From: Desulfarculales bacterium
Lineage (GTDB): Bacteria > Desulfobacterota > Desulfarculia > Desulfarculales > Desulfarculaceae
Length of the DNA stretch: 64,000 nucleotides
Direction of reading: 5' to 3'
Assembly: GCA_031267815.1 (NCBI GenBank)
Contig: JAIRYI010000029.1
Location: 1-64,000, forward strand
This document shows positions 1-64,000 of the stretch, piece after piece; positions within the stretch are counted from its first letter, which is position 1, and the number at the start of each line of letters is the position of its first letter. The notes under the pieces were generated by a model. That model ran no database searches. It was not told where the DNA came from and was given only the letters and a program-made list of their open reading frames with translations. A program made the translations under genes and the position numbers.

Positions 1-290
1 CTGGCCTCTGTCCCCTCTGGCGTCAACTCCTTATATATTTTAATTGATTGGGATTGTGCTGTTTTGATTGTCTGAGTTTTTGCAAAATCAAACTGCCGCG
101 CCTGTTCCCGGCTGACCACCAGATATAGGCAGCCGACATTCACCAGCCAATCCAAAGTTGCCTGAGTGGCAATACCTCTGTCCATAATGACCAGGGCATT
201 GTTGGCAGCGCCAAGTTTTTCCAGCATGTGCTGCACAGTATGCGATTCGGCTGCGTTGCCGTCAAATATTTGGGCGCGCTTGACAAATTT
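1..290 (-). pseudogene. Transposase fragment (IS1634/IS4-like DDE family), truncated
   Basis: Read on the minus strand from about 290 to the window edge, one open frame encodes a conserved piece of a DDE transposase. It contains an IFDGNAAESHTV stretch, then the catalytic-core motif LVIMDRGIAT, then LDWLVNVGCLYLVVSRE, which is typical of IS1634-type transposases. The frame meets a stop just upstream (about 294-296), so the N-terminal part is missing. The C-terminal part runs off the left end of the window. It is therefore a remnant, or the end of a broken element. The family assignment rests on motif recognition, not on a search. Confidence 0.75.
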
Positions 291-310
291 AAATTAACTT
301 AAATCTCCTT

Positions 311-455
311 GCAGTCGATCATGAAAAATATTCAATATACTGATATTACAATATAATTTTTACAAAACCGCGTATTTTAGCGGCCGCTTTCAAGCGGCGA
401 TTGAAGCTAAGCGTTTTTCCCTGACAAAGTTGTCTTCGACTTTTTAAGGTTCTAC
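311..455 (+). repeat. Dispersed repeat, copy A (hairpin-bearing)
   Basis: This is one copy of a repeat also present at 13979-14034 (inverted) and 32626-32700. Its AT-rich left part is also found at 37951-38030. The core is GCGGCCGCTTTCAAGCGGC (380-398), itself a small hairpin. It is followed by AAGCGTTTTTCC and a second hairpin starting CCTGACAAAGT (419-429) and closing ACTTTTTAAGG. The second stem has two mismatches, so this copy looks older than the one at 32.6 kb. It sits between the transposase remnant and the efflux operon. Confidence 0.7.
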
Positions 456-500
456 AACGCGGCCTTATTTAAGTTTGTCATTTCGGCAACAGAGCCGGGG

Positions 501-528
501 TTGATTTATCTGGAATCGTTTATATATT
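501..528 (+). promoter_or_regulatory. Candidate sigma-70 promoter of the efflux operon
   Basis: TTGATT (501-506) and TATATT (523-528) are separated by 16 bases, about 170 bases upstream of the periplasmic adaptor gene at 698. The match is reasonable but the region is AT-rich, so chance matches are possible. No clear TetR operator palindrome was seen here. The rest of 456-697 holds no gene I can support. Confidence 0.3.
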
Positions 529-697
529 ACTATACATTTTTCGGCAAGGAAAGCTTTGGGAGAGCATTGGCAGAAAAATCCGCATTAAGGGAATGGGTTG
601 ACACGGACGGGGAAGGGCGGATATACTTGGGACTTAATAAAACGGGACGTATCGTTATTATTCAGCCGAGAACGGTCTCTTAAAGAAATATTTAATT

Positions 698-1870
698 ATG
701 AGGATTATTCAGGTGAGGTTAAAAACTGTTTCCACTCTAATGCTGTTGGGCATGGCCTCTTTGTTTTGCGCTTGCGACAGACCGGATCAGGTCGCTCCTC
801 CGCCCCCCACGGTCAAAGTTTTTAAAGTGGATCAGGCCGATGTGCCTTGGAGTCCTGAATTCATCGGCCAGACCGCCGGGTCTCTGGAAGTTGAAATAAG
901 AGGGCGGGTAGGCGGAATTTTAGAGAAACGGATGTATACGGAAGGCGCTTTTGTAAAAGCCGGAACCGATTTGTTCCTGATCGATCAGGAGCCTTATGAC
1001 ATCGCTCTGCAGAGAGCGCGGGCAGTTCTGGCCCAGGCGGAAGCCGAACGGGAGCGCACCCAGTTGGATAATGCCCGTTTTTCCCGTCTGTTCGCGGAAA
1101 AAGCGGCCAGCGAGAAAGACCGGGATGACGCGTTAATGGCATATAAAGCCACATTGGCTAATGAACAACTGGCCAGAGCCCAAGTGCGCGAAGCCAGAAT
1201 GAATTTGGGCTATACCAAAGTGACGGCGCCCATAGACGGCATTGTGAGCAAGGAAAATTATTCGGTGGGCACTCTGATAACCGCCAACAACAGTCTGCTT
1301 ACCACCATGGTGCAGGTTAATCCTTTAAATGTCAATTTTTCCTTCCCCAGTTTGCAGTATTATGAAATTCGCCGGATGGTGGATGAAGGCCTCCTGGATT
1401 TACCCGGGGGAAAATTCCAAGCCCAACTTATTAAACGCTCAGGAGAAGTATTTCCCGGTTCAGGCCGCATAATTTTCGTGGACAGCAAAGAAGATCCTCA
1501 AACCGCCACCATCAGGGCGAAAATTGAAGTCGATAATCCGGACAACGGCCTGTCTCCGGGCCAATATGTACGCATCAAGCTCGACGGCGGAGTTTTGCGG
1601 CGCATTATGCTCATCCCTCAGCAGGCGCTTGTCAACAGCGAGAGCGGCTATTCAGTGTATGTAGTGAACAGAGACGGCAAAGCTGAATTGCGCAATATTA
1701 AATTAGGCTATACCTTTGACAGCCAGCGTCAGGTCATTTCCGGGCTTGAGCCTGGAGAAATAATCGTCACCGAGGGAATGATCAAGGTGCATCCCGGCCT
1801 GCAGCTTAAAATAAGCAACGAAGAAGCAGTATCATCTCTTTCCGTCAACTCTCCCAACTCCGGTGATTAA
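698..1870 (+). CDS. RND efflux periplasmic adaptor (AcrA/MexA family, HlyD-like)
   Basis: This 390-residue membrane-fusion protein links an inner-membrane RND pump to an outer-membrane channel. The N-terminus has a hydrophobic signal ending in a cysteine-containing FCACD stretch, consistent with lipoprotein processing. The lipoyl/barrel-sandwich half (about 60-90, VEIRGRVGGILEKRMYTEG), a long alpha-helical hairpin (about 105-170, rich in A, E and R) and the second lipoyl half (GYTKVTAPIDGIVSKE) follow in the usual order. The membrane-proximal domain closes the protein (GLEPGEIIVTEGMIKVHPG). It lies 3 bases before the pump gene, and a TetR gene closes the operon. The start at 698 has only a weak ribosome-binding site. 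The exported substrate cannot be told. Confidence 0.93.
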   Translation: MRIIQVRLKTVSTLMLLGMASLFCACDRPDQVAPPPPTVKVFKVDQADVPWSPEFIGQTAGSLEVEIRGRVGGILEKRMYTEGAFVKAGTDLFLIDQEPYDIALQRARAVLAQAEAERERTQLDNARFSRLFAEKAASEKDRDDALMAYKATLANEQLARAQVREARMNLGYTKVTAPIDGIVSKENYSVGTLITANNSLLTTMVQVNPLNVNFSFPSLQYYEIRRMVDEGLLDLPGGKFQAQLIKRSGEVFPGSGRIIFVDSKEDPQTATIRAKIEVDNPDNGLSPGQYVRIKLDGGVLRRIMLIPQQALVNSESGYSVYVVNRDGKAELRNIKLGYTFDSQRQVISGLEPGEIIVTEGMIKVHPGLQLKISNEEAVSSLSVNSPNSGD

Positions 1871-1873
1871 AAT

Positions 1874-4800
1874 ATGTTTTCCAAATTTTTCATTAAGCGC
1901 CCCATCTTCGCCACGGTTGCTTCCCTAGTTATTATTTTAAGCGGCGCGCTTTGTATTTTCATCCTGCCGGTGGCCCAATATCCTGATCTTCTGCCCCCGT
2001 CAGTGGTGGTGATCGCCGACTACCGGGGCGCCAGCGCCGAAGTCATCTCGGAAGGGGTGGCCGCGCCGCTGGAAACGGCCATTAACGGGGTGGATGACAT
2101 GATTTACATGAGTTCCAACAGCGACAGCACCGGCAACATGGTTATAAATGTATATTTCGCCATTGGCACTGACCCCAATCAGGCTCTTATCAATGTCAGC
2201 AACCGGGTGCAGGGAGTTCTGGCCACTCTGCCTGACGCGGTGCGCCGCACAGGGGTCAGGGTAGTCAAACGTTCCACAACTATTTTGGAAGTTTTGACTC
2301 TGAGTTCTCCGGGAGGGCAGATGGATCCCACTGAAATCAATAACTATGCCCTGATGAATATTGTGGACGATTTGAAACGCATTCCCGGCGTAGGAGACGC
2401 CATTATTGTGGGTTCCAAAGATTATTCCATGCGCATTTGGGTAAAACCTGACCGTATGGCGCAGTTGGATATTACCGTGGATGACATAGTGGCGGCGGTA
2501 AGCGCCCAGAATGAACAATTCGCGGCCGGCAAAATCGGCCAGTCTCCGGTGGACAGGGATAACAGCAATATATATTCTCTGATTGTGCGCGGACGTCTCA
2601 ATGAGCCGGAAGAATTCGGCAGTATAATTTTGCGCGCCAATCCTGACGGCAGCGCCTTGCACTTAAGAGATGTGGCCAATATCGAGCTGGGCGCCAAAAT
2701 GTACGAGTTCAGCGGCAGAGACAATAATGTTCCCACTATTCCTATTTTGATCAATTTGTCTTCCGGGGCCAACGCCCTCTCAACCGCCGACGCGGTCAAA
2801 GCCACAATAGAGCGGCTGGCGCAGCATTTCCCCAATGACCTCAGATACCGAGTGGCTTATGACACCACTACCTTTGTGCGCATTTCCATTCAGGAAGTGG
2901 TGAAAACTCTGCTTGAGGCTATGGCGCTGGTTTTTCTGGTGGTTTTTTTATTTTTAAAAAGCCTGCGGGCTACTTTAATTCCCTGTCTGGCCGTGCCGGT
3001 ATCCATTATCGGGACTTTCGCCGGTATGGAGCTTCTGGGTTTTTCCATCAATACCCTCACTTTATTCGGCCTGGTGCTGGCGATTGGCATAGTGGTGGAT
3101 GACGCTATCATTGTTATTGAAAATACAGAGCGAATTATGCGCACTTACCATCTCAACGCCCAGGAGGCCACTGAAAAGGCTATGGAAGAAATCACCAGCC
3201 CCATTGTGGCCATTGTGTTGGTTTTAAGCGCGGTGTTCATACCTGTGGCTTTTATGCAAGGTCTGGCTGGGACCATGTATAAACAGTTCGCCATGACTAT
3301 AACCACCTCGGTCATCATCTCCGGTTTCGTGGCCCTTACCCTTACCCCGTCTCTTACCGCCATGCTGCTGCGTCCTCATGACCCGGCTATGACCAAAAGC
3401 GGAATAAGGCGGATATTGGATAAATTTGACGCTTATTTTACTCTCACCACTAATAAATATTTGCAGACGGTCAAATTATGTATGGGGAATGCCAGGATAT
3501 CGATGTTAATTATCCTGATGATGCTGATTGCGACCGCGTTTTTGTTCAGGCATGTTCCCAGCAGTTTGGTGCCGGCGGAAGATCAGGGTACGATTATGGC
3601 CATATATGCCCTGGATGAAGGCGCGTCCCTGCAGCGCACCGAGAGCGTATACAATCAGTTCTCCAAATTGATGATGGAAGATCCCAGAGTTAATAATGTA
3701 ACCGGCATGATTGGCTATGACATGCTGGGCGGATTTCTGCGCAACAGTTCCGGCGCTTCTTTTATTACTTTAAAACCCTGGGAAGAGCGTCCCGGCATTG
3801 CCAACAGTTCCCAGACAATAGCCAATCAGCTTATGACCAAGACGGCGCAAATTGAAGACGCCCGCATTATGGTGCTTAATCCGCCGCCTATTGTGGGCAT
3901 GAGTTCCACGGGCGGATTTGAAGGCTTCGTTCAGAACCGGGGCGACGGCGGATTTCAGGAACTCTTTAATCAATTGACCAAAGTTATCGACGCCGCCGCC
4001 AAAAGACCGGAACTCAGCCGGGTGATGACTACTTTTTCCTTCAATACCCCCCAATATCTGGTGGATTTGGATATAGCCAAAGCTTATGCCCTGGGCGTGG
4101 ACCCTCCTACTATCTACCGCACTATGCAGGCTACCTTTGGCGACTATTATATCAATGATTTCAATAAAAACGGCCGGGTTTTCCAGGTTAAAATGCAGTC
4201 GGTGCCGGAATTCCGCCTCTCCACCGCCAATATCAATGAAGTCTATGTCCGTTCCAGCGGAGGGGAGATGCTCCCTTTAAGTTCCATGCTCACTTTAAAG
4301 CCTATTATCGGCCCTGATTCAGTGGCCCGGTTTAATGTGTTTCCGGCGGCCAAGATCACCGGTGAACCGGCTATGGGTTATACTTCCGGTCAGGCGATTG
4401 CCCTTATGGAAGAAATTTGCGACGAGGTGCTGGACGATGATTTTACTTTGGATTGGATTGGTTCGGCCTATCAGGAAAAACAGATAACCAGCAGTTCAGC
4501 CACTGCTTTTGTGCTGGGTCTCATAGTGGTTTTCCTGATTCTGGCCGCTCAGTACGAGCGCTGGACTTTGCCCTTTGCGGTTATCTGCGCGGTGCCCTTC
4601 GCCCTTTTCGGCGCTATCATGATTGTGTGGCTACGCGGCATGGCCAATGACATTTATTTCCAGATAGCCTTGGTGACTCTGGTGGGCCTGTCCGCTAAAA
4701 ACGCTATTTTAATTGTTGAGTTTGCTCACCATATTTATTTGGAGCGAGGACTGAGCCTGAAAGACGCGGCCATGGAGGCGGCCAGATTGCGCTTCCGGCC

Positions 4801-5041
4801 GATTATTATGACCTCTTTAGCTTTTGTGTTTGGCTGTCTGCCCTTGCTCATAAGCAGCGGCGCCGGCGCGGCCAGCCGCCACTCTATTGGCACCGGGGTA
4901 ATTGGCGGCATGCTCAGCGCTACCCTTATCGCTCCTATCTTTGTCCCTCTGTTTTTTTCCGGAGTGGTAAAAGGACCGAAAATCATTTATAAATGGATAC
5001 TGCAATTTTTATCCCACAAAAAAAGTGGTGCGCGCTTATGA
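1874..5041 (+). CDS. RND multidrug efflux pump, inner-membrane transporter (HAE1/AcrB family)
   Basis: At 1055 residues this is the usual length for AcrB/MexB-type proton-driven pumps. It opens with the family signature FSKFFIKRPIFATVASLVI and has the two large periplasmic loops. The proton-relay aspartates of TM4 are in GLVLAIGIVVDDAIIVIE (about 400). Further helices include LGLIVVFLILAAQYERW and LVTLVGLSAKNAILIVEFA near the C-terminus. The stop codon overlaps the ATG of the downstream outer-membrane factor (ATGA), so translation of the two is probably coupled. Together with the adaptor and channel it forms a complete tripartite exporter for hydrophobic or amphiphilic compounds. Confidence 0.96.
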   Translation: MFSKFFIKRPIFATVASLVIILSGALCIFILPVAQYPDLLPPSVVVIADYRGASAEVISEGVAAPLETAINGVDDMIYMSSNSDSTGNMVINVYFAIGTDPNQALINVSNRVQGVLATLPDAVRRTGVRVVKRSTTILEVLTLSSPGGQMDPTEINNYALMNIVDDLKRIPGVGDAIIVGSKDYSMRIWVKPDRMAQLDITVDDIVAAVSAQNEQFAAGKIGQSPVDRDNSNIYSLIVRGRLNEPEEFGSIILRANPDGSALHLRDVANIELGAKMYEFSGRDNNVPTIPILINLSSGANALSTADAVKATIERLAQHFPNDLRYRVAYDTTTFVRISIQEVVKTLLEAMALVFLVVFLFLKSLRATLIPCLAVPVSIIGTFAGMELLGFSINTLTLFGLVLAIGIVVDDAIIVIENTERIMRTYHLNAQEATEKAMEEITSPIVAIVLVLSAVFIPVAFMQGLAGTMYKQFAMTITTSVIISGFVALTLTPSLTAMLLRPHDPAMTKSGIRRILDKFDAYFTLTTNKYLQTVKLCMGNARISMLIILMMLIATAFLFRHVPSSLVPAEDQGTIMAIYALDEGASLQRTESVYNQFSKLMMEDPRVNNVTGMIGYDMLGGFLRNSSGASFITLKPWEERPGIANSSQTIANQLMTKTAQIEDARIMVLNPPPIVGMSSTGGFEGFVQNRGDGGFQELFNQLTKVIDAAAKRPELSRVMTTFSFNTPQYLVDLDIAKAYALGVDPPTIYRTMQATFGDYYINDFNKNGRVFQVKMQSVPEFRLSTANINEVYVRSSGGEMLPLSSMLTLKPIIGPDSVARFNVFPAAKITGEPAMGYTSGQAIALMEEICDEVLDDDFTLDWIGSAYQEKQITSSSATAFVLGLIVVFLILAAQYERWTLPFAVICAVPFALFGAIMIVWLRGMANDIYFQIALVTLVGLSAKNAILIVEFAHHIYLERGLSLKDAAMEAARLRFRPIIMTSLAFVFGCLPLLISSGAGAASRHSIGTGVIGGMLSATLIAPIFVPLFFSGVVKGPKIIYKWILQFLSHKKSGARL

Positions 5042-6486
5042 TTAAAACTCGTCTGCTTATATTGGCGCTGGCGGTCGTCCTGACCGGCGGATGCACCTTG
5101 GGCCCTGATTATATGCGTCCGGAAACAGATCTGCCGTTAACAGAAGAGGGCGGGTCTGACGAAAACTATGAACTGTTTACCCAGGTACGCTGGTGGGACG
5201 CCTTCAATGATCCGGAACTGAATAAACTAATTGAAGAGGCCCTGCTTAATAACCGGAATCTGGTTACCGCCCTGGCCCGAGTGGAAGAGGCCAGCGGCCG
5301 GGCCGGGGTGGCTTTTGCGGACCGTCTGCCTCAGCTGGGAGCGGCGGGCAGCGGAAGCAGGCAGCAGGTGACCAGAGATCAGGCCATGAGCGGAGCAGGC
5401 GCCGGCAGAATACAAACCAGCTGGCAGGCTAACGCCATTTTCTCTTTTGAATTGGATTTATGGGGCAAATACAGACGCCTGGATGAAGCGGCCCAAGCGG
5501 AGTTTCTGGCTTCGGAGGCGTCTCGGGACACGGTGCAGCTTACTTTAAGCGCGGATGTGGCCAATGCTTATTTCCTGCTGCGCTCCTTACAGGCCCAGTG
5601 CCTGATTGCCTCTAATATGCTGGATACTTATGATGAGACCTGCGCCATTTTCACCAGACGTCTGGAAGCCGGACTTATTCAGGAAATAGATCTGCGCCGG
5701 ATGGAGGCCGAGCGTGACGCCAACGCCGCCACCCTTCATTTGTTAAAAAATTCTCTGTCCCAGGCAGAGACAATGCTGGCGGTGCTGGTTGGCAAATCGC
5801 CGCGGAATATCATAGAATATAAATTTTCAGACAGTCTGGCCTTGGAAGATTTGCAGCCGCCGCCTCTGATTCCTGAAAATTTACCTTCAGGACTGCTTGC
5901 CAGGCGTCCGGACATACGTCAGGCCGAAGGCCTGCTGATAGCCGCCAACGCCAGAATCGGCGCGGCCCGGGCCGCTTTTTTCCCTTCCATTTCCCTGACT
6001 GGCGGCGGCGGCTATTTGAGCGGTGATGTTGACTCTCTTTTTAACGGTTCTTCCGCGGTGTGGAATTTTGTCGGCAATCTTGGTCAGCCGATTTTTCAAG
6101 GCGGACGTCTTATTGCTCAGGAAGCTGTCGCCCAGGCTCAATACAAACAAATGTTCGCCAATTATGAGCTGACTGTCCAACAGGCTTTTAAAGACGCCAG
6201 AGACGCGCTTATTAACAATCAGGAGCGGCGGATAGTTTTCAATTACCGCCTGAAGCAGGTACAGTCTTTGGAACGCAGCCTCTATCTGGCCAACCGTCAG
6301 TATGAAGTGGGGACTATTGGTCTGATGGACCTGTTGGATGTGCGCCGCAATCTTTTGCGCGGCCAGCTGGATTTGGCCGACGGCCGGCAGGCCCAGCTCA
6401 GCGCGGTGGTGCTTTTGTGCAAAAGTTTGGGCGGCGGCTGGCGGGAAGATTTGGGATTCAGAGAAGATCCCGGAGATGATCAATAA
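5038..6486 (+). CDS. Outer-membrane efflux channel lipoprotein (OprM/NodT/CusC family)
   Basis: The start chosen is the ATG at 5038, which overlaps the pump's stop codon. It gives a 482-residue protein beginning with a clear lipoprotein signal (LALAVVLTGGC), whereas an upstream ATG at 4993 would hide the signal. The sequence has GPDYMRPE and VRWWDAFNDPELNKLIEEAL, then two outer-membrane efflux repeats. The second contains LLARRPDIRQAEGLLIAANA and ARAAFFPSISLTGGGGY, as in the TolC/OprM family. It forms the trimeric exit duct of the tripartite system. Confidence 0.94.
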   Translation: MIKTRLLILALAVVLTGGCTLGPDYMRPETDLPLTEEGGSDENYELFTQVRWWDAFNDPELNKLIEEALLNNRNLVTALARVEEASGRAGVAFADRLPQLGAAGSGSRQQVTRDQAMSGAGAGRIQTSWQANAIFSFELDLWGKYRRLDEAAQAEFLASEASRDTVQLTLSADVANAYFLLRSLQAQCLIASNMLDTYDETCAIFTRRLEAGLIQEIDLRRMEAERDANAATLHLLKNSLSQAETMLAVLVGKSPRNIIEYKFSDSLALEDLQPPPLIPENLPSGLLARRPDIRQAEGLLIAANARIGAARAAFFPSISLTGGGGYLSGDVDSLFNGSSAVWNFVGNLGQPIFQGGRLIAQEAVAQAQYKQMFANYELTVQQAFKDARDALINNQERRIVFNYRLKQVQSLERSLYLANRQYEVGTIGLMDLLDVRRNLLRGQLDLADGRQAQLSAVVLLCKSLGGGWREDLGFREDPGDDQ

Positions 6487-6499
6487 GGGCGGAATTTAT

Positions 6500-7096
6500 A
6501 TGTCCAGACGCTGTTCTATAGGCAATAAGCGCAACCCGGAAACGCATCAGGCTATTATACGGGCGGCCAGAGAACTTTTGCAGGAAGGCACCGAGCTTAC
6601 ATTCGAAGAAATTGCCCGCCGTTCCGGAGCCGGAAAAACCACCATCTACCGATGGTGGCCGCAAAAAATTGATTTGTTTATGGAAGTTTATAAAGAAGAA
6701 TTCCGGCATCAGCCTCCGCCCCGTCAAACCGGCACGGTTACGGAGGAGTTGATTGAACTCATCAGCAACACCTTACGCAATTGGAATAATACTACCGGGG
6801 GCAGGATTTATCGCTTCTTTCTCTCTCATATTTATCAGAGAGCCACATCTCTGGAAGAGGTGCGAAAAAAATTCATGCCCGAACAGCGGGGTTATTTCTG
6901 TCTGGTGCTGCAATGGGGGCATGAACGGGGACAGATAAGAAATGATCTCAACCTGGAAACGGCCGCGGACATTTTACTGGGCTTTACCTGGCACTGTTTG
7001 CTGGCTAATTATCTTGATTTTAATGATTTTTATTTTCGCCAGATTGTTGATACCCTGCTTTATGGCATATGTTTGCCGGAGCAAAAATTTAAATAA
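6500..7096 (+). CDS. TetR/AcrR family transcriptional regulator
   Basis: This is a 198-residue one-component regulator. Its N-terminal helix-turn-helix reads FEEIARRSGAGKTTIYRWWP (about residues 33-52), the classic TetR recognition region. The C-terminal ligand-binding half is variable. The ATG at 6500 follows AAGGGCGG at good distance. An in-frame ATG at 6476 would overlap the channel gene. It is the last gene of the efflux operon and probably a repressor of it, but no operator was identified. Confidence 0.9.
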   Translation: MSRRCSIGNKRNPETHQAIIRAARELLQEGTELTFEEIARRSGAGKTTIYRWWPQKIDLFMEVYKEEFRHQPPPRQTGTVTEELIELISNTLRNWNNTTGGRIYRFFLSHIYQRATSLEEVRKKFMPEQRGYFCLVLQWGHERGQIRNDLNLETAADILLGFTWHCLLANYLDFNDFYFRQIVDTLLYGICLPEQKFK

Positions 7097-7111
7097 CGCT
7101 TTGTCTCAAAT

Positions 7112-7151
7112 TGAGGCCTGTTACATATTGCAACTATAGTAACAGGCTTCA
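7112..7151. repeat. Hairpin and short dispersed repeat between tetR and the ferredoxin operon
   Basis: GCCTGTTAC (7116-7124) pairs with GTAACAGGC (7139-7147), and pairing extends outward through a G-T pair to about 13 bp. No T-run follows, so it is a poor terminator. It ends just before the -35 box at 7154. The left 26 bases are close to 62769-62795 (about 22 of 26 identical), so this is also a two-copy repeat. Confidence 0.55.
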
Positions 7152-7153
7152 TC

Positions 7154-7182
7154 TTGCGAAGATTATGGTTAAAGGATATTAT
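7154..7182 (+). promoter_or_regulatory. Sigma-70-type promoter of the 2-oxoacid oxidoreductase operon
   Basis: TTGCGA (7154-7159) and TATTAT (7177-7182) are separated by 17 bases, with a Shine-Dalgarno AAGGAG close before the ATG at 7231. The predicted transcript would start about 40 bases upstream of that ATG. The 7112-7151 hairpin touches the -35 element and might be an operator. Confidence 0.45.
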
Positions 7183-7230
7183 AAGCATATTATAACAGTT
7201 AATTTATACTAGCGTTAAGGAGTAGGCGTT

Positions 7231-7434
7231 ATGGCAAGACTTGTTTTTCGGGAAGACCGATGTAAGGGGTGCGGGCTTTGTATTGAAGCCTGTCCTAAAA
7301 AAATATTAATCTTTTCTGATCGTTTGAATCAAAAAGGTTATAATTTGGCTGTCTGCAGCGATGAGGCTACTTGCATTGGTTGTGCCATATGCGCGCGTAG
7401 CTGTCCAGATATAGCAATTGAAGTCTATAAATAA
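7231..7434 (+). CDS. 2-oxoacid:ferredoxin oxidoreductase, 4Fe-4S ferredoxin (delta) subunit
   Basis: This 67-residue protein has two ferredoxin cluster motifs, CKGCGLCIEACP (about 12-23) and CIGCAICARSCP (about 48-59), each binding one 4Fe-4S cluster. It is the electron-transfer subunit of the complex encoded next to it, passing electrons from the thiamine-diphosphate site to soluble ferredoxin. It precedes the alpha gene by 12 bases. Separate small delta subunits of this kind occur in KorDABC and VorDBAC-type complexes. Confidence 0.93.
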   Translation: MARLVFREDRCKGCGLCIEACPKKILIFSDRLNQKGYNLAVCSDEATCIGCAICARSCPDIAIEVYK

Positions 7435-7446
7435 GGAGGCAGCTTT

Positions 7447-8511
7447 ATGAATGATAAAGTTTTGACTAAAGGCAACGAGGCTCTGGCCGAAGGCGCCATA
7501 ATCGCCGGTTGCCGCTACTATTTTGGTTATCCCATTACTCCGCAGAGTGAAGTTCCCGAATATCTGGCCAAGCGTATGCCAAAAGTGGACGGAGTTTTTT
7601 TACAGGCGGAAAGTGAATTGGCGGCCGCGAATATGGTCATGGGAGCCGCCTCCGCCGGCGCCAGGGTGATGACTTCTTCTTCCGGCCCGGGAATAAGCCT
7701 CAAAATGGAAACCGTATCCAGTCTGGCCGCGGCTGAACTTCCCTGTGTAATAGTAAATGTCATGCGCGCCGGTCCGGGAGTAGGCACCATTCAGGGTTCG
7801 CAAGCCGATTATTTTCAGGCTACCAAAGGAGGCGGCCACGGAGATTACAGATTACTGGTTTATGCTCCCAACTCGGTTCAGGAAATGATGGATCTGATTA
7901 TTCTCGCTTTTGAAAAAGCTGATGAATATCAAACTCCCGCCATGCTCTTGTGCGACGGCGCCACCGGACAGATGATGGAACCTATTGTCCTGCCCGAACC
8001 TAAAAAAGATATGCCGCCCAAACCGTGGGCTTTGACCGGAGCCGCCGGCCGCGAACCCAACACATTCCTGACTTTGAAGTTGGAACCTGCTGACTGCGAA
8101 GCTCAAAATATAAAATTACAGGCCAAATATCAGCGTATAGTCGAAAATGAGAGCCGATGGCAGGAAATGATGACCGACGACGCCGATTTGATTTTGGTAT
8201 CTTATGGCATGAGTTCGCGCATAGCCATTACTATAATGCAGAAGGCCAGATCGCAGGGACTTAAAATTGGCTTATTCCGTCCCATTACCTTATTTCCATA
8301 TCCTTATCAGCCGCTTGCCGATTTGGCTGACAAATGTAAAGCCATGCTGGTGATTGAACAAAGCGCCGGTCAGATGGTGGAAGATGTGCGTCTGGCGGTT
8401 AACGGCAAGATACCGGTGGAATTTCACGGCCGCATGGGAGGCACGCTGCCGGATCCGGAAGAGGTGTTGGATATTGTAATAAAAATGAGCGAAAAATTTA
8501 AGGAGAAGTAG
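7447..8511 (+). CDS. vorB: 2-oxoacid:ferredoxin oxidoreductase alpha subunit (VorB/KorA type)
   Basis: This 354-residue subunit carries the pyrimidine-binding half of the 2-oxoacid oxidoreductase family. The N-terminus LTKGNEALAEGAIIAGCRYY and then GYPITPQSEVPEYLA are family signatures. SSSGPGISLKME and GPGVGTIQGSQADYFQATKG follow, and domain II begins near RPITLFPYPY. The enzyme oxidises a 2-oxoacid to an acyl-CoA with CoA and ferredoxin, or runs in reverse. Length and gene order fit VorB (3-methyl-2-oxobutanoate) or KorA (2-oxoglutarate). I cannot fix the substrate from sequence, so the symbol reflects usual naming only. Confidence 0.9.
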   Translation: MNDKVLTKGNEALAEGAIIAGCRYYFGYPITPQSEVPEYLAKRMPKVDGVFLQAESELAAANMVMGAASAGARVMTSSSGPGISLKMETVSSLAAAELPCVIVNVMRAGPGVGTIQGSQADYFQATKGGGHGDYRLLVYAPNSVQEMMDLIILAFEKADEYQTPAMLLCDGATGQMMEPIVLPEPKKDMPPKPWALTGAAGREPNTFLTLKLEPADCEAQNIKLQAKYQRIVENESRWQEMMTDDADLILVSYGMSSRIAITIMQKARSQGLKIGLFRPITLFPYPYQPLADLADKCKAMLVIEQSAGQMVEDVRLAVNGKIPVEFHGRMGGTLPDPEEVLDIVIKMSEKFKEK

Positions 8512-8515
8512 TTAT

Positions 8516-9271
8516 ATGGAAAAGAAAATATTCGCTCACCCGCAGGCGTTGAGGGATGTTCCCCTTCTTTACTGCCCAGGCTGCCATCATGGGATTGTCC
8601 ACCGCCTGGCGGCGGAAGTCATAGATGAATTCAAAATAAGGGAGAAGACGGTCCTGGTGGGTTCTATTGGCTGTTCCGTAAAGGCCCCTGAATATTTCAA
8701 TGTGGATTCCATAGGCGCTTTGCATGGCCGGGCGCCGGCCACGGCCACGGGCATTAAAAGAGTGCAGCCGGATCGGATCGTCTTTACCTATCAGGGAGAC
8801 GGCGATTTGGCGGCTATTGGCACCGCGGAAATTATTCACGCCGCGGCCCGGGGAGAAAATATAACCGTAATTTTTGTCAATAATGCTATTTACGGTATGA
8901 CCGGCGGGCAAATGGCTCCCACCACCATGGAAGGACAGATAACTCAGACAACTCCCTATGGCAGGGATCATCTCCGCAATGGCTATCCCATTAATGTGGC
9001 TGAAATGCTGGCGGTGCTAAAAGGGCCGTCATATATCGCCCGAACCGCGGTGAATACTCCGCAGCGTATTATGGAGACTAAACGCGCTCTTAAAAAAGCT
9101 TTTGAAAATCAGATTAATAATCTTGGTTTCAGTATGGTGGAAGTGCTTTCCACCTGTCCCACCAATTGGAGAATGAACCCTATAGACGCCTGCAAATGGG
9201 TGGATAGTAATATGATTCCTCAATATCCGCTTGGCGTCTTTAAAAATATAACGGAAGGGGAAGCTGCCTGA
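8516..9271 (+). CDS. 2-oxoacid:ferredoxin oxidoreductase beta subunit (thiamine diphosphate binding)
   Basis: This 251-residue subunit binds thiamine diphosphate and Mg through GDGDLAAIGTAEIIHAAARG and NNAIYGMTGGQMAPTT. CPGCHHGIVHRL near the N-terminus and the later GSIGCS are usual for KorB/VorA proteins. The reading frame follows the alpha gene by 4 bases after AAGGAG. Its stop codon shares a base with the gamma start, so the subunits are probably made in fixed ratio. Confidence 0.92.
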   Translation: MEKKIFAHPQALRDVPLLYCPGCHHGIVHRLAAEVIDEFKIREKTVLVGSIGCSVKAPEYFNVDSIGALHGRAPATATGIKRVQPDRIVFTYQGDGDLAAIGTAEIIHAAARGENITVIFVNNAIYGMTGGQMAPTTMEGQITQTTPYGRDHLRNGYPINVAEMLAVLKGPSYIARTAVNTPQRIMETKRALKKAFENQINNLGFSMVEVLSTCPTNWRMNPIDACKWVDSNMIPQYPLGVFKNITEGEAA

Positions 9272-9819
9272 TGACCCATGAAATAATTTTATCCGGTTTT
9301 GGCGGCCAGGGCGTAATGCTTATGGGCCAGCTTTTGACTCAAGCCGGTTTGGAAGAAGATAAACAGGTGTCCTGGATTCCCTCTTATGGGCCGGAAATGC
9401 GCGGGGGAACCGCCTTTTGCTCAGTTATTATCTCCAATGATATTATCGGTTCTCCTTTGATCAGTTATCCGACCCTGCTTGTGCCCATGAATCTGCCTTC
9501 CATGCGCCGGTTTGAACCCCAATTGGTCAAAGGCGGGACTATGGTGCTGAACAGTTCTCTCATAAATGAGGAACCCAGCCGGACGGATATCGCGGTATTT
9601 AAAATACCTATGAATGATTTGGCCACTGAAATGAATAATATCCAAGTGTTAAACATCATAGGCTTGGGGGCTATTGTCGCCGCCAGCGAAGTGGTCAGCC
9701 AAGAAGCCGCCCTCAAAGCCATTGATAAAACTTTCGGAGAAAAATTTATTTCCAAACCTCACCTGCTGGAGTTGAATCGACAGGCTTTTGCAAAAGGCAT
9801 AGCGGCGGTAAAAAAATAG
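9271..9819 (+). CDS. 2-oxoacid:ferredoxin oxidoreductase gamma subunit
   Basis: This 182-residue subunit of the pyruvate/ketoisovalerate oxidoreductase gamma family binds CoA and helps form the active complex. The N-terminal IILSGFGGQGVMLMGQLL and the following YGPEMRGGTAFCSVIIS are diagnostic. It is the last gene of the four-gene operon, with two hairpins behind it at 9826-9889. The set is complete (delta, alpha, beta, gamma), which points to anaerobic ferredoxin-based carbon metabolism. Confidence 0.92.
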   Translation: MTHEIILSGFGGQGVMLMGQLLTQAGLEEDKQVSWIPSYGPEMRGGTAFCSVIISNDIIGSPLISYPTLLVPMNLPSMRRFEPQLVKGGTMVLNSSLINEEPSRTDIAVFKIPMNDLATEMNNIQVLNIIGLGAIVAASEVVSQEAALKAIDKTFGEKFISKPHLLELNRQAFAKGIAAVKK

Positions 9820-9825
9820 ATTTTT

Positions 9826-9907
9826 CCAAGCGGGAGCGATTGAAAAATAAACCGCTTGGTCCCTAAGCGCCGGCCTTCACGGGCCGGCGGCCGATAGGCT
9901 GTTTTTT
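9826..9907 (+). terminator. Two hairpins after the oxidoreductase operon, probable transcription stop
   Basis: CCAAGCGG (9826-9833) pairs with CCGCTTGG (9852-9859). A GC-rich stem CGCCGGCC (9868-9875) pairs with GGCCGGCG (9882-9889). A run of six T (9902-9907) comes 12 bases after the second stem, so it is not a textbook intrinsic terminator, but position and stability fit one. Confidence 0.5.
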
Positions 9908-9951
9908 AATTGCCCATGTGATTTATCTATTTTCCAGGATCGACGGCGCCA

Positions 9952-10839
9952 ATGCATAACCGGCTTAATATGATAGGCCCCTGGCTGCGCCGCCGTCTGG
10001 GGACTAAAGTCAGTAAAATAGGTTTGAATTTGAATTTAGGCTGTCCTATTGAACAAATGGGACAGCGTTGCCTTTATTGCTCGCCTCTGGCCTCGGGGAA
10101 AAGCGGGGAGCCGGGATCTATCAGCCGGCAACTGCACCCAATAACATGCAAAGGGCAAAATGAACGTTTATGGCTGGCTTATTTTCAAGCTCATACTTCC
10201 ACGAATGCTTCCGCTTCCTATTTACGGCCATACTTCTATGAGGCCGCCTTTTATCCCGGTATCCGCGGGATTATAATTTCTACCCGGCCTGATTGTCTGA
10301 GTCACGAACATTGGCGGCTTTTGGCCGAATTACGCCGTCAGGGCCTGCTCTGCTGGCTGGAACTGGGTTTGCAGAGCGCCCATGATCATACCCTGGAATT
10401 GATTGGCCGCGGCCATAATGTCCGGTGCTTCGCCCAGGCTTTGCGTTCAGCCCAGGATCTGGATATTCCCGTAGTGGCGCATGTTATTTTGGGCTTGCCC
10501 GGCGAAGACATACGACATACCAATTTTACGGCCAGTTGGCTGGCTGAACAAAATATTTGGGGAGTCAAACTTCACTCTTTGATGGTCCTAAAGGATACCG
10601 GTTTGGAAAAAATGTGGCGGGAAGGCAGATTCATTCCCTGGACCCTTGAGCAATGGATAAGCGCCTGTGCCGCGTTTGTCAGCCGCCTGCCCGATTCTGT
10701 CACCATTCACAGACTGAGCGCGGATCCCGGTCCGGAACAGTGTCTGGCGCCCGCCTGGATCAAGCATAAAGCCAACGCTTTGAATATGCTGGGTAATTTT
10801 ATGGAAAAAAACAATATTACCCAGGGAAGGGAATTTTGA
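9952..10839 (+). CDS. Radical SAM protein of the TIGR01212/YhcC family
   Basis: This 295-residue protein has a radical SAM cysteine cluster in the YhcC style: a widely spaced first cysteine in NLGCPIEQMGQ and then CLYC (about 24-43). GIIISTRPDCL, ELGLQSAHDHTLELIGRGH and HVILGLPGEDIRHT follow in the family order. It would use S-adenosylmethionine and a 4Fe-4S cluster for a radical reaction. The family's substrate is not firmly known to me. It stands alone between the oxidoreductase operon and the convergent DUF1178 gene. Confidence 0.85.
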   Translation: MHNRLNMIGPWLRRRLGTKVSKIGLNLNLGCPIEQMGQRCLYCSPLASGKSGEPGSISRQLHPITCKGQNERLWLAYFQAHTSTNASASYLRPYFYEAAFYPGIRGIIISTRPDCLSHEHWRLLAELRRQGLLCWLELGLQSAHDHTLELIGRGHNVRCFAQALRSAQDLDIPVVAHVILGLPGEDIRHTNFTASWLAEQNIWGVKLHSLMVLKDTGLEKMWREGRFIPWTLEQWISACAAFVSRLPDSVTIHRLSADPGPEQCLAPAWIKHKANALNMLGNFMEKNNITQGREF

Positions 10840-10875
10840 AATATTGACCGTAAAAATAAAGATCTTTGTCTTTGG

Positions 10876-11349
10876 TTAATTTGCCGGTTTGTTTTTATTC
10901 TTGTGGGGAGGCGTGTGTTCCGGTTCTTCAGAATCCGGAGGCGCGATTCTGGCATCCAATTTGAAAAAATTGACTCCTTCATCGCGCAGCACTTCTTCCT
11001 CCTGGGGAGAAGATATGCCCCGGATATTGCGCAAGGGTAAAGAACCGTAATGCATTTTCAGAGCCTCTTTAAAAAAATCGCTGCCCACATCCTCAAAATT
11101 TTCAGCTAAAAACCGGTGCATAGCCTGTTTCAGGGCCTGGGTTGACCGGCGTGTTTCATCTTCAGGATTCGAGACAGGGGATTTTTTGCCGCCAATGGCA
11201 AAAGAAGACATCATGCGATACACTTTTTTATGGCCGCATATCGGGCAATCCACTAACTGATCAGCCAACTGCTGCTCTAAATCTTCCAGGTTATTGTACC
11301 AGCCTTCGAAAATATGCCCAGACTGGCATTTCAGTTCAAAAATCAACAC
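10876..11349 (-). CDS. DUF1178 family protein
   Basis: This 157-residue protein opens with FELKCQSGHIFEGWY and then VDCPICGHKKVYRMMSSFAI, the two-cysteine-pair pattern of DUF1178. These are small, probably zinc-binding proteins of unknown role in proteobacteria. The middle (ALKQAMHRFLAENFEDVG) is helical and the tail is rich in P, H and K. It faces the radical SAM gene convergently with a 36-base gap. No function can be given. Confidence 0.85.
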   Translation of the reverse strand: MLIFELKCQSGHIFEGWYNNLEDLEQQLADQLVDCPICGHKKVYRMMSSFAIGGKKSPVSNPEDETRRSTQALKQAMHRFLAENFEDVGSDFFKEALKMHYGSLPLRNIRGISSPQEEEVLRDEGVNFFKLDARIAPPDSEEPEHTPPHKNKNKPAN

Positions 11350-11713
11350 GTCAAATTTCTTTTTGGGGGTTAAAATGTTATATTTTTTAAGATGTTATCC
11401 TAAATTATTAAAGTATTGCTTTATGAATTAAATTTAATTTTAGCTCAACAATATCCTGATCACGGGAAATATCCGGCAGGCAACGCTTGGTCTTTAATAA
11501 TCCGGCATGGTATCTTAGTGACGCTTTATATTTATAAAATTACCATATTTATAGCATAAGTTAAACATATTAAAATGCGCTAACGGCCCAACGCCTGATT
11601 TCCTCAATGAGGAAATATAGCGATAAAAGCACTTTAAGATCAAGGTTTTTATCATTATAATATTTAGTATACAAGTATTTAATTGCTAACTGTTAATAAA
11701 TAGGGAGATACGC
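11350..11713. other. Intergenic region upstream of cheV, no gene seen
   Basis: This AT-rich stretch lies between the divergent DUF1178 and cheV genes. I found no convincing open frame, sigma-54 or sigma-28 promoter, or long palindrome. It presumably contains both promoters. Ribosome-binding site GGGAGA precedes the GTG at 11714. Confidence 0.4.
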
Positions 11714-12664
11714 GTGGCTAGCCAGGATATATTGTTGGAGAGCGGAACCAATGAAGTTGAAATAGCGGAAATAATGTTGTGTTCAAATAATTTCGGAGTT
11801 AATGTTGCAAAGATTCGTGAGTTTAATCCTTATAAAGGAATTCAGATAAGTAAATTGCCGGGCCGCCCGCCTTCGGTGGCGGGAGTATTTATGTTGCGCG
11901 GCCGTTCCATCCCCCTTATTGAGTTGGATGTCCATTTAGGTATTACCACACCTCATACCGCTCAGGAACAGGTCATTGTGGTAACCGAGTTTAATAATAT
12001 GACAACCGCCTTTGTCGCCGATTATATCAATCAGATTCACCGGGTTTCCTGGACCGAATTCAAACCGCTCAATAATTTTTTAGCGGCTAATTCGCCTTTC
12101 ATTGTGGGTTCCATCAATCTTCAGGGTAAAGAAGTATTAATTTTGGACTTGGAACAGATCATCGGGGAAATTTTTCCGGAAAGCATTGTCAATTATAACC
12201 GCCATAATTTTAATAAAGAAACCATTATTCCAGAAAGAGGGGCCGCACATTTGGTTTTCGCCGAAGACTCCACTTTGATTCGCAGTCAGGTCAGTCAGAT
12301 TTTGCGTCAGGTAGGATACAGTGATATTAAAGTAGTGGAAAACGGTATGTTGGCCTATGAACATATACTGAAATGCCGGCAAAAGGCGGAAGAGGAAAAC
12401 CGGCCTATAACTGACTTTGTTTCCGGTATACTTTCTGATATCGAAATGCCTCAGATGGACGGCCTCACACTGTGCCGTAAAGTCAAACAGGATCTTAATA
12501 TAAAAATACCGATAGTAATGTTTTCCTCTCTTATCAATGACCAAATGGCCATTAAATGTCAGCGTATGGGTGCGGACGGATATTGCAATAAGCCGGAAAC
12601 AGAAAAGCTCATTAGCCTGTTGGATGATTTATTAGTATATAAAACCAAAAAAGTTATAAACTGA
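11714..12664 (+). CDS. cheV: Chemotaxis protein CheV (CheW domain plus receiver)
   Basis: This 316-residue coupling protein joins chemoreceptors to the CheA kinase and adds a phosphorylatable receiver, often used in adaptation. The CheW-like half spans about 10-155 (GVNVAKIREF, GVFMLRGRSIPLIELD, GSINLQGKEVLILDLE). The receiver spans about 175-312 and keeps its key residues: acidic residues in VFAEDSTLIR, the phospho-acceptor in LSDIEMPQMDG, and the lysine in YCNKPET. The start is GTG after GGGAGATACGC. A terminator-like hairpin follows at 12677. Confidence 0.95.
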   Translation: MASQDILLESGTNEVEIAEIMLCSNNFGVNVAKIREFNPYKGIQISKLPGRPPSVAGVFMLRGRSIPLIELDVHLGITTPHTAQEQVIVVTEFNNMTTAFVADYINQIHRVSWTEFKPLNNFLAANSPFIVGSINLQGKEVLILDLEQIIGEIFPESIVNYNRHNFNKETIIPERGAAHLVFAEDSTLIRSQVSQILRQVGYSDIKVVENGMLAYEHILKCRQKAEEENRPITDFVSGILSDIEMPQMDGLTLCRKVKQDLNIKIPIVMFSSLINDQMAIKCQRMGADGYCNKPETEKLISLLDDLLVYKTKKVIN

Positions 12665-12676
12665 ACTTTACAGATT

Positions 12677-12712
12677 GCCGCGCTTTTGAAATTCTTGGGA
12701 AGCGCGGCTTTA
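12677..12712 (+). terminator. Terminator-like hairpin after cheV
   Basis: GCCGCGCTT (12677-12685) pairs perfectly with AAGCGCGGC (12700-12708), followed by a short TTTAT. It lies in the 64-base gap between cheV and the receiver-TPR gene, so it may end or attenuate transcription between them. Confidence 0.55.
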
Positions 12713-12728
12713 TCTCGATGGGTGAATA

Positions 12729-13931
12729 GTGAAATTATCCTATCAAAAAATGAGCGTCATGCTGGTGGACTCGGTGGGTATGATAACCGGCACTGTGACC
12801 GGTATCTTGCAGCCGTTAGGGTTTTATCGCATTCACACAGCCAAGAGCGCTGAAGAAGCCCTGCAAATTATTGACAGCGGCAAGGGAATCGATCTGCTGA
12901 TCAGCACCTGGCGTCTGAAAACCATGAGCGGCCCTCAATTAGTGACGTCTTTGCGGAGCAAGCATAAAAATATGCCCATGTTTCTGATTGTGGACGCTCC
13001 TGATCAGGCCATGCGGCAGAAAGCGGAACAGATAGGGGTGAGCGGCTTGCTTATTCAACCTCTGGACGGTAAAAAAATCACTCAGGCAGTGGAAGACGCG
13101 CTGGCGCCTTTTGTGGATGATGATGAAGAAAATTACGCTGTTTATATGCAAACGGCCCGTCAAGCCACCCACAAAGGACAGTATGAGGAAGCGGTGGAGT
13201 CATACCGCGCGGCGCTGGCCATTAAACCGAGTTTGGAAGTATCTCTGTGTTTGGCCAATGCGTTACGTGACAGCGACCGGAGCGGGGAGGCGGAGCAGAC
13301 CTACATCTCTGTTATACGTCAGGATTCCAGTAGGTTACAAGTTTATTTGGATCTTGCCGCTTTGTATATAAGCCAGCAACGCCCCAACGACGCTCTGCGT
13401 CTGCTCGCCTATGCTTTGAATATGGCTAATCAGCTCGATGAAAGCAAAGAAATAAAAGCTGACATCATACTGCGGATGGGTGAAGCGGAATTGCTGCGTG
13501 AGCAAATACAAAAGGCCCTTGACTATTTTGAAAAGGCTACTGATATTGATCCGAAAAATAGCGAATTAGCTGTCAAGGCGGCTGATTCATTGGTTAGAAT
13601 TGGAGCTTTGGAGGAATCGGAGCGATTTTATAAAAAGGCTTTGGCTATTAATCCCAACATGGCCCATGTTTATAACCGGTTGGGCATAGCCTACCGCCAG
13701 CAGAAAAAATTTGCCCAAGCTTTGGAACTGTATACCAAAGCCTTGGAATATAGCCCTGATGATGAAAATTTGTATTATAATATTGCCCGCAATATGTGGG
13801 AGATGGGTGATTTTCCCGGCGCCGAGGACTTTTTGGTGCAGGGATTGCGCATAAAACCTGATTTTGGAGAAGCGCAGCAATTGCTCACCGCGGTTAAAAA
13901 AGGTCTTGCTCCTGTAAATAACACTCATTGA
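12729..13931 (+). CDS. Degenerate receiver domain fused to tetratricopeptide repeats
   Basis: This 400-residue protein has an N-terminal CheY-like fold (about 8-127) followed by a chain of TPR repeats (about 130-395, for example YEKATDIDP-like units and AHVYNRLGIAYRQQKKFAQA). The receiver has lost its chemistry: the phospho-acceptor position is Thr60 (LLISTWRLKTMSG) where Asp is expected, and the conserved lysine near the end is Gln (LLIQPLDG). It is thus likely a protein-binding pseudo-receiver. It lies just after cheV in the same direction, suggesting a part in chemotaxis or motility scaffolding. The start is GTG. An ATG seven codons in is possible. Confidence 0.85.
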   Translation: MKLSYQKMSVMLVDSVGMITGTVTGILQPLGFYRIHTAKSAEEALQIIDSGKGIDLLISTWRLKTMSGPQLVTSLRSKHKNMPMFLIVDAPDQAMRQKAEQIGVSGLLIQPLDGKKITQAVEDALAPFVDDDEENYAVYMQTARQATHKGQYEEAVESYRAALAIKPSLEVSLCLANALRDSDRSGEAEQTYISVIRQDSSRLQVYLDLAALYISQQRPNDALRLLAYALNMANQLDESKEIKADIILRMGEAELLREQIQKALDYFEKATDIDPKNSELAVKAADSLVRIGALEESERFYKKALAINPNMAHVYNRLGIAYRQQKKFAQALELYTKALEYSPDDENLYYNIARNMWEMGDFPGAEDFLVQGLRIKPDFGEAQQLLTAVKKGLAPVNNTH

Positions 13932-13978
13932 TATCTTATGCCGGCATTTATGGATGCGGGTAGATATTACAGCAGACT

Positions 13979-14034
13979 CTGAAAAAGCAGTCTTCGGCTT
14001 TTTCAGGAAAAAACGCTTGCTTGAAAGCGGCCGC
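13979..14034 (-). repeat. Dispersed repeat, copy D (inverted)
   Basis: Read on the minus strand it matches the copies at 380-449 and 32626-32693: GCGGCCGCTTTCAAGC, then AAGCGTTTTTTCC, then a hairpin with stem CTGAAAAAGC/GCTTTTTCAG (13979-13988 and 13997-14006). Thirteen bases present in the other copies between two AAGC words are absent here. It lies between the TPR gene and the Yip1-like gene. Confidence 0.7.
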
Positions 14035-14124
14035 GGTCCAAATAATTTGCGGCGCGCTTGCAACCAGCGCCCGTTCGACGCAATCGAACGGGATAGCCGC
14101 CTGATTTTGAGGTATTCTCTAACG

Positions 14125-14781
14125 ATGAAATATTCTTACGATAAATATGCCGGTTGGGATTACAATATTTCCTTCAAACCTCATATTAATGACCGGTGCA
14201 GGCCAGCCTGGGAATCTCCTGTTCCGGGACGGCAGGCTTTTTTCCGGACTACCGCTCAGATGCTATGTCACCCCGGGCGTACTCTAACTGTTAAGGCTTT
14301 CCCGGGATATATGAATTTACTGGCTTACGCTTTACCTCTGTTAGTTCTTTTTGGGTCTGTAACTATCTTATATGACAGTATATTTAAAAAAACAACTTTC
14401 ACCGTCAGCCACCTGTTGATTTTGCCCTTAAATATGATCGCTTATTTGGGGGTATGCGCCTGTCTGTGCCATTTCGCTTTGCTGCTGGTGGGAGGGGCTA
14501 AAAACGGATGGCCGGCCACTTTTCGGGCCGTCAGCTATCTCAGCGCCGGCTGTTGTTTATTTCTCGTGCCCTTACTGGGGCCAGTGCTTTATCTCATATG
14601 GTTCATTATAGCTTTATTTCCGGCTTTAGCCGCCAGCCATGCCGTCAGCCGGCTGAAAGTTCTGGCCTCTTTTTTAGCCCTCATTTTTGCGGTTTTGCTC
14701 GTGACTGTGATTGCCGGTTTTATAATTGAATGGAAAATTTTACTGGGGATGGCTGACGCCTTGATGGTTTTAAGAGATTAA
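14125..14781 (+). CDS. Yip1-domain (DUF1282-like) integral membrane protein
   Basis: This 218-residue protein has about five hydrophobic helices (for example LLAYALPLLVLFGSVTILY and HFALLLVGGAKN followed by AVSYLSAGCCLFLVPLLGPV). The entry FFRTTAQMLCHPGRTL is typical of bacterial YIP1 family proteins. The ATG at 14125 is preferred because the frame upstream of it runs through the dispersed repeat. GAGG lies about 12 bases before it. Function in bacteria is unknown. It ends 48 bases before the convergent rpoD. Confidence 0.75.
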   Translation: MKYSYDKYAGWDYNISFKPHINDRCRPAWESPVPGRQAFFRTTAQMLCHPGRTLTVKAFPGYMNLLAYALPLLVLFGSVTILYDSIFKKTTFTVSHLLILPLNMIAYLGVCACLCHFALLLVGGAKNGWPATFRAVSYLSAGCCLFLVPLLGPVLYLIWFIIALFPALAASHAVSRLKVLASFLALIFAVLLVTVIAGFIIEWKILLGMADALMVLRD

Positions 14782-14829
14782 AAAGCTGTCAGAAAACGCG
14801 AAAGCAACCGGGATAATATCTGTTCCAAA

Positions 14830-16509
14830 TTATACTTCTAAAAACGGCTTAAGTTGTTTGGCTCTGGTGGGGTGACGCAATTTGCGCAGGGCTTTAACCT
14901 CTATTTGACGAATGCGTTCTCTTGTTACTTCAAAATCTCTGCCTACCTCTTCCAGGGTGTAGTCCGTAATTCTACCGATGCCAAAACGCATACGCAGAAT
15001 TTCTTCTTCCCGCGGAGTCAACGTGGCTAATACTTTACATGTCTGTTCACTCAATTTTTGCCGGATCATAGCATCTATAGGGCTGATATCATTTTTATCT
15101 TCAATAAAATCTCCCAAAGAACTATATTCTTCTCCCATCGGGGTCTCCAGACTGACCGAGTCTTTAGATAAGCGCAAAATATGGGATACTTTTTTCGGAT
15201 CCATATCCAGGCGTTGAGCGATTTCTTCCACCGAAGGCTTATGGCCTGATTCCTGAACCATGCCGTTTGATATACGCACAATCCGGTTTATGATTTCGAG
15301 CATGTGGACAGGGATGCGGATAGTACGGGCCTGATCGGCAATTGCCCTGCTAATAGCCTGACGTATCCACCAGGTCGCATAAGTGGAGAATTTATATCCC
15401 CGATAATATTCGAATTTTTCCACCGCTTTCATCAGACCGAGATTGCCTTCCTGGATTAGGTCCAAAAATTGCAACCCGCGGTTGGTATATTTTTTGGCAA
15501 TGGATACAACCAGACGCAAGTTGGCCTCAATCATTTCTCTTCTGGCTGACTTGGCCTGCTCCTGGTAACGGTGGATTAAATCAATACATTCTTTGAGCAA
15601 GGATGGATTCATCTGGCACTCTTCCATTAACCGGTCGTAGCGCGAGCGAATAGATGCATGTTCGCCCCGTTGCAGCGCCGCTGACATTTTATGTAAAGAA
15701 ATCAGGCGATGCCGGGCCGACTCAATGGCTTCTGTTATCAGTTCCCGGTCTATTTTAAGCCTGACCAAAGCTAAAGCAAGATTTCCCGCCAAAGCCGGAT
15801 GAGACAGAAATTCAGCGTTGTTATCATCCCAAGCAAGGAGGGGATGTAATTTATCCAAAGTTTCCAGTTGGGGAAGCAGGGCGATGAATTTGTCGTATTT
15901 ATTTTCGCCGGAATAAAAATCGGTTTGATATTCTTCGCCCTGTTCATCTTTATCATAGGCCAAAATAAACCTGATGCCGGAATAATCTGAATTAAGGTTT
16001 CGCCCCAGAATCAATAATTTTTGTCTGAACCAGGGTAAACACAGTATAGCCTGCATTTCCTGCCGTTCAGCGTTTTCAATGCGCTGGGCTACCTCAATTT
16101 CACCTTGGCGCGACAACAGCGAGACCAGACCCATTTCCTTTAAATACAGTTTAACCGGATCACAGGTTGTGAACAGTATATTGTCAGTTTCTGTTATGTC
16201 ACTGTCTTTGTCAGTAAATTCTTTGTCAGGATTTTCCAGTGAATTCAAATCTTGATTTAAATTATTTTCCGCAAAGGAAGGCAGAGCAAAATTGCCGAAA
16301 TGCAATTCGTCAAACGCGGGAGGTTCTTCACCCAAACTGCCGGCGGGAAAGTCACTTAAAAATTCATTATTAGGGGGGGAGGGGTCATGGGGATAGTATT
16401 CGGGGACAGATGCGGACTTAAGAGAATAGTAGAAATTGTCATAATCAGGATAATTGCTTTCATTGTGATGAATGTTCTCTACATTGGCGGCAAATTTAAC
16501 CTTCTGCAT
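14830..16509 (-). CDS. rpoD: RNA polymerase primary sigma factor RpoD (sigma-70)
   Basis: This is the housekeeping sigma factor (559 residues from the ATG at 16509, which follows GAAAGG). Region 1.2 begins [11 protein letters not shown] (about 117). Region 2 contains [20 protein letters not shown] and [19 protein letters not shown], for -10 recognition and core binding. Region 4 has [16 protein letters not shown] and [18 protein letters not shown], for -35 recognition. The first 115 residues are acidic and not recognisable as region 1.1. It starts directly after the dnaG stop, the classic dnaG-rpoD arrangement. Confidence 0.97.
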
Positions 16510-16510
16510 G

Positions 16511-18292
16511 TCAATCCTTTCTTGGGTACGGATCATTGGTCATCATGCGTATTTGCTGGCGCAAACGCGTTGCCTGTTCATAATCTCCTCTTGCCAAAGC
16601 TTCAGCCAGATCCTTATTAAGAGGCAAAACGCGTTTTTTTGAATTTTTTTTCTCCCAAGCGGCTATCTGGTCTTCCAGCGCCTCCAAATTTTCATCAGGC
16701 GCTCGTTTGGCCATCGTGTTAATTTGATGACACAAAAGATGCTGATCAGCAAAATGTAATAACAGAGTGTCTACATCCGGATTTTCTCCCGCTTCTATAA
16801 TTTGGCTGAGCGCTTCAGCTATCGGCCGCAAAGTTTCATGGTTTATCTCCGCCAAAATCCCTGTTTTGGCTATACGCCGGGCTGATCGGGATCCGCTCAG
16901 GGCGGATTCCAGAAATAGACGCTGATTGGTCAGCATTTCTGTTGCCGCCGTAGCGGTTCGGGGAGACAAACGGGGCGGGGCAGGCAGTCCCAAGCTATTG
17001 CTTAACAAAGACAGAGATAAATTGAGCCTGCCGGCCACATACTCCATATAGCCTGATTTTATAACCGGATCTTTGATGGTTTTCAGGATATCGCCGCAGT
17101 TCCTGACCATCTCACTCCTGTTTTCAGGAATATTAATATTTCCCTTTTTTATTATTGCATCTAATACCGCTTGAATCAGCGGGATCGTCTGGGATAATTT
17201 GGTATTCAGGGCCTCCACTCCCTGTTGGCATACCAAACTATCCGGGTCTTCATTTTCCGGCAACCACAAGACCTGAGGGCTCGCCGACGCCTCCAGAAAA
17301 AGTCCCAAAGCCTTATTCGCTGCCTTGCGCCCGGCATCATCGCCATCAAACAACAGAACGATTTCCGTACTCTGACGTTTAAGCAAAAGCACTTGCTGAG
17401 CGGTCAAAGCAGTCCCCATTGGCGCTACTACCTCGCCCATACCGTTAGCTGCCAGGGTTACGACATCAAAATATCCCTCTACCAGGATTATACGTCCCTT
17501 GTCACGGGCATATTTACGCGCCCGGTGCAGATTGTAAAGGCTGTGCGCTTTCTTAAAAACTGAAGTTTCAGGACCGTTCAGGTATTTGGCCTTGTCATGA
17601 CCAAGAGTCCGGCCGCCAAAACTTATTATTTGACCGCTGGCATCGCAAATAGGAAACATAATCCGATTGCGAAAGCGATCATAAACTCCGGATCTACCGT
17701 CTCTTTGGGCCAATACCCCAGCTTTAACAGCCAGAGCTTCCGGAATACCTTTTTGACTAAGGTGACGGCTTAAAGCATCCCAAGAATCCGGAGCATACCC
17801 CAAACCAAATTCTTGCGCCGCAATCTGACTAAGCGAGCGCCCCCGCAGATATCTGTTAGCGTGCGCGCCTGCGGAAGAATCTAATTGTTTACAATAAAAT
17901 GTACCGGTTACTGTTAAAATTTGCAATATCTGTTTGCGCTCTTCCTGTTGCTGTTTTTGCGCGGGAGTCAGAGCGCGGCTGTCTGCCTGCAGGCCCATAC
18001 TTTGAGCCAGCATCTGTTTGGCTTCCGTAAAACTGATCCCATGGGCCTGCATAATGAAATCAAATACGGAACCGCCGGCGCCGCAGCCAAAACAATGCCA
18101 TGAGCCATTTTGCGGATCCACTTTGAGACTGGGATTTTTGTCATTATGAAAGGGACACACTCCCCAAAAATCTTTGCCTCTTTTAACTAGCCGGATCTTT
18201 TGGGAAATTATTGCCGTCAGATCGGCATTGCGTTTGATGGTCTCAATTATGTCGTCAGAATACATAGTCTTAATAACAGGTTGTATTTCCAT
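16511..18292 (-). CDS. dnaG: DNA primase DnaG
   Basis: This 593-residue primase makes RNA primers at the replication fork. The N-terminal zinc finger is [13 protein letters not shown] with CFGCGAGGS (about 40-70). The toprim core has [13 protein letters not shown] and [18 protein letters not shown]. The C-terminus, where DnaB binding is expected, ends with [20 protein letters not shown], which resembles a UVR (UvrB/UvrC-type) helix pair and is not something I expect in DnaG. The start at 18292 ([10 protein letters not shown]) avoids overlap with the divergent purF. An ATG at 18265 is also possible. Confidence 0.96.
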
Positions 18293-18430
18293 GAGCCTTA
18301 ATATAAAAATATAGGGGAAAGAACTGGCTTCCGCTAAGTTTTTATCTTGAGGCGGTTGGGCAATTTGTCGGAGCGCATTAATTATATAGGTAATTGTAAC
18401 ATACATATGACGGAAAAAAGAGTGGCGGCA

Positions 18431-19807
18431 ATGGATTATAATTATGAAGGGCCGGGGGAAAATTGCGGCGTCTTTGGCGTATTCGGTAATCGGCAGGCAT
18501 CGCTTTTAACCTACTACGGGCTTTATGCTTTACAGCACAGGGGTCAGGAATCAGTGGGAATTGTGGTCAGCGACGGCTCGCGTCTCTATGATAAGCGGGC
18601 TATGGGCCTGGTGTCGGATGTCTTTCAACCTGGAGATTTTGAGCAGCTGCCCGGTTCCCTGGCTTGCGGCCATGTGCGCTATTCCACAACCGGCGCGTCT
18701 TCTTTGGCCAATGTGCAGCCGTTAGTTGTGCATTTTTCCAATAGCAATTTCTGTCTGGCCCACAATGGCAACCTTACCAATGCCGCCAAAGTGCGCCGTG
18801 ATCTGGAGCAAAAAGGCAGTATTTTCCAAAGCAGCAGTGATACAGAGATCGTGACTCATCTTTTGGCCCGCAATTTCCGGCATGGCCTGGAACAGGCTAT
18901 GATAAACAGCCTGCGGGAAATAAAAGGAGCTTACAGTTTCATTCTTATGACTAACGATACCTTGGTGGCAGCCCGCGATCGTCACGGCTTTCGTCCTCTA
19001 TGTTTGGGTAAGTTGGATGATGCATATATATTGGCTTCAGAGACATGCGCTCTTGATTTGGTGGATGCTGTCTATGTGCGCGAAATTGACCCCGGAGAGA
19101 TATTGTTTATTGATAAAAACGGAATGCGCAGCCTGAAGCCTTTTCCGCCCCTGGAACACCGGCATTGCATATTTGAGTTTGTCTATTTTGCCCGGCCCGA
19201 TTCCAATGTGTTTGGACACAATGTCTATATGATCCGGCATCAGTTCGGGAAAGTCCTGGCCGGGGAAAATCCGCGTTTGCGCGCGGATTTTGTTATGCCC
19301 TTCCCGGACAGCGGCAATTACGCGGCCATAGGCTTTTCCCAGGAGAGCGGAATCCCTTTGGAAATGGCTATGATCCGCAATCATTATGTGGGCCGCAGCT
19401 TTATTCAGCCTACCCAGGATCTGCGTGATTTCGCAGTGAAAATAAAGCTCAATCCCGTATCCCAATTAATAAAGGGCAAAAAAATAATCGTAGTGGATGA
19501 TTCCATTGTGCGGGGGACCACTGCCTTGAATCGGGTTAAAGGCCTGCGCCGAGCGGGCGCCCAGGAGGTACACATGCTGGTGGCTTCTCCTCCCTGTGTT
19601 TCCCCTTGCTATTATGGGGTTGATTTTGCCCGCCGGGAACAGTTGATTGCCTCTGCTCATACTACTGAAGAGATAAAAAATATTCTGGAGCTGGACTCAC
19701 TCAATTATTTATCGATAGAAGGTATGCTGTCCTGCATGGCTGAAAAACAACGGGATTTCTGTCTGGCCTGTTTCAATAGCGTGTATCCGGTTAAATGCGC
19801 TGATTAA
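18431..19807 (+). CDS. purF: Amidophosphoribosyltransferase PurF
   Basis: PurF carries out the first committed step of purine synthesis, making phosphoribosylamine from PRPP and glutamine. From the ATG at 18431 an 11-residue propeptide precedes the nucleophile cysteine (ENCGVFGVFG), as in the B. subtilis enzyme. An ATG at 18407 is an alternative start. The glutaminase domain has GHVRYSTTGASSLANVQP. The PRPP site is VVDDSIVRGTTALNRVKGLR. Four cysteines placed as in the 4Fe-4S enzyme (HCIFEFVYFARPDS, PPCVSPCYYG, FCLACFNSV) suggest an oxygen-sensitive cluster. Its last 17 bases overlap the convergent thiD. Confidence 0.96.
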   Translation: MDYNYEGPGENCGVFGVFGNRQASLLTYYGLYALQHRGQESVGIVVSDGSRLYDKRAMGLVSDVFQPGDFEQLPGSLACGHVRYSTTGASSLANVQPLVVHFSNSNFCLAHNGNLTNAAKVRRDLEQKGSIFQSSSDTEIVTHLLARNFRHGLEQAMINSLREIKGAYSFILMTNDTLVAARDRHGFRPLCLGKLDDAYILASETCALDLVDAVYVREIDPGEILFIDKNGMRSLKPFPPLEHRHCIFEFVYFARPDSNVFGHNVYMIRHQFGKVLAGENPRLRADFVMPFPDSGNYAAIGFSQESGIPLEMAMIRNHYVGRSFIQPTQDLRDFAVKIKLNPVSQLIKGKKIIVVDDSIVRGTTALNRVKGLRRAGAQEVHMLVASPPCVSPCYYGVDFARREQLIASAHTTEEIKNILELDSLNYLSIEGMLSCMAEKQRDFCLACFNSVYPVKCAD

Positions 19808-20597
19808 AAATTTCAGATTGCCGGGCCAGGAGATGTACCGGCCCATGGCCTTTGCCAATGGCCAGACTATGGCTGATGCCAAAACGCACCAGGCTTCTGG
19901 CTTTAGATATTGCCGCTTCCAAGGGTAGTCCCTGGCCCAAAAAACAGGCAATACCGGAGGCCAGGCTGCAACCGGTTCCATGAGTGTTAGGAGTTTCTAT
20001 GCGGGGCGCGGTGAAGTGGCGGAAGGCATGGCCGTCAAAAAGCACATCCACCGGTTCATCTGTCAGATGGCCGCCTTTTATCAGAACAGCTTTAGGCCCC
20101 ATGGCGCTGAGAGTACGGGCGGCCTGTTCCATTTCTTCCCGATTGCGTACCCGGCGTCCCAGCAAAACTTCGGCTTCATCAAGGTTGGGGGTTATCAGAC
20201 TGGCCTGGGGCAGCAGTTTGTCTCTGAGGGCAGTTACAGCTTCTTCCGTCAGCAAACGGTCGCCACCTTTGCTTACCATAACCGGGTCCACCACTACCGG
20301 GACTTTCGTATAACTGATTAGTTCCGCTGCCAGCTTTACTCTGGAAGCGTCATAAAGCATGCCAGTTTTTATTGCGTCCAATCCTATATCATCGGCAATG
20401 GATTCAAACTGCCGGCGGATGAAATCCAGGGGCAGGGGATAAACAGCCTGCACTCCGACAGTATTCTGGGCAGTCAGGGCGGCAAAAACAGTGGCCGCGT
20501 GACCGCCGCTGGCGGCCACCGCTTTGATATCCGCCTGGATTCCCGCGCCTCCGCCTGAGTCGGAGCTGGCTATAATCAATACTCTGGTTATGGACAT
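19791..20597 (-). CDS. thiD: Hydroxymethylpyrimidine/phosphomethylpyrimidine kinase ThiD
   Basis: This kinase phosphorylates the pyrimidine precursor of thiamine twice. It is a ribokinase-fold protein of 268 residues from the ATG at 20597. Motifs include SDSGGGAGIQADIKA, GLDAIKTGMLYDA, VVVDPVMVSKGGDRLL, ITPNLDEAEVLLG and the catalytic NTHGTGCSLASGIACFL near the C-terminus. It starts just after the purA stop in the same direction. No TPP riboswitch was seen, so it is probably co-transcribed with purA. Confidence 0.95.
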   Translation of the reverse strand: MSITRVLIIASSDSGGGAGIQADIKAVAASGGHAATVFAALTAQNTVGVQAVYPLPLDFIRRQFESIADDIGLDAIKTGMLYDASRVKLAAELISYTKVPVVVDPVMVSKGGDRLLTEEAVTALRDKLLPQASLITPNLDEAEVLLGRRVRNREEMEQAARTLSAMGPKAVLIKGGHLTDEPVDVLFDGHAFRHFTAPRIETPNTHGTGCSLASGIACFLGQGLPLEAAISKARSLVRFGISHSLAIGKGHGPVHLLARQSEIFNQRI

Positions 20598-20601
20598 GGA
20601 T

Positions 20602-21918
<1,317 letters not shown>

Positions 21919-21975
21919 TTATAAAATAAAGAGAGTAGGAAGAAAAAGCAAGCTGTGTTATACTTGCGCCAAATA

Positions 21976-22049
21976 GCGGGAGTAGCTCAGTTGGCCAGAG
22001 CGTCAGCCTTCCAAGCTGAGGGTCGCGGGTTCGATTCCCGTCTCCCGCT
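21976..22049 (+). tRNA. tRNA-Gly (anticodon TCC)
   Basis: The acceptor GCGGGAG pairs with CTCCCGC. The anticodon stem is TCAGC/GCTGA with loop CTTCCAA, giving TCC. The T arm GCGGG-TTCGATT-CCCGT is normal. No CCA is encoded after the discriminator T. Confidence 0.96.
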
Positions 22050-22263
22050 CAACTTAAATGTATACTTTATTAAGTATATTATTGATGTATTGGCAGTTAA
22101 TCACCTCTATGTGTCTCTGGTGACATAAAAAATTCACTGTTGTCTTAAGCCGCAACCAAAGTATGGCATGAAATTGAAATCCGGACAATCTCGCGGCTGT
22201 TACTGTCTGTAATATAATGATAAACGCAAATATGCGCGCGTCCCGCGCTTTGAATTCAATGGC

Positions 22264-22296
22264 AAGCGCCCCGCAGTTTTAATCTGCGGGGCGCTT
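22264..22296. terminator. Bidirectional terminator between two tRNA-Gly genes
   Basis: AAGCGCCCCGCAG (22264-22276) pairs perfectly with CTGCGGGGCGCTT (22284-22296) around a 7-base loop, followed on the plus strand by an AT-rich tail. It separates the convergent tRNA genes. No gene was recognised in 22050-22263. Confidence 0.75.
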
Positions 22297-22301
22297 ATAT
22301 T

Positions 22302-22376
22302 TGGAGCGGGCAACGGGATTTGAACCCGCGACTCCAAGCTTGGGAAGCTTGTACTCTACCACTGAGTTACACCCGC
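22302..22376 (-). tRNA. tRNA-Gly (anticodon CCC)
   Basis: On the minus strand the acceptor GCGGGTG pairs with TGCCCGC with wobble pairs. The anticodon stem CAAGC/GCTTG holds loop TTCCCAA, giving CCC. The 3' CCA is encoded. Confidence 0.95.
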
Positions 22377-22569
22377 ATAAAGAATAACCAAACATAATCC
22401 CAGGGACGCTTCGTAATTATTTTCCTGTGCCAAGCGTACAATTCGTATGGAACAATTATAATGTTTTGACAGAAACAAGCAAGATAAAATTAACTGAAGC
22501 CTAAGGCCGTGTCAAAAGCCGCGAAAGAGACAAGAATGAATAGTCATTTTTCAGCATATTTGAGTTGCT

Positions 22570-23346
22570 TTAAAATTTGCCGGTAAGCGGATATACAATA
22601 GGGCTATAAACGCGCAACCGTTTAAGTTCATTAAAATTTGTCAAATCATGACCCATAGGGGTGACGGCAATATAACCGCGGCTTATGGCTCCAATATCAC
22701 TGTCTTCATCCTCACCGGGAAGCATAGGATTGGTAGCCAGCCAATAATAAGCATTGCCCCGAGGATCAGTGCATTTACTGAATCCCTCAATCATAGCTTG
22801 GGGGGACTGGGGCGTAAATTTAATCCCTTTAATCATATTCTCAGGTAAATCAGGCACGTTAACACTCAGGAACAAACCGGGAGGGATTTTGAGTTCAGAA
22901 TGAACAACAAGCAAATCAGCAATGAAATTAGCGGCGGCAGTGAAAGAAGTCTCTTGGCGATCTCCACGTTCCTGCGATACGGCGAGAGCGGGGAAACCAA
23001 GCATGGCCGCATCGTTGGCCGCCGCCACGGTACCTGAATAAATAGCGTGGTTTCCCAAGTTGGTTCCATGATTGATGCCGCTTATAACCAGATCCGGTTT
23101 TTGGGGCATCAATTCCAACAAGGCCAATTTCACACAATCAGCCGGAGTTCCGCGCACGGCGTAACCGTTAAGCTGCGGCAGAGGCAATACCTTCACAGGT
23201 TCGGATATAGTAATGGCATGGCTTACAGCCGAACGTTCACTTTCCGGAGCCACTACGGTAATCTGATGCTTTTCATGCAATATATCATAAAGCTTTATTA
23301 AGCCCCGGGCTTGATAGCCATCATCATTGGTAAGCAAAATATTCAT
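22570..23346 (-). CDS. surE: 5'/3'-nucleotidase SurE
   Basis: This 258-residue survival protein removes phosphate from nucleoside monophosphates. The metal-binding N-terminus MNILLTNDDGYQARGLIKL has the paired aspartates. VVAPESERSAVSHAIT, VRGTPADCVKLAL and the signature VISGINHGTNLGNHAIYSGTVAAA follow. It stands between tRNA-Gly and tRNA-Pro on the minus strand. Confidence 0.96.
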   Translation of the reverse strand: MNILLTNDDGYQARGLIKLYDILHEKHQITVVAPESERSAVSHAITISEPVKVLPLPQLNGYAVRGTPADCVKLALLELMPQKPDLVISGINHGTNLGNHAIYSGTVAAANDAAMLGFPALAVSQERGDRQETSFTAAANFIADLLVVHSELKIPPGLFLSVNVPDLPENMIKGIKFTPQSPQAMIEGFSKCTDPRGNAYYWLATNPMLPGEDEDSDIGAISRGYIAVTPMGHDLTNFNELKRLRVYSPIVYPLTGKF

Positions 23347-23441
23347 CGAAATTTCCCATTGTTATAAATCAGCCGGAATCTGATCCGCCTGTATTAACGC
23401 GGCATAAGCGATGAAAAGGGGCTGTAAAATTGCCGGTTATT

Positions 23442-23518
23442 TGGTCGGGACGAGAGGATTTGAACCTCCGGCCCCCTGCGCCCAAGGCAGGTGCGCTGCC
23501 AAGCTGCGCCACGTCCCG
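23442..23518 (-). tRNA. tRNA-Pro (anticodon TGG)
   Basis: On the minus strand the acceptor CGGGACG pairs with CGTCCCG. The anticodon stem CCTGC/GCAGG holds loop CTTGGGC, giving TGG. The T arm is GGAGG-TTCAAAT-CCTCT. The discriminator A is followed by an encoded CCA. Confidence 0.96.
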
Positions 23519-23563
23519 AGTTTTTTTATCTACATACCGCTTTATCGGCTTTTAAGCAAGGCA

Positions 23564-24022
23564 TTACCTGCAATTTTTTGACAATTTATTGTATTCCAAG
23601 AAAAAAATAACTTTAAAACATAAGATACTCAACCAGAAAATCAGAATAAGCGGAACAATGTTGCCAATCTGTTCCCAGGCCATTATAGCAAGTACCATTA
23701 ATGGTAAGATTAAATAGGTATAGGCATCGGCACGCAAGAGCCGGTTAATGCTTTCCGGGCATTGTGAGGAAGTGCTGTCATGCCGGCGATAGGCGGGCAG
23801 GCGCCATATTATGATCCATAATATAATGCTGCTTAAAAGCCCGGTTAAAATGGGCAGGCTGAACAATAAAAAAAACGGCCAGATTTCCATGCCTCTGGTC
23901 TGAATGTAGTCCTGTTGGCGCACAACAAGCGTTAAAATGAAAGAAGCGCAAAGCAGACTGGTCAGAAGTGACCACAGGGCATGAGTTTTTAGACTGGGCA
24001 AGGAGTATTTGTGTTTTTCCAT
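23564..24022 (-). CDS. Hypothetical integral membrane protein
   Basis: This 152-residue protein (from the ATG at 24022) is not recognised. Four hydrophobic segments are visible: LWSLLTSLLCASFILTLVV, the stretch around WPFFLLFSLPILTGLLSS running on to ILWIIIW, LILPLMVLAIMAWEQIG, and IVPLILIFWLSILCFKVIFF. A polar loop with RRHDSTSSQCPESINR lies between the second and third. Both ends appear cytoplasmic by the positive charges. It lies alone between tRNA-Pro and tRNA-Val, so context gives no hint of function. Confidence 0.6.
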   Translation of the reverse strand: MEKHKYSLPSLKTHALWSLLTSLLCASFILTLVVRQQDYIQTRGMEIWPFFLLFSLPILTGLLSSIILWIIIWRLPAYRRHDSTSSQCPESINRLLRADAYTYLILPLMVLAIMAWEQIGNIVPLILIFWLSILCFKVIFFLEYNKLSKNCR

Positions 24023-24224
24023 TAAACAATTCAATCGGATTATCTTAAAGATTATTAATTAAGGCCGTAAATTTCCGGCAAATCTCTCTTGCTGAAAGTA
24101 TAAAAATATACTATGCTTGACGCTAAGTTTCCAGAGTGGTAATAATGTATAATTTTTAGAAGGAAATTAAAGGCACGCTGTCAAGTGCAAATCTTGTTGG
24201 CACCTTATTTTTTTATATATTAAC

Positions 24225-24299
24225 AGGCACGTAGCTCAGGGGGAGAGCACTACCCTGACACGGTAGGGGTCCCGGGTTCAAATCCCGGCGTGCCTACCA
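24225..24299 (+). tRNA. tRNA-Val (anticodon GAC)
   Basis: The acceptor AGGCACG pairs with CGTGCCT. The anticodon stem CTACC/GGTAG holds loop CTGACAC, giving GAC. The T arm is CCGGG-TTCAAAT-CCCGG. The discriminator A is followed by an encoded CCA. Confidence 0.96.
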
Positions 24300-24317
24300 G
24301 AGTTAATATCCGGACGG

Positions 24318-24361
24318 CCACGCTGCGGAAATTTTCTCGGCGTGGTTTGTCTTTATTTTTT
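24318..24361 (+). terminator. Terminator after tRNA-Val, possible thrS attenuator
   Basis: CCACGC (24318-24323) pairs with GCGTGG (24340-24345), followed by a T-rich tail (TTTGTCTTTATTTTTT). It lies 30 bases before the thrS start, so it could also regulate thrS. No T-box sequence was seen. Confidence 0.55.
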
Positions 24362-24390
24362 GCGGCTTACGGGAACTGAGGAAAGGTTTT

Positions 24391-26253
24391 TTGAAAGTGG
24401 CTGAATTAACTGCTGCTCAATTGCTGGCTCAACACAACCCGGATCAGGCCCGGACGGCTATCGCCGTCCGGATTGAAGGCCAACTCCTGGATTTATCGGC
24501 ATTAATCCCGGAGGAAACCCGGCTGGAAGCAGTATTGCCCGATGACCCGGAAGCAATGAAGATTTTGCGCCATTCCACTGCCCATATTATGGCTCAGGCG
24601 GTACAGGAATTATTTCCCGGAGTAAAAATAGCTATCGGTCCGGCTATTGCGGATGGTTTTTATTATGATTTTGAATATGAACGCTCTTTTACTCCGGATG
24701 ATTTACCGGTTATTGAAGACAAAATGCGCCGTATCATTAATTCAGGTTATATTGTTGAACGGCAAGAGTGGAATAAAGAAGAAGCGCTGGCTTATTTTCA
24801 GGATCAGCCTTATAAACAGGAAATTATCTCCTCTTTGGCAGGCGGAATAACTGTATACCGGCAAGGTGATTTTGTGGATTTATGCCGGGGGCCGCATTTG
24901 CCTTCCACTGCCCGGGCCGGCTCTTTTAAACTCCTGTCCGTGGCCGGGGCTTATTGGCGGGGGGATGAAAAAAATTCACGTCTCAGCCGTATTTACGGCA
25001 CTGCCTTTTTCGAAAAAAGACAGCTTAAAGAATACTTAAGCCTTTTGGAAGAAGCCAGACGCCGCGATCATCGTAAATTAGGTAAGGATCTTGAATTATT
25101 TGGTTTTTCAGATGAAGCCGGCGCCGGTTTAGCGATATGGCATCCCCGCGGCATGTTGTTGCGCTATCTTATTGAAGAATTTGAACGCCAGGAACACCTG
25201 CGGCGGGGATATCATATGGTTCAAGGCCCGCAAATATTAAAAAGCGATTTGTGGAAAAAATCGGGTCATCTTGATTATTATAGCCAAAATATGTATTTTA
25301 CGGAAATTGATGAAATGACCTATGCCCTGAAGCCTATGAACTGTGTGGCTCATATGCTTATTTATCAATCCAAAATCCGCAGTTATCGCGAGCTGCCTTT
25401 GCGGTACTTTGAACTGGGCACAGTACACCGTCATGAACGTTCCGGAGTCCTGCACGGCCTTAGCAGAGTCCGCGCCTTCACCCAGGACGACGCTCACATT
25501 CTCTGTACCCCGGAACAGGTGCAGGATGAAATATGGGGCGTGATGAATTTTATCACTGATGTCATGGGCATATTCGGTTTCGAATATTCCCTGGAGTTAT
25601 CCACCAGGCCGGACGGATCTATCGGCAGTGACGCTGACTGGGAATTGGCGACTAACGCCTTGCTTAACGTACTTGGCAACAGCGGGCACGGTTATAAAAT
25701 AAATGAAGGAGACGGCGCCTTTTACGGCCCCAAGATTGATGTTAAAATAAAAGACGCGCTGAAACGGGAGTGGCAATGCGCTACTATTCAATGCGATTTT
25801 ACTCTTCCGGAAAGATTCGATTTACATTATACCGCGTCTGACGGCAGTCTGCGCCGCCCGGTGATGTTGCACCGGGTTATACTTGGTTCCATTGAGCGGT
25901 TTATTGGCATTCTTATCGAACATTACGCCGGGGCTTTTCCTTTGTGGTTGGCGCCGGAACAGGTAAGAATTCTTACAGTTACAGATCGCGCTGATGCTTG
26001 GGCCATGGAAAACAGAGAAATTCTGCGCGCGGCCGGCATCCGGGCGGAAGTTGATTTGCGCAATGAAAAATTGGGGGCAAAAGTCCGAGACGCGCAAGTA
26101 TTCAAACTTCCCTATATGGTAATAGCGGGCGACCAGGAGGTTGAAAGTAACCTTGTTACCGCCCGTCTGCGTTGCGGAGCAAATTTGCCCGCAATGACGA
26201 TTGAGGAATTTATAAACAGATTGCGGGATGAAACCCAAAAGAAGCAAAATTGA
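24391..26253 (+). CDS. thrS: Threonyl-tRNA synthetase
   Basis: ThrS charges tRNA-Thr with threonine. The 620-residue protein starts with TTG at 24391 after GAGGAAAGG. An N-terminal TGS domain (about 1-60) is followed by the editing domain with [17 protein letters not shown] (HxxxH) and a Cys/His pair in [10 protein letters not shown]. The catalytic class II core has motif 2 ([20 protein letters not shown]), zinc ligands ([19 protein letters not shown]) and motif 3 near [22 protein letters not shown]-terminal anticodon-binding domain completes it. It heads the thrS-infC-rpmI-rplT cluster. Confidence 0.97.
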
Positions 26254-26280
26254 TTTTTAACTTTAAATTGAAGGAGGTTA

Positions 26281-26808
26281 ATGGCTACCGCGCCCAACGT
26301 TAAACAGGACAAAGTAAGAGTGAATGAGCAAATCAGCGCCCCTTCAGTACGTTTGATAGGAGCTGACGGTGAACAGATAGGCATTGTGCCTGTTGCTCAA
26401 GCTATGGATTTAGCCGCTCAGTCTTCTTTAGACTTAGTGGAAGTAGCTTCTCAGGCTACCCCGCCGGTATGCCGGATAATGGACTATGCCAAGTTCAAAT
26501 ATCAACAGGCTAAAAAAGCTCAGGAAGCTAGAAAAAAACAAACCCATACCCTGGTTAAAGAAGTAAAATTACGGCCTAAGATTGAAGAACACGATTTTAC
26601 TTTTAAAATGAAAAATATTATTCGTTTTTTGCAGGAACACAATCGGGTTAAAGTAACTGTACAATTCAGAGGCCGGGAGATATCCTACGCCGATTCAGGA
26701 CGTAAATTGCTGGAGCGGGTGGCGAATGAAGTCGCTGAATTGGGTGTGGTGGAGGGCGCGCCCAAATTGGAAGGGCGTTTTATGTTGATGGTCTTGGCCC
26801 CTAAATAA
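26281..26808 (+). CDS. infC: Translation initiation factor IF-3
   Basis: IF-3 binds the 30S subunit and checks start-codon pairing. The 175-residue protein has the N-domain (VRVNEQISAPSVRLIG, PPVCRIMDYAKFKYQQAKK), a lysine-rich linker, and the C-domain (KEVKLRPKIEEHDFTFKMKN, VKVTVQFRGREISY). It has an ordinary ATG after a strong GGAGGT, instead of the ATT start by which many infC genes control themselves. Confidence 0.97.
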   Translation: MATAPNVKQDKVRVNEQISAPSVRLIGADGEQIGIVPVAQAMDLAAQSSLDLVEVASQATPPVCRIMDYAKFKYQQAKKAQEARKKQTHTLVKEVKLRPKIEEHDFTFKMKNIIRFLQEHNRVKVTVQFRGREISYADSGRKLLERVANEVAELGVVEGAPKLEGRFMLMVLAPK

Positions 26809-26867
26809 TGCGAAAAATGCTTGGCGTCCGGGTATGGACGCCCCGTAATTTTTGTTAAGGAGATTTT

Positions 26868-27062
26868 ATGCCCAAAATTAAAAGTAACCGTGCCGCGGCT
26901 AAACGCTTTCGCTCCACAGCGAGCGGAGTAAGACGTAATAAGGCTTATGCCAGCCATATACTGACCAAAAAAAGCACCAAACGTAAACGTGGTTTGCGGC
27001 AGGGCGCCATGGTGGATGCGGCCAACCTTAAATCCATAAAAAAATTGCTGCCCTATATATAA
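26868..27062 (+). CDS. rpmI: 50S ribosomal protein L35
   Basis: This 64-residue basic protein has [20 protein letters not shown] at its start and [17 protein letters not shown] in the middle, typical of L35. AAGGAG precedes the ATG. It lies 59 bases after infC and 21 bases before rplT in the standard order. Confidence 0.97.
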
Positions 27063-27083
27063 AAAAGAGCAAGGAGTCAAATA

Positions 27084-27434
27084 ATGGCGCGAGTAAAACG
27101 CGGGTTTAAAGCCCGTCACCGCAGAAATAAAATTCTTAAATTGGCCAAAGGCTATGTATCTGCCCGCCGCCGTTTATTTCGCTCGGCAGTGGAAACGGTG
27201 CAACGGGCTTTGGTATTTGCCTATCGTGATCGCAAAGTACGTAAGCGCGAATTCCGTAAACTGTGGGTAGCGCGGATAAATGCCGCGGCCAGGGAAAACG
27301 GCCTGAGTTATTCCCGCTTTATTGCCGGGTTGAATAAGGCGGATATTGCTCTTAACCGCAAAATGCTGGCCGAACTGGCGGCCTGTGATGCCGGCACTTT
27401 TAATGCGTTGGCAATAATAGCCAAAAATGGGTGA
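27084..27434 (+). CDS. rplT: 50S ribosomal protein L20
   Basis: This 116-residue protein is needed early in 50S assembly. It begins [20 protein letters not shown] and has [20 protein letters not shown] and [14 protein letters not shown]. It ends the infC-rpmI-rplT operon. pheS and pheT, which often follow, are not here. Confidence 0.97.
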
Positions 27435-27466
27435 GACAAAATTACCCCTAATTCCATTTCTAAATC

Positions 27467-27535
27467 AAAACTGCGTCCATGCAGTTTTAATTGGGCGGTT
27501 GAGGCTAAAGCGTGGTGAAAGCCTCAACCTTGTTG
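27467..27535 (+). terminator. Two hairpins behind rplT, probable terminator
   Basis: AAAACTGC (27467-27474) pairs with GCAGTTTT (27481-27488). GGTTGAGGCT (27497-27506) pairs with AGCCTCAACC (27520-27529), followed by TTGTTGT. The second is the better terminator candidate. No gene is seen in the rest of 27435-27699. Confidence 0.5.
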
Positions 27536-27699
27536 TAATAAATAATTTTATTTAAGAATATTTGTCTGTCTGCCGTTGTATAAAATATGTTTCGTCAGCA
27601 GTTGAGGTCAGATTGAGCTGTTTTGCCAGAAAGCGTTTATTTACATTTTTATGCTTAAAATGATCTGATTCAGTTTGGATATTATTTTTTTAGCTTGAG

Positions 27700-28047
27700 A
27701 TGAATGCTTTGACCTCCATAGTTTATAAACCATATTATCGTATAGGTGAAATAGCTAAAATGTTAGGCGTGGAAACTCATGTTCTCCGTTACTGGGAGAG
27801 CGAGTTCCCTTTACTAAAACCTGTGCGCGCACCCAGCGGGCAACGGCTCTACCATGTCAGCCATTTGGATCTGCTGAAACTTATAAAAGAACTCCTGTAT
27901 GATAAAGGTTATACTATTGCCGGAGCGAAAAAGGCTTTGGATGAACAGCAACCATATCCCTGCAACCCATCTTTTTTACAGTCAACGCAAATTTCCAGTC
28001 ATAGTTTGCATAAGGAATTGAAAGAGTTATTGAATATTCTGAAATGA
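27700..28047 (+). CDS. MerR family transcriptional regulator (short, no metal-binding tail)
   Basis: This 115-residue protein has an N-terminal winged HTH: YYRIGEIAKMLGVETHVLRY, then WESEFPLLKPVR and GQRLYHVSHLDLLKLIKELL. The C-terminus lacks the cysteine pattern of metal sensors. Deltaproteobacteria often keep a regulator of this sort near pheST-ihfA after rplT, and here it directly follows the rplT unit. Targets are unknown. It ends 2 bases before the convergent glgA. Confidence 0.88.
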   Translation: MNALTSIVYKPYYRIGEIAKMLGVETHVLRYWESEFPLLKPVRAPSGQRLYHVSHLDLLKLIKELLYDKGYTIAGAKKALDEQQPYPCNPSFLQSTQISSHSLHKELKELLNILK

Positions 28048-28049
28048 CG

Positions 28050-29507
28050 CTACAAACTGTTATACAAAGCTAAGTATCCGTAAGCGCTTTTCTGCCAGGA
28101 GAAGTCCTGTTTCATTGCCCGGCGCATCATGGCCTGCCAAATTTTACCGTTTTTATACACCTTGAGCGCTTGCCTCAGCGCATTCAAAAAATTTTCCGGG
28201 GAATAATCATCAAAAGCAAAACCGGTTCCTTGACGGCTGGATCTGGTGTCAGGGCTGTAATTATGGACGGTATCGTGCAATCCTCCTGTATTGCGTACAA
28301 TCGGAATCGTTCCGTAGCGTAAGGCGTAAAGCTGGCTCAAACCGCACGGTTCATAGATGCTGGGCATGAGCAGCATATCACTGCCCGCCTGAATGAGATG
28401 GGCCACTTCTTCACTAAATTCATTCAAGAGGCAAATTTTGTTGGGATGGCGGCCGGTCATGGCCTGCATCATATGTTCATAATGAGGTTCTCCGGTACCC
28501 AGAATTATTACCCGTATATCTTGCTCACTAAGTACAGTATCCAGAGCAGGCACCAGAATGTCCAGACCTTTTTGGTAGGTGAGTCTGCCTACCATGCCTA
28601 ATATCGGCTGTTTATCAACAGGCGGCAAGCCGGCTATTTTCAGCAGGCGCTGACTGGATGTCTTTTTGGGCTGAAGATTATCGGCGCTAAAGGCAGCCGG
28701 GAGCCAGGGATCATGTTCCGGGGACCATACCGCATAATCCACTCCATTTAAAATTCCATATAAATCATCCTGCCTGTCCGCAAGAATACCTTCCATGCCG
28801 TACCCGAATTGCGATGTTTTTATTTCCTGGGCATAGCTGGGGCTGACAGTAGTGATAGCATGACTGGTTAGCAGACCTGCCTTGAGCAGAGAGATATTGC
28901 CCCAGTACTCAATGCCGTTTATATTGTTAAATTCCTGGTGCAGACCGGTCAGGAAAAAGTCCTTATAAGGAAATATGCCCTGGTAAGCCAGATTGTGGAT
29001 GGTCAAGACGGTGGCGGCATTATCCAGAGGACTGGGCGCAGTGGCTCCAGTGCTTAAAATTGCCGGCAGCAGGGCGGTTTGCCAATCATGAACATGCAGT
29101 ATCTGCGGGTTAAGCTCCAATGCTTTACTCAAGGCAATGACCGCACGGCAAAAAAAGCTGAACCGGGCCAAATTATCACCAAAATCGCCGTTATGATCGG
29201 AATACAAACCCGGACGGTCAAATAATATGGGGTTGCCCAGGAGATAAACAGTACACCCGCCCAGTATCCCTTGCCATACTTCTATTTCCCAATCAAGCGC
29301 TGACCATGCATATAAAGGGCCTAAATCAAGACGGGTGAAATTTTGTTTATTTATCTGTTGATAAGCAGGCAAAACCAGGGTCACATTGAGTCCCAGCCGA
29401 GCCAGGGCAGGAGGTAGAGATCCCAGAACATCACCTAATCCGCCGGTTTTGGCTAAAGGAGATACCTCAGATGCTACAAACATAACTTTTGATATTGCGC
29501 GCGCCAT
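28050..29507 (-). CDS. glgA: Glycogen synthase (ADP-glucose type) GlgA
   Basis: GlgA extends alpha-1,4-glucan chains from ADP-glucose. The 485-residue protein begins MARAISKVMFVASEVSPLAK and continues TGGLGDVLGSLP, containing the KTGGL motif that binds ADP-glucose. The GT-B C-terminal half has LGMVGRLTYQKGLDILVPAL and the catalytic MPSIYEPCGLSQLYALRYG. The ATG at 29507 is preferred over one at 29531 because it is preceded by GGAG and opens at the conserved N-terminus. Confidence 0.95.
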   Translation of the reverse strand: MARAISKVMFVASEVSPLAKTGGLGDVLGSLPPALARLGLNVTLVLPAYQQINKQNFTRLDLGPLYAWSALDWEIEVWQGILGGCTVYLLGNPILFDRPGLYSDHNGDFGDNLARFSFFCRAVIALSKALELNPQILHVHDWQTALLPAILSTGATAPSPLDNAATVLTIHNLAYQGIFPYKDFFLTGLHQEFNNINGIEYWGNISLLKAGLLTSHAITTVSPSYAQEIKTSQFGYGMEGILADRQDDLYGILNGVDYAVWSPEHDPWLPAAFSADNLQPKKTSSQRLLKIAGLPPVDKQPILGMVGRLTYQKGLDILVPALDTVLSEQDIRVIILGTGEPHYEHMMQAMTGRHPNKICLLNEFSEEVAHLIQAGSDMLLMPSIYEPCGLSQLYALRYGTIPIVRNTGGLHDTVHNYSPDTRSSRQGTGFAFDDYSPENFLNALRQALKVYKNGKIWQAMMRRAMKQDFSWQKSAYGYLALYNSL

Positions 29508-29737
29508 AATCCAATTCTCCAAATCAGGCAATGATAATTATTAAATATAATTTTATTGCCTTTAATGCAATCAGGCAATGATTTTAGCGACACAGGGATC
29601 ATATAAAATTGCGGAACAGTTTTTCCATCGCTGTCTGACGGCATTTTATGAAAATGGTATACTTGATCGTCAGCCGCTTGTTCTCGGGATTTTGACCCGG
29701 CCTTCCGGGACAGCCTCCCAATATTATAAGGAGTGAA

Positions 29738-30646
29738 ATGAGTATTACCCTTACCGATATACCAGGCATACTTGTCGGGCATTCGACCAGAAAAGGAACC
29801 GGGTGTACTGCTGTATTGTGCCCTGAAGGATTGGTGCCGGGTGTGGCGGTCCCAGGACTTGCTCCCGGCAGCAGAGAATTGGAAATGATGCGTTCTCAAA
29901 ACGCTGTACCGGAAATACACGGCATATGTCTTACTGGCGGCAGTTCTTTCGGTCTGGCTGCGGCCAGCGGAATAGCGCGCTATTTATCGCAGAATGGCTA
30001 TGGACTCAAAACGCCCGGCGTGCCATTGCCCATAGTGCCGGCAGCGGTTATTTTTGATTTATTAACTAATGAACAGCCCGGCGTCTTACCTGATGAGAAT
30101 ATGGGTTTTGAAGCCGCGCAAGCCGCGAATACCGATCCGGTATTAAGCGGACGTTTTGGCGCCGGCACCGGGGCAGCCTGCGGCCACTTAAGCGCACAAT
30201 TACATCCTACCGGCCTGGGTTCGGCGGGCATACAATACAAAGAAGCCCAAGTTGCCGCCTTAATTGTTAATAATGCTCTGGGCAACATCTATCATCCTTT
30301 AACCGGCCAATTTCTCAGCGGGGCTTTGGATGAAAACGGTCAGCCTTTATCCCAGGAAGCTACTATGGAAGCGCTTTATCGGGGCGCTCTGGGTTATAAC
30401 CAGAACACCATGCTGGCATTGGTAGCCACCAATGCCAAGCTCAATAAAGGAGCGGCCAACCGTATTGCCGGCATGGCTTATGCCGGTATATCCAGAGCAG
30501 TACGCCCCAGCAACCTTATGTTTGACGGCGATGTTGTCTTTATGCTGGGACAAAAAAAGGGGCCGGCAGTAAATCAGAATCTGTTGGGACATATGGCCGC
30601 CCAGGCTGTCAGCATGGCTATTGTAAATAGCGTCAGTACACCATAA
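29738..30646 (+). CDS. P1 family peptidase (DmpA/PaaJ-like N-terminal nucleophile hydrolase)
   Basis: This 302-residue protein begins LTDIPGILVGHSTRKGTGCT and has GICLTGGSSFGLAAASGIAR. The self-cleavage nucleophile region is around GAGTGAACGHLS and the downstream ALVATNAKLNKGAANRIAGM. The family contains beta-peptidyl aminopeptidases that split themselves before a catalytic Ser or Thr. The physiological substrate is unknown. AAGGAG precedes the ATG, and the gene is divergent from glgA. Confidence 0.88.
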   Translation: MSITLTDIPGILVGHSTRKGTGCTAVLCPEGLVPGVAVPGLAPGSRELEMMRSQNAVPEIHGICLTGGSSFGLAAASGIARYLSQNGYGLKTPGVPLPIVPAAVIFDLLTNEQPGVLPDENMGFEAAQAANTDPVLSGRFGAGTGAACGHLSAQLHPTGLGSAGIQYKEAQVAALIVNNALGNIYHPLTGQFLSGALDENGQPLSQEATMEALYRGALGYNQNTMLALVATNAKLNKGAANRIAGMAYAGISRAVRPSNLMFDGDVVFMLGQKKGPAVNQNLLGHMAAQAVSMAIVNSVSTP

Positions 30647-30709
30647 TTGGTCGATCCTTGAACAGACCAGCCCCCCTGATTACGGTTTGCTTTTTTAGGA
30701 TTTCTTAAA

Positions 30710-32575
30710 ATGCGATTACAAACGAAATTGATGTGTATAACCATTATCCCTCTGTTGCTGCTGTTTTCACTGCTCCTCTTTCTTTCCCACCGCACGGCCA
30801 GCCAGCAGGCCATAACCATAGCCGCGGCTTACGCGGAAAATCTGGCCATGCAAGAAGCCAGACCTTTTCTGGCCATGCTCAACCGGGGCTATGCCGTGAG
30901 CCGCGGGCTGGCCGCCATTGCCGCCGGCCTGAAAGCGCACTCCGTTACCGACCGGGGGCTGGCTATGGCTTTAGTGCGCCAAACCCAGCTTGATAACCTG
31001 GATTTTATGGGAAGCTGGCTCATGTTTGAGCCCAACGCCCTGGATGGATCTGATGAGCGATATTTGCCTGAACATAATAATAATTCAGCGCAAGAGCTTT
31101 ACGGCCAAGACGCGGATTATACTTTGCACGATGCAGCATCTATTTACGGAGCCATAAATATCTATTGGATTACGGATGATAAGGGTACCGGAGTTATACC
31201 TGTTAACAGCGGGGATACTACCGGCTTTGATGAACCCTATTATTTTCTGGCGAAAAATTCCCGTAAAACCGCTTTTCCTGATGCATATATGGATGAAGAC
31301 GCCCATGCCCTCATAACCTCTATTTCTTCTCCTATCCTGCTGGATGACGTTTTTCTGGGTGTAGCCGGAGTTGATATCGGGCTTGCTTTTCTACAAGAGA
31401 CCGTCGCTGCCATTAAACCCCTGGACAGCGGCTTCTTGACTGTATATTCAGCCACCGGCACGGTTTTGGCTTCGCCGGAAGCGAGCCTGCTGGGGCAGCC
31501 CATGCCCGACTCCACTCCTGAAGAATTGCGCAGAGCCATACTCGAGGGCAAAGAATACACTTATATTGCTGTCAATGGACCGGAAAACAGGGAATATCTG
31601 CATTTTCAGGTTCCTTTGAAATATGCTGACGATCAATCTGCCTGGAATTTTGTGGTCAGCCTTCCTCTGGATAAGCTGTTGGCGGAAAGCAGCGCCGCCA
31701 TATTCCTGGAGATCGTCATAACTATACTGGGGCTGATCGGGGTGCTTTTATTAATCATTATTCTGATTCGCAGCATGATTCGCGGCCTCACTTCCGCCAT
31801 ATCTTATGCCAATACTATCGCATCCGGTGATTTGGATGCCTCTTTCAGTTTTAAAAGACAGGATGAAGTAGGGGAACTGGCTGATTCCCTGCGAAAAATG
31901 ACAGAATGGATGCGTGAATCCTTGCGCGATTCCCATAAACTGGTAGAGGAAAATGCACACGCGCGGGCCAAAACTGAAGAACATCTGGCCTTGATTGAGG
32001 CAAAATCCAACGAAGATTCCCTGCGTAATAAATCAGTCGCCCAACAGGTGAATCAGGCCATCGAACGCGCTATGAATGCCAGAGAGCAGGCGCGGCGCGG
32101 GGCCGATTCCCTGGAGATCGTCAACCAATCGGTGCAAAATATAGTGGAAGGCGGACAGAAGCTCCAGGATATTTTAGGTTCTCTGGGTGAACACGCTAAT
32201 GGAGTGAGCCATATCATGATCGCTATTTCCGGGATAGCGGATCAGACGAATTTACTGGCTTTGAATGCCGCAGTGGAGGCTGCCCGCGCCGGGACAGCCG
32301 GGCGCGGTTTCGCGGTAGTGGCCAGTGAGGTAAGAACCTTGGCGGAAAGAACAATTCAGTCGGTCCATGAGGTGGGAAAAGTGACTTCGGCTATTCAAGG
32401 CAATGCCAAAGATTCAGTATCCGCTATGGATGACTTCCTTAAAGAAATTTTGAGAACAGCCGATGTCTCAGCCGAATCGGTTGTTCTTTTGAAACAGATT
32501 ATAGAGACGGTGGAGCAAAGCTGCCTTGAAGTACGGGAGATAAGTACGCTGATGGAAGCCGGCCCGCAAAAGTAA
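30710..32575 (+). CDS. Methyl-accepting chemotaxis protein (dCache-HAMP-MA)
   Basis: This is a 621-residue membrane chemoreceptor. TM1 lies at about 8-26, and a periplasmic double-Cache sensor at about 35-325 ([37 protein letters not shown]). TM2 is at about 331-353 and HAMP at about 355-405. The signalling hairpin tip is at about 509-530 ([20 protein letters not shown]), followed by [18 protein letters not shown]. Only about 93 residues follow the tip against about 120 before it, so the returning helix is short. The gene ends 50 bases before a dispersed repeat. The ligand may be an amino acid or similar small molecule, but this is inference. Confidence 0.92.
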
Positions 32576-32625
32576 AAATTCTTGCCTTATTATCTTTCTG
32601 GCTCATGAGAACATTTTTTTAGGCG

Positions 32626-32700
32626 GCGGCCGCTTTCAAGCGGCGCCTGAAGGTAAGCGTTCTCCCCTGAAAAGTCGTTTTTGACTTTTCAGGGCCTACT
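32626..32700 (+). repeat. Dispersed repeat, copy C (perfect hairpins)
   Basis: GCGGCCGCTTTCAAGCGGC (32626-32644) contains a 7-bp hairpin. CCTGAAAAGTC (32666-32676) pairs perfectly with GACTTTTCAGG (32683-32693). It fills the gap between the convergent MCP and 3-hydroxyacyl-CoA dehydrogenase genes and could end transcription from both sides. It is the best-preserved copy of the family. Confidence 0.75.
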
Positions 32701-32702
32701 AT

Positions 32703-34025
32703 TTAGGACGCCGGGTTTTTTTTCTTGATTTTAAAGAATTTCCGGTAGTCATATTGGGAGGGAGGGATGTCTTTAAGCAGGGTTTCAATATCTATTTTGT
32801 TTAAAAAGTCATCATCCAGGCGTTCACAGACCAGAATTTTAAATTTTTCCGTGCCGCCCAGGGCATCCACTATGGCCAAAGGCGGAACCCAGTTAAAGCC
32901 TGTCACCATGGCCGTGTCGGCGGAATGTATATTTTCACCGATCTCACGGGATATGTATATGCCGTACAGGGCATGGCGGATTAAAAAGCGCAGGCAGAAA
33001 TCAGCTTCCCGCGACTTGTCATTGACCAGGACAGAAAAGGCCTGCTCATAGTTTTCATTTTGCAGAGCCTCTGTCATGGCTTTGGCAAAGGGAAAGTCAT
33101 ACTTTACTTTAGGGCGATAAATTCTGGAGACAACTTCATATACATTGGACAGTCTGCCGCCGTCAGGATTTTTAATGGTCTGATAAACGCCGCCGCCGCT
33201 TTTTTTGTCGCCAAGTTTATTTTTGTCTATAAGCTCCCGCACATACGCGGGCAAGACGAAAGTATCATGCAGATAGTCATTGGTATTGAGCAGAATATTG
33301 TCCACAATGGCTTTGTGTACGTCCAGTCCCACAAAGTCGGCAGTAAGAATGGGAGCCAATCTGCGGCCGCTGAACTCGCCAATCAGACTGTCAATATAAT
33401 CTATGCCGCCTAAGGCTTGGAAAGTTTCGGCAAGTTGCATGGCTTCGTTGATAAACTGAAAGCCGATACGATTACCTATGAATCCGGGCGCGTCTCTAAC
33501 TTCCACTACATCACGTTTCAGCACATTTTTCAGATAATCTTTTACCTCAGCCACAAGCGCCGGATCGGTATGGTCAGAAGGTATAAGTTCACATAAGGTC
33601 AGGGTACTGGGGGGATTAAAAAAATGTATGCCCATAAAACTGTTTCTAAATTTTTCGCAATAGCTGCCTGACAGATTATTGACAGAAAAACCGGAGGTGC
33701 CTGTGGCAATTATGGCGCCCGGTTTAACAAAGGGAGCGGCTATGGTATAAATTTCTTTTTTAATTGCCAGGTTTTCGGAAACGCTTTCAAATACCAGATC
33801 TGAAACCGCAATACACTCTTTAAGCCTGTCATATGTTATCGGTATAAGGTCGAGCAAACTCTGATCTTTTACCAGCGTTCTGGCTGTATCCACGGCCTTT
33901 TGGGCTGCCTCTGCCCTTCTGCATACCATATAAACCTTTGCCTTGCCCAGAGAAGCAAAAATAGCCGATACACTACATCCCATTGCTCCGTTGGCGCCAA
34001 GTACGCTGACCGTGTTAATTTTCAT
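32703..34025 (-). CDS. 3-hydroxyacyl-CoA dehydrogenase family protein
   Basis: This 440-residue NAD-dependent dehydrogenase has no hydratase fusion. The Rossmann start is TVSVLGANGAMGCSVSAIFA (a variant of GxGxxG). NAD and substrate motifs SDLVFESVSENLAIKKEI, ATGTSGFSVNNLS and MGIHFFNPPSTLTLCELIPS contain the catalytic His. DAPGFIGNRIGFQFINEAM links to the C-terminal 3HCDH domain with LTADFVGLDVHKAIVDN. It would oxidise 3-hydroxyacyl-CoA to 3-oxoacyl-CoA. No other fatty-acid genes are nearby, so the pathway is open. Confidence 0.92.
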   Translation of the reverse strand: MKINTVSVLGANGAMGCSVSAIFASLGKAKVYMVCRRAEAAQKAVDTARTLVKDQSLLDLIPITYDRLKECIAVSDLVFESVSENLAIKKEIYTIAAPFVKPGAIIATGTSGFSVNNLSGSYCEKFRNSFMGIHFFNPPSTLTLCELIPSDHTDPALVAEVKDYLKNVLKRDVVEVRDAPGFIGNRIGFQFINEAMQLAETFQALGGIDYIDSLIGEFSGRRLAPILTADFVGLDVHKAIVDNILLNTNDYLHDTFVLPAYVRELIDKNKLGDKKSGGGVYQTIKNPDGGRLSNVYEVVSRIYRPKVKYDFPFAKAMTEALQNENYEQAFSVLVNDKSREADFCLRFLIRHALYGIYISREIGENIHSADTAMVTGFNWVPPLAIVDALGGTEKFKILVCERLDDDFLNKIDIETLLKDIPPSQYDYRKFFKIKKKNPAS

Positions 34026-34517
34026 TTTTATATACTCTTTCTCACATTTCCAGAATCACTTAGTGGGTAGTCTTTCAAACACATTAAATTTTAAGATATT
34101 GTCACTTAAAAACAAAGATATCATTCAAAGTCCGTACGGCAACATAAATATAACACGGGCAGATCCCTCGACCAATTTGGAGAATATTTCATTACATCTC
34201 AATCAATGGGATTTGCTTGGTTTGTATTTTTAGCTTAAGTCGGTCACTCAAGGCAATATTTCATCCGGTGAGGAATATACAAAATCACGGTTACTGAAGT
34301 AACAACAACTTAATTGACTGTAACCATCATAAAAACTATATTGACATTACAAGATAAGAAATACGGCTCTAAATACAAGAAATTTTTTGATAATACAATT
34401 GAAGTTTATCATATCCGTTATTCATTGTAAAGGATATTATTGGGCCATTCTGCGGATTTTTCAAATTACGGGATCTTGCGGCGAGGCCGCGCCGGAAATT
34501 GAGACCTCTGCTTATCC
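34026..34517. other. AT-rich intergenic region, no gene supported
   Basis: These 492 bases separate the starts of the 3-hydroxyacyl-CoA dehydrogenase and the end of trpS. I see no credible open frame with a ribosome-binding site and no long repeat. A small GC-rich hairpin (GCGGC-gag-GCCGC) near 34470-34485 lies downstream of trpS read on the other strand and may help end it. Confidence 0.35.
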
Positions 34518-35483
34518 TTAATAGTTCAGGCCTACTCTATCCCGTACCTGCTGTAGGGTAGGGAAGGCAGCCTGTCTGGCTTTTTCCGCGCCTCGCTTCA
34601 TAATATCCCTGATGGCGCCAATATTTTGAGTAAGTTGTTCCCGTTTGCGGCGATGAGGCGTAAAATATTCCCACATGCGTTCGAATAGTTCCTGTTTTAC
34701 CTTACCGTAACCCAGTCCGCCTGCCAGGTAACGGTCAGCCAATTCTTTTTTTTCATTTTGATTCAAAAAAAGGCTGAGTAAAGCATACAGATTACATTTG
34801 TCGGGGTTTTTGGGCATTTCCACAGGAGTGGAATCAGTGACAATACTCATAATTTTCTTGCGCAGGTTTTTTTCGTCAGCAAAGATATTCAAAGTATTGT
34901 CATAGCTTTTAGACATTTTTTGTCCATCAATTCCCGGTATTACCGCGGAATCGTCCTCGATTCTGGCTTCAGGCAGCACAAAAGTCTCGCCATAAGTATT
35001 GTTGAATTTTATAGCTATGTCTCTGGTCATCTCCAAATGCTGTTTTTGATCCCTGCCCACAGGTACAATATGCGCCTGATACAACAAAATATCTGCGGCC
35101 ATAAGCACCGGATATTCGAATAGACCGGCATGAGGAATGAATCCTTTGGCAATTTTATCTTTATAAGAAGTGGCTCGCTCCAACAGTCCCATAGAGGTAT
35201 GATTATTCAATATCCAAGTAAGTTCACATACTTCAGGTACATCAGCCTGCACATAAAATATGGATCGTTCCGGATCAAGCCCCAAAGCCAAGAAATCAAG
35301 GATAGCATCCATGGTACCCTGAGCCAGCCTGTTTTTGTCCTGCACTGTGGTCAAGGCATGGTAATTAACAATAAAACAAAATAATTCATTCTCTTCCTGA
35401 TATTTAATCATGGGGCGCATCATAGCAAAATAATTGCCAATGTGTAAGGCTCCGGATGGCTGAATGCCGGACAAGACCCGCAT
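34518..35483 (-). CDS. trpS: Tryptophanyl-tRNA synthetase
   Basis: This class I synthetase charges tRNA-Trp. The 321 residues are normal for the bacterial enzyme. It begins MRVLSGIQPSGALHIGNYF with the HIGN nucleotide-binding motif. FEYPVLMAADILLYQ and VPVGRDQKQHLEMTRDIA shape the Trp site, and the second signature is GQKMSKSYDNTL. It lies 68 bases after dnaA on the same strand. Confidence 0.97.
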   Translation of the reverse strand: MRVLSGIQPSGALHIGNYFAMMRPMIKYQEENELFCFIVNYHALTTVQDKNRLAQGTMDAILDFLALGLDPERSIFYVQADVPEVCELTWILNNHTSMGLLERATSYKDKIAKGFIPHAGLFEYPVLMAADILLYQAHIVPVGRDQKQHLEMTRDIAIKFNNTYGETFVLPEARIEDDSAVIPGIDGQKMSKSYDNTLNIFADEKNLRKKIMSIVTDSTPVEMPKNPDKCNLYALLSLFLNQNEKKELADRYLAGGLGYGKVKQELFERMWEYFTPHRRKREQLTQNIGAIRDIMKRGAEKARQAAFPTLQQVRDRVGLNY

Positions 35484-35551
35484 AAGAATACAACTCCCTT
35501 AACTGTTGATGATCATAAATAATGCCACAGGTATATTTCTAAGGCGATAGT

Positions 35552-36889
35552 TTACGATAACCCCAAACGTTGTTCAATATAGTGTATTTCCTGGGATATT
35601 TTGGAGTCGAGGCTGAGATTGCGCTCTATCTGCTCAACTCCGTATATGACAGTGGCATGATTGCGGCCAAATAATTTACCCAGTCCGGCATAAGAGACAT
35701 CAGTATGTTTACGGCACAGAAACATAGCTAGATTGCGTGGTTTGGTAATCTGGCGGCGCCGGCTTTTACCGCTCAGGTCTTTTGAGTCCAGACCGTAACT
35801 TTGGGCAACCTCAGCCATAATAGCTTGTGGCGAGACACGCTTCAAACGCAGCATCATATTACAGAGGACTTCATTGGCTAATTTGATATCAATATCGCGG
35901 CCGGTCAGGCTGCTTTTAGCCACTACCCCTACTAACGCCGAATGGAGGCGGCGAATATCATCGTATGCTTCCTGAGCCAGAAATTCCAGCACTTCAGGAG
36001 CGATATTAATGTCTTCCGCCTGACAGTATTTTTGCAAAATGCGTATTCTGGTACTGTGATCAGGAGGAGTAATGGCAGTGGTAATGCCTGAACACAGACG
36101 GCTGATAAGTTGCGGTTTAAGGCCGTCAATTTCATGGGGAGGACAATTGCTGGTAAAAACTATCTTTTTCCCCGAATCCATCAGAGCGTCCAAAGTATAG
36201 CTGAGTTCATCTTGGGTTTTGTCTTTACCAACCAGAAATTGAATTTCTTCCAGTAATAAAAGGTCGCAGTCCCGGCGAAAGCGATCCTTGAAAGCTTCAA
36301 TTCGGTTTGAACGCAAACCGGATATCATTTGATTTGTGAAGTCTTCAGCAGTCAGATAGGCTATACGGCTTTGCGGGGCATGGCAGAGAAATTGATGGCC
36401 GATTGCTTGGGTCAGATGGGTTTTGCCCAATCCGGTGCTTGAGGCTATGAACAGGGTATTGCTGAAAATTTGTTTTCCTTCCGCCAGCGCCCGGGCGGCG
36501 GCAAAAGCAAACTCATTACTCTGGCCCGAAACAAAACGGTCAAAGATAAAACGGGGATTTAAGTTTAAACCTTTAAAATTCTGCAACAACGGCAAGGACT
36601 GCTGCCGCAGAGACGGGGCCGGAAGAGGAGAGAGATTGGCAGAGGATAAAACTGTAAATTTTAATTTTAATTTTTCATCCAATTCTTTCAATTTATTCTG
36701 TAACATGCCGAAATAATTATTTTTCAAAAAACTTAAATGAAAGGAATTAGGACAAGCCAAAGTCAATTCCTCTCCTTGCGGAGCCATAATAATAAGCGGA
36801 TTTACCCAGAGATTAAATTCCTCTTCCTGTAAATTTTGTTTTAATAGGCTTTTAAATTCTTTTTCAATTTTTATCACTTCGACAGACAA
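35552..36889 (-). CDS. dnaA: Chromosomal replication initiator protein DnaA
   Basis: DnaA binds and opens the replication origin. Domain I (KEFKSLLKQNLQEEEFNLWV) is followed by a short linker and an AAA+ core. Its Walker A is SSTGLGKTHLTQ (about 151-157). The Walker B position reads LLLLEEIQFLVGK, with Glu-Glu (about 214-215) where Asp-Asp is usual. Domain IV has RRQITKPRNLAMFLCRKHTD and LFGRNHATVIYGVE, the DnaA-box-binding signature. The start is probably TTG at 36889 after GGTGG, giving 445 residues. A GTG at 36967 opens a longer frame without homology. It is adjacent to a long gene-free AT-rich region. Confidence 0.95.
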   Translation of the reverse strand: MSVEVIKIEKEFKSLLKQNLQEEEFNLWVNPLIIMAPQGEELTLACPNSFHLSFLKNNYFGMLQNKLKELDEKLKLKFTVLSSANLSPLPAPSLRQQSLPLLQNFKGLNLNPRFIFDRFVSGQSNEFAFAAARALAEGKQIFSNTLFIASSTGLGKTHLTQAIGHQFLCHAPQSRIAYLTAEDFTNQMISGLRSNRIEAFKDRFRRDCDLLLLEEIQFLVGKDKTQDELSYTLDALMDSGKKIVFTSNCPPHEIDGLKPQLISRLCSGITTAITPPDHSTRIRILQKYCQAEDINIAPEVLEFLAQEAYDDIRRLHSALVGVVAKSSLTGRDIDIKLANEVLCNMMLRLKRVSPQAIMAEVAQSYGLDSKDLSGKSRRRQITKPRNLAMFLCRKHTDVSYAGLGKLFGRNHATVIYGVEQIERNLSLDSKISQEIHYIEQRLGLS

Positions 36890-38169
36890 AATTAGCCACC
36901 ATTCCCTAAACCAAAGCGTTAGGTTGAAGAATATATATTTCCCGCCCAGGTGATTTATTGGAACCACGTTGTCTAAAAGCGAAAATTGGGAATTCGCTCT
37001 CGCCGCCCGTCAAGCGGTTTGATTAGAAGTCATTTAACAAACTTCTAATTTTTAAAGTGAGATTCGAATAAATTATGGATTAACTTTACCGAAAGCCTTA
37101 TTGCAGTCAACCAGCTCAGAGAGCCTAAAAAAGCTTCCGCCTCATCTTATGCCTTTAGCCAGATAACTATCCAATAATTAAAAATTTTTCATCAAATTGT
37201 CGTTACGGCAACCTGGAAAGCAAAAAATTTTTTCCCGCTAACTATGGATTTTCATTTATCTTCATAAGTTTTTCACATTTGTGGAGTGCTTTTCCCATTT
37301 ATTTAAACTTTATTTTTTTATAAATTTCTTCTGTTTAATCTTTTTTTCTGCTTTTTTCGAATTCCGAAATTGTCATATATCTAACTTTGTCATAATATTA
37401 TAAAAATACTTTTGCAGAAGCAGAAAAATATTTTTGCCGGTCCCGGCAAATTATGCCCCATCAGGAGATGCATCTCTAATTAGCTGTTAACTTATTAATA
37501 ATATAGATTTTATTTAAAACATAGCCCGGCGTCATTATAATATGACGTTTTCTACTCGGGCACTTCATCGTGAACTCACGGTGATTTACTGCATTAAAAA
37601 AATGCCGACACGTGAGAATAGAGTGCAATTAGCCGATAGACCTGCTGAATTATGATGTTTATCAATATTTTTTAACTATATGTTTATATTATTTTCACAG
37701 ATAACTATTGTTTTTTTAATCACTGTCAAATTGTAACTGACAGTTTTTCAACATCCTCATAGAAATAAAATCCTAATAAAATAAGTATAATAAGCCAATT
37801 ATTAATGTTTTAATATCAATTTTTTAAATTTTTTAAACCTGTAGCATTCTTATAGTGATATAGGTATGCCCACAAGGTAAGAATGAATTGTCCAATTTTG
37901 CTTTGCGTTTCCTTAACACTATAAAATATAAGCTTCAGATGACAAAAAATAGCAGTCGATCCTGAAAAACACTAAATATGCTGATATTAAAACGTAATTC
38001 TATAAAAACCATATTTTTTCGGCCGGATATGTTTTTAAGGATCGGCTATTCCGGTTTATAATCATCTGGATTTTTCTAAAATATAAAGTTATTATTTAAA
38101 TTTCCAAGAAAACTGGCCTCATAATTTCAATTCCTCCGACAAAACCTATTTGCTGTCAGGAGCCGCTTT
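36890..38169. other. Long AT-rich intergenic region next to dnaA, possible replication origin
   Basis: About 1.28 kb without a supported gene lies upstream of dnaA. It is strongly AT-rich with many T and A runs. One relaxed DnaA-box match, TTTTTCACA, lies at 37269-37277, and a weaker ATTTTCACA lies near 37688. No cluster of perfect boxes was found. It also holds a TTTGCCGG-tc-CCGGCAAA hairpin (37433-37450), a CGTCAT/ATGACG hairpin near 37532-37550 and a partial dispersed repeat at 37951-38030. Position and composition suggest an origin. The boxes alone do not prove it. Confidence 0.35.
37951..38030 (+). repeat. Dispersed repeat, copy B (left part only)
   Basis: The run beginning GCAGTCGATCCTGAAAAA and continuing with ATGCTGATATTA matches 311-375 with scattered substitutions. 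The GC-rich hairpin core that follows in copy A is absent here apart from a short CGGCCGG. It shows that the repeat family includes a flanking AT-rich module. Confidence 0.6.
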
Positions 38170-39435
38170 ATGACAATACTTTTTCCTGCCAATGAGCAGT
38201 ACTGGTTCTTAAGTAACCTTTTAGGCACCCCGGTAATGTATCAAAATAAAATACTGGGGCGCATCAAAGATATTACAGCCTTGCTCAATGAGAGTTTGCC
38301 CCGGGTCAGTGCCTTGCTCCTAACCGCGCCAGGGCGCACACTTAAGATTCTTCCCTGGGAAATGCTTGAAGTTAAAATCCATGCTTCCGGCAAAGTACTT
38401 TTGAATAGTAAAAGCCATGAATTGCCGCTTTTTACCCACGCGTCCGCCAGCCACGTGATGCTGCGCAGCCATCTGCTGGATCGTCAAATTGTAGACACAG
38501 CCGGAGCAAAAGTGGTGAGAGTAAATGATTTGCAATTAGTCCTGCGCCGTAATATCCTCTTACTTAATAAAGTGGATGTCGGCTTTACCGGTTTATTGCG
38601 CCGCGCCTGCCTGTTGCGTCCCTTTAATCTCCTCACTCAGTTTTTTTTCGAACATAAATTAACTGATAATCTCATCTCCTGGAATTTGGTACAATCGGTA
38701 GGTTCGGAAGATTTACTGCGCTTACGCTTGTCCCAAAATCGCCTGTCCCGCCTCCATCCGGCCGATTTAGCAGATATTATTGAAGATCTGGATTTTCCAG
38801 AACGCGCCAGGCTATTTAAAGCCTTGGATATTGAAACTGCCGCCGATATTTTGGAAGAAACCGATACGAAAGTTCAGCTCTCACTTTTATCCACAGTACC
38901 GGATTCCAGAGCTTCGGATATTCTGGATCAGATGTCTCCTGACGAAGCGGCGGATATTTTACAAGGTATGGATCAGGAGCGGGCTGAAAATATTTTGCGT
39001 GATATGGAAGAAGATCAGGCTAAAGATGTGCGCACTTTACTCACTCATGACCAGAAGAGCGCTGGCGGTCTTATGACTACGGAATATCTCACAATGGGAT
39101 CTATGGCCACAGTAAATCAAGCCATGGACTTTGTCCGGGAACAGGCAGGGGAGAATGAAGTCATCTATTATATATATGTACAGGATAGGGGAGGGGGATT
39201 GTTGGGTGTGGTAAGTTTGCGTGATATGCTTCTGGCCAATCCTAACGCCAGCTTGGCTTCAATTATGACTGGCCGGCCAGTATATGTGGATATCAATGCT
39301 GATTACGAAGAAGTAGCTGATATGTTCGTTAAATATGGTTTACGCGCTCTGCCGGTGCTGGATGAAAATATGCATTTGCGCGGAGTGTTGCGTCTGAAGG
39401 CTTTGCTGGAGACAGTGGCGCAGCGTCTGAAATAA
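38170..39435 (+). CDS. MgtE intracellular N-domain and CBS-domain protein without the channel
   Basis: This is a 421-residue soluble protein. The first 170 residues are barrel-like (LLGTPVMYQNKILGRIKDIT, a PRC-barrel pattern), with a second similar segment near LLDRQIVDTAGAKVVRVND. An MgtE N-domain follows (about 185-290: LHPADLADIIEDLDFPERAR, ILDQMSPDEAADILQGM). Two CBS domains come last (about 295-415: LMTTEYLTMGSMATVNQAM and ASIMTGRPVYVDINA). In MgtE these parts sense Mg2+ and gate the pore, but here the membrane part is missing. The NRAMP-like transporter 27 bases downstream is the likely partner. AGGAG precedes the ATG. Confidence 0.88.
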   Translation: MTILFPANEQYWFLSNLLGTPVMYQNKILGRIKDITALLNESLPRVSALLLTAPGRTLKILPWEMLEVKIHASGKVLLNSKSHELPLFTHASASHVMLRSHLLDRQIVDTAGAKVVRVNDLQLVLRRNILLLNKVDVGFTGLLRRACLLRPFNLLTQFFFEHKLTDNLISWNLVQSVGSEDLLRLRLSQNRLSRLHPADLADIIEDLDFPERARLFKALDIETAADILEETDTKVQLSLLSTVPDSRASDILDQMSPDEAADILQGMDQERAENILRDMEEDQAKDVRTLLTHDQKSAGGLMTTEYLTMGSMATVNQAMDFVREQAGENEVIYYIYVQDRGGGLLGVVSLRDMLLANPNASLASIMTGRPVYVDINADYEEVADMFVKYGLRALPVLDENMHLRGVLRLKALLETVAQRLK

Positions 39436-39462
39436 TCAAATACGTGTTTCGGTATTATATAA

Positions 39463-40710
39463 ATGATTGATAAAATTAAAAATCTTAGCTTATGGAAACG
39501 GCTGGGCCTTATAATGGCAATAGCCGGCCCCGGCATTATCACGTCCAATGTTGACAATGATGCCGGAGGAATCACCACCTACTCGTTGGCAGGATCTGAA
39601 TTCGGCTTCAAATTACTGTGGAGTCTGCTGCCTATTACTATTATTCTGGTTGTAGTGCAAGACTTAAGCGCGCGTATGGGTACTGTCACCGGCAAAGGCT
39701 TGGCCGCTCTGATTCGCGAACGTTTTGGCGCAGGGATAACTTTTTATTTGATGATTGGACTCGTTTTTACCAATTTGGGTAATACTATCGCCGAGTTTGC
39801 CGGGGTAGCGGCATCTATGCAGATATTTGGCATAAAACCAGTCATATCTGTTCCTCTTTCCGCTATTCTGGTATGGTTTCTGGTGCTTAAAGCATCTTAT
39901 AAAGTAGTGGAAAAAGTATTTCTCTGGGCCTGTCTGTTTTATATATCCTATATTATATCAGGAATTATGGTTGAACCCGATTGGGGGGCAACAGTAAAGA
40001 CTATAATTGACCCGGATAATTTCGATCTATCCTATGAAGCTACTATTATGGTGGTGGCCTTGGTAGGTACAACCATTGCCCCTTGGATGCAATTTTATCT
40101 TCAGGCTTCTATTGTGGACAAAGGCTTAACTTATAATAATTACCGTCTGGTGCGATGGGATGTCATTATAGGTTCTGTTTGCGTGGCTGTCGTCGCTTTT
40201 TTTATTATTCTGGTCTGCGCCATTACTATGTATCCACATGGTATCATCATTGAAGATGCCAGTCAGGCCGCCTTAGCCCTGGCTCCGGTCGCCGGTTATT
40301 ATGCTTCCACGTTGTTTGCGTTCGGCCTTTTAAATGCCTCTTTATTTGCCGCCTGTATTTTGCCTCTGTCCACGGCTTATACCGTATGTGAGGCCTTAGG
40401 CTGGGAAGCTTCCGTAGATTTGCGTTTTAGTGAAGCTCCGCAATTTTATGTTTTATATGCTATGATGATTATATTGGGAGCTGGAATCATTATGATTCCC
40501 AATCTCCCATTAATACCCATTATGTATTTTTCCCAAGTATTAAATGGGTTGGTTCTGCCTGTGGTTCTGTGTTTTATGGTGCTTTTGGTTACGGATGAAC
40601 AATTGATGAGGGAAGCCCGTCTGGGCAGGCTTGGCATGATCTTCAATTGGGGAGTGGTGGTTATACTTTCTTTATTATCCGTTTATTTGGCTTGGGTATC
40701 AATATTCTGA
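39463..40710 (+). CDS. NRAMP (SLC11)-like divalent metal transporter with altered metal site
   Basis: This 415-residue protein has about eleven helices. The TM1 motif is SNVDNDAGG (about 28-36) in place of the usual DPGN, and the TM6 motif is GTTIAPWMQFYLQ (about 202-214), where NRAMP Mn/Fe carriers have a metal-binding Met in MPH. Loss of that methionine is known to shift the SLC11 family away from transition metals, so Mg2+ or another hard ion is a fair inference. FTNLGNTIAEFAGVAA and LSTAYTVCEALGWE support the family call. It follows the MgtE-N/CBS gene, which suggests a Mg-responsive pair. Confidence 0.88.
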   Translation: MIDKIKNLSLWKRLGLIMAIAGPGIITSNVDNDAGGITTYSLAGSEFGFKLLWSLLPITIILVVVQDLSARMGTVTGKGLAALIRERFGAGITFYLMIGLVFTNLGNTIAEFAGVAASMQIFGIKPVISVPLSAILVWFLVLKASYKVVEKVFLWACLFYISYIISGIMVEPDWGATVKTIIDPDNFDLSYEATIMVVALVGTTIAPWMQFYLQASIVDKGLTYNNYRLVRWDVIIGSVCVAVVAFFIILVCAITMYPHGIIIEDASQAALALAPVAGYYASTLFAFGLLNASLFAACILPLSTAYTVCEALGWEASVDLRFSEAPQFYVLYAMMIILGAGIIMIPNLPLIPIMYFSQVLNGLVLPVVLCFMVLLVTDEQLMREARLGRLGMIFNWGVVVILSLLSVYLAWVSIF

Positions 40711-40773
40711 CAAATTGCGAGGCGGTCTGTCCGTGTCCCGCTGAACCCAGCATATTTGCAAAGGGAGAATATC

Positions 40774-42126
40774 ATGAGTTTATCGGAAAAATTTGTTGGC
40801 CCTATTTCGAAAATCAAATATGAACAGTTGCCCTCCGAAGTGATATTTAAGGCCAAATTATGCATTCTTCATACGTTTGCCTGCACATTTGCCGGCCTTG
40901 ACTCAAGTTGGTCAAAAGCCGCCCGGGATATGACTGCGGCTTTTTATCCTGACGGGGATACTTCTGTATGGTTTACATCCCAGCGCACCAATGTGGCGGA
41001 AGCCGTTTTCACTAACGCGGTGGCAGTACAGAGTATTTTATATGAGGATATCCACCGTGATTCCAACGCTCATCCAGGGATAATTATTCCACCTGTGGTT
41101 TTAGCTCTGGGAGAACATTTACATTTAGATGGTAAAAAAATAATCACAGCGCTGGTAGCCGGTTACGAAATGATGGGACGTATCGGGCGCGGAACAGTAT
41201 CGCCTGATTTTGCCAGCCGCGGTTTCCGGCCCACTTCCATTATTGGCACCTTCGGCAGTGCCATAAGTGCTGGAATATTATTGAATTTGACATATAAAGA
41301 ACATTTGTGCGCCTTCGCTTTGGCTGCCAATTTTACTTCCGGTATCAATGAATGGGCTTTTGCCGGTTCAGATGATCTCTACTTTCAAAACGGATGGGCG
41401 GCCCGCGGCGGTGTGATAGCCGCCGCCCTGGCGGCTCGCGGCGTCACTGCTCCCACAACTATTCTGGAGGGCAAAAACGGTTTTATTAATGCTTACAGTT
41501 TTTCCTCGGAAAATCTGAAGGCGGTAAATTGTGAAGACGGTAATTTTGTCATCTCTGATGTGCTTTTCAAACCGGCTCCCGCCTGCGCCCTGGTGCAGAC
41601 GACCGGACAGGCAGCCCTTGACGCCCGGAAAGCGGGCATCAAGCCTAAAGATATTGTCAAAGGTGAGATTATAACTTTTGAACTGGGCAAATCTTATGCC
41701 GGTTGTGATTATGCCGGACCTTTCAGCAATGTGTTGCAAGCCAGGATGAGTAATCAGTTTAATTTTGCCGCCGCCTTGGTAAACGGGAAGATTACCAATC
41801 AAAATTATTTAAATTTCGCCGATCCCAAAGTTAATGATTTGGCCGGAAAATTAACAGTAAGGGTAGAGCGTGCATATACTGATGCGTTTCCGGTAAAACA
41901 GCCGGTGCGTGTCGATTTGATCATGTGTGACAATCAGCTTCGCAGTTTTTATCGCGAAGAACCGGTCTATTTGGATGCAGAGACTATTGTTTCTAAATTG
42001 TTCGATTATTGTACTCCGGTTTATGGACGGTCATTGGTGGAGCAAGCGCTGGACAGGATTTTTAACCTTGAAAAGATATCCGATGTGAGTGGACTGTGCC
42101 GTTTATTCTCCGTTGATGCTATATGA
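40774..42126 (+). CDS. MmgE/PrpD family protein
   Basis: This 450-residue protein (ATG at 40774 after AAAGGGAGA) belongs to the 2-methylcitrate dehydratase-like family. KAKLCILHTFACTFAG, AVAVQSILYEDIHRDSNAHP and GYEMMGRIGRGT are typical, with FRPTSIIGTFGSAISAGILL and a C-terminal FKPAPACALVQTTGQAALDA. Members are dehydratases, isomerases or aconitate decarboxylases, and sequence alone does not tell which. No prpB or prpC is near. The accessory island begins just downstream. Confidence 0.88.
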   Translation: MSLSEKFVGPISKIKYEQLPSEVIFKAKLCILHTFACTFAGLDSSWSKAARDMTAAFYPDGDTSVWFTSQRTNVAEAVFTNAVAVQSILYEDIHRDSNAHPGIIIPPVVLALGEHLHLDGKKIITALVAGYEMMGRIGRGTVSPDFASRGFRPTSIIGTFGSAISAGILLNLTYKEHLCAFALAANFTSGINEWAFAGSDDLYFQNGWAARGGVIAAALAARGVTAPTTILEGKNGFINAYSFSSENLKAVNCEDGNFVISDVLFKPAPACALVQTTGQAALDARKAGIKPKDIVKGEIITFELGKSYAGCDYAGPFSNVLQARMSNQFNFAAALVNGKITNQNYLNFADPKVNDLAGKLTVRVERAYTDAFPVKQPVRVDLIMCDNQLRSFYREEPVYLDAETIVSKLFDYCTPVYGRSLVEQALDRIFNLEKISDVSGLCRLFSVDAI

Positions 42127-42196
42127 AGAACAAGTTTGTCTGCACACGACATTTACCATGGATTCAAAGAGGGCGAAATTTTTGGGCTACGCCATA

Positions 42197-42301
42197 GTTT
42201 ACATAATATAACTTATGCGACACTAATTTAAATAAATATTATCTTCTTCAAACAGGCTTGCATAAACCCAATATTAGTCGCATAAGTTATATTATGTAAA
42301 C
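42197..42301. repeat. MITE-like palindromic element (25-bp perfect inverted repeats)
   Basis: The left arm GTTTACATAATATAACTTAT (on through 42221, ending GCGAC) is the exact inverse of the right arm at 42277-42301. A TAAT/ATTA pairing continues inside after a 2-base bulge, and 55 AT-rich bases lie between the arms. No reading frame is inside. A diverged third copy of the right arm lies at 44013-44042, so the ends seem mobile. No clear target-site duplication was seen. Confidence 0.75.
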
Positions 42302-42402
42302 CAATATAAAAAGCCCGGCACATATAGCCTCTCCAGAACTTCCTGATAAAATAGCCATAGGGTGAGTCCCCCGAGTCCAAGGGCAAGGAGGTGATGTCCC
42401 AT

Positions 42403-42492
42403 ATGATGGAACAGTTCCTAATGGACATTCTGGACACAGTTGTGGCCGGTGTCCTTGTGGTGTTTATTTCTCGCTATTTTTTAGGGCGTTAA
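42403..42492 (+). CDS. 29-residue hydrophobic peptide, type I toxin-like
   Basis: The peptide begins MMEQFLMDILDTVVAG, continues VLVVFISRYF and ends LGR. AAGGAGG (42385-42391) lies 11 bases before the first ATG. It has one membrane-spanning helix, acidic residues at the front and basic residues at the end, a layout like Fst/Ldr-type toxins. A perfect 13-bp inverted repeat follows 6 bases after the stop, as in par/Fst loci where toxin and antisense RNAs share a terminator. The antisense RNA is not proven. Alternatively it is a small membrane protein of another role. Confidence 0.55.
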   Translation: MMEQFLMDILDTVVAGVLVVFISRYFLGR

Positions 42493-42498
42493 ATAGGT

Positions 42499-42531
42499 TG
42501 CCTCTGTAGGAACTGCGATCCTACAGAGGCA
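42499..42531. terminator. Bidirectional terminator-like hairpin after the small peptide gene
   Basis: TGCCTCTGTAGGA (42499-42511) pairs perfectly with TCCTACAGAGGCA (42519-42531) around ACTGCGA. T-tracts on either side are weak. On the minus strand a TATAAT box (42555-42560) lies just behind it, without a good -35 element. Confidence 0.6.
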
Positions 42532-42588
42532 CAAACTTTAAGTCTGACAGAATGATTATAGAAAAGTATTACAATAAGGAGTTGCCAC

Positions 42589-43413
42589 ATGTGGACCATA
42601 GATGGAGAGGAAGTCATTGTTTTGGGGGACAGAACAACCCATGGCGGAGAAGTTATCACGGCGTCAGAAAAAGTTTCTTTGCTTGGTAAACCAGTCGCCT
42701 GTGTGGGCGATCAAGTTACCTGTCCGCGATGCGAAGGTATACATACCATCATTTCCGGTGCGCCGAGAGCAACCGCCTACGATAAGGCGATAGCGAGAAA
42801 CGGAGACAGCGTTTCTTGTGGAGCTAAGCTGATCAGCGCGAGCGCGGCCATTCGTGGTGTTCGGTTAGAGGATGACAACAGCAACATGGTTCCATTTGGT
42901 GAGAGGTGGATCAGCGGGAGCGCGGACATTCTTGGTGTCAGAAGGCTTGTCGAATCAAAGGCTGTGGATGAAAAAACACATGAATCCCAGGCAGAATATC
43001 CTTACATTGATGATGATGAAGGAAATCTTTATCGGGATGAATTAGGAATATATCTTGGCAGCCAACCGGCATTAACCAGTAAGAGTTCTATCATTTTTGA
43101 AAATAAACCAGGATTTGAAGCTTTTGGTAATAATCCAAGTGCTTACGTGCTAGGCGGACTCACTCCAAACAAGGGTTTGGCGGGGTCGTTAAATGATGCC
43201 GCCAAAGGAGTAACGTATCTTGTTGTTTATGGTGACCCCAAAACAGGCAAACCGTCAAGTTGGCGACTCTACGAGTACAGAGGAACAGGAAAATATGCGC
43301 CTGACACTAAGATAGAGATATATAAGTTTTTTCTGGTTCCAAATGTGAGAGAAGCTCAAAACAAAGTTTGGTTTCAAAAAAATTTAACTGCCTTCAGGCG
43401 TTCAAGGCCATAG
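42589..43413 (+). CDS. PAAR-domain protein with unidentified C-terminal domain, candidate T6SS effector
   Basis: Of 274 residues, the first 95 form a PAAR domain (VIVLGDRTTHGGEVITASE, VACVGDQVTCPRCEGIHTI, AIARNGDSVSCGAKLISAS), the spike tip carried by VgrG in type VI secretion. A linker follows with an in-frame duplication: ISASAAIRGVR (82-92) and ISGSADILGVR (108-118). The last 130 residues (for example FEAFGNNPSAYVLGGLTPNK, TYLVVYGDPKTGKPSSWRLY) match no family I know and are a candidate toxin. AAGGAG precedes the ATG. A small membrane protein gene lies 32 bases downstream. No T6SS structural gene is in the window. Confidence 0.85.
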   Translation: MWTIDGEEVIVLGDRTTHGGEVITASEKVSLLGKPVACVGDQVTCPRCEGIHTIISGAPRATAYDKAIARNGDSVSCGAKLISASAAIRGVRLEDDNSNMVPFGERWISGSADILGVRRLVESKAVDEKTHESQAEYPYIDDDEGNLYRDELGIYLGSQPALTSKSSIIFENKPGFEAFGNNPSAYVLGGLTPNKGLAGSLNDAAKGVTYLVVYGDPKTGKPSSWRLYEYRGTGKYAPDTKIEIYKFFLVPNVREAQNKVWFQKNLTAFRRSRP

Positions 43414-43445
43414 TACCACGAATTACCAACCCCGTTAGATGATAC

Positions 43446-43895
43446 ATGAACAATTTAGAGGGAGAGATGTTTTTTACCATATGTTTTAACATGTTGGGCA
43501 TTGTCTGCGTACTCGCCTTGGTCTGGCTGATAATAAAATTATTAATTACATTCAGAACTCCGCGCACGCCACTATCCCTAAAGACTAAAGTGTTATCTTT
43601 ATTTTTGGGGCTCCTGATGGGATTTGTCGCAACTGTAGGAACAATTTACGCCTTTGTTGCAGGTTTTTTTATATTGAACATGCCCAACTTGGATGAATAT
43701 AATATAATTGGTATGCTTTACCTAGCCGCTTGTTTTTCTTTTGTTTTATCCTATGTATTAAGCAAAATAACATGGCTTGTTTATCGACGTGGTTTGACAA
43801 AACTGATACTTTATAGCGCCCTTATTGTTTCTGTGTATTTCACATTGCAGCCAATTGGTTACAACTGGTTACGACTTTTATCCATCGTGCCGTAA
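43446..43895 (+). CDS. Small polytopic membrane protein, candidate immunity protein for the PAAR protein
   Basis: This 149-residue protein is not recognised. Four hydrophobic helices are visible: around FNMLGIVCVLALVWLIIKLL, SLFLGLLMGFVATVGTIYAF, IIGMLYLAACFSFVLSYVL and LILYSALIVSVYFTLQP. It follows the PAAR gene by 32 bases in the same direction, the usual place of an immunity gene. Such a topology would suit a toxin acting at the inner membrane or in the periplasm. This is inference from position only. The start could also be the ATG at 43467, preceded closely by GAGGGAG. Confidence 0.6.
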   Translation: MNNLEGEMFFTICFNMLGIVCVLALVWLIIKLLITFRTPRTPLSLKTKVLSLFLGLLMGFVATVGTIYAFVAGFFILNMPNLDEYNIIGMLYLAACFSFVLSYVLSKITWLVYRRGLTKLILYSALIVSVYFTLQPIGYNWLRLLSIVP

Positions 43896-44012
43896 TTTGG
43901 TGAGCGTTGGTTTTCAATGTATTGACGCAGAATAGTAATTGGTGCATTGTCACAACTTCTGGAAAAATAATTTGTTAATGCCATAATAAATACAATATGT
44001 TAAGCTAGCTGA

Positions 44013-44042
44013 GTTCGCATAAAAAAATAACATTATGTAAAC
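44013..44042. repeat. Diverged copy of the MITE-like right end
   Basis: CGCATAAAAAAATAACATTA followed by TGTAAAC matches the 42277-42301 arm with a small insertion and a few changes. With the left arm at 42197 it would bracket a 1.85-kb segment holding the peptide, PAAR and membrane protein genes. The surrounding 43896-44200 is AT-rich and contains no gene I can support. Confidence 0.5.
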
Positions 44043-44200
44043 TAAAATGTTTTAAAATAAATTCCCGTTTTTCTCAGGTAAAAAAATTAAAGTTTTATGA
44101 AAATTATCCGAAAATAATTTTAGGGGAAATATTATTATGCCGCTGGGGTTAATAGGCATAAAATAACAAAAAATAAAGAACGATTGGTTGGGGGGGAACC

Positions 44201-44479
44201 GTGTCATCGATCATACCACCATACTTACGTATTATTTCTGGAGGGAATAACGCGAAGTTAAACCGCACCGTACCAAGCGCAAATGGTTCTGTGCGTCTTA
44301 GAGACAATAATTTGCAAGTCCCAACTAATTTACGGAGAAATATTTCAATTTCACCGTTAATGTCTGTTACCGCAGCCAATGATTGTTTAAAAGATATATT
44401 GAGCGCTGAATCCCCTATTCCTTTGGGAGATATTCACTTTAATCTTGATTATCACAGAGCCTTAAAACTTCTGCTGTGA
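44201..44479 (+). CDS. Hypothetical protein, 92 residues
   Basis: The frame opens with GTG after GGGGGGAA. It begins SSIIPPYLRIISGGNNAKLN and contains RDNNLQVPTNLRRNISI and ANDCLKDILSAESPIPLGD. It is not recognised. It has no signal or membrane segment and is basic in the middle. It precedes the flagellar rod-type gene by about 190 bases in the same direction. An overlapping minus-strand frame looks less protein-like. The call is tentative. Confidence 0.4.
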   Translation: MSSIIPPYLRIISGGNNAKLNRTVPSANGSVRLRDNNLQVPTNLRRNISISPLMSVTAANDCLKDILSAESPIPLGDIHFNLDYHRALKLLL

Positions 44480-44585
44480 ATTTATTTCTTTAAGTTGAGA
44501 ATCAGGCTGCGCTCAAGAATTACGCATATTTTTAATACCCATCCGGCCTCAAGTTATATGAAAATATAAATTATTTCGAGATAAG

Positions 44586-44623
44586 CGTGTATTTTATTAT
44601 ATTACGTGTGTTTTATTATATTA
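44586..44623 (+). repeat. 19-bp tandem duplication upstream of the flagellar gene
   Basis: CGTGTATTTTATTATATTA (44586-44604) is followed at once by the same 19 bases with one change (44605-44623). Both units are promoter-like AT-rich sequence 45 bases before the gene at 44669, so copy number might affect expression. Confidence 0.7.
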
Positions 44624-44668
44624 TAAGGATATATACTTGATTCATAAAACTTTAAGAAAGAAATTAGC

Positions 44669-45385
44669 ATGTTGCTTAATGCTTTAAACAGCGCGGTCAG
44701 TGGTTTGGAAATCAATAAACGCCGTTTGCAGCAAAGCGCACACAATCTGGCCAATGTCTCTACTCCTGCTTATGTACCCGCACGTATCGAACAAGGCGAC
44801 ATTGCTACAGGCGGAGTACGACAGATCGGCTCTACCTACCTTTTGTCAGGCGGTTTACAAATCACGGACCGTTCTTTAGATTTGGCTATTAACGGCGGCG
44901 GATTTTTTGTGCTGAATGACCCTGACTATGGTCAAGTATATACCCGGGCTGGCAACTTTTCAGTTAATCAGGAAGGTACTTTAACGGATCATGCAGGCCG
45001 TAGCGTTACGCCCGCCATTAATATCCCCGCCAATACCAGCCAACTGAATATCGATTCTCAGGGAGTATGGCAATCATTTGATAATAAAGGTAATTTGCTA
45101 AATCAAACTCAAATGCAAACTGCTTCTTTCGCCAATACGGGAGGATTGCTAAGTTTGGGGGGTAATAATTTTGTCCCTACTTCCGCTTCGGGGCCTGCTA
45201 TATTAAATCCACCCGGAACCGCTGGTCACGGTGATATTATCTCCGGAGTTTTGCAGGCTTCCGGAACCGATTTAGCCCGCGAAATGGTGGAACAACTGGT
45301 TACTCAACACAGTTTTGAAGCCAATATAAAAACTATTCAAACAGTTGATCAGATGTTAGGTTCAATATTGAATATAAAAGCTTAA
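44669..45385 (+). CDS. Flagellar basal-body rod/hook family protein (FlgF/FlgG/FlgE-like)
   Basis: This 238-residue protein has the N-terminal rod signature (LNSAVSGLEINKRRLQQSAH then NLANVSTPAYVPAR), the D1 core (LDLAINGGGFFVLNDP, VYTRAGNFSVNQEGTL) and the C-terminal heptad helix (LAREMVEQLVTQHSFEANIK). Length fits FlgF or FlgG, but the usual flgG neighbours are absent, so I do not choose. It would be exported by the flagellar type III apparatus. It is the only structural flagellar gene in the window. Confidence 0.9.
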   Translation: MLLNALNSAVSGLEINKRRLQQSAHNLANVSTPAYVPARIEQGDIATGGVRQIGSTYLLSGGLQITDRSLDLAINGGGFFVLNDPDYGQVYTRAGNFSVNQEGTLTDHAGRSVTPAINIPANTSQLNIDSQGVWQSFDNKGNLLNQTQMQTASFANTGGLLSLGGNNFVPTSASGPAILNPPGTAGHGDIISGVLQASGTDLAREMVEQLVTQHSFEANIKTIQTVDQMLGSILNIKA

Positions 45386-45419
45386 AAAATTATACTATCA
45401 TCTCATAATAATTGATTTA

Positions 45420-46109
45420 ATGTGTAAACATTTTAAAAAATTTTCTCATTTTGAATGGATAACGTTGCTTCCGGAACCTCTCCCCTCTCCTACTTTCATA
45501 AAATTGCAGAAATTTAAATTACGCCATCATTTTGATGACAACACATATGGACCTGTTTATGAAGTAGAAACAGTAACTACCCCGTGTCTGGACGCTGTGG
45601 TTATTATCATTTATACTCTTGTTCCCCTGCCCCAAGTCATTTTACGTCAAGGGATCCGCCCAGCTGCGGCATGCCGGACTTTGTTGTCTCTTCCTGGAGG
45701 ACGCAAAGAAAAATTGCCGCCAATATTCTGGGAATTGCCCGCGGGCGGAGTGGAGCTTTCTGATTGGGAAAAAAATCCTGACACTGCTCTACAGTTGCGT
45801 GCTGAACAGGAAAGCTGGGAGGAAGTTGGATTGCGCTTACCATCCGATTCATTTTTTGAATTGGGGCCATCTATTTTTCTTGCTTCAGCTTTTTCCCCGG
45901 AACGAATCCATTTTATGGCTATCAGCCGCTCGCAGTCAGGGCCTTTTGATATCGCCCCACCCGGTGACGGACATCCTATGGAACAGGGAGCGTGGGCGCA
46001 ATGGGTTGTTCTGGACGAAGCTTTAAATTGGTGCCGTAATGGTGAAGTGATTGACAGCAAAACGGAAATAGGTTTACGACGCCTGTCAGAATATCTTAAT
46101 AAAATATAA
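45420..46109 (+). CDS. NUDIX hydrolase
   Basis: This 229-residue protein is of the ADP-ribose pyrophosphatase kind. The NUDIX box is stretched: ELPAGGVELSD, a 10-residue insertion, then LRAEQESWEEVGLRLP. It keeps the metal-binding Glu residues but has Gln where Arg is usual. The N-terminal half (YGPVYEVETVTTPCLDAVVI) forms the preceding strands. It hydrolyses a nucleoside diphosphate linked to some other group. The substrate is unknown. No strong ribosome-binding site precedes the ATG. Confidence 0.8.
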   Translation: MCKHFKKFSHFEWITLLPEPLPSPTFIKLQKFKLRHHFDDNTYGPVYEVETVTTPCLDAVVIIIYTLVPLPQVILRQGIRPAAACRTLLSLPGGRKEKLPPIFWELPAGGVELSDWEKNPDTALQLRAEQESWEEVGLRLPSDSFFELGPSIFLASAFSPERIHFMAISRSQSGPFDIAPPGDGHPMEQGAWAQWVVLDEALNWCRNGEVIDSKTEIGLRRLSEYLNKI

Positions 46110-46142
46110 TAATTATTGATATTATTGAAGGAGATGACAGTT

Positions 46143-46685
46143 ATGAGAATACTGCCGGAAGAAAGTATGGCCATTGCGGTGGATTATCAGGAACGACTTT
46201 TGCCAGCGATGCACAACGAAAAGGAATTATTAAAAAACTCCCGCATTTTATTCGAGGGGTTAAAAGCCCTGACTGTGCCGATTTTGGTTTCCCGCCAATA
46301 TCCCAAGGGATTAGGGGATATAATACCGGCATTAAAAACAGAACTTCAGGATTGTCCTGTTTATGATAAAACAACTTTTAGTTGTTATGATAACCCGTCC
46401 ATATATGCGGCCGTGAGAGAATTTAAACGTAAATATATAATTATCTGCGGAGTTGAAGCCCATATTTGTGTGTTACAGACAATAATTGACCTGCAGGCTG
46501 ATGACTATCAAACTATATTTGTGGCTGACTGTATTGCTTCCCGGCAACATCTGGATTGGGAATTGGCTGTAAAAAGAGCAACCCAAGAAGGCAGTGTTAT
46601 TACTTCCTATGAAACTATTTTGTTTGAACTGACCCGCGGCAGTCAAGCACCTGCTTTTAAAACTGTCAGTAATCTGGTTAAATAA
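46143..46685 (+). CDS. Isochorismatase-like cysteine hydrolase
   Basis: This 180-residue hydrolase has the family triad: Asp in AIAVDYQERLLPAM, Lys in VYDKTTFSCYD, and Cys in IIICGVEAHICVLQTIIDL. It is close to YcaC-like proteins. The natural substrate is unknown. The ATG at 46143 follows AAGGAG by 9 bases and is preferred over one at 46116. A bidirectional terminator follows. Confidence 0.9.
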   Translation: MRILPEESMAIAVDYQERLLPAMHNEKELLKNSRILFEGLKALTVPILVSRQYPKGLGDIIPALKTELQDCPVYDKTTFSCYDNPSIYAAVREFKRKYIIICGVEAHICVLQTIIDLQADDYQTIFVADCIASRQHLDWELAVKRATQEGSVITSYETILFELTRGSQAPAFKTVSNLVK

Positions 46686-46721
46686 TACTGTTAATTTTAT
46701 TAGTTATGTCAGATGCCAGAC

Positions 46722-46767
46722 AAAAAAGCCAAAGGCATGAAAATTATCCATGTCCTTTGGCTTTTTT
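46722..46767. terminator. Bidirectional intrinsic terminator
   Basis: AAAAAAGCCAAAGG (46722-46735) pairs with CCTTTGGCTTTTTT (46754-46767), with CATG/CATG pairing inside. The flanking A and T runs give a U-tail on both strands. It serves the convergent hydrolase and lipoprotein genes. Confidence 0.9.
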
Positions 46768-46775
46768 AACCGGAG

Positions 46776-47123
46776 TTATTCGGATGGCGTTTCTTTCATT
46801 TTAATATTATTGGCTGCCTGCATCAGGCGTTCGGACAGTTGTTGCATTTGCTTAATCTGATCCGCGGAAATATTTTTGTTATCTTGCATAAGTTCCTGGG
46901 ACTTAGTGGCAAAGTCCAAAGATTCTTTTTGTAAGGCCTCCAATTCTTCCTTCGTAACGCCCTCAGCCTTTTGCGCCGCCTGTTCATATTTTACTACTAA
47001 TTTTTCATAATCAGCAAGGAATTTGCTGTTTTTGTCATTTCCACAAGCAGGCAAAATAAAGATACACATTACCAGTAAGGCCAAACATAATCCCAGCGTT
47101 TTACCATTAAAAAATCTTTTCAT
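46776..47123 (-). CDS. Small lipoprotein of unknown function
   Basis: This 115-residue protein has a lipoprotein signal (LALLVMCIFILPACGN). The rest is helical and charged, likely coiled coil (DYEKLVVKYEQAAQKAEG, LMQDNKNISADQIKQMQQ). No domain is recognised. It stands alone against a bidirectional terminator. Confidence 0.75.
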   Translation of the reverse strand: MKRFFNGKTLGLCLALLVMCIFILPACGNDKNSKFLADYEKLVVKYEQAAQKAEGVTKEELEALQKESLDFATKSQELMQDNKNISADQIKQMQQLSERLMQAANNIKMKETPSE

Positions 47124-47270
47124 ACATCCTCTCTTTCTTGATGAAATCGTAGTATTTGAACATCAACCGTCAAATTTATATAAGCATACCCAAGCCCTCA
47201 AGCACGTCAAGTTAAAAATCGATTAAATCGAACAGGCGTAGGCTATGGCGAGCTATTCTGGGGTATCGAT

Positions 47271-47313
47271 AAATACGGCATAATTTTCCTGCCGGGAAAA
47301 TTATGCCGTATTT
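47271..47313. repeat. Perfect 19-bp-arm palindrome in a gene-free region
   Basis: AAATACGGCATAATTTTCC (47271-47289) pairs without mismatch to 47295-47313 around TGCCG. It lies in the 310-base gap between the divergent lipoprotein and the sigma-54-type promoter. It is too long and A-rich for a simple terminator of either neighbour. It shares AAATTATGCC with the hairpin at 37433-37450. Confidence 0.75.
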
Positions 47314-47380
47314 TCAAAGGCAAATAATATTTTATGAAATATAACTATGTGATTTTATTTATATAATTTTATAAAAATTT

Positions 47381-47396
47381 TGGCATACAATATGCT
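47381..47396 (+). promoter_or_regulatory. Candidate sigma-54 promoter
   Basis: TGGCATACAATATGCT has GG (47382-47383) and GC (47394-47395) at the exact -24/-12 spacing. The -24 half is nearly perfect. It lies 38 bases before the ATG at 47434. Sigma-54 often drives flagellar genes in related bacteria. Confidence 0.55.
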
Positions 47397-47433
47397 CTAT
47401 ATTTAAGCAACTTATGAATATGGGGGATGAATT

Positions 47434-47919
47434 ATGAAATTGGACGACTATTTTAATCAAATCCTGAATATAGGCAATAATACTACCCTCGGCAACCAAA
47501 ACAAAATTAGAAATAATAGTGGAGATATTTCTTTTGCCGAACAATTGAATCAAATCCTGCAGAATAATTCCTCTGTTCCCGATATTGCAGAAGATTCATT
47601 ATCCATAGATAGGGGAATGGAAGAAAGTCAGTCTGTTGCCGGCCTTGCTCCTGAAGTCGACAGAGCGGGATTGAACCGGACTATCGCCAGTTTGGATAAT
47701 CTTCTGGACATTTTGGAAAAGTATGAAACCGCGCTTGCCGATCCATCGGTGTCTCTAAAAAATATAGCCCCGTTAGTGAAAGATATGCAGGAAGAAGCAG
47801 AGCGTTTAGAATCTTCTCTAGAAAAAATTGATACTTCCCTATTCCCATTAGCTGATCAAATATTGGCCCAGACAAAAATTGAAACCATCAAATTTAATCG
47901 TGGCGATTATATTGAATAA
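47434..47919 (+). CDS. Hypothetical protein, possibly flagellum-associated
   Basis: This 161-residue acidic protein is not recognised. It has no signal peptide or membrane helix. A polar, Asn-rich first third (NNTTLGNQNKIRNNSGD) contains SFAEQLNQIL, and a helical C-terminal half (TIASLDNLLDILEKYETALA, MQEEAERLESSLEKID) looks like a coiled coil. The sigma-54-type promoter and the neighbouring flagellar gene suggest a flagellar or motility role by context only. It is followed by another small gene after 11 bases. Confidence 0.7.
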   Translation: MKLDDYFNQILNIGNNTTLGNQNKIRNNSGDISFAEQLNQILQNNSSVPDIAEDSLSIDRGMEESQSVAGLAPEVDRAGLNRTIASLDNLLDILEKYETALADPSVSLKNIAPLVKDMQEEAERLESSLEKIDTSLFPLADQILAQTKIETIKFNRGDYIE

Positions 47920-47930
47920 GGTGACGCATT

Positions 47931-48269
47931 ATGTCAACTATTAGCGCACTTCTTAATTTAGACAATAATGATTATCAGACTACTTTATTTAACCGCAAAA
48001 AAAATCATGAAGAAGATTTGTCGAAAGCCATTGCCAAACAACAGCAAAGAGAAGAATTCGTACAGGAACAGGTCGTGGCACAAAATCAAATTAGGCAGGC
48101 CTTACGTCAAATTGATATGATTGACCAAGAGATACAAGAGCTTTCTTGGGAACAGGCCCAACAAATGACAGAGATGGTGAGTATGCGGATAGCTGGCGCG
48201 GAGAACCATCACTTAGCTCAGATACAGTCTCCTGTATCCGGCGGATTGTTGCCTCCAGCTTACATTTAA
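47931..48269 (+). CDS. Hypothetical coiled-coil protein, co-transcribed with the preceding gene
   Basis: This 112-residue protein is rich in Gln and Glu, with a long predicted helix (NRKKNHEEDLSKAIAKQQQR, QIRQALRQIDMIDQEIQEL). The tail is short and Pro-containing (SPVSGGLLPPAYI). It is not recognised. AAGGTGACG precedes the ATG and 11 bases separate it from the gene before, so the two form one unit. A row of hairpins follows. Confidence 0.7.
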   Translation: MSTISALLNLDNNDYQTTLFNRKKNHEEDLSKAIAKQQQREEFVQEQVVAQNQIRQALRQIDMIDQEIQELSWEQAQQMTEMVSMRIAGAENHHLAQIQSPVSGGLLPPAYI

Positions 48270-48281
48270 TACACGGTTCCC

Positions 48282-48403
48282 CGATCCAGGACGCTGGATC
48301 GTAATGGTGTAGGATCCCCTCCACACCAAGCCCCTAATGACGATGTTTAATCGTCTTCCCTCCCTGGTGGATGAGGCACCCCAGCCTCATCCACCTTTCT
48401 TTT
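48282..48403 (+). terminator. Row of four hairpins ending in an intrinsic terminator
   Basis: CGATCCAG/CTGGATCG (48282-48301), TGGTGT/ACACCA (48305-48328), GACGAT/ATCGTC (48339-48355) and GGTGGATGAGGC/GCCTCATCCACC (48366-48395) follow one another. The last is followed by TTTCTTTT. The final hairpin is a strong terminator. The first three could form a structured 3' end or a separate small RNA. Confidence 0.7.
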
Positions 48404-48504
48404 CAAAATTCTCGGCCGATTAATGCGAATTACAATGTCATTTGCAATATGGCCTCATTTATATTATTTTTTAATATTATTATGAATTAAGAAATATATT
48501 TAAC

Positions 48505-50634
48505 TCATGATAATAACTTGTTAATTCTCCATTTTAATCCGGTATGCCGCCACTTGCTTTCCTGATTATTTACCGCTTTTTTTACTGCCAAAGGATGTCC
48601 CGTGAGAATCACCATTTTTCGGCCTCGGGTGAGCGCCGTATAAAGTAATGAACGATTAAGCAATATGTAGTGTTCTTGTGCCATAACGACCACAACTATT
48701 GGATATTCACTGCCTTGTGATTTATGAATAGTGATGGCATAAGCCAAATCAAGATCAGCAATTTGATATTGATCATAGCGCAATATTTTATCACCCATTT
48801 TGATCAGCCAGTGATCATCATGTTTGTCCTGAACAAAACCTATATCACCGTTAAAAACTTCCAGATCATAATTGTTTCGCATCTGAATGACTTTATCACC
48901 CTTCTGTAAAACCGATACATCTTCTGTAGAAGGAGAAGGATTTATCGCCCTCCTCAGTAAAATATTTAAATTGGTGCAACCTAAAATACCTTTGCGCATA
49001 GGGGCCAGCACTTGAATATCTTCATTGGGATCGATCTCCATAGCCTTCGGCAAACGTTTAGCAACCAGCTCGACCAGAAACTGTGCCGCCTGAGTTGGAT
49101 CAGAATTGTGGAAGAAGAAGAAATCACTATCCTTGCAGTTGGTTATTTCAGGCATTTGACCGTGCAAAACTCTATGGGCATTGTTCACAATCAAACCGGC
49201 TTCCTTTTGACGGAATATTTCCCGTAAAAAAGCCACAACTGCCGCTCCGCTATCAATAATTTGTTGCAGAATCATCCCTGGGCCTATTGAAGGCAGTTGA
49301 GCCACATCCCCAACCAGTAATAAACGGGTATCAGGAGCCAAGGCGTCGCTCAAATGATACATCAACCAGGTATCCAACATAGAAGACTCATCAATAATTA
49401 CTAAATCTACAGGCAGAGGCCGCTTGCGGTTACGCAGGAAACGTCCATTTTTATACTCCAACAAACGGTGCAGTGTGCTGGCCTCAAAGCCACATGATTC
49501 CCCCAGACGCTTGGCGGCCCTACCTGTGGGAGCGGCTAAGGCGAAATTTAAACCAATATATTCAGATATCGCAATAATAGCCCGTACTAAGGTAGTTTTT
49601 CCTGTTCCGGGACCTCCGCTTAGAACACCTAATCCAGCGCCGAGTAAGTCAGATAAAGCTTGGGATTGGCTTGCTGATAACTTTAAATCCAATTTTTTGC
49701 TGCTCCAGGCAACAGCTTTACTAATACGTTTTCTGTCCAAAATACCCGGCAGAAGGCGTATATTGAATATATTTTTTGCTATCTTGTCTTCCATAAATTG
49801 TATAGCCGGTTGATAGACGGGTTCGTCGGGATGATCATATTCTTGGGCCAATATCTTATTGCGCAGCATTTCTTCCAAACCATCCAATATTGCCGGCTTC
49901 TCCACCTCCAATAATTTAGCGCTATCCTCAATTAATAAGCGGCGAGGGAAAAAAGTATTCCCCTCTTCCTGGCTTTGCAGGAGTACATGCCATAAACCGG
50001 CTTGAATACGTGACGGATGAGTGGAGGCTAAACCAATTTGGCGGGCAATACGGTCAGCGGTAAGAAAGCCAATGCCATGAATGTCTTGAGCCAGACGGTG
50101 CGGTTCAGTTTTTAATATTTTCAGAGAACCGGGACCGTAATGACGCCATACACGCAGAGATGTGCCCACACTTACACCGTGTTCCTGTAAAAACACCATG
50201 AATTCTCTTAATTCTCCATGAGAACGTACCGCTTCTGTAATTCTGGCGGCAGTTTTTTTACCAATTCCTGGAACTGACAGTAAAAGTTCTGGCTGATTCT
50301 GAATAATATCCAATGTGTTTGTACCCAGAAGCGTGACTATCCGTCGGGCCATGTGTTTACCAATGCCTCTGATCAGACCGCTGGACAAATAGCCTTCTAT
50401 TCCATCATGATTTTGCGGAAGAATAACTTTGTATTGCTTAATCTCCCATTGCAGGCCAAACTTGGGATGTTCAATTTGCCGGGCTGATGCCTCCAATATT
50501 TGCCCAACTCTTATATCAGGAAGTAACCCGGTTATAATATACTGTTTTTTTGAGGTTTCCAGGCGAGCTACAGTATAACCGTTCTCCTGGTTTTGATAAA
50601 TTATGCGTGATATCTTACCTTGGAGGTTAATCAT
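48505..50634 (-). CDS. recD2: ATP-dependent DNA helicase RecD2
   Basis: This 709-residue SF1B helicase moves 5' to 3'. An N-terminal OB-like part (GKISRIIYQNQENGYTVARL) and helix-hairpin-helix region (LLSVPGIGKKTAARITEAV, IHGIGFLTADRIARQIGL) are typical of RecD2 and absent from RecBCD RecD. Motor motifs are GLGVLSGGPGTGKTTLVRA (I), DLVIIDESSMLDTWLM (II), LLVGDVAQLPSIGPG (III) and LAYAITIHKSQGSEYPIVVV (VI). The start at 50634 overlaps the end of addA by a few codons, so the three DNA-repair genes are probably translated together. Confidence 0.93.
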   Translation of the reverse strand: MINLQGKISRIIYQNQENGYTVARLETSKKQYIITGLLPDIRVGQILEASARQIEHPKFGLQWEIKQYKVILPQNHDGIEGYLSSGLIRGIGKHMARRIVTLLGTNTLDIIQNQPELLLSVPGIGKKTAARITEAVRSHGELREFMVFLQEHGVSVGTSLRVWRHYGPGSLKILKTEPHRLAQDIHGIGFLTADRIARQIGLASTHPSRIQAGLWHVLLQSQEEGNTFFPRRLLIEDSAKLLEVEKPAILDGLEEMLRNKILAQEYDHPDEPVYQPAIQFMEDKIAKNIFNIRLLPGILDRKRISKAVAWSSKKLDLKLSASQSQALSDLLGAGLGVLSGGPGTGKTTLVRAIIAISEYIGLNFALAAPTGRAAKRLGESCGFEASTLHRLLEYKNGRFLRNRKRPLPVDLVIIDESSMLDTWLMYHLSDALAPDTRLLLVGDVAQLPSIGPGMILQQIIDSGAAVVAFLREIFRQKEAGLIVNNAHRVLHGQMPEITNCKDSDFFFFHNSDPTQAAQFLVELVAKRLPKAMEIDPNEDIQVLAPMRKGILGCTNLNILLRRAINPSPSTEDVSVLQKGDKVIQMRNNYDLEVFNGDIGFVQDKHDDHWLIKMGDKILRYDQYQIADLDLAYAITIHKSQGSEYPIVVVVMAQEHYILLNRSLLYTALTRGRKMVILTGHPLAVKKAVNNQESKWRHTGLKWRINKLLS

Positions 50635-53600
50635 GACCAGATGACAGATTGCATAATGAATAAAGTTGACATTTGGGGTCGCATTTTTGAGGATAAGGTA
50701 AAGCGGAAAAATCATTGTCATACTGGGCCATAGTCATAGCGGCATTTATTAATCTGATCTCCCACGAAGCTAATTCTTCCGTAGTAAAATATTTTTCCAA
50801 AATATTGATTTTATCTGATCCTAAAAAACACATTTTAATTTGAGGCGGATCATTCCGTGGATCACTTTTTTGCCAAGCTAAGGCATAACAAGCCATTTGC
50901 GCTTCATATTTTTTCCAGTTGGGTTTAGATACTTTATAATCAATGATCATAGTTGGCTTATTGGGAGCGCAGGCTAATAAATCTATTGCTCCACGCAACT
51001 CCAAAGAAAAATCTTTTGCCGACAGCATCAGATTAAAAGGAATTTCCCGATAAAGTTGGCTATATTGCCCCCAAAGAGCGGGCCAAGGAGTTTGCCGCCA
51101 TCTGCGGATGATTGATTTTAATGTTGATTCATATTCATCAGTTAAATTAAAAGAAGATATTATATTAAAAACTTCATTTAATGGTTTATTAAAATCAGTT
51201 AACTCCATAATTTTATGGATATAATTTCCTATCACCCTTGCTTTTAATTTATTATCATCATTTATTGCGGTCAATTTATGTATTTTATTATTTTTGCTGG
51301 GAAGATCAGCCCAATCTATATTCCAATTTTGTTGCATCCATCCTCGCCGGGGGCATTGCAACCATTCCTCCATAGTACTGACAGAAGTACGCACATAAAG
51401 ACTATTATATTGGATTGGTTGACAATTGCTGATAATTTGCCGCGCGTTTAAGTAATCATCTTCCGTAGGAGTAATAACTGGTTGATTATCTGAAGGAGAA
51501 AAACAGCGGATTTTATCCTGCTCAGCGGTATGCACCTTGAGCATAGGGTTGTCCAAAAGTTCGCTGACCCATTTTGACCATGATTTATCTTGTGTTTTAA
51601 TTGAGGAAAGACAGAAAATTAATTTTTTACTTGCTCTGGTGCAAGCCACATAAAATATACGGCTCGATTCGGCATTTTCTTTTAAATTATGCTCATGGCG
51701 TTGTTTTTCAAATAAATAATCGTAAATTTTTTTACTGCCCCAGTCTGTGGAGCGTCGTAAAGACACTTCCCCTTGAGAAGAAATAAATAGTTTTTCTGTT
51801 ATCGGGTGAGGAAGAGAGGCGTCCAAATCAGGCAAAATAACTATTGGGAATTCCAAACCCTTAGCCTGGTGAATAGTCATGAGGCGGACAAAGTCTGTAT
51901 TTTGGCTCAATAACGGAGCCAACGGCTCACGACCTAACTGGCCCAGCCGATTAATAAAATCTCCATCATAGCAATGAGGATTATGACGGCTGTCCTCCAA
52001 TAATTTACGCAGATTGGCTATTTTTTGCCCGCCGTGGCGGCTACCGGCCAGGCGTGTTTGCCAGGGAGTATCTTCCAATAGGGCGCGTATCAATTCAGCT
52101 GGTTGCAAACGATGTGATAATTTATTTATCCCATTGTAAAAATTACAAAATTTGCTCCACACCCAGGTATCGTTTGCGTCCAGATGGGGCAACGAAGATT
52201 CTGAGGCCGATTTCTGTAGAGCCTGCAACAGATTATCGCTGCCGTTAAACTGCAGCAGATTCCACAATCCTTCCAGACTTATTCCAAAAATCCGGCTTAA
52301 CAACAGGCCCGCCCAGCTTATGGAATCGTTCGATTGCTGTAAACAGGCCAAGCCTAAAGCTAAATCTTTTATTTCTCGCTGTTGGTAAAAATTTTTTCCC
52401 TGTTCTACGTAATACGGGATAGCGGCTTCCGCCAATGCTGTTTCATAATAAGAAATATTATTTAAGTTACGGAAGAGAAGAACTATGTCACCTGGATGAC
52501 AATCATTGTTCAACATCTTTTCCAGATTCCCGGCAATAGACTCAGCTTCAGCCAATCGCTGCTGAGACAATTTTTTTTCTTCCCGGCGACAATCCCATAT
52601 TTCTACATCCGTATAATGATCTATTTCGTCAATAACACTATTCCCATTTATGGCGGATTGCTGTTTATCATATTCATCATAGCAGATTTGAAAGCGGTAT
52701 TTCGATTTTGTTCCGTCGGGTTGCCTAAAAACATAATTGGGAAATAAATAATTAAAAAATTTGATCAGAGATGGAGTTGAACGATAATTATTATTAATAG
52801 TTATATTAGTACCCAGGTCATTTTTTGCAAAGATATCTTTAATATCTGAAAATAATTCAATATTTGCTCCACGAAATCCATAAATTGACTGTTTGCGGTC
52901 TCCAACTATCATCAATTTATTATCAGTCAAGCCATCGGAATTCAAACCGGCCAGATGCATGATTAAATCAGCTTGCACCTGATTGATATCCTGGAATTCA
53001 TCTACCATCATCACAGGAAAATTTTCTTGCAAATGTTTTTTTAATCCATATTGCGGTAAAAATAACTCATTAGTTTTTAATAATAGATGATCAAAGGACA
53101 GAGCGGAGCGCGCCATCAGTTCATTCTCAATCTCCCATCCAGCCTTTTCTGCCAACTTTAATAAATTATTAAGCCAGGGGATAGATTGCTGTGACAGGTC
53201 AATTTGTATTAATTCTTTGACATACTTATCCAATTGTATTTTATATTCCCGGAATTGCCGCCAATTGCCTTGTAAATAATTTTTCAGTTCTTTAAAAAAA
53301 TCAGCCTTCCCGTTTCTCTGATATTCTGACCAAGCCGTTAATAATGACTGAATCCGCAAGGCATATTGAGTATTTTTTTGACTGGGAGGTAGTTTGCAAA
53401 ATTGTTCAGCTAATTCTCTTATACTTTGTTTAAGTTGGTCGCTAATAACAAATTTGTGTGCCGGCGGCGACTCCAAGGCGGCGCGAGTTTGTCTGTTCAT
53501 GTCAATAATTGTCAGACCATTGACATAACTGGCTTGCAACAGTTGCACCAACATTCTTTTAATGCTTGGTAATCTGTATTCAGACATCAAAAAAGCCAAT

Positions 53601-54055
53601 TCCGGCCAGCGATGTTTAAGTCCTTGACGTAAAAAATTTTCCAATACATCATGGGTTAACTGATGGAACTCATTGGCGTCCAGCACTGCAAAGTCGTGGT
53701 TTAAGCCCAAATAAAAACCGTATTCGCGCAACAGACGCGCACAGAAGCTGTGAACTGTGCTGATGGGGGCGAATTGTATATTCCCTATCTGTTTATTATT
53801 GCTGAATTCATTTTTATCTTGCTTTAATTCTTTGATAATACGTTGTTTTAATTCGATTGCCGCTTTTTCGGTAAAAGTTATTACTACAATGTTATCAGGT
53901 GACATACCTTCAGCTAAAAGATTCAAATACGCCTGCACCATGCAAGTGGTCTTACCCGCGCCCGCTCCGGCGCTTACACAACAGCTTTTAGTAAAAGCCA
54001 CGATTTGTTGCCGGCTGTATTCTTCCTGGGTAAATTCTGGACGGAAGGCCGTCAT
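50627..54055 (-). CDS. addA: AddA-like helicase-nuclease (UvrD helicase with PD-(D/E)XK nuclease)
   Basis: This 1142-residue protein begins with Walker A SAGAGAGKTTCMVQ (about 28-40), ITFTEKAAIELKQR and, later, VMMVDEFQDINQVQADLI, GDRKQSIYGFRGAN and VRLMTIHQAKGLEFPIVIL, the UvrD/RecB helicase series. The C-terminus has a nuclease core LRGAIDLLACAP, IIDYKVSKPNWKKYEAQMAC. With AddB it would resect double-strand ends for RecA loading. It starts directly after the addB stop codon with no gap and overlaps recD2. Confidence 0.9.
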   Translation of the reverse strand: MTAFRPEFTQEEYSRQQIVAFTKSCCVSAGAGAGKTTCMVQAYLNLLAEGMSPDNIVVITFTEKAAIELKQRIIKELKQDKNEFSNNKQIGNIQFAPISTVHSFCARLLREYGFYLGLNHDFAVLDANEFHQLTHDVLENFLRQGLKHRWPELAFLMSEYRLPSIKRMLVQLLQASYVNGLTIIDMNRQTRAALESPPAHKFVISDQLKQSIRELAEQFCKLPPSQKNTQYALRIQSLLTAWSEYQRNGKADFFKELKNYLQGNWRQFREYKIQLDKYVKELIQIDLSQQSIPWLNNLLKLAEKAGWEIENELMARSALSFDHLLLKTNELFLPQYGLKKHLQENFPVMMVDEFQDINQVQADLIMHLAGLNSDGLTDNKLMIVGDRKQSIYGFRGANIELFSDIKDIFAKNDLGTNITINNNYRSTPSLIKFFNYLFPNYVFRQPDGTKSKYRFQICYDEYDKQQSAINGNSVIDEIDHYTDVEIWDCRREEKKLSQQRLAEAESIAGNLEKMLNNDCHPGDIVLLFRNLNNISYYETALAEAAIPYYVEQGKNFYQQREIKDLALGLACLQQSNDSISWAGLLLSRIFGISLEGLWNLLQFNGSDNLLQALQKSASESSLPHLDANDTWVWSKFCNFYNGINKLSHRLQPAELIRALLEDTPWQTRLAGSRHGGQKIANLRKLLEDSRHNPHCYDGDFINRLGQLGREPLAPLLSQNTDFVRLMTIHQAKGLEFPIVILPDLDASLPHPITEKLFISSQGEVSLRRSTDWGSKKIYDYLFEKQRHEHNLKENAESSRIFYVACTRASKKLIFCLSSIKTQDKSWSKWVSELLDNPMLKVHTAEQDKIRCFSPSDNQPVITPTEDDYLNARQIISNCQPIQYNSLYVRTSVSTMEEWLQCPRRGWMQQNWNIDWADLPSKNNKIHKLTAINDDNKLKARVIGNYIHKIMELTDFNKPLNEVFNIISSFNLTDEYESTLKSIIRRWRQTPWPALWGQYSQLYREIPFNLMLSAKDFSLELRGAIDLLACAPNKPTMIIDYKVSKPNWKKYEAQMACYALAWQKSDPRNDPPQIKMCFLGSDKINILEKYFTTEELASWEIRLINAAMTMAQYDNDFSALPYPQKCDPKCQLYSLCNLSSGHD

Positions 54056-56983
54056 TTAGTTTTCATACTCCGTTATTTGACAAATTATCTGAAATTGGCA
54101 ATAATTGCATCTTGTTCCTTTTTGGGGGTGAAAGTTGGCATTGGTAATATTATTCCATAAATGACGCAAAATGACATATATTGATTCTTTGCCTTCTGAA
54201 GATGAAAGAGAATTACCCTCTTCTTCCCGTGCCCCTTTCTCCGGTTCTTTGCTGCTCAATACTCTGCCTTGGATAATAAATTCAGGATATAGAGCCTGAA
54301 CCGCCGCCATATATATAGGTAATTGCAAGCTTTGAGGATAACCGTCAACAGGAGCCACATATTGGGCAGTTTGAGTGTATTTTGTGTTTTTATAGTCAGT
54401 TATCCGAAGTATGTTATCGTATCTGTCAATACGATCAATCCGGCCCTTTAAATAAGGCGGCTGGGTGACGTCAATCGCCGGCAGTCTGGAGAAGGTAAAT
54501 TCAATTTCTGCAGGTTTAAACATATTCATCGCTTTGATTTCAAAATTAATTACCTTAAATGCCTGCTGAAGCAGAGTTGTCTTGCGGCTGGCCGCAACGA
54601 ATTCGTGACAATTTACGGCAGACAACCCTTGCCATATTTCCTCCAATCTGGCTATAACAGTATCTTGATCCGTGTCAGAGCGGTAATTTTTAAAAAAAGC
54701 AGCCAACAAAGCATGAATAATATTCCCTTCATCCGCAGGCGACAATTCATATTGTCCGATGTCTTTTTTACTTAATTTCATGATATAATAAAAAAACCAC
54801 TGTTGAGGACAAAATTGATATGTGTCCAGGCTACTGGCAGACAATATTTCAAATTGTTTAAGCCAGCGTCTGAATTGCTGGACAGCTGATGGGGAAAAAT
54901 CCAGTTTGGGAGGCCATACCGGTAATGGTTTTATTTCATTTTGCCATTGCTGGGCCATTGATTTATTAAGAGCCATAGCCAAAGAAATTTGTCCGCCTTG
55001 ACCCCAAAGATTGTAACTTATAGCCAGTTTCAGGGATTCCAGGTCTTGTACTTTTTCTAAAGCGGGAATATGACCAAAAGCGCCTCCCTGGCCTGATGCG
55101 GCAGTGCTTATATTTTGTCCTAAAAGTTCAAATAGAAGCGATGCTTCCTTACTTTGACCGTCACTGTCCGCCAGAGGACTGGTAAAAACCGCCAATTGAC
55201 TGGTGCCGGCTAAGAGTGCAACTAATCTGCTCTCTTGACCATGAAATTCCTCTTGTTCGGTTCGCCATATCGGAATCGATTTGGTCAATTGCAACCGTTC
55301 CTGGCGGGAAAGGAAAAACGGTGAAGAAGGAACAGGGAAATCTCCCTGACATAATCCTCCTGCCAACAGAACTTTGAACCTCCCTCCCCAGGTATCTTCC
55401 AAACGCAAAACCTGAATACCAGGAACCGGATTTTCGTTACTGGCCTGGCGGCTTAAAAAATCTTGCAAAATATAAAAAGGATGTTGTGAGGAATTATTGT
55501 ATCCAATCTGAATACAAGAGTCTAAAAATTCCTGCAGCCGTTTGCCCAAGGTCTGCCAGGATTGCCAGTCACGGGCCAGTATAGTCCCGGGAGAAGGAAC
55601 AGATTTCAAGTTGCTTTGCCAAGAGAGCGGCACTTGAGGAAACAGATGGGGATAAATATCAGTTAAAATAATCTTCAAAAATGCGGTTAAATTATTTTCT
55701 TCGTATAATTGGTTAATAAAATTATATAAGTATTCGCAAAATTTTGTTAAAATTTTATATTTATCCTGGGCGCCCAGTTTATCAGTTTTTGTTTTCAGCC
55801 ATGTTCCCAAGGACTGTTCATGACTGTCAATATATCCTCCATCAGCAATTTGAGGAACCAAATTTTTTATTAATTTCTCATAAGGTTTGTCAGTTTTGCC
55901 GATAGCGCCCAAATATTGCAGGATATTATCAAAGAAATTGAAAAGATATGGATTTTGCAAGACTTTTATTAAATCGGAACAAGAAAATTTCCTAATTTCT
56001 AATTGTAATAATTCTAATAAAGCATTGACCAGGGGCATGGTCACAAGAGACTGGGCACGTCGGAAAAATAGAGGCAAACCCAATCGCTGGGCTACATCAC
56101 TGGCCATTTGTCCGTAAATACTCAAATCAGGGAAGATCAGAGCTATTTCATGGGGTGCGACCCCTTGTTTAAGCTGTTCTTTGGCATGGGTAAGCAAAAA
56201 TTCAACTTCACTATACCGGCCAGAAGGCCGGTGAGCTATAAGTTTACCATCCGTTTCCGGTAAATTTTCTTCTTGTAATAGAAGATAAGCTAATTTTTTA
56301 AAATAGTTATCAGTTATTGGATCCGGCCAGATTATTTCCACATTGTCCTGGTTTTCAAAAACGCGGGCAGTGCTATCCAGCAGGTTCAACAAATGATTGT
56401 TGCCCGAATATGGCAAAGCAAATTTTATGTTTATTTTTAGATGAGGGCCAAGGCCCATGAGCAACCGCATATCTGAAGCCCTGAGCCATAGAACATCTAT
56501 GGCTTCCAAAATACGGCAATGCTGAAAACTTTTGGGCAGACCTTCATATCGCAGGTAAGCAAGCAGGCGCTGCAAAGCATCCGCTTTATCTTCCAAATTA
56601 TTTTTATTTAGCAGATCCTGATAACCGGCCAACAACAAACCAAGTTGACGTAATCTTGCATTTTCCTGACTGTAAAGGTTTTCCGCATTTAAGCCGGCGG
56701 CTTTTAATTGCAGCAGCAAACGCCATAGCTGATGGGGTAAACGGCGGCTGTTTATAATTCCTTGGAAAGAAGGCATAGTTGCCACTTGCCGCAGAATAAG
56801 CGCCCCAGCCCAATCTTGCAATGCAGTTTTAGAGGCAGCCGGTATGTGCGCCAGCATATAATCCAATAAGCTATTTTGCCCCTCCCAGGTAAAATGATGA
56901 CCATCGCCCCAAATAACCGCCTCAGCGCACGAAAGACGATGCTGTTCCATGGCAAGGCGGCTGGGCCAGACAAATACTTTCAT
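54056..56983 (-). CDS. addB: AddB-like PD-(D/E)XK nuclease with Fe-S staple
   Basis: This 975-residue partner of AddA has a helicase-like fold without a usable Walker A motif at the N-terminus. The C-terminal nuclease has LKGRIDRIDRYDNILRITDY and QSLQLPIYMAAVQALYPEF. A cysteine in LDTYQFCPQQWFFYYIMK and three near the end (GTRCNYCQFQIICQ) are placed like the 4Fe-4S staple of AddB. The start overlaps the end of the transglycosylase gene by four bases (ATGA). Confidence 0.87.
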   Translation of the reverse strand: MKVFVWPSRLAMEQHRLSCAEAVIWGDGHHFTWEGQNSLLDYMLAHIPAASKTALQDWAGALILRQVATMPSFQGIINSRRLPHQLWRLLLQLKAAGLNAENLYSQENARLRQLGLLLAGYQDLLNKNNLEDKADALQRLLAYLRYEGLPKSFQHCRILEAIDVLWLRASDMRLLMGLGPHLKINIKFALPYSGNNHLLNLLDSTARVFENQDNVEIIWPDPITDNYFKKLAYLLLQEENLPETDGKLIAHRPSGRYSEVEFLLTHAKEQLKQGVAPHEIALIFPDLSIYGQMASDVAQRLGLPLFFRRAQSLVTMPLVNALLELLQLEIRKFSCSDLIKVLQNPYLFNFFDNILQYLGAIGKTDKPYEKLIKNLVPQIADGGYIDSHEQSLGTWLKTKTDKLGAQDKYKILTKFCEYLYNFINQLYEENNLTAFLKIILTDIYPHLFPQVPLSWQSNLKSVPSPGTILARDWQSWQTLGKRLQEFLDSCIQIGYNNSSQHPFYILQDFLSRQASNENPVPGIQVLRLEDTWGGRFKVLLAGGLCQGDFPVPSSPFFLSRQERLQLTKSIPIWRTEQEEFHGQESRLVALLAGTSQLAVFTSPLADSDGQSKEASLLFELLGQNISTAASGQGGAFGHIPALEKVQDLESLKLAISYNLWGQGGQISLAMALNKSMAQQWQNEIKPLPVWPPKLDFSPSAVQQFRRWLKQFEILSASSLDTYQFCPQQWFFYYIMKLSKKDIGQYELSPADEGNIIHALLAAFFKNYRSDTDQDTVIARLEEIWQGLSAVNCHEFVAASRKTTLLQQAFKVINFEIKAMNMFKPAEIEFTFSRLPAIDVTQPPYLKGRIDRIDRYDNILRITDYKNTKYTQTAQYVAPVDGYPQSLQLPIYMAAVQALYPEFIIQGRVLSSKEPEKGAREEEGNSLSSSEGKESIYVILRHLWNNITNANFHPQKGTRCNYCQFQIICQITEYEN

Positions 56984-57882
56984 AGTTTTTCCGCCAAGTT
57001 CAAAACCGCTTCCGCATAGGCCCGGCTTTTATTATAAGTCAGTATAACTTCCACCTGTTCCTCATAACTTAAACCGGTTTGCCAGCCATGTTCTTGCAGA
57101 TAGCGGCCAACGCTGGCAATGGCGTCATGGGGATTGTCAAGATCAATTTTATAATCGCCAGAACCATCACTGCCCCATTTTTCTATACTGGTCGGCATAA
57201 ACTGGCACCAACCTATAGCGCCGGCCGGTGAGCCTTTAATCAGCATTATTTCTTTTTGCCATAAATTGGTCAGCCGGATTAGAGCAAGCAATTCCTGACG
57301 GGCCCAGGCGGCACGGGTGGCAAACCGTGTCACAGATGCTTCACTGTCTAAATATTCCAGTTGATTTTTGGGCCAATTAACACGTAATATATCTATGGCA
57401 TCCTCTGTGTCCAGAGCCGCCTGAGATGCCAAGGCGTTGAAAGTCAAAGTGGCGCCAGTGAAACTGCCCAAATTTGATTCTATTAAAATAATGGCCAGGA
57501 TAATTTCCTGAGGTACAGAGGTAGTTTTTTGTGTATGTTCCAAAGAGGTTTTATAACGGGCCTGGAAATTTTTGGCCCGGAGCAAACTGTTTTTCGTAAA
57601 AAAATTTTTATAATCTCTGGACGCGTCCCGGTGGGAGAGCATTGAGGCCAGTAATTTCCCCTCAAAATGTACCTGTGATGATGTCAACCAGAGGTTGACC
57701 TGTCTCGAATCCAGACCCTGTGCAATCAGCCATTGCTGCAACGGGATGAATATTGAGGGAACCGGTTTCAATATGGAGGCGGAAGTGTTGTGGTTAAACG
57801 GTGCCTGGGCTAGTCCGGGAACAAGATGACATAATATGACAAAAAAAATAGAAACTAACAAAATTAAGGCATAACGCGGCAT
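56980..57882 (-). CDS. Lytic murein transglycosylase, MltB type
   Basis: This 300-residue protein has a signal sequence (LILLVSIFFVILCHLVPGLAQ), so it acts in the periplasm. There it would cleave the glycan between MurNAc and GlcNAc with formation of an anhydro end. The catalytic Glu is in ILAIILIESNLGSFTG (about 130-145). GAIGWCQFMPTSIEKWGSDG and DLDNPHDAIASVGRYLQEHG are family motifs. It is the last envelope gene before the DNA-repair genes in the same run. Confidence 0.9.
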   Translation of the reverse strand: MPRYALILLVSIFFVILCHLVPGLAQAPFNHNTSASILKPVPSIFIPLQQWLIAQGLDSRQVNLWLTSSQVHFEGKLLASMLSHRDASRDYKNFFTKNSLLRAKNFQARYKTSLEHTQKTTSVPQEIILAIILIESNLGSFTGATLTFNALASQAALDTEDAIDILRVNWPKNQLEYLDSEASVTRFATRAAWARQELLALIRLTNLWQKEIMLIKGSPAGAIGWCQFMPTSIEKWGSDGSGDYKIDLDNPHDAIASVGRYLQEHGWQTGLSYEEQVEVILTYNKSRAYAEAVLNLAEKL

Positions 57883-57934
57883 ACTATATCATCCACCAGA
57901 GAAATACATAATAATGTTAGAAGATAATGATTAA

Positions 57935-58252
57935 TTATTTATGGTTTGCCTCTTCTGAGGTATCAACAAAAGGTTGCACTTCAGGCAGAGCAATAGGTTG
58001 ATTTTCAGACCAGGCTAAAAAGGTATTAACGGGATCGCTGGAGACCCGGACAAAACCGTTTAACATTCCGCCTAATTCAATAAGCAGTGAACGGCAGGCC
58101 ATTTCGCCTTGAACCCAGCCATTATGTTTAATGATCACTTTATTGCCGACTACCTTCCCGTCGATGCCACCTTCAATTATCAAAAGATCGTCACTGAAAA
58201 TATCGCCCCGAATAAATGTTCCGGCAGCTAGAAGGCTTATCTTGCTAGCCAT
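57935..58252 (-). CDS. Bactofilin family cytoskeletal protein (CcmA-like)
   Basis: This 105-residue protein is mostly a single beta-helix domain: AAGTFIRGDIFSDDLLIIEG, GKVVGNKVIIKHNGWVQGEM, LLIELGGMLNGFVRV. A short Pro-rich tail follows. Bactofilins polymerise without nucleotide and place cell-wall enzymes, as CcmA does in Helicobacter. The start directly follows the M99 stop codon with no gap, and this with a transglycosylase next to it supports a cell-shape role. Confidence 0.88.
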   Translation of the reverse strand: MASKISLLAAGTFIRGDIFSDDLLIIEGGIDGKVVGNKVIIKHNGWVQGEMACRSLLIELGGMLNGFVRVSSDPVNTFLAWSENQPIALPEVQPFVDTSEEANHK

Positions 58253-60100
58253 TTAGTTCCCTTTTTGTTTTAAGTTGATCTGCCCCACTGTTTGTTCCGA
58301 ATGTAGCCATTTGAGAATAAGCTGATCACCTTTTTGCCAAGCTTCTTTTATAAAACCATCATCCAGCGTATCATTAGTATCAAGTTTAATTTCTTTGCCG
58401 CCAGACGATACCAGGAATAAAGTCAGCTGATCGGCAGGCCAAAGATTCGTTTTTACGTCTAAAAGTTTTAAATTATCACCTTGTCTGTATAACAGATCCT
58501 GACCAGGGCGATACAAAGCAAGATCTTCGTTTTGATTACTTAATAAAATATAGTCCCAGGCGGCTTCTTTGACAATTGCGACTTGCATGGATGCCAGGAG
58601 TTTTCTGTTCTGGCTGACCTCAATATTGTATACTGTCGAACCATCTTTCAAAACCTTGCCATAACCGGCGCGAAGATCTTGGGCGGTATCAATCACAAAG
58701 CCACGGTCGTCTCCGGTATTGAAGCGGCTGGGAGGGACGTAACCTTTAAAATTTACCTCCAACTTGTTCTGATTATCTGCAGGCAGTCCAACCATACCGA
58801 TAAGTTTAATCTTATCGCCATTTACTATACTGAGGCTTCCGCCGTTGGGAATATAACTGAGACGGTTCGCCACCTCCACCAGAAGAGAAGGCCCGCTGGG
58901 AGGAGACAGAGCAAGGGGCTGATTGTCTTCAATTTTAGAATCATCCCGCTGCGCAAGCGGCAAAACAGGCGTACCTACTGGTTCAACAATAATTTTTACC
59001 TGACCAATCAAAGCGTTATCTTTGCGTACAAGAATGCTGGTGGATTTATCGATTACAAAATTTTTTCTCAAATCATTTATAGAACCCAGGCCCATCACCG
59101 AACAATAAAAACCACGGCTGTAGTTGCCTTCAATATGCTCTACTCTGATCGTGTCGCCCGGTTTAATAGAAAGTTCTCCGTCTCTGGGTACAGCTCTCAA
59201 TATTTTTTCCTCATTTACTTTAATCATCAAATAATAGAATTCTGGGTTAGGTAAATACAAAGGCGGAGTTTGGGGGATTATATCAAAATATTTCATAAAG
59301 GCTTTGATCACCAGATTGTGATAATGCACCTTGATCCCCAGATCTTTAATGGCTTTACTGCATTCTACGCCAAAGGCCGGTATGTGACACTGACTAAGAG
59401 CATAGTATGACGCGCTTAAACGCTGCTCTTTATGGATAGAATCATTTTGCGCAGTGCGGTGGTTATTGAATAAAAAGCGATGGTCGGGATTTTCCACCTG
59501 GGCGTTGACTTCTTCCAAAACCGCAGTAGCTATATTTTCCAATTCGATGACTGTACCATCAGGCTTCACATAACGATCAGTATCAGCAATTATGCTTTGT
59601 CCGTAGCGCCTGGGATTGGCCATTTCATTTTCCCAGGTAAGACGGTAAAAACCGCTGCCTTCGTGCAAATTGAGCAAAATATCACTTTCGGCAATAAGAT
59701 CTTTTAATAATTCTATAATTTGCTTTTGCCGATCTGAAGTGACATTATCGCCAAATTGGCGGTTCATATCTCCGTCCGGCCCTCGATTATTTAAAATGAT
59801 AGAATAAAGATTTGCCCTTGGAACTACGATTAAGTTCCCTTTAGCTAAAGCGATATCCGCATACATATCAGCAGACAGAAATCCTCCCGCCTCATCACCT
59901 TGAATACCGCCAATAAGCATCATGGTCTTGCCGGGACGTACGCCATAAACCCGATAGATGTCAAGCTCATTGGGAGTGCCGACAAAATATTGCAAATGTT
60001 GATAATTGGGGTTTAAAGGATCAGGCGAGGCATATAAATTGCCCTCTCCTGTCAAAATTATAAATATAAAAAAACTAACAATGGCTAATAATCTGGTCAT
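58253..60100 (-). CDS. M99 family metallocarboxypeptidase (Csd4/Pgp1-like)
   Basis: This 615-residue protein has a signal peptide. The zinc site of the M14-like fold reads GGIQGDEAGGF, with Gln where most carboxypeptidases have His. That is the feature of Helicobacter Csd4, which trims murein tripeptides. The third ligand is in LLNLHEGSGFYR. Later parts (about 290-600) are beta-rich domains of unknown role. The product would act in the periplasm on peptidoglycan stem peptides. Neighbouring bactofilin and Csd6-like genes fit a cell-curvature module. Confidence 0.85.
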   Translation of the reverse strand: MTRLLAIVSFFIFIILTGEGNLYASPDPLNPNYQHLQYFVGTPNELDIYRVYGVRPGKTMMLIGGIQGDEAGGFLSADMYADIALAKGNLIVVPRANLYSIILNNRGPDGDMNRQFGDNVTSDRQKQIIELLKDLIAESDILLNLHEGSGFYRLTWENEMANPRRYGQSIIADTDRYVKPDGTVIELENIATAVLEEVNAQVENPDHRFLFNNHRTAQNDSIHKEQRLSASYYALSQCHIPAFGVECSKAIKDLGIKVHYHNLVIKAFMKYFDIIPQTPPLYLPNPEFYYLMIKVNEEKILRAVPRDGELSIKPGDTIRVEHIEGNYSRGFYCSVMGLGSINDLRKNFVIDKSTSILVRKDNALIGQVKIIVEPVGTPVLPLAQRDDSKIEDNQPLALSPPSGPSLLVEVANRLSYIPNGGSLSIVNGDKIKLIGMVGLPADNQNKLEVNFKGYVPPSRFNTGDDRGFVIDTAQDLRAGYGKVLKDGSTVYNIEVSQNRKLLASMQVAIVKEAAWDYILLSNQNEDLALYRPGQDLLYRQGDNLKLLDVKTNLWPADQLTLFLVSSGGKEIKLDTNDTLDDGFIKEAWQKGDQLILKWLHSEQTVGQINLKQKGN

Positions 60101-60102
60101 AA

Positions 60103-60834
60103 TTATTGCGTGGTTGAATCTGATTGAAGAACAGGGTATGAATTTACCAGAATAAGTTCACCTTGGCGGGAATAGAGTAAAAGTTCAATACGTTCAAAGA
60201 CCTTATTAGCAACAGGGAGCCTCGCGTTAATAGTACGGAAGCGTTGCACCGAAAATGGTGTTCCCCGGCGGTATTGCTCTGGTCTGCCAGAAGCATTCAA
60301 GCGCATGGGAGGCCAGACTTCAATCCATGGATTGCCTTCTCTGCTGCCGTGGGCAACCACAGCAATGTAACCCACTGCCGGTTCATTATCCTGTTCATTT
60401 ACAACATCAAAAGAAATCCGCATATCTCCTTGTTGAACATATTGCTCCATATTGCGAATACTGAGCAGAGGAGATGAAGTAGGTTCCTCCGGTTTGACTT
60501 CCGTATTTTCCTCGGGAATCAAAGGGTGTGTAATTTCCGATGCTTGGGTTTGATTGGCCAATGCTTGCTGCTGGCTGAGAAGAACATCTCTGGTTTCTTG
60601 ATCCCACATCAAGCCTTCCAGGCGTTCAACGCGGATCGATATCTGCTTGTTATCCTCGAGCATCTCTTCAACCATCAGATATTGACGGTAAAACACATAA
60701 CTTCCCGCAGCCAGTACCGCCGCCAATAGGAAAATAACAATAAAAATAAATTTTATCCACCAATTCCTTATAGTCATAGACTGTACCGGCCCCGATTTGT
60801 GTACAACAAGTATTTCGAAGTCATTGGTCCCCAT
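60103..60834 (-). CDS. Single-pass membrane protein of unknown function in the cell-shape cluster
   Basis: From the ATG at 60834 (after AAGGAG, 6-base spacing) the protein has 243 residues. About 25 cytoplasmic residues precede one helix (FIFIVIFLLAAVLAAGSYVF). A coiled coil with NKQISIRVERLEGLMWDQET follows, then a Pro/Glu linker and a beta-rich periplasmic domain (MRISFDVVNEQDNEPAVGYI, FSVQRFRTINARLPV). I do not recognise the family. It is 2 bases upstream of the M99 gene, so a scaffold linking enzymes to the membrane or to bactofilin is plausible, as inference. Confidence 0.75.
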   Translation of the reverse strand: MGTNDFEILVVHKSGPVQSMTIRNWWIKFIFIVIFLLAAVLAAGSYVFYRQYLMVEEMLEDNKQISIRVERLEGLMWDQETRDVLLSQQQALANQTQASEITHPLIPEENTEVKPEEPTSSPLLSIRNMEQYVQQGDMRISFDVVNEQDNEPAVGYIAVVAHGSREGNPWIEVWPPMRLNASGRPEQYRRGTPFSVQRFRTINARLPVANKVFERIELLLYSRQGELILVNSYPVLQSDSTTQ

Positions 60835-60874
60835 CTGGCACTCCTTGACAATGGACATATCCCGTCAGTAAGAA

Positions 60875-62623
60875 TCAATCACTGGCAACCCAGCTTTCGC
60901 GCGTAATCAGCCAACGCCTGTTTCGTTTTACAATTTCCAACGTCTTGATACCAACATCTCTGGTCCAGTCAGAACGATAATATTGTTTAAAAGTAATTTC
61001 CGCATTATTATCATTTTTAAATTTGATAACTAAATTATCAGTTCTTATCCTGATAGTTTTATAAACTCTGAATAACTCAGTTTTATGATTTTTCCAGGCA
61101 GAATAATTCTGCCCTCTGTCACTTTTAAAATCATTGGCATAATAAGACATATAATTATTAAGATTCTTACTTCCCCAGGCAGCCAGCCAATTTTTCAACA
61201 TCAACCTTACTTCATCATCCCGTTGGCTCTGCTCCGGAGGGGAAGCGGCAATTGTGCCGGCTGTCCCGCTGTCTTTGCCTGTTGCTGGATTTGGGGCGGA
61301 GTTTGAAGAGATCGCGGCATTGTTAGCTACAGCAAGAGGAGGCACCTCCGGGGCGGCCTTAGCCAGATCTCTGGCCTGGTTCTGATTATCCAATATCAGA
61401 GAAGATCTAATCAGTCCGGCCTGCCGGGGATCATCTCCCTCCAAATAAAAACGCCGGGTAATATTATAGTCTTGTCTGTTAATAGATATTATCTGATTAG
61501 CTACCAGAACCCATTGGTTACCCAGACCGAAAACACTCATGCCGGTTGTAGTTTTAACCTGACCTTTCATTTGCGCCCAACGCCATATTTTCTCTCCCAG
61601 CAAATCAAGTGTCGGCTGTTTTGAATAATGGAAATCTCCCGGCGGATTCAGGAGACCTAAACCATAACCTACTCGAGGGACTTGCGCGGAAAGATAAAGC
61701 GATGAAATTGTCTGTAACCAGTCACATGCCTTAATTCTTTGGTTAAGTTCAGGTAAAGACAGGGACTCCACTACAATTACCGGGGTCACCTGTTCTTTGA
61801 TAAGTTCACCTAAATGAGCGATATCTTCATTGCGCATGGCAATACATCCATTACTGGAGCGGGGTTGCAGATCCTGGTTGGTGCCGTGAATGTATATGCC
61901 ATTGCCGTTGCGCGACTGATCCATATCAAACGCGTTGGGATAATCCAGATGAATAGCCTGATATCCGAAAACACTCATCTGTCGGTCGATATAACGATGC
62001 GTGGTAAAATAGATGCCTACCGGAGTACGGGAGTCCCCTTCCGTTTGTTTGCTTCCCGCGTTGGCGCCGGTAGCGCAAGGATATTCATATTCTAATACCA
62101 TTTCACCCATATAACGCAAAACCATTAGGCGCTGGCGGGATTTATCCACCACCAGAAGGCGGGTTTCAGGTAATTTGCCCTCAAAACAAAAAACAAAGGT
62201 GGGAGTACCGTCATCACGGGAAGCTAAAGGCTGATTAAGGGGTGATTGAGATGACGGATCAGTAGCGGAAAATTGCTGCTCTGGCAAATCTACGGGAGCA
62301 AGAGGCTGTTCCGCTGTTATCTTGCTGTCATCAGCATCGCGGCTGTTGGGCGCGGGCGCCGCCTGCATGCCGGAGTCATTAGCATCGCGGTTGTTATCCG
62401 CTTCCTGGTTTTCCTGTTTGGCCAGAACAATGGGGACAGAGACGGAACGGGAATTAAGCGTATCTGGGGAAGGCAAAGCCGCGGCTTCGGATTTATCATC
62501 ATGCCACCATTGCCAAAGCATGGCTCCGGCTATGAAAGCGACAATGACTATAAGCACCGATGATAACCATAAAATAATTTTTTGTCCCCGTTTTTTACGC
62601 GGGGCGAATAAGCGGCGTTTCAT
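60875..62623 (-). CDS. L,D-transpeptidase with C-terminal NTF2-like domain (Csd6 type)
   Basis: This protein of about 582 residues has one N-terminal membrane anchor (IILWLSSVLIVIVAFIAGAM) and a low-complexity linker with near-repeats NRDANDSGMQAAPAPNSRDA. The YkuD catalytic domain has PCATGANAGSKQTEGDSRTP, GIYIHGTNQDLQPRSSNGCI with the catalytic Cys, and AMRNEDI. A helical part follows, and an NTF2-like domain at the end (about 475-580, LAAWGSKNLNNYMSYYANDF). This order matches Helicobacter Csd6, an L,D-carboxypeptidase affecting helical shape. The start is uncertain: ATG at 62623 or 62683. Confidence 0.87.
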   Translation of the reverse strand: MKRRLFAPRKKRGQKIILWLSSVLIVIVAFIAGAMLWQWWHDDKSEAAALPSPDTLNSRSVSVPIVLAKQENQEADNNRDANDSGMQAAPAPNSRDADDSKITAEQPLAPVDLPEQQFSATDPSSQSPLNQPLASRDDGTPTFVFCFEGKLPETRLLVVDKSRQRLMVLRYMGEMVLEYEYPCATGANAGSKQTEGDSRTPVGIYFTTHRYIDRQMSVFGYQAIHLDYPNAFDMDQSRNGNGIYIHGTNQDLQPRSSNGCIAMRNEDIAHLGELIKEQVTPVIVVESLSLPELNQRIKACDWLQTISSLYLSAQVPRVGYGLGLLNPPGDFHYSKQPTLDLLGEKIWRWAQMKGQVKTTTGMSVFGLGNQWVLVANQIISINRQDYNITRRFYLEGDDPRQAGLIRSSLILDNQNQARDLAKAAPEVPPLAVANNAAISSNSAPNPATGKDSGTAGTIAASPPEQSQRDDEVRLMLKNWLAAWGSKNLNNYMSYYANDFKSDRGQNYSAWKNHKTELFRVYKTIRIRTDNLVIKFKNDNNAEITFKQYYRSDWTRDVGIKTLEIVKRNRRWLITRESWVASD

Positions 62624-63126
62624 ATCCTTTGACCGCGCCTTTATAATTGGACAAAGTATAAAATTAAGCCGCTCAGCGGCCAAAGATAATTTTTAATTAA
62701 TATCATAAAAAACATAAAAAATCACCAGACGCGGATGAGAGAGATTACCCATAAAATAATTACCCAACTTGAAGCCTGTTGCATATTGTAAATATGCAGG
62801 GCCTGAAGTGGGTCGCGGATGCCAAATTACAACAAGTATCAACTTATTTTAATTTGCAATAAAAACTTAAGTCCGTGTAGTTTTTATTGCCCGCTTGAGT
62901 CAAAAACGCGATTTCGACCCAAGCGCCAGAAATACTAAGTATTTCTGGCGCGACATCTTGGCGCGCAATTCTAATTCCCGATAAAAATTATAAAATTTTT
63001 TATCGGGAATTAGAATTTAGACAATAACCGCGAATATTGACGGATTTGATATTTTGACTTTAGTTTTATTGCAATATATCCGTAAAAATAATTATGATAT
63101 TCCAACAGTTAGACGGAGAGGGACAT
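62624..63126. other. Gene-free region packed with inverted repeats
   Basis: Four structures follow one another. TGCATATT-gta-AATATGCA (about 62779-62797) lies in the second copy of the 7112 repeat (62769-62795). GCAATAAAAAC/GTTTTTATTGC brackets 13 bases (about 62856-62890). CGCCAGAAATACT-a-AGTATTTCTGGCG is nearly a perfect palindrome (about 62924-62950). A 21-bp perfect stem of 62967-62987 with 62997-63017 centres on ATCGGGAATTAG. No open frame is supported. The promoters of the divergent minus-strand run and of rlpA should be here. Confidence 0.65.
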
Positions 63127-63927
63127 ATGTGGGCACTGTTAAGAGAAAGTTTGATTTTTTTGAGCATAACGCTGTTAATCAGTTTTTCCTGCTTAAGTTG
63201 CGGCAGCAAGAAAGCTACATATCCCGACGGTAGCTACCCTGTGCCGGCAACAACCAAACCAGACGGAACTCCTTTGCCTACGCAACGTCCTTATACTGTC
63301 AATGGCCGTACTTATAACCCTCTTCCCACTGCCGAAGGTTATAGGGAAACTGGTATAGCATCCTGGTATGGGCCAAATTTTCACGGCCGTTCCACCAGTA
63401 ACGGAGAAAAGTATGATATGGAAGCCATGACCGCGGCGCATAAAACTCTGCCTATGAACACTTGGGTTCAAGTTGCTAATATTAAAACCGGACAGAGCGC
63501 GGTAGTACGCGTCAATGACCGAGGCCCTTTTGTTGATAAACGCATCATTGATCTATCTAAAGCGGCAGCGCGGCAAGTCGGGGTGCTGGCTCCGGGGACG
63601 GCCATGGTGGAAGTAACGGCTCTTGGCTATCGCCGGCAAGGCACAGGAGTAAATAATGTCCCCGCCCAATATGAACAGCCGGCTTCTTACAATGAAGGCA
63701 TGTTTACTGTACAGGTAGGAGCTTTCACCAATCAGAATAATGCCGAACGCCTGGCCGGACAGATCAGGGCAAACTGGGGAGAAACTTTTGTGGTCCGTTA
63801 CGATCGTGGGGATCAAATATTCTACCGCGTTCGGGTGGGGCGATTTACCCGGCTGGAACAGGCCGAAGCTTTGCAGTCCAAATTAAGGGATGCCGGTCTG
63901 AATGAAGCTATAACCGTGGGTTGGTAA
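63127..63927 (+). CDS. rlpA: Septal-ring lytic transglycosylase RlpA family lipoprotein (DPBB and SPOR domains)
   Basis: This protein of about 266 residues has a lipoprotein signal ending SFSCLSCGS. The double-psi beta-barrel domain (about 75-165) has ETGIASWYGPNFHGRSTSNG, MEAMTAAHKTLPMNTWVQV and VRVNDRGPFVDKRIIDLS with the expected catalytic Asp. A SPOR domain closes the protein (FTVQVGAFTNQNNAERLAG, YRVRVGRFTRLEQAEALQS) and binds denuded glycan at the septum. The ATG at 63127 follows GGAGAGGG. It is divergent from the cell-shape run. The last 73 bases of the window hold nothing recognised. Confidence 0.92.
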   Translation: MWALLRESLIFLSITLLISFSCLSCGSKKATYPDGSYPVPATTKPDGTPLPTQRPYTVNGRTYNPLPTAEGYRETGIASWYGPNFHGRSTSNGEKYDMEAMTAAHKTLPMNTWVQVANIKTGQSAVVRVNDRGPFVDKRIIDLSKAAARQVGVLAPGTAMVEVTALGYRRQGTGVNNVPAQYEQPASYNEGMFTVQVGAFTNQNNAERLAGQIRANWGETFVVRYDRGDQIFYRVRVGRFTRLEQAEALQSKLRDAGLNEAITVGW

Positions 63928-64000
63928 CAAGGCTAATTCCTGATTAGCTGAAAAGCCGGGGAATGGTCACATACCTGAAGTTGAGTGGAGGCGGCGAGCG

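Follow-up and report, generated by a model that had tools for sequence, protein, structure and literature searches.

A putative stem-peptide trimming operon and a candidate bactofilin adaptor in a Desulfarculales bacterium

How wall-trimming enzymes are aimed at one side of a bacterial cell is a question raised anew by a run of genes in a Desulfarculales bacterium, a relative of sulfate reducers; the authors of a study on the curvature enzyme Bd1075 of Bdellovibrio bacteriovorus state that they know of no mechanism that would direct it to a single flank of the cell (PMC8938487). The genes lie on the minus strand of the window (the whole 64,000-nucleotide stretch that was analyzed, contig JAIRYI010000029.1, positions 1 to 64,000) and encode, in order, a predicted L,D-carboxypeptidase (LDT), an unnamed bitopic membrane protein (MEM), a predicted D,L-carboxypeptidase (M99), a short bactofilin, and an MltB-type lytic transglycosylase. 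All five open reading frames (ORFs) are present and tightly packed, with intergenic gaps of 16, 2, 0, and 52 bases in this order, as the original prediction had described (gaps of 0-52 bases). The gene order is real, and chance is no plausible explanation for it, given its recurrence in both class and phylum. With a probability of roughly 0.7, we suggest that the first four genes form an operon for stem-peptide trimming that is coupled to the bactofilin cytoskeleton through MEM as an adaptor, and that this operon would bend the cell.

The first gene, LDT, covers positions 60875-62683 if a TTG start is used; the alternative ATG start at 62623 is the one adopted in the original prediction. Following an N-terminal membrane anchor, the protein matches YkuD (8e-21) and Cds6_C (6e-16) in Pfam, both above the cut-offs, and its closest sequence match in the PDB is Bd1075 (7o21, 4e-33), followed by Csd6 (4xzz) and Pgp2 (6xj6). 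The YkuD catalytic domain (61772-62161, from Pfam and residue pattern) carries the motifs HGTNQ...SSNGCIA with the catalytic Cys280 in the latter, and the residue two positions after this Cys is Ala, as in Csd6 of Helicobacter pylori and Pgp2 of Campylobacter jejuni. In relatives, Ala, Val, Thr, or Glu occupies this position, never Arg; Arg marks an L,D-transpeptidase, while a residue other than Arg is a carboxypeptidase signature (PMC8938487). The catalytic domain is followed by two tandem NTF2-like domains. The first (residues 306-443; 61355-61768) is diverged and was detected with an HMM derived solely from relatives (domain E 2e-16), while the second, Cds6_C, domain (60887-61246) was found both by Pfam and by the relatives-only HMM and ends in ...ESW, the Trp of which aligns with W303 of Bd1075. 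Hence, the Csd6-type assignment of the original prediction holds, and LDT belongs to the Csd6/Pgp2/Bd1075 family with a predicted tetra- to tripeptide activity. Like LDT, Bd1075 is a YkuD L,D-carboxypeptidase with an NTF2 domain ending in Trp; LDT differs in that it has two such domains, is membrane-anchored, and shares an operon with MEM, M99, and a bactofilin. Csd6 and Pgp2, in turn, have a single NTF2 domain and an N-terminal dimerization region.

M99 (58253-60100) is a match to Peptidase_M99 in Pfam (1.7e-36) and, in a phmmer search of PDB sequences, to Csd4 (4q6m, 1e-28). Alignment to Csd4 places the metal site at Q67-x-x-E70 ... H146 and the catalytic E246 in VECSK. The QxxE...H motif was found by pattern in 46 of 47 relatives; in the remaining one (L064) the pattern matched at the wrong place. 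M99 is thus a Csd4/Pgp1-type peptidase, for which conversion of tri- to dipeptides as a D,L-carboxypeptidase is predicted from its sequence, and the Gln metal ligand anticipated for it is present. It shares its catalytic domain and metal site with Csd4 of H. pylori and Pgp1 of C. jejuni but is longer (615 vs ~437 residues), with ~340 residues after the catalytic domain, and, unlike these, is encoded in an operon with an L,D-carboxypeptidase. The bactofilin assignment stands as well: the short protein encoded at 57935-58252 scores above the Pfam cut-off (Bactofilin, 1.5e-8), and the three top PDB folds for its AF2 model are bactofilins, with weak E-values of 0.03-0.1 (6ria, 1.3 Å over 70 columns). 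Approximately 65-70 residues match or are ordered, compared with the ~100-residue core of a full-length bactofilin. A family alignment identifies it as a paralogue distinct from the canonical bactofilin of the host.

The original prediction left MEM (60103-60858) as an unknown membrane protein, although it is the most informative part of the locus. MEM belongs to no family in Pfam, NCBIfam, or PDB sequences, and in relatives its gene lies between those for LDT and M99. Stray matches to ion channels and ATP synthase b were read as low-complexity and coiled-coil noise, and the folds that Foldseek matched to MEM were all generic beta-sandwiches with low TM-scores. The AF2 model (pLDDT 89.5) consists of a cytoplasmic, LmdC-like beta-hairpin (residues 14-30; 60769-60819) with strands 14-18 and 26-30, a membrane helix that runs into a coiled coil (residues 32-105; 60544-60765), and a periplasmic beta-sandwich (residues 132-242; 60133-60465). 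In two lineages (L175 and L176), a sandwich of this type is joined to LDT in one polypeptide.

The N-terminal part provides the clue to the function of MEM. When an HMM of this part was run against 8,486 ORFs, of which only 27 are M23 peptidases, these peptidases accounted for seven of the top eight non-MEM matches. Moreover, 17 of 18 proteins in other genomes that match MEM only at the N-terminus are M23 proteins. With the hairpin alone, the HMM is so short that M23 proteins do not stand out from noise; the informative unit is the hairpin with the transmembrane helix and coil. Profile alignment of MEM with M23 N-termini gave a probability of 98.1 (E 1e-13), the M23 proteins compared being members of the phylum with an LmdC-like N-terminal plan, with LmdC itself outside the alignment. 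The MEM N-terminus is therefore homologous to the N-termini of LmdC-type M23 peptidases. MEM itself is not an LmdC: the M23 domain is absent and the beta-sandwich, which has no recognizable enzyme domain, takes its place. M23 proteins are present in the host genome, none of them within the operon; the helical-shape programme of H. pylori, by comparison, includes the M23 proteins Csd1 and Csd2 in an operon with CcmA, along with Csd5 and Csd7. The hairpin of LmdC binds the bactofilin BacA; in Rhodospirillum rubrum it draws the enzyme to the inner curve of the cell (PMC10945521). In the LmdC-bactofilin module of this species and Hyphomonas neptunium, the protein is likewise bitopic, with a cytoplasmic hairpin, a transmembrane helix, a coiled coil, and a bactofilin partner, while in the MEM system the hydrolases are separate proteins with other chemistry. 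The proposed role of MEM also resembles that of Csd5 and Csd7 of H. pylori, non-enzymatic transmembrane proteins that link the bactofilin CcmA to wall enzymes or to the wall (PMC9507126); the likeness is one of role, with no family shown in common, and Csd5 has a periplasmic SH3 domain instead of a beta-sandwich. Given the LmdC-like N-terminus and the fusions of the sandwich to LDT, we read MEM as an adaptor that probably tethers the two sequential trimmers to bactofilin, with predicted contacts to bactofilin on one side and LDT on the other.

Comparison with relatives shows which genes belong together. In the class, 44 loci have the two enzymes on one contig, and at each of them LDT and M99 share a strand and flank a MEM-sized gene; in the rest of the phylum, LDT adjoins M99 at 29 of 40 M99 loci, 23 with a recognizable MEM, and in 55 of 71 genomes MEM and LDT are no more than 2.5 kb apart, all of these counts being made irrespective of relatedness. 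A Cds6_C protein is present in 67 of 72 genomes with M99 vs 30 of 323 without it (Fisher p ~1e-45, with kinship ignored). Hence, LDT-MEM-M99 is a conserved unit. The original prediction had staked itself on conserved linkage in relatives, and this linkage holds in the class as a whole and in a large part of the phylum. Its description of the arrangement as Helicobacter-like has to be given up. In H. pylori, csd4, csd6, and ccmA are scattered (HP1075, HP0518, and HP1542). The csd6 and pgp2 genes of H. pylori and C. jejuni are not known to be linked to csd4 and pgp1, and among solved proteins LDT is nearest to Bd1075 of Bdellovibrio. Within the phylum, M99 genes of the Csd4-proper type are unlinked to LDT.

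The bactofilin gene is less constant. It joins mainly in the host family, where it follows the triad directly, as it also does in several distant families, while most relatives in the class outside this family lack a bactofilin at the locus, and in several incomplete M99-bearing genomes no bactofilin was found at all. In most of the class, MEM would therefore need a bactofilin encoded elsewhere or another partner. This distribution is in line with the idea that MEM does not bind bactofilin and that its hairpin, membrane helix, and coil are a generic anchoring module for some other cytoplasmic partner, e.g., a wall-synthesis complex. The MEM hairpin is short, and LmdC of two species is the one tested case among the studies considered (PMC10945521). 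However, the homologous LmdC module does bind bactofilin, and the bactofilin gene sits directly behind the triad in families that are far apart. Moreover, the MEM-bactofilin pair outlasts the enzymes: a genus without M99 keeps it in eight of eight genomes, even where LDT has also been lost. We therefore regard a MEM without bactofilin binding as rather unlikely.

In the preferred reading, with MEM as the bactofilin adaptor, LDT anchored in the inner membrane would remove D-Ala, converting tetrapeptides to tripeptides, and M99 would next remove meso-DAP to leave dipeptides. The short bactofilin would assemble on the cytoplasmic side, alone or with the canonical bactofilin of the host. MEM would grip it via the LmdC-type hairpin, span the membrane, and, with its beta-sandwich, hold LDT (and perhaps M99) above the bactofilin zone. 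Trimming confined to one side would alter local cross-linking and growth such that the cell bends. Vibrioid cells are known from Desulfarculus baarsii. The genome of Desulfocarbo indianensis carries the full gene set, and this organism is vibrio-shaped (PMC4559730). Of the curved or helical cell originally predicted, the curved part is retained: the host is likely curved, since the nearest solved LDT is Bd1075 and the Desulfocarbo relative with the full set is a vibrio. Helical shape is not specifically predicted, and vibrioid is the safer call.

Alternatively, the trimming of stem peptides by the operon might serve wall maturation or recycling in general (fewer cross-link acceptors, stress response), with no dedicated role in curvature. 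Carboxypeptidases of the LDT and M99 types work on the entire sacculus, a documented shape could be tied to a paper for a single genome of the host family, and Csd1-type M23 homologues occur in non-curved species too (PMC3310797). However, each characterized member of the two enzyme families (Csd6, Pgp2, Bd1075, Csd4, and Pgp1) determines helical or curved shape, the distribution of Csd4/Pgp1 homologues follows that of curved and helical species in the delta and epsilon groups (PMC3310789, PMC3310797), and a bactofilin-type tether implies localization. Collectively, these points make a purely general function unlikely.

The original prediction also counted MltB (56980-57882; Pfam SLT_2, 7.5e-46) as a member of the module, although the interval it gave (57935-62623) leaves this gene out. 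That the transglycosylase has been recruited into one functional unit of five genes in the host is most improbable: it lies 52 bases after the bactofilin gene on the same strand, but in relatives with enough contig 2-3.5 kb of unrelated flavodoxin, amidohydrolase, and cupin genes separate the two, and MltB travels with AddB-AddA, with AddB adjoining it. MltB is thus a neighbor outside the conserved unit, and its closeness in the host, with a genome of 2.4 Mb and ~45% G+C, is explained by loss of the intervening genes.

The enzymes and their link to cell shape were known; the LDT-MEM-M99 unit and the proposed identity of MEM as an adaptor are new, and no description of the operon or of MEM was found in the open literature searched. 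Because the two enzymes predicted to trim in sequence are encoded together with a bactofilin and a membrane protein that has a hairpin of the bactofilin-binding type, the link between them is a specific prediction that can be addressed by mutation, and the operon suggests, in testable form, how wall trimming could be directed to a single flank of a cell. We see an even chance that MEM is the founding member of a new family of bactofilin client adaptors, in which a cytoplasmic LmdC-type hairpin is combined with an interchangeable periplasmic domain, and that this domain positions the L,D- and the D,L-carboxypeptidase, as separate proteins, on one cell side. If so, this family would account for the aiming of periplasmic trimming in the Desulfobacterota, and hairpin proteins would represent a general, modular bactofilin plug.

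Five genes follow one another on the minus strand of the window: LDT, a predicted L,D-carboxypeptidase of the Csd6/Pgp2/Bd1075 type (60875-62683; Pfam YkuD and Cds6_C), MEM, a bitopic membrane protein with no family assigned (60103-60858), M99, a predicted Csd4-type D,L-carboxypeptidase (58253-60100; Pfam Peptidase_M99), a bactofilin (57935-58252; Pfam Bactofilin) and MltB (56980-57882; Pfam SLT_2), the last lying beyond the range 57935-62623 first given for the module. The gaps between these reading frames are 16, 2, 0 and 52 bases, as the original prediction had them (0-52 bases). The host genome has one M99 gene and two bactofilin genes. Upstream of the operon lies a divergent RlpA-type lytic transglycosylase with a SPOR domain (63094-63924), which was not found at the corresponding place in relatives whose loci were read.

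Among solved proteins, sequence search matches LDT best to Bd1075 of Bdellovibrio (4e-33), then to Csd6 and Pgp2, three proteins with demonstrated L,D-carboxypeptidase activity and a role in determining curved or helical shape (PMC8938487). Two residues after the catalytic Cys, LDT has Ala, as do Csd6 and Pgp2, and its relatives have Ala, Val, Thr or Glu but never the Arg typical of L,D-transpeptidases. LDT ends in a complete NTF2 domain, in which a Trp aligns with Bd1075 W303, required there for targeting to the convex side. A second, diverged NTF2 domain precedes it; the tandem occupies 60887-61768, with the first copy strongly diverged in the host, and class relatives outside the host family have two recognisable copies. 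M99 aligns with Csd4 (1e-28) and retains that enzyme's published QxxE...H site (PMC4220969). The proposed counterparts, a transpeptidase-fold protein with an NTF2-like tail for Csd6 and a carboxypeptidase with a Gln metal ligand for Csd4, are upheld. Acting together, the two enzymes would shorten tetrapeptides to tripeptides and these to dipeptides.

M99 occurs in 48 of 60 near relatives. At 44 of the 47 class M99 loci whose surroundings were surveyed LDT is present, the other three being cut by contig ends, and at these 44 the two genes have the same orientation and flank a MEM-like bitopic gene, recognised at all but one (43/44; the exception is locus L048). Homology between the MEM proteins of the host family and those of the largest other family extends along their length (hhalign 98.6%, E 7e-16). 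A survey of 395 genomes from across the phylum found M99 in 72 and Cds6_C in 97; Cds6_C is present in 67/72 M99 genomes versus 30/323 others (raw table counts, kinship ignored). LDT adjoins 29 of 40 M99 loci outside the class, and MEM is recognisable at 23; the 11 loci without LDT include the M99 proteins nearest Csd4 proper. LDT and MEM form the innermost pair, since they stay within 2.5 kb in 55/71 genomes, including genomes with a Csd4-type M99 elsewhere.

In the host family, as in its order-level neighbour, bactofilin lies 3′ of M99. In a host-family genus that lost M99, MEM-bactofilin is kept in 8/8 genomes and LDT was detected in 4/8. Outside the host family, class members usually encode a single bactofilin at another site, which their MEM would have to use. 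One class relative, with a genome of 2.1 Mb, retains only a piece of MEM, interrupted by two stop codons (G028:C34:5447-5722), next to an intact LDT; neither bactofilin nor M99 was detected in that genome, as if MEM had decayed upon their loss.

MltB, predicted as an added transglycosylase, is excluded from the unit. In the host family it adjoins AddB-AddA and is separated from bactofilin by 2-3.5 kb of flavodoxin-like, amidohydrolase and sometimes cupin genes (named by eye from sequence, with no family search); from the 2.4 Mb host genome these intervening genes have gone.

The AlphaFold2 model of MEM (pLDDT 89.5) has a cytoplasmic beta-hairpin (strands 14-18 and 26-30), a single long helix that spans the membrane and extends as a coiled coil (32-105) and, on the periplasmic side, a beta-sandwich (132-242). 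Pfam gave no family for MEM, and Foldseek returned nothing beyond generic sandwiches. Two distant lineages have an LDT whose C-terminus carries a fused MEM-type sandwich (L175:7271-8839; L176:8121-9857), the latter also with a separate, adjoining MEM. With an N-terminal HMM, M23 peptidases made up 7 of the 8 top non-MEM matches among 8,486 ORFs, only 27 of which are M23. Many whole-genome matches were limited to profile positions of about 8-110, and 17 of 18 such N-terminal-only matches fetched are M23 peptidases. Profile-profile alignment of MEM with M23 N-termini (98.1%, E 1e-13) used a set preselected by match to MEM, and the ORF ranking is therefore the stronger, unbiased test. The same plan of hairpin, membrane helix and coiled coil is found in LmdC, an M23 peptidase that is recruited to the inner curve of Rhodospirillum rubrum cells through binding of its hairpin to bactofilin (PMC10945521). 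By homology, the MEM N-terminus points to bactofilin.

At L107:6015-7445 (host contig G000:C61), the gene for the host's canonical bactofilin immediately precedes two ATP synthase b-type genes and the atp operon, and it adjoins atpF-like genes in 8/8 class relatives checked (L089-L096). This linkage may be meaningful, since in H. pylori CcmA and ATP synthase are both contact partners of Csd5 (PMC9507126).

From the observed identities, order and homologies we infer activities, binding and shape; the best reading is that MEM would serve as an adaptor, with bactofilin in the cytoplasm, MEM across the membrane and LDT and M99 in the periplasm, an arrangement that would restrict peptide trimming to a zone. 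The gene set is carried by the L041 contig, which we take to be Desulfarculus baarsii, a vibrio. The full set is also present in vibrio-shaped Desulfocarbo indianensis (PMC4559730), and among delta- and epsilonproteobacteria with curved and helical cells Csd4/Pgp1 homologues had been noted previously (PMC3310789, PMC3310797). Curvature of the host is therefore a fair prediction; the helical alternative in the original prediction is not specifically predicted. The enzymes and their link to shape are already known, and no description of the operon was found in the open literature consulted. The operon makes side-specific targeting testable.
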